Below are positions 1 to 5,683 of a stretch of 5,683 bases of DNA, piece after piece; within the stretch, counting starts at the first letter, position 1, and each line of letters starts with the position of its first letter. The position numbers were made by a program, and so were the translations under genes. The DNA is from an uncultured Clostridia bacterium (GTDB lineage: Bacteria; Bacillota; Clostridia; Oscillospirales; Ruminococcaceae). The notes under the pieces were generated by a model. It did not search any database and was not told the DNA's origin. It was given only the letters and a program-made list of their open reading frames with translations. Location: assembly GCA_947177545.1 (NCBI GenBank), contig CAMWVF010000089.1:1-5683 (forward strand), read 5' to 3'.

Positions 1-70
1 AATGAGTAAAACTAATCCTTTTAAATCCTAAAATAAGGAATTTCTTAAAAAAAATTACAAAAGCACTTCT

Positions 71-703
71 GTGAATTCATATTTGATTTCGCTGAACAGG
101 TATTTAAAATGGCTTGAAAGGGACGACCTATGCGTCTCTCTCATCAGGTGTCAGAGAAAATATTTTACGCCCGCGGAGCTGACCCTGAGCGATTACAGAG
201 CCATGCTTAAATTTGCCGAAAAAAGCGGTCAGACCAAGTGGTATTTGATTATGCGCTGTCTCGGAAGCATGGGTATAAGGGTGGGGGAGCTTAAATTTAT
301 TACATATGAAGCAGTGCTTTCCGGAAATGCAGAAATATTTTTTAAGTCGAAGCTGCGGACTATTCTTATTCCCGCAGGGCTTCAGGGAGAGCTTTTATAT
401 TTCTGTCAAGGCTGCGGGACAGAGGCGGGTACGGTCTTTATGAACAAAAGCGGCACCGCTCCAATTGACGTGTCGGTGATATGGCGCAATCTAAAAAAAA
501 TCGCAATTGGCGCGAATATTGAAAAATCAAAGGTTTATCCGCATAATTTCCGCCATATGTTTGCGCGGATATACATGAACGAATATCACGACATTGCCGA
601 GCTTGCGGATATTCTGGGACACAGCTCTATTGAAACCACAAGGCTTTATACAAAATCCTCCAAGGAAAATCAGCGCATAAGGCTGGACAGTCTTAATCTT
701 TGA
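71..703 (+). CDS. Tyrosine recombinase / site-specific integrase (XerC/D-like), N-terminus truncated or uncertain
   Basis: This gene encodes the catalytic domain of a tyrosine recombinase, which cuts and rejoins DNA at short inverted-arm sites through a covalent phosphotyrosine. Counting from the GTG at 71, the visible active-site residues are Arg70 (GIRVGEL), a Lys in the beta-hairpin (Lys92 or Lys94, KSKLRT), His158 and Arg161 (PHNFRH), His184 (LGHSS) and Tyr193 (TTRLYT), so the catalytic set is complete. The N-terminal core-binding domain is only partly present. Recognisable sequence (FLKKNYKSTSVNSYL) continues upstream of the GTG to about position 32, where an in-frame TAA (29-31) stops it; an in-frame ATG lies at 2. 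The GTG has no clear Shine-Dalgarno. The gene is either 5'-truncated or a short FimB/FimE-sized enzyme (about 200 aa) with an unusual start. It ends 10 bp before an inverted repeat, which suggests it acts on the adjacent switch. Confidence 0.78.
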   Translation: MNSYLISLNRYLKWLERDDLCVSLIRCQRKYFTPAELTLSDYRAMLKFAEKSGQTKWYLIMRCLGSMGIRVGELKFITYEAVLSGNAEIFFKSKLRTILIPAGLQGELLYFCQGCGTEAGTVFMNKSGTAPIDVSVIWRNLKKIAIGANIEKSKVYPHNFRHMFARIYMNEYHDIAELADILGHSSIETTRLYTKSSKENQRIRLDSLNL

Positions 704-713
704 TTTATAAAAT

Positions 714-733
714 GCAATATAATACAACATTAT
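714..733 (+). repeat. Left inverted repeat / probable recombination site
   Basis: GCAATATAATACAACATTAT matches the reverse complement of 939-958 at 18 of 20 positions, with 12 contiguous matches at 722-733. It has the form of a tyrosine-recombinase core site: arms ATAAT and ATTAT in opposite orientation around a 5-bp asymmetric spacer ACAAC. Because the arms are nearly symmetric, the same region also shares a 15-bp direct repeat (709-723 with 929-943). The spacer, which is reversed at the other site, is what sets orientation. Confidence 0.72.
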
Positions 734-747
734 TTTTTATTTGTCAA
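719..747 (-). promoter_or_regulatory. Leftward sigma-A-type promoter inside the invertible segment
   Basis: On the minus strand there is a perfect -35 box TTGACA (747 to 742), a 17-nt spacer and a -10 box TATTAT (724 to 719, 5/6 to consensus). As written it would start transcription near 712 and run leftward, antisense to the 3' end of the recombinase gene. The -35 box lies inside the segment and the -10 box overlaps the left repeat. After inversion the -35 box would be joined to the TATAAT of the right repeat. Confidence 0.72.
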
Positions 748-791
748 TGGCTTTTTAGAAAAAATATTTTAATTTACACAAATTTCACATT

Positions 792-828
792 TGCTCTCAA
801 CGGATATATTTCCGTGAGGGCATTTTTT
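792..828 (+). terminator. Rho-independent terminator facing the operon
   Basis: The stem TGCTCTC (792-798) pairs with GAGGGCA (816-822), with one T-G wobble. After a single bulged A at 799, ACGGA (800-804) pairs with TCCGT (811-815). The loop is six nucleotides and the stem is followed by six T (823-828). It ends rightward transcripts about 90 bp after the recombinase stop. The opposite strand lacks a T tract, so it is one-directional. As it lies inside the putative invertible segment, it would insulate the operon only in the orientation shown. Confidence 0.85.
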
Positions 829-844
829 ATTTGTATTTTTAGAG

Positions 845-883
845 TGTGTTGGCGCTGCCGAGCATTTTGGCAGCGCCAATATA
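845..883. repeat. Long GC-rich inverted repeat / hairpin
   Basis: TTGGCGCTGCC (849-859) is perfectly complementary to GGCAGCGCCAA (869-879) around a 9-nt loop. Pairing can extend outward to 845 and 883 with two G-U pairs, giving 15 bp. There is no T tract on either strand, so it is not an ordinary terminator. It lies in the middle of the candidate invertible segment and is far more GC-rich than its surroundings. It could be a protein-binding or cruciform site, or a structured RNA; its function is unknown. Confidence 0.65.
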
Positions 884-938
884 CCTCAAGTTATACTGTC
901 TGTTTTAGGCAAAATTTTTTATACGAAAAAAATGCAAT

Positions 939-958
939 ATAATGTTGTATAATATGGC
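939..958 (-). repeat. Right inverted repeat / probable recombination site
   Basis: ATAATGTTGTATAATATGGC is the partner of the left repeat, with 12 contiguous bases (939-950) complementary to 722-733. As a core site it reads GCAATATAAT (934-943), spacer GTTGT (944-948), ATAATATGGC (949-958). Its 10-bp arms are inverted copies at 8 of 10 positions. The spacer is the reverse complement of the left one (ACAAC), the arrangement that yields inversion and not deletion. Confidence 0.72.
948..953 (+). promoter_or_regulatory. Orphan -10 box of the operon promoter (no -35 in this orientation)
   Basis: A perfect TATAAT faces the operon within the right repeat; a second TATAAT overlaps the repeat at 938-943. 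Neither has a recognisable -35 at 16-18 nt (gaaaaa at 925-930 and tttttt at 915-920). The 948-953 box becomes a full consensus promoter if the segment inverts, with predicted transcription start near 960 and a leader of about 180 nt. In the present state it should be weak or silent. Confidence 0.55.
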
Positions 959-1010
959 TATGGTACCAAAAACAAGGTAAGGGAGAGGATAAAAATGTGG
1001 TCTTGACCGC

Positions 1011-1103
1011 TTACAGCAATTTCACTTTGAAAATGTAAACAAAATCCATATGCGCAAAATTTCTGCTCTGGTTTTGTACATTTTCTTCGTGGAATGGCTG
1101 TAA
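1011..1103 (+). promoter_or_regulatory. Long imperfect stem-loop in the operon leader
   Basis: Four helices stack in order: 1011-1017 with 1097-1103 (7 bp, TTACAGC/GCTGTAA), 1019-1025 with 1089-1095 (7 bp, one G-U), 1029-1036 with 1078-1085 (8 bp, GAAAATGT/ACATTTTC) and 1039-1044 with 1072-1077 (6 bp). A final CC/GG pair closes a 22-nt loop (1048-1069). About 30 bp form in 93 nt, with only small mismatches and an AA bulge. No T tract follows, so it is not a terminator. It lies between the predicted start of transcription and the ribosome binding site at 1127-1132. It may stabilise the mRNA, act as a structured regulatory RNA, or be the relic of a small inverted-repeat element. No known riboswitch class was recognised. 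Confidence 0.6.
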
Positions 1104-1139
1104 AAAAACGTATTAAAAAATTTTATAGGAGGAAAAATT

Positions 1140-2096
1140 ATGTATAATCCTGCAAATGAAGTATCGTCAATTAATTTCAGCGCAATTATCGGCGGCGCGC
1201 TTAACGCGGTTGTAAACGCTCAGAAGGAGTCCGCAGAGACAACGGTCAATTTTGTAAGACAGGTAGGCTTTATGCCCGGAAAGCTTGACGAAAACGGACG
1301 TGAAACAGGCATAGGCGATCCCATATGCGTTTCGTTCTCATACGACAAGGAGGTTTCTCCCGCTCACACCACAGAGAGCAGGGAGTTCCGAATAGAGGTC
1401 ATGGACGGCGGTTCGGGCTACAAGGACGCAAACAATATTGTTCTTAAAATCGGAGACATTGATCTTGACGCAAACGTTATGGTCGAGGACGGCAAAATTG
1501 TCGGCGCGGTTCTTAACGCAGAACCAACAGGCGACGACATTAAAAATAATGCGGAAATCAAAGTTACCGAAGAAAACGGCGGCAATAAAGCTAAGCTTGT
1601 TCTTAAAGTCGTGGATGAGGGAAAGCTTTCCCCCGCGCTGTATCAGAAGATGCGCATAGACGTGCCTATTCTGACTATGATGCCTATTCCCTTTATCAAG
1701 ATCGACAATACGGATATTGAATTCAACGTCAAGATCAATTCCGTTTCGACGACTGAAACCAAGGATACCACAAACAGCAGCGTCAAGAGCGACAGCAATT
1801 TCAGCTACAAGGGATTTGGCATCAAGGCCGGGACAACGCTTAACGCGTCGGTTTCAAATCAGAAGTCCACAAGCAGCAATGAGACCGTTAAAAAGGATTA
1901 CTCTCTTAACATAAAGGTACACGCTGTTCAGGACGATATGCCCGCAGGTATGGCAAAAATACTTGATATCCTTGAGGAGACCATTTCCACAAAGGCTGTT
2001 TCAAGTCCTGCCGCCAAGGAGGCTCTTACCGACGAAAATAGTGCGAAGAAGTCCGATAATTCGTCACAATCAAACGAAGCTTCCGAAAACAAATAA
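1140..2096 (+). CDS. DUF2589 domain-containing protein with an inserted beta module
   Basis: This is a 318-aa member of the uncharacterised DUF2589 family. The family N-terminus is clear at residues 11-44 (INFSAIIGGALNAVVNAQ followed by TTVNFVRQVGF). The central strand motif is at about 171-202 (VPILTMMPIPFIKIDN), followed by a Ser/Thr/Lys-rich stretch typical of the family (200-250). The closing segment is at 252-285 (DYSLNIKVHAV followed by MPAGMAKILDIL). Residues about 84-158 interrupt the domain with a Gly/Asp-rich module beginning GGSGYKDANN that resembles repeats found in phage and surface fibre proteins. The last 33 residues are a low-complexity Ser/Asn/Lys/Glu tail. There is no signal peptide or membrane segment, so the protein is made in the cytoplasm. 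The start is set by AGGAGG at 1127-1132, 7 nt before the ATG. It is the first gene of the operon; its function is unknown. Confidence 0.88.
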   Translation: MYNPANEVSSINFSAIIGGALNAVVNAQKESAETTVNFVRQVGFMPGKLDENGRETGIGDPICVSFSYDKEVSPAHTTESREFRIEVMDGGSGYKDANNIVLKIGDIDLDANVMVEDGKIVGAVLNAEPTGDDIKNNAEIKVTEENGGNKAKLVLKVVDEGKLSPALYQKMRIDVPILTMMPIPFIKIDNTDIEFNVKINSVSTTETKDTTNSSVKSDSNFSYKGFGIKAGTTLNASVSNQKSTSSNETVKKDYSLNIKVHAVQDDMPAGMAKILDILEETISTKAVSSPAAKEALTDENSAKKSDNSSQSNEASENK

Positions 2097-2174
2097 AAAT
2101 AAGAGCGGGGCAAACAAAAAGCAAGACTGACACTCCCGGTCAAAAAAATTTAAATAAGGAGCATTTGAAAGGCT

Positions 2175-3020
2175 ATGGTTAAATTAAGTGAATTTATAGG
2201 AGAACTCGTATCGGATATTTCGGACGCGAGAAGAATTGCCGATACAAATTCGGCGGAGCTTAGTCAAAGCTACCATGCAGACCCGTTTTTAAAGGGTATG
2301 CCCGTGCCGCACTATACTATTCAGGAGGCGGAGATAAAGGTTCCCGTTTCGGTAAACAGAGTGGTTTCTTACAAACAAAATAACGATTTCCTGGTTACGC
2401 TTATTTTAAGCACCGTCAAGCTGAAACTGCCGCAGCTTCTGACAAACAAGCTTATGGAGAATTACATCAAAAAAAGGGAAAAGGAGCAGTATGAGAAGAA
2501 GCTTCAGGCGGCTGCCGACGCAGTTACCGATATGCAGCTAAACGATGTAAATATGACGTTTGAAAATCTTGACGACAAGACCAAGGACGATCTGCGGCTG
2601 CTTTATGCAAACAAGTCCAACGATATTACCGACCTGCTTGCCGTTGATATGAGAGATTTTCTTAACTCTGCGAATTTTGACGTGATCAAGCTTCTTGATA
2701 TAAGGGATAAGCTTATTGATATGCTTACGCGGATAATGGCTGATAAGCTTGCGGATATTGACGATGAAAAAAAGCCTGTTTCTGAGGAGGCTCTCCCTGC
2801 TCTTGTGGCGGAGATCGGCACGGAAATGTTCTTTGAATTTGCGCAGAAATCCGAAAGCAACAAGGGAATATTTGTTGACCCCGGCACAGGGAAGCTCAAC
2901 GAATATTTTGCAAAGGACAATCTCATGTTCCTTAGCTTAAAGGTCAAAGAGCAGGATTTGGATATAGTTATTGAGAACGACGGCAGCGCGGGCACACAGA
3001 GGTTCCTGTCGCTTAATTGA
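2175..3020 (+). CDS. DUF2589-related companion protein, function unknown
   Basis: This 281-aa cytoplasmic protein has no signal peptide. An amphipathic N-terminal helix (residues 4-33) leads into a beta segment at 42-63 (MPVPHYTIQEAEIKVPVSV) that aligns with residues 181-202 of the preceding DUF2589 protein. Residues 90-200 are charged and mostly helical (for example KKREKEQYEKKLQAA), with coiled-coil character. A C-terminal beta segment (252-281, LSLKVKEQDLDIVIEND) ends the protein. The two proteins therefore look like distant relatives that may assemble together. An in-frame TGA at 2166-2168 rules out any earlier start. The Shine-Dalgarno is either AAGGAG at 2156-2161, rather far at 13 nt, or the weaker AAAGG nearer the ATG. 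It lies 78 bp after gene 1 in the same operon. Confidence 0.82.
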   Translation: MVKLSEFIGELVSDISDARRIADTNSAELSQSYHADPFLKGMPVPHYTIQEAEIKVPVSVNRVVSYKQNNDFLVTLILSTVKLKLPQLLTNKLMENYIKKREKEQYEKKLQAAADAVTDMQLNDVNMTFENLDDKTKDDLRLLYANKSNDITDLLAVDMRDFLNSANFDVIKLLDIRDKLIDMLTRIMADKLADIDDEKKPVSEEALPALVAEIGTEMFFEFAQKSESNKGIFVDPGTGKLNEYFAKDNLMFLSLKVKEQDLDIVIENDGSAGTQRFLSLN

Positions 3021-3022
3021 CC

Positions 3023-3029
3023 GAGGAGG
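3023..3029 (+). promoter_or_regulatory. Ribosome binding site that fixes the start of the third operon gene
   Basis: GAGGAGG lies 8 nt before the ATG at 3038. The longer reading from TTG at 3017 would place this site inside the coding sequence and overlap the previous stop codon, so ATG 3038 is preferred. Confidence 0.8.
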
Positions 3030-3037
3030 CAAAGAAA

Positions 3038-3595
3038 ATGATCCTTATTCCAATTATAGAAAGCATGGACGAAATACTTAACGGTATGCCGAAGCTGATA
3101 GACAGGCTGGAGAACAGCCAAGGCAGTCTTATTGAGGACTGCGCGGGATTTGTTTCGCGGCTTGAGGGAGTTTCGGAAAAATACCGTTTTCCCATAACGG
3201 GACTGCTTTCCGTAATTAGGGGGAAAATACTTTGCGGCGCACCGGCTGACCCTGCCGTAAGCCTGTCAAGGAAAGATAAAAAGGCGGCTGAAAAGAGGTA
3301 CATGATAACCCAGCTCGAAAACGCGTACAACTGCGTAAGTGAATATCTTGACGGCGAGCGAAGGATCATAAGCGAGTGCGAAAGGCTTGTGTGTCAGGTA
3401 TCGGCAAAGCTTGCTGCCGAGGGAGCTTTGCTTGATACTGCTCCCAAAGATATAAGCGGGAAGCTGCTGATAGGTCTTGCTGCCCGCGACACGGAGCTTA
3501 TGCCGATACTTGCCCATGTTATCGGACTTGCGGGCGCGCCCAATACAAATATATTATTTGAAAAAACAATGTCCCTTGCAGGGATAATAAATTGA
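3038..3595 (+). CDS. Hypothetical helical protein of the DUF2589 operon
   Basis: I do not recognise this 185-aa protein. It appears mainly alpha-helical: N-terminal helix 4-30 (IPIIESMDEILNGMPKLIDRL), a second helical stretch 31-66, a basic patch at 78-87 (RKDKKAAEKR), long helices 88-130, and a hydrophobic Gly/Ala-rich C-terminus (140-185, LLIGLAARDTELMPILAHVIGL). The C-terminal part is amphipathic and not a clear transmembrane segment. Five cysteines (35, 66, 99, 114, 119) are scattered without a metal-binding pattern. It follows the companion gene by 17 nt with a strong Shine-Dalgarno, so the two are probably co-translated and may be partners. An adaptor or assembly role is possible, but nothing in the sequence proves it. 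Confidence 0.75.
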   Translation: MILIPIIESMDEILNGMPKLIDRLENSQGSLIEDCAGFVSRLEGVSEKYRFPITGLLSVIRGKILCGAPADPAVSLSRKDKKAAEKRYMITQLENAYNCVSEYLDGERRIISECERLVCQVSAKLAAEGALLDTAPKDISGKLLIGLAARDTELMPILAHVIGLAGAPNTNILFEKTMSLAGIIN

Positions 3596-3599
3596 CGTC

Positions 3600-3627
3600 T
3601 GCCTGCGGGCAAAACTGCACGCAGGCA
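3600..3627 (+). promoter_or_regulatory. Intercistronic stem-loop, possible attenuator or processing site
   Basis: TGCCTGCG (3600-3607) pairs perfectly with CGCAGGCA (3620-3627) around a 12-nt loop that can form two more pairs. The downstream bases AATATTTT (3628-3635) are only a weak T tract, so it may be a partial terminator that lowers expression of the next three genes, or an mRNA-stabilising hairpin. The Shine-Dalgarno AAAGGAG (3636-3642) of the next gene follows at once. Confidence 0.5.
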
Positions 3628-3650
3628 AATATTTTAAAGGAGTAATTGAA

Positions 3651-4652
3651 ATGAAAAATATTATTTTTATGCCGTTTATTAACGACGTTGACCACGGACA
3701 GAAATGGAGAAACGACCTTGAAAGAGACTTCCTTGCGGCAGATGGAAGTGCGCTTACCAGAGAAATAAAAACTATTCGCGAAAAGAAGGGAGATACTAAA
3801 ACATACGCTGATGAAAAAGACTATTATGCCGATCTTCACACAAAAAAATCCGAACGTCAGAAAATGTGGATAAACTGTCTGATCGAACATACGGCGGAAT
3901 TATTCAGAGGGTATCTTGACCGTCAGAAAAGCGAGGACGCGGCTTTCACCAAAAAAACAGTTGTCTGTGCGCTTCCCGAATTTTTCTGGCGCGATATAAA
4001 CGACAATGACAAACATACCGATGATATCAACTTTTACCATAAACCACTTTATCTTGAAACGGCGCGTGATATTCTTACGGAGGATAATGCTCTTATGGGG
4101 CTTACTGAGGATTATCCCAACATGATATTTTTTGCGGGCACTGTAATGTGGAAAATAATAAATCCCGAAAATCATAAAAACGAGGAGATATTGAATTCGC
4201 TGATAGTTTATGCAGAAGGAAAATACAAGGAAACGCTCACCAAGCATAATGTTTCATTTATCGACGGGTTTTACGACGCAAATCAACGCTTAGTAAAGAA
4301 TAAGGTCGGAAAAGGCGGAAACGACGGAAACCTTGTCACGAAATTCAACGGGCTTGATTTTACATATGATATCTGTCTGGATTTTATGCACAGAGCCAAT
4401 CAAAATGACTTTAATGAACGGCCCCGTCCGTTGTCAGCAAAGTTTTGTTCAAAAAAAGGGATAAGTAGCATCGATGTAAATGTTCTTATAGCGGCAGGTA
4501 TGCCCGTTAACGGTAAATATATCGAGGAAAACACATTTTCAAGCGTCTTTCTAAGATGTGACGGTTTATGCAAACCTTACGGACAGGCTTTGATAAGGTC
4601 ATGCGGAAGTGACGGAGCGGCTGTAAAGCTTATTGAGATCAATCCGCAATAA
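3651..4652 (+). CDS. Probable nitrilase-superfamily (carbon-nitrogen hydrolase fold) protein
   Basis: The 333-aa product shows a plausible, divergent nitrilase triad. Glu110 lies in a strand-turn typical of the family (VVCALPEFFW). Lys198 follows a strand and a short turn (NSLIVYAEGKYKETLTKHN), and Cys242 is in LDFTYDICLDF, matching the family pattern of hydrophobic residues then ICxD. MIFFAGTVMW (158-167) fits the strand that usually lies between Glu and Lys, and IDVNVLIAAGMP (274-285) the strand after the Cys. Such enzymes hydrolyse or condense amides and nitriles through a Cys thioester; the substrate here cannot be told. Residues about 35-100 form a charged extra segment before the Glu. 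There is no signal peptide. AAAGGAG sits 8 nt before the ATG. The lysis genes follow 22 bp downstream. The assignment rests on motif order alone. Confidence 0.6.
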   Translation: MKNIIFMPFINDVDHGQKWRNDLERDFLAADGSALTREIKTIREKKGDTKTYADEKDYYADLHTKKSERQKMWINCLIEHTAELFRGYLDRQKSEDAAFTKKTVVCALPEFFWRDINDNDKHTDDINFYHKPLYLETARDILTEDNALMGLTEDYPNMIFFAGTVMWKIINPENHKNEEILNSLIVYAEGKYKETLTKHNVSFIDGFYDANQRLVKNKVGKGGNDGNLVTKFNGLDFTYDICLDFMHRANQNDFNERPRPLSAKFCSKKGISSIDVNVLIAAGMPVNGKYIEENTFSSVFLRCDGLCKPYGQALIRSCGSDGAAVKLIEINPQ

Positions 4653-4674
4653 TAAGGATTTCGGAGGTGTATTT

Positions 4675-5418
4675 ATGGAATTCAAAGGAATTGATGTTTC
4701 AAAGCACAACGGCAGAATAGACTGGGAAAAAGTCAAAAAATCGGGAGTTGAATTTGCGATACTGCGGGCAGGCTTCGGAAGAGAAAATCCGCGTCAGGTC
4801 GACGTTCAATTTGAGAGGAATTACAGCGAATGCAGGATGTTGGGGATACCTGTGGGAGCATATCATTACAGCTATGCAAAAAATCCCGACGGCGCTCAAA
4901 AGGAGCTTGATTTTTTCCTGAAGCTCATAGACGGAAAACAGTTTGATTATCCGCTGTGCTTCGATATTGAGGACGAGTCCTTAAACGGGATATCTGAAAA
5001 GGTTCTTACCGATAACGTTCTCACCTTTTGCAAAGGTCTTGAGGAAAGGGGATATTATGCGGCTGTGTACTGCAATATGGACTGGCTTAAAAACCGTCTG
5101 GAGCATGACCGTCTCAAGGATATTGATCTTTGGCTTGCGTACTGGAGCAACGCTCGCAGCGAAAATATAAAAGTGGGTATGTGGCAATACTCCGAAAAAG
5201 GTCAGATAGACGGCATTTCAGGAGATGTCGACCTGGATATTGCTTATAAAAATTATCCCGAGATCATAAGATCAAAGGGTATGAATAACTTCGGCAAAAA
5301 TCACAAGTATGTAGTTGCCGCCGAAAAAAGCGGCATGGACCTTGCCGAAGCGGAGGCGCTTTCTTCCCGCCTGAGAGACCTTAATATGTCAGTTTCCAAA
5401 AGGGAGGACAGGCAATGA
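4675..5418 (+). CDS. GH25 family lysozyme (endolysin, N-acetylmuramidase)
   Basis: This is a glycoside hydrolase family 25 muramidase that cleaves the MurNAc-GlcNAc bond of peptidoglycan. The 247-aa protein shows the family signature GIDVSKHNGRIDW (residues 5-17, Asp7), ILRAGFG (29-35), GAYHYSYA (61-68), the catalytic DxE pair Asp97/Glu99 in CFDIEDES, VYCNMDWL (131-138), LWLAYW (152-157), MWQYS (169-173) and the closing DVDLDIAY (184-191). The GH25 domain ends near residue 195. The remaining 50 residues (KYVVAAEKSGMDLAEAEALSS region) resemble a small SPOR-like repeat and may bind the cell wall. There is no signal peptide, so it depends on the overlapping holin for release. Start at ATG 4675 is chosen over TTG 4633 because GGAGGTG at 4663-4669 is well placed and the domain begins just after it. 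Confidence 0.94.
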   Translation: MEFKGIDVSKHNGRIDWEKVKKSGVEFAILRAGFGRENPRQVDVQFERNYSECRMLGIPVGAYHYSYAKNPDGAQKELDFFLKLIDGKQFDYPLCFDIEDESLNGISEKVLTDNVLTFCKGLEERGYYAAVYCNMDWLKNRLEHDRLKDIDLWLAYWSNARSENIKVGMWQYSEKGQIDGISGDVDLDIAYKNYPEIIRSKGMNNFGKNHKYVVAAEKSGMDLAEAEALSSRLRDLNMSVSKREDRQ

Positions 5419-5615
5419 ATGAAGCATTAAAAAAATGGTTTAAGGCGGCGATGTGCCGTGCGCTCAAAACATTTTTTCAGAGCGGAGCTGCTTCGATGTG
5501 CGTGCTTTCTGTAGTTAAACAGTTCAGCTGGGAAACAACTGTCTGTACGGCAATTTTGGCCGGACTGTTTTCGCTGCTCACAAGCTCTTTGAGCTTTCCC
5601 GATATACCAAAATAA
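5415..5615 (+). CDS. Small r1t-type phage holin
   Basis: This 66-aa membrane protein would form pores in the cytoplasmic membrane and let the endolysin reach the wall. An amphipathic basic N-terminus (KKWFKAAMCRALKTFFQSG, residues 6-24) leads into a first hydrophobic segment (about 20-36). A short turn (KQFSWE) leads into a second segment (41-58, TTVCTAILAGLFSLLTS), and the protein ends in a short FPDIPK tail. This pattern, with RALKTF and the AxLAGxxSLLTSL ending, matches the r1t holin family. The ATG overlaps the lysozyme stop codon (ATGA at 5415-5418), indicating translational coupling. GGGAGG at 5402-5407 lies 7 nt upstream. It is the last gene of the visible operon. Confidence 0.85.
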   Translation: MNEALKKWFKAAMCRALKTFFQSGAASMCVLSVVKQFSWETTVCTAILAGLFSLLTSSLSFPDIPK

Positions 5616-5683
5616 AATTTTTTCGGATTTTCGCGTTAATATAATATAATACCGTCCGCTAAAGGCTTTAATGAGTAACATAC
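5616..5683 (+). promoter_or_regulatory. AT-rich 3' end of the window: possible promoter and start of a next gene
   Basis: Two overlapping TATAAT boxes lie at 5640-5645 and 5645-5650, with only a poor -35 candidate (TTCGGA at 5622-5627, 17 nt before the second). AAAGG at 5661-5665 precedes an ATG at 5671 that opens a frame MSNI running off the window. No terminator is visible after the holin, so the next gene may be part of the operon or have its own promoter. The evidence is weak. Confidence 0.3.

Follow-up and report, generated by a model that had tools for sequence, protein, structure and literature searches.

Introduction

In the fimE-fimS-fimA system of Escherichia coli type 1 fimbriae the gene of a tyrosine recombinase immediately precedes a short invertible segment, which contains the whole promoter and is directed at an operon. 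A promoter can also arise at the circle junctions of insertion sequences, where recombination joins a −35 and a −10 box into a strong promoter. In some of the RecV switches of Clostridioides difficile a terminator takes part. Invertible promoters accompanied by tyrosine recombinases are well known, as documented in PMC5903667, PMC11892184, PMC11868660 and PMC4747536, and the orientational control in fim appears as a cited title in PMC2845655. PMC11892184 links flipping invertons in Clostridia to tyrosine-type recombinases and gives orientation shifts measured over time for inverton group 139, and PMC5903667 describes RecV as acting on more than one switch.

The window analyzed here, which denotes the whole stretch of DNA, is one complete contig of 5,683 nt from a 55%-complete draft genome. 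A tyrosine recombinase gene, of which the 3' part is present, is followed by an intergenic region and subsequently by an operon in the order DUF2589-orf3-orf4-orf5-GH25-holin-like (Table 1). A first-pass annotation had interpreted the intergenic region as an invertible promoter switch of this operon. We consider it likely that the segment 723-949 represents a recombinase-driven invertible promoter with the crossover placed inside the promoter itself. The sites, boxes, spacing, terminator-like hairpin and gene order are observed, as is their conservation in six genera; we infer that the segment inverts, that the recombinase acts at these sites, that either state is transcribed and that a phenotype results.

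Table 1. Features of the window with positions, strands and supporting details.
Feature	Position	Strand	Details
Tyrosine recombinase, C-terminal part, catalytic domain	32-703	+	Pfam Phage_integrase, E 4e-19
Putative left recombination site	711-741	+	outer arm 711-722, centre TACAACA 723-729, inner arm 730-741
−10 TATTAT of the leftward promoter (as assembled)	719-724	−	in the left site
−35 TTGACA	742-747	−	carried by the segment, within TTTGTCAA, which six genera share unchanged
Putative intrinsic terminator in the segment	792-830	+	hairpin 792-822, T run 823-828; fold −18.3 kcal/mol
Putative right recombination site	931-961	+	inner arm 931-942, centre TGTTGTA 943-949, outer arm 950-961
−10 TATAAT facing the operon	948-953	+	last four bases outside the common centre
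Palindrome TGGTACCA	961-968	+	at the expected transcription start; first base 8 nt downstream of the −10
DUF2589 protein, operon gene 1	1140-2096	+	Pfam PF11655, E 1.3e-24
orf3	2175-3020	+	kept in the operon; window protein without Pfam family
orf4	3038-3595	+	kept in the operon; without Pfam family
orf5	3651-4652	+	predicted divergent nitrilase-superfamily (carbon-nitrogen hydrolase) fold
GH25 lysozyme-type wall hydrolase	4675-5418	+	Pfam PF01183, E 4e-35
Small holin-like protein	5415-5615	+	PHROG 443 holin, E 3e-9; Pfam r1t holin just below cut-off

Putative recombination sites

The left repeat (714-733, GCAATATAATACAACATTAT) matches the reverse complement of the right repeat (939-958, GCCATATTATACAACATTAT) at 18 of 20 positions, which confirms the earlier count, and its core ATACAACATTAT has only two copies in the 1.89 Mb of the window's own genome, both at the site pair. 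Dinucleotide shuffling of the region 701-1139 reached an 18/20 repeat in 1 of 1000 cases, and a 12-nt exact arm alone in 37 of 1000. Taken by itself the repeat is only moderately improbable, unusual but not overwhelming.

Relatives were sought with the DUF2589 protein, and with the recombinase among 396 sampled family genomes. The DUF2589 protein occurs in six of these genomes, in all six with the recombinase beside it. Five further loci besides the window (L006, L007, L008, L009 and L026) have the recombinase just upstream of a DUF2589 operon, each of the six in another genus of the same family. The order is the same in 6/6 loci, with the recombinase directly upstream, the site pair and its inward TTTGTCAA in the middle and the target DUF2589 operon directly downstream, as in the gene order of the fimS type. 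The site pair between them matches at 18 of 20 positions in five loci and at 17 in L007, one short of the 18/20 that served as the repeat rule. The heptamer TACAACA is identical in all twelve sites. Further invariant across the six genera are, in the right site, the 20 nt AATGCAATATAATGTTGTAT, in the left site AAAATGCAA and TAATACAACA, and next to the left site TTTGTCAA; the remaining segment is mostly diverged in sequence and length (inner length 129-213 nt). No additional locus came from the genera of the five relatives (15, 71, 16, 20 and 29 genomes), searched with the site pattern or the DUF2589 protein.

An accidental repeat with promoter-like boxes in intergenic DNA might be suspected, as the region is AT-rich, exact arms of 12 nt arise in shuffled sequence with the frequency given above, and pattern matches with two mismatches found elsewhere look accidental, one of them standing before a tRNA-like gene. 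Against this explanation stand the single shuffle in a thousand that attained 18/20 and the recurrence of the layout in six genera despite a diverged spacer. This conservation refutes a chance origin in practice, in line with the original estimate that coincidence is unlikely.

The repeat is, in our reading, better described as two candidate sites of the recombination type, with a common centre of 7 nt and unequal arms of 12 nt. Compared to the arm consensus, the left site of the window has 12/12 matches in its outer and 9/12 in its inner arm, and the right outer arm is degenerate with 8/12. Averaged over the six loci, the left site has 11.5 of 12 matches in its outer and 9.7 in its inner arm, and the right site 12.0 in its inner and 6.5 in its outer arm, compared to 3.4 for random 12-mers nearby. 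The poorest half-site is thus the right outer arm, on which the sequence of promoter and start site is superimposed.

Promoter boxes and putative terminator

As assembled, the minus-strand TTGACA (747-742) is followed after 17 nt by TATTAT (724-719); the enclosed leftward −35 and its partner in the left repeat are thus both present as described before. This leftward promoter is the best of five promoter-like sites in 640-1160, with 11 of 12 matches; shuffled sequence contains 2.6 such sites on average. The TATAAT facing the operon is left without a −35 that passes the promoter scan of the same region, as the first-pass annotation had stated, and its central claim, that a flip creates TTGACA-17-TATAAT with both hexamers perfect, was reproduced by scripted inversion. 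The two boxes are separated by the centre TGTTGTA (943-949), which covers the first two bases of the −10; the last four bases of TATAAT would remain unflipped because they are outside the shared centre. As the −35 would travel and most of the −10 would stay, a promoter would exist in either order, with a changed direction and a changed −10.

The distance between the −35 and the −10 facing the recombinase is 17 nt in all six loci, the −10 being TATTAT in five and TATTAC in L008. Flipping in silico leads to an operon-facing TTGACA-17-TATAAT in five; in L008 the fixed −10 is TATTAT and not TATAAT, which is a point against the proposed switch. At the level of the sequence, an outward promoter that would change its target on inversion, with 17-nt spacing in both orders, was found in 6/6 loci.

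A rule-based scan of 640-1160 detected no terminator, and the hairpins reported here were found by scripted folding. The putative terminator of the window points away from the recombinase as assembled, and a hairpin with T's in this direction occurs in 6/6 segments (−18 to −30 kcal/mol), compared to −5.6 kcal/mol or weaker for the best structures found on the other strand. The segment of the window additionally contains a GC-rich hairpin at 844-884 with no T run after it.

Two smaller elements are shared by the six genera. Five T's (749-755 in the window), a few bases inside TTTGTCAA, are invariant and read as an A-tract upstream of the −35 on the promoter strand, perhaps resembling an UP element. 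The dyad of the palindrome TGGTACCA is also kept, and the variant TGGTAATTACCA in L026 retains the symmetry; the flanking pair is A..T in L006 and L009, G..C in L007 and L008, A..A in the window and A..C around TGGTAATTACCA. A possible role as operator, with the palindrome as candidate site of a dimeric repressor, amounts to no more than a fair guess. The motif (A/G)TGGTA at 960-968 would also permit a leaderless mini-ORF.

Proposed mechanism

In the OFF state, which is the order of the assemblies, the −35 would pair with the TATTAT of the left site, leading to leftward transcripts that are antisense to the recombinase gene at its 3' end, and the terminator of the segment would halt recombinase transcripts ahead of the operon. 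A flip would join the segment-borne −35 to the TATAAT that is fixed outside, so that in the ON state the promoter would fire as TTGACA-17-TATAAT into the DUF2589 operon. Because the terminator would be reversed in the ON state, transcription of the recombinase could also read through into the operon.

One may object that the region is a fixed one, in which nothing inverts and the recombinase, bound to both sites, serves as a looping repressor or autoregulator. This is consistent with the single order of all six assemblies and with the poor right outer arm (6.5/12 on average), as if recombination there were weakly selected. We nevertheless regard it as quite improbable, and several features argue against it: the −10 facing the operon is conserved in six genera though no −35 passes the scan as assembled, the partner −35 is positioned exactly at the mirror position in 6/6 loci, the 7-nt centre is identical in 12/12 sites as strand exchange would need, and the catalytic motifs are kept in the recombinase alignment.

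Under the preferred reading, an invertible promoter, the OFF and the ON state would hold different site pairs, and the direction of switching could therefore be biased. An extreme form of such a bias would be a nearly one-way commitment switch, in which a flipped cell rarely flips back. On this view the four half-sites are unequal because promoter and crossover site share bases. The OFF state presents two mixed sites, and the ON state would present a near-perfect palindrome on the left and a doubly weak site on the right. With different site pairs, the reactions from OFF to ON and from ON to OFF would differ, similar to phage attachment sites. Rare one-way flipping would explain why 6/6 assemblies are OFF and, combined with a wall hydrolase operon, might amount to a rare, programmed and possibly sacrificial differentiation. 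We hold this version to be improbable.

Orientation in available genomes

Six of six assemblies show the OFF order. With one assembled genome per species this indicates that OFF predominates or that ON was not assembled, and no more. An ON copy was not found in viral contigs by the DUF2589 protein and the exact site pattern, nor in 394 genomes of the order by the site pattern with two mismatches, a sample that includes two of the six known loci. Eight genomes matched in the latter search, two of them being known loci (the window's own genome and G035). Among the six others, L068 resembled an ON junction and was rejected, as by eye it stands before a tRNA-like gene. In none of these six was there an inverted partner above 14/20 within 500 nt. 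Weak matches of the switch within the window's own genome (L002, L003) were also discarded; they look like AT-rich resemblance.

The conserved layout in six genera and the repeats beside related recombinases strongly favor the proposed invertible promoter; the uniform order of all six assemblies, among which no inversion was observed, stands against it. For this reason phase variation of the DUF2589 operon is something we infer, and it is perhaps untrue for the window genome, in which the recombinase is truncated. Further points against the proposed switch are L030, a recombinase 58% identical and inside the window clade that has no such repeat in the sequence examined and no DUF2589 match in its genome, and the DUF2589 operons without such a repeat in G001, L010 and L011. 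The G001 locus (L061:4388-7575, same genus) comprises DUF2589, orf3, orf4 and GH25; there we detected no related recombinase, no 18/20 repeat and no orf5.

The recombinase

The recombinase frame is open from 32 to 700 (stop 701-703) with GTG at 71 as the first start codon, and ends 10 nt before the left repeat at 714, as noted before. It comprises 223 residues, or 210 if counted from the start codon, compared to 276-283 in the full-length relatives from five genera, to which it is 56-65% identical. The gene is accordingly N-terminally incomplete in the window, with a stop at 29-31 just before the frame; the first-pass annotation had omitted this. The sequence before position 35 is unlike the recombinase relatives, and bases 1-34 have no good counterpart elsewhere in 21 genomes of the genus (own and 20 others). 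The end of an insertion sequence was considered as a source of these bases; the same genomes gave weak and short matches only. The break may be an assembly fault because it lies within 34 nt of the end of a contig from a 55%-complete draft.

The catalytic motifs of tyrosine recombinases are kept in the recombinase alignment. An enzyme with these motifs adjoins the segment in all cases, full length in the five relatives and truncated in the window. The recombinase matched 122 plasmid records, all below 60% identity. In G005, a 99%-complete genome of the same genus without a DUF2589 match, we observed a decayed recombinase fragment (L060, contig 55, approximately 134-348, minus strand) that is 93% identical to that of the window over 60 residues; this may possibly reflect a loss event. 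In G085 a second short integrase-like frame (Phage_integrase; L065:4343-4612, minus) is located just upstream of the recombinase on the opposite strand.

With an incomplete recombinase gene, the window genome may have its switch stuck in the OFF state; the switch would then have worked in an ancestor and be dead or locked now, which is compatible with a working switch in the other five genera. The frame starting at 32 directly after a stop, the orphan bases 1-34 and the decayed fragment in G005 argue for it; the closeness of the break to the contig end with a possible assembly fault, the intact state of all cis elements in the window and the prospect of another recombinase acting in trans argue against it. 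We regard a locked switch in this one genome as a serious possibility, albeit one we tend not to favor.

The operon

A predicted nitrilase-superfamily fold was obtained for orf5, yet no Pfam family above the cut-off. The hallmark of this superfamily is an alpha-beta-beta-alpha fold together with a Glu-Lys-Cys triad. A wall hydrolase, either GH25 or CHAP, is present in 7/7 operons (the six with the switch layout and G001). In three genera a CHAP protein follows orf5 instead of GH25 (L063:8938-9540, L065:9071-9691, L066:9903-10499), so the same operon slot is occupied by different wall hydrolases. For the holin of the window no relative was found by blastp in the other six operons. The lysis operon proposed originally is thus supported in part.

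DUF2589, orf3, orf4 and orf5 gave nothing above noise in PADLOC, NCBIfam and PHROGs. For DUF2589, PDB sequences gave weak matches only (E 0.13 and above), the structure model was poor (pLDDT 49), and phages and plasmids contained one weak partial match each. In the literature searched, a single paper mentions DUF2589. Rfam had no hit on the window at the gathering score. In G035 an eCIS_core protein (Pfam PF13699; L064:7063-8943, minus) is encoded upstream of the recombinase and on the same strand.

More distant recombinases

The recombinases of L031-L053, next in similarity among the matches whose DNA was retrieved, are 39-45% identical, and in a midpoint-rooted tree a 100/100 branch divides them from the window clade. 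These 23 loci were scanned for inverted repeats, and 18 possess a private repeat beside the recombinase, with exact or nearly exact arms of 20-28 nt, 11-189 nt downstream of the recombinase match and enclosing 223-371 nt. As controls, dinucleotide-shuffled loci had 0/69 and other loci (L010-L020, 6.5-9.4 kb each) 2/11; L012-L020 are distant DUF2589 loci that served in this control and are outside the switch comparison. The rule found no repeat in L033, L034, L037, L041 and L048, of which L033 ends 43 nt past the match. The sites are near-identical pairs, many of them palindromes of the type ACATAAT-N-ATTATGT.

In 11 of the 18 loci a promoter-like site, defined by 10 or more matches out of 12, has its end 42-69 nt inside the segment exit; nine are directed towards the recombinase and two away from it (L044, L052), as expected if such segments turn. 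In several of the 18, promoter-like sites also occur farther inside or are absent. Together with the tree, the repeats in 18/23 loci place the window recombinase near enzymes that accompany invertible-looking segments. We further report these 18 as candidate invertible segments in this bacterial family.

Comparison with known systems

If the proposal holds, it describes a compact switch in which one strand exchange assembles a promoter, reverses a terminator and turns the promoter against its own recombinase gene. The cassette, possibly transferred, would have a scattered distribution over at least six genera of a single family. DUF2589 would gain a context open to test, namely an operon that may be phase-variable and encodes a nitrilase-like protein as well as a wall hydrolase, and the overlay of promoter and recombination site suggests a way to bias the direction of the switch.

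The distant group L031-L053 shares recombinase-adjacent inverted repeats, palindromic sites and promoter-like sites aimed outward. It differs in having two identical or near-identical sites, whereas according to the arm means the six-locus clade has unequal half-sites and no near-identical pair. In addition, a promoter-like site near the exit, where found (11/18), is wholly inside the segment, whereas most of the −10 falls beyond the segment in the six-locus clade.

A tyrosine recombinase that inverts short intergenic segments is the basis of the RecV switches of C. difficile, including cwpV. RecV serves more than one switch (PMC5903667), whereas the recombinase of the six-locus clade would have one site pair beside its gene, and a split promoter. 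Clostridia inverton group 139 and invertase group 35 are similar in that invertons stand beside tyrosine-type recombinases, as given in PMC11892184.

The circle-junction promoter is formed on excised circles and serves a transposase, in contrast to an inversion in place for the benefit of a cargo operon as proposed here. With fim the locus has in common the upstream recombinase, the operon-facing segment and one state that would send transcripts into the recombinase gene; sites and operon are different. The fimS promoter is wholly inside its segment, whereas at this locus the crossover centre sits between the two boxes and leaves most of the −10 outside the segment. Among the titles and abstract openings found for invertible promoters and crossover sites, none describes a promoter split by the crossover, which is weak evidence of absence. 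What appears to be new compared to the known invertible promoters is thus a crossover inside the promoter, by which the −35 would flip and the −10 stay.
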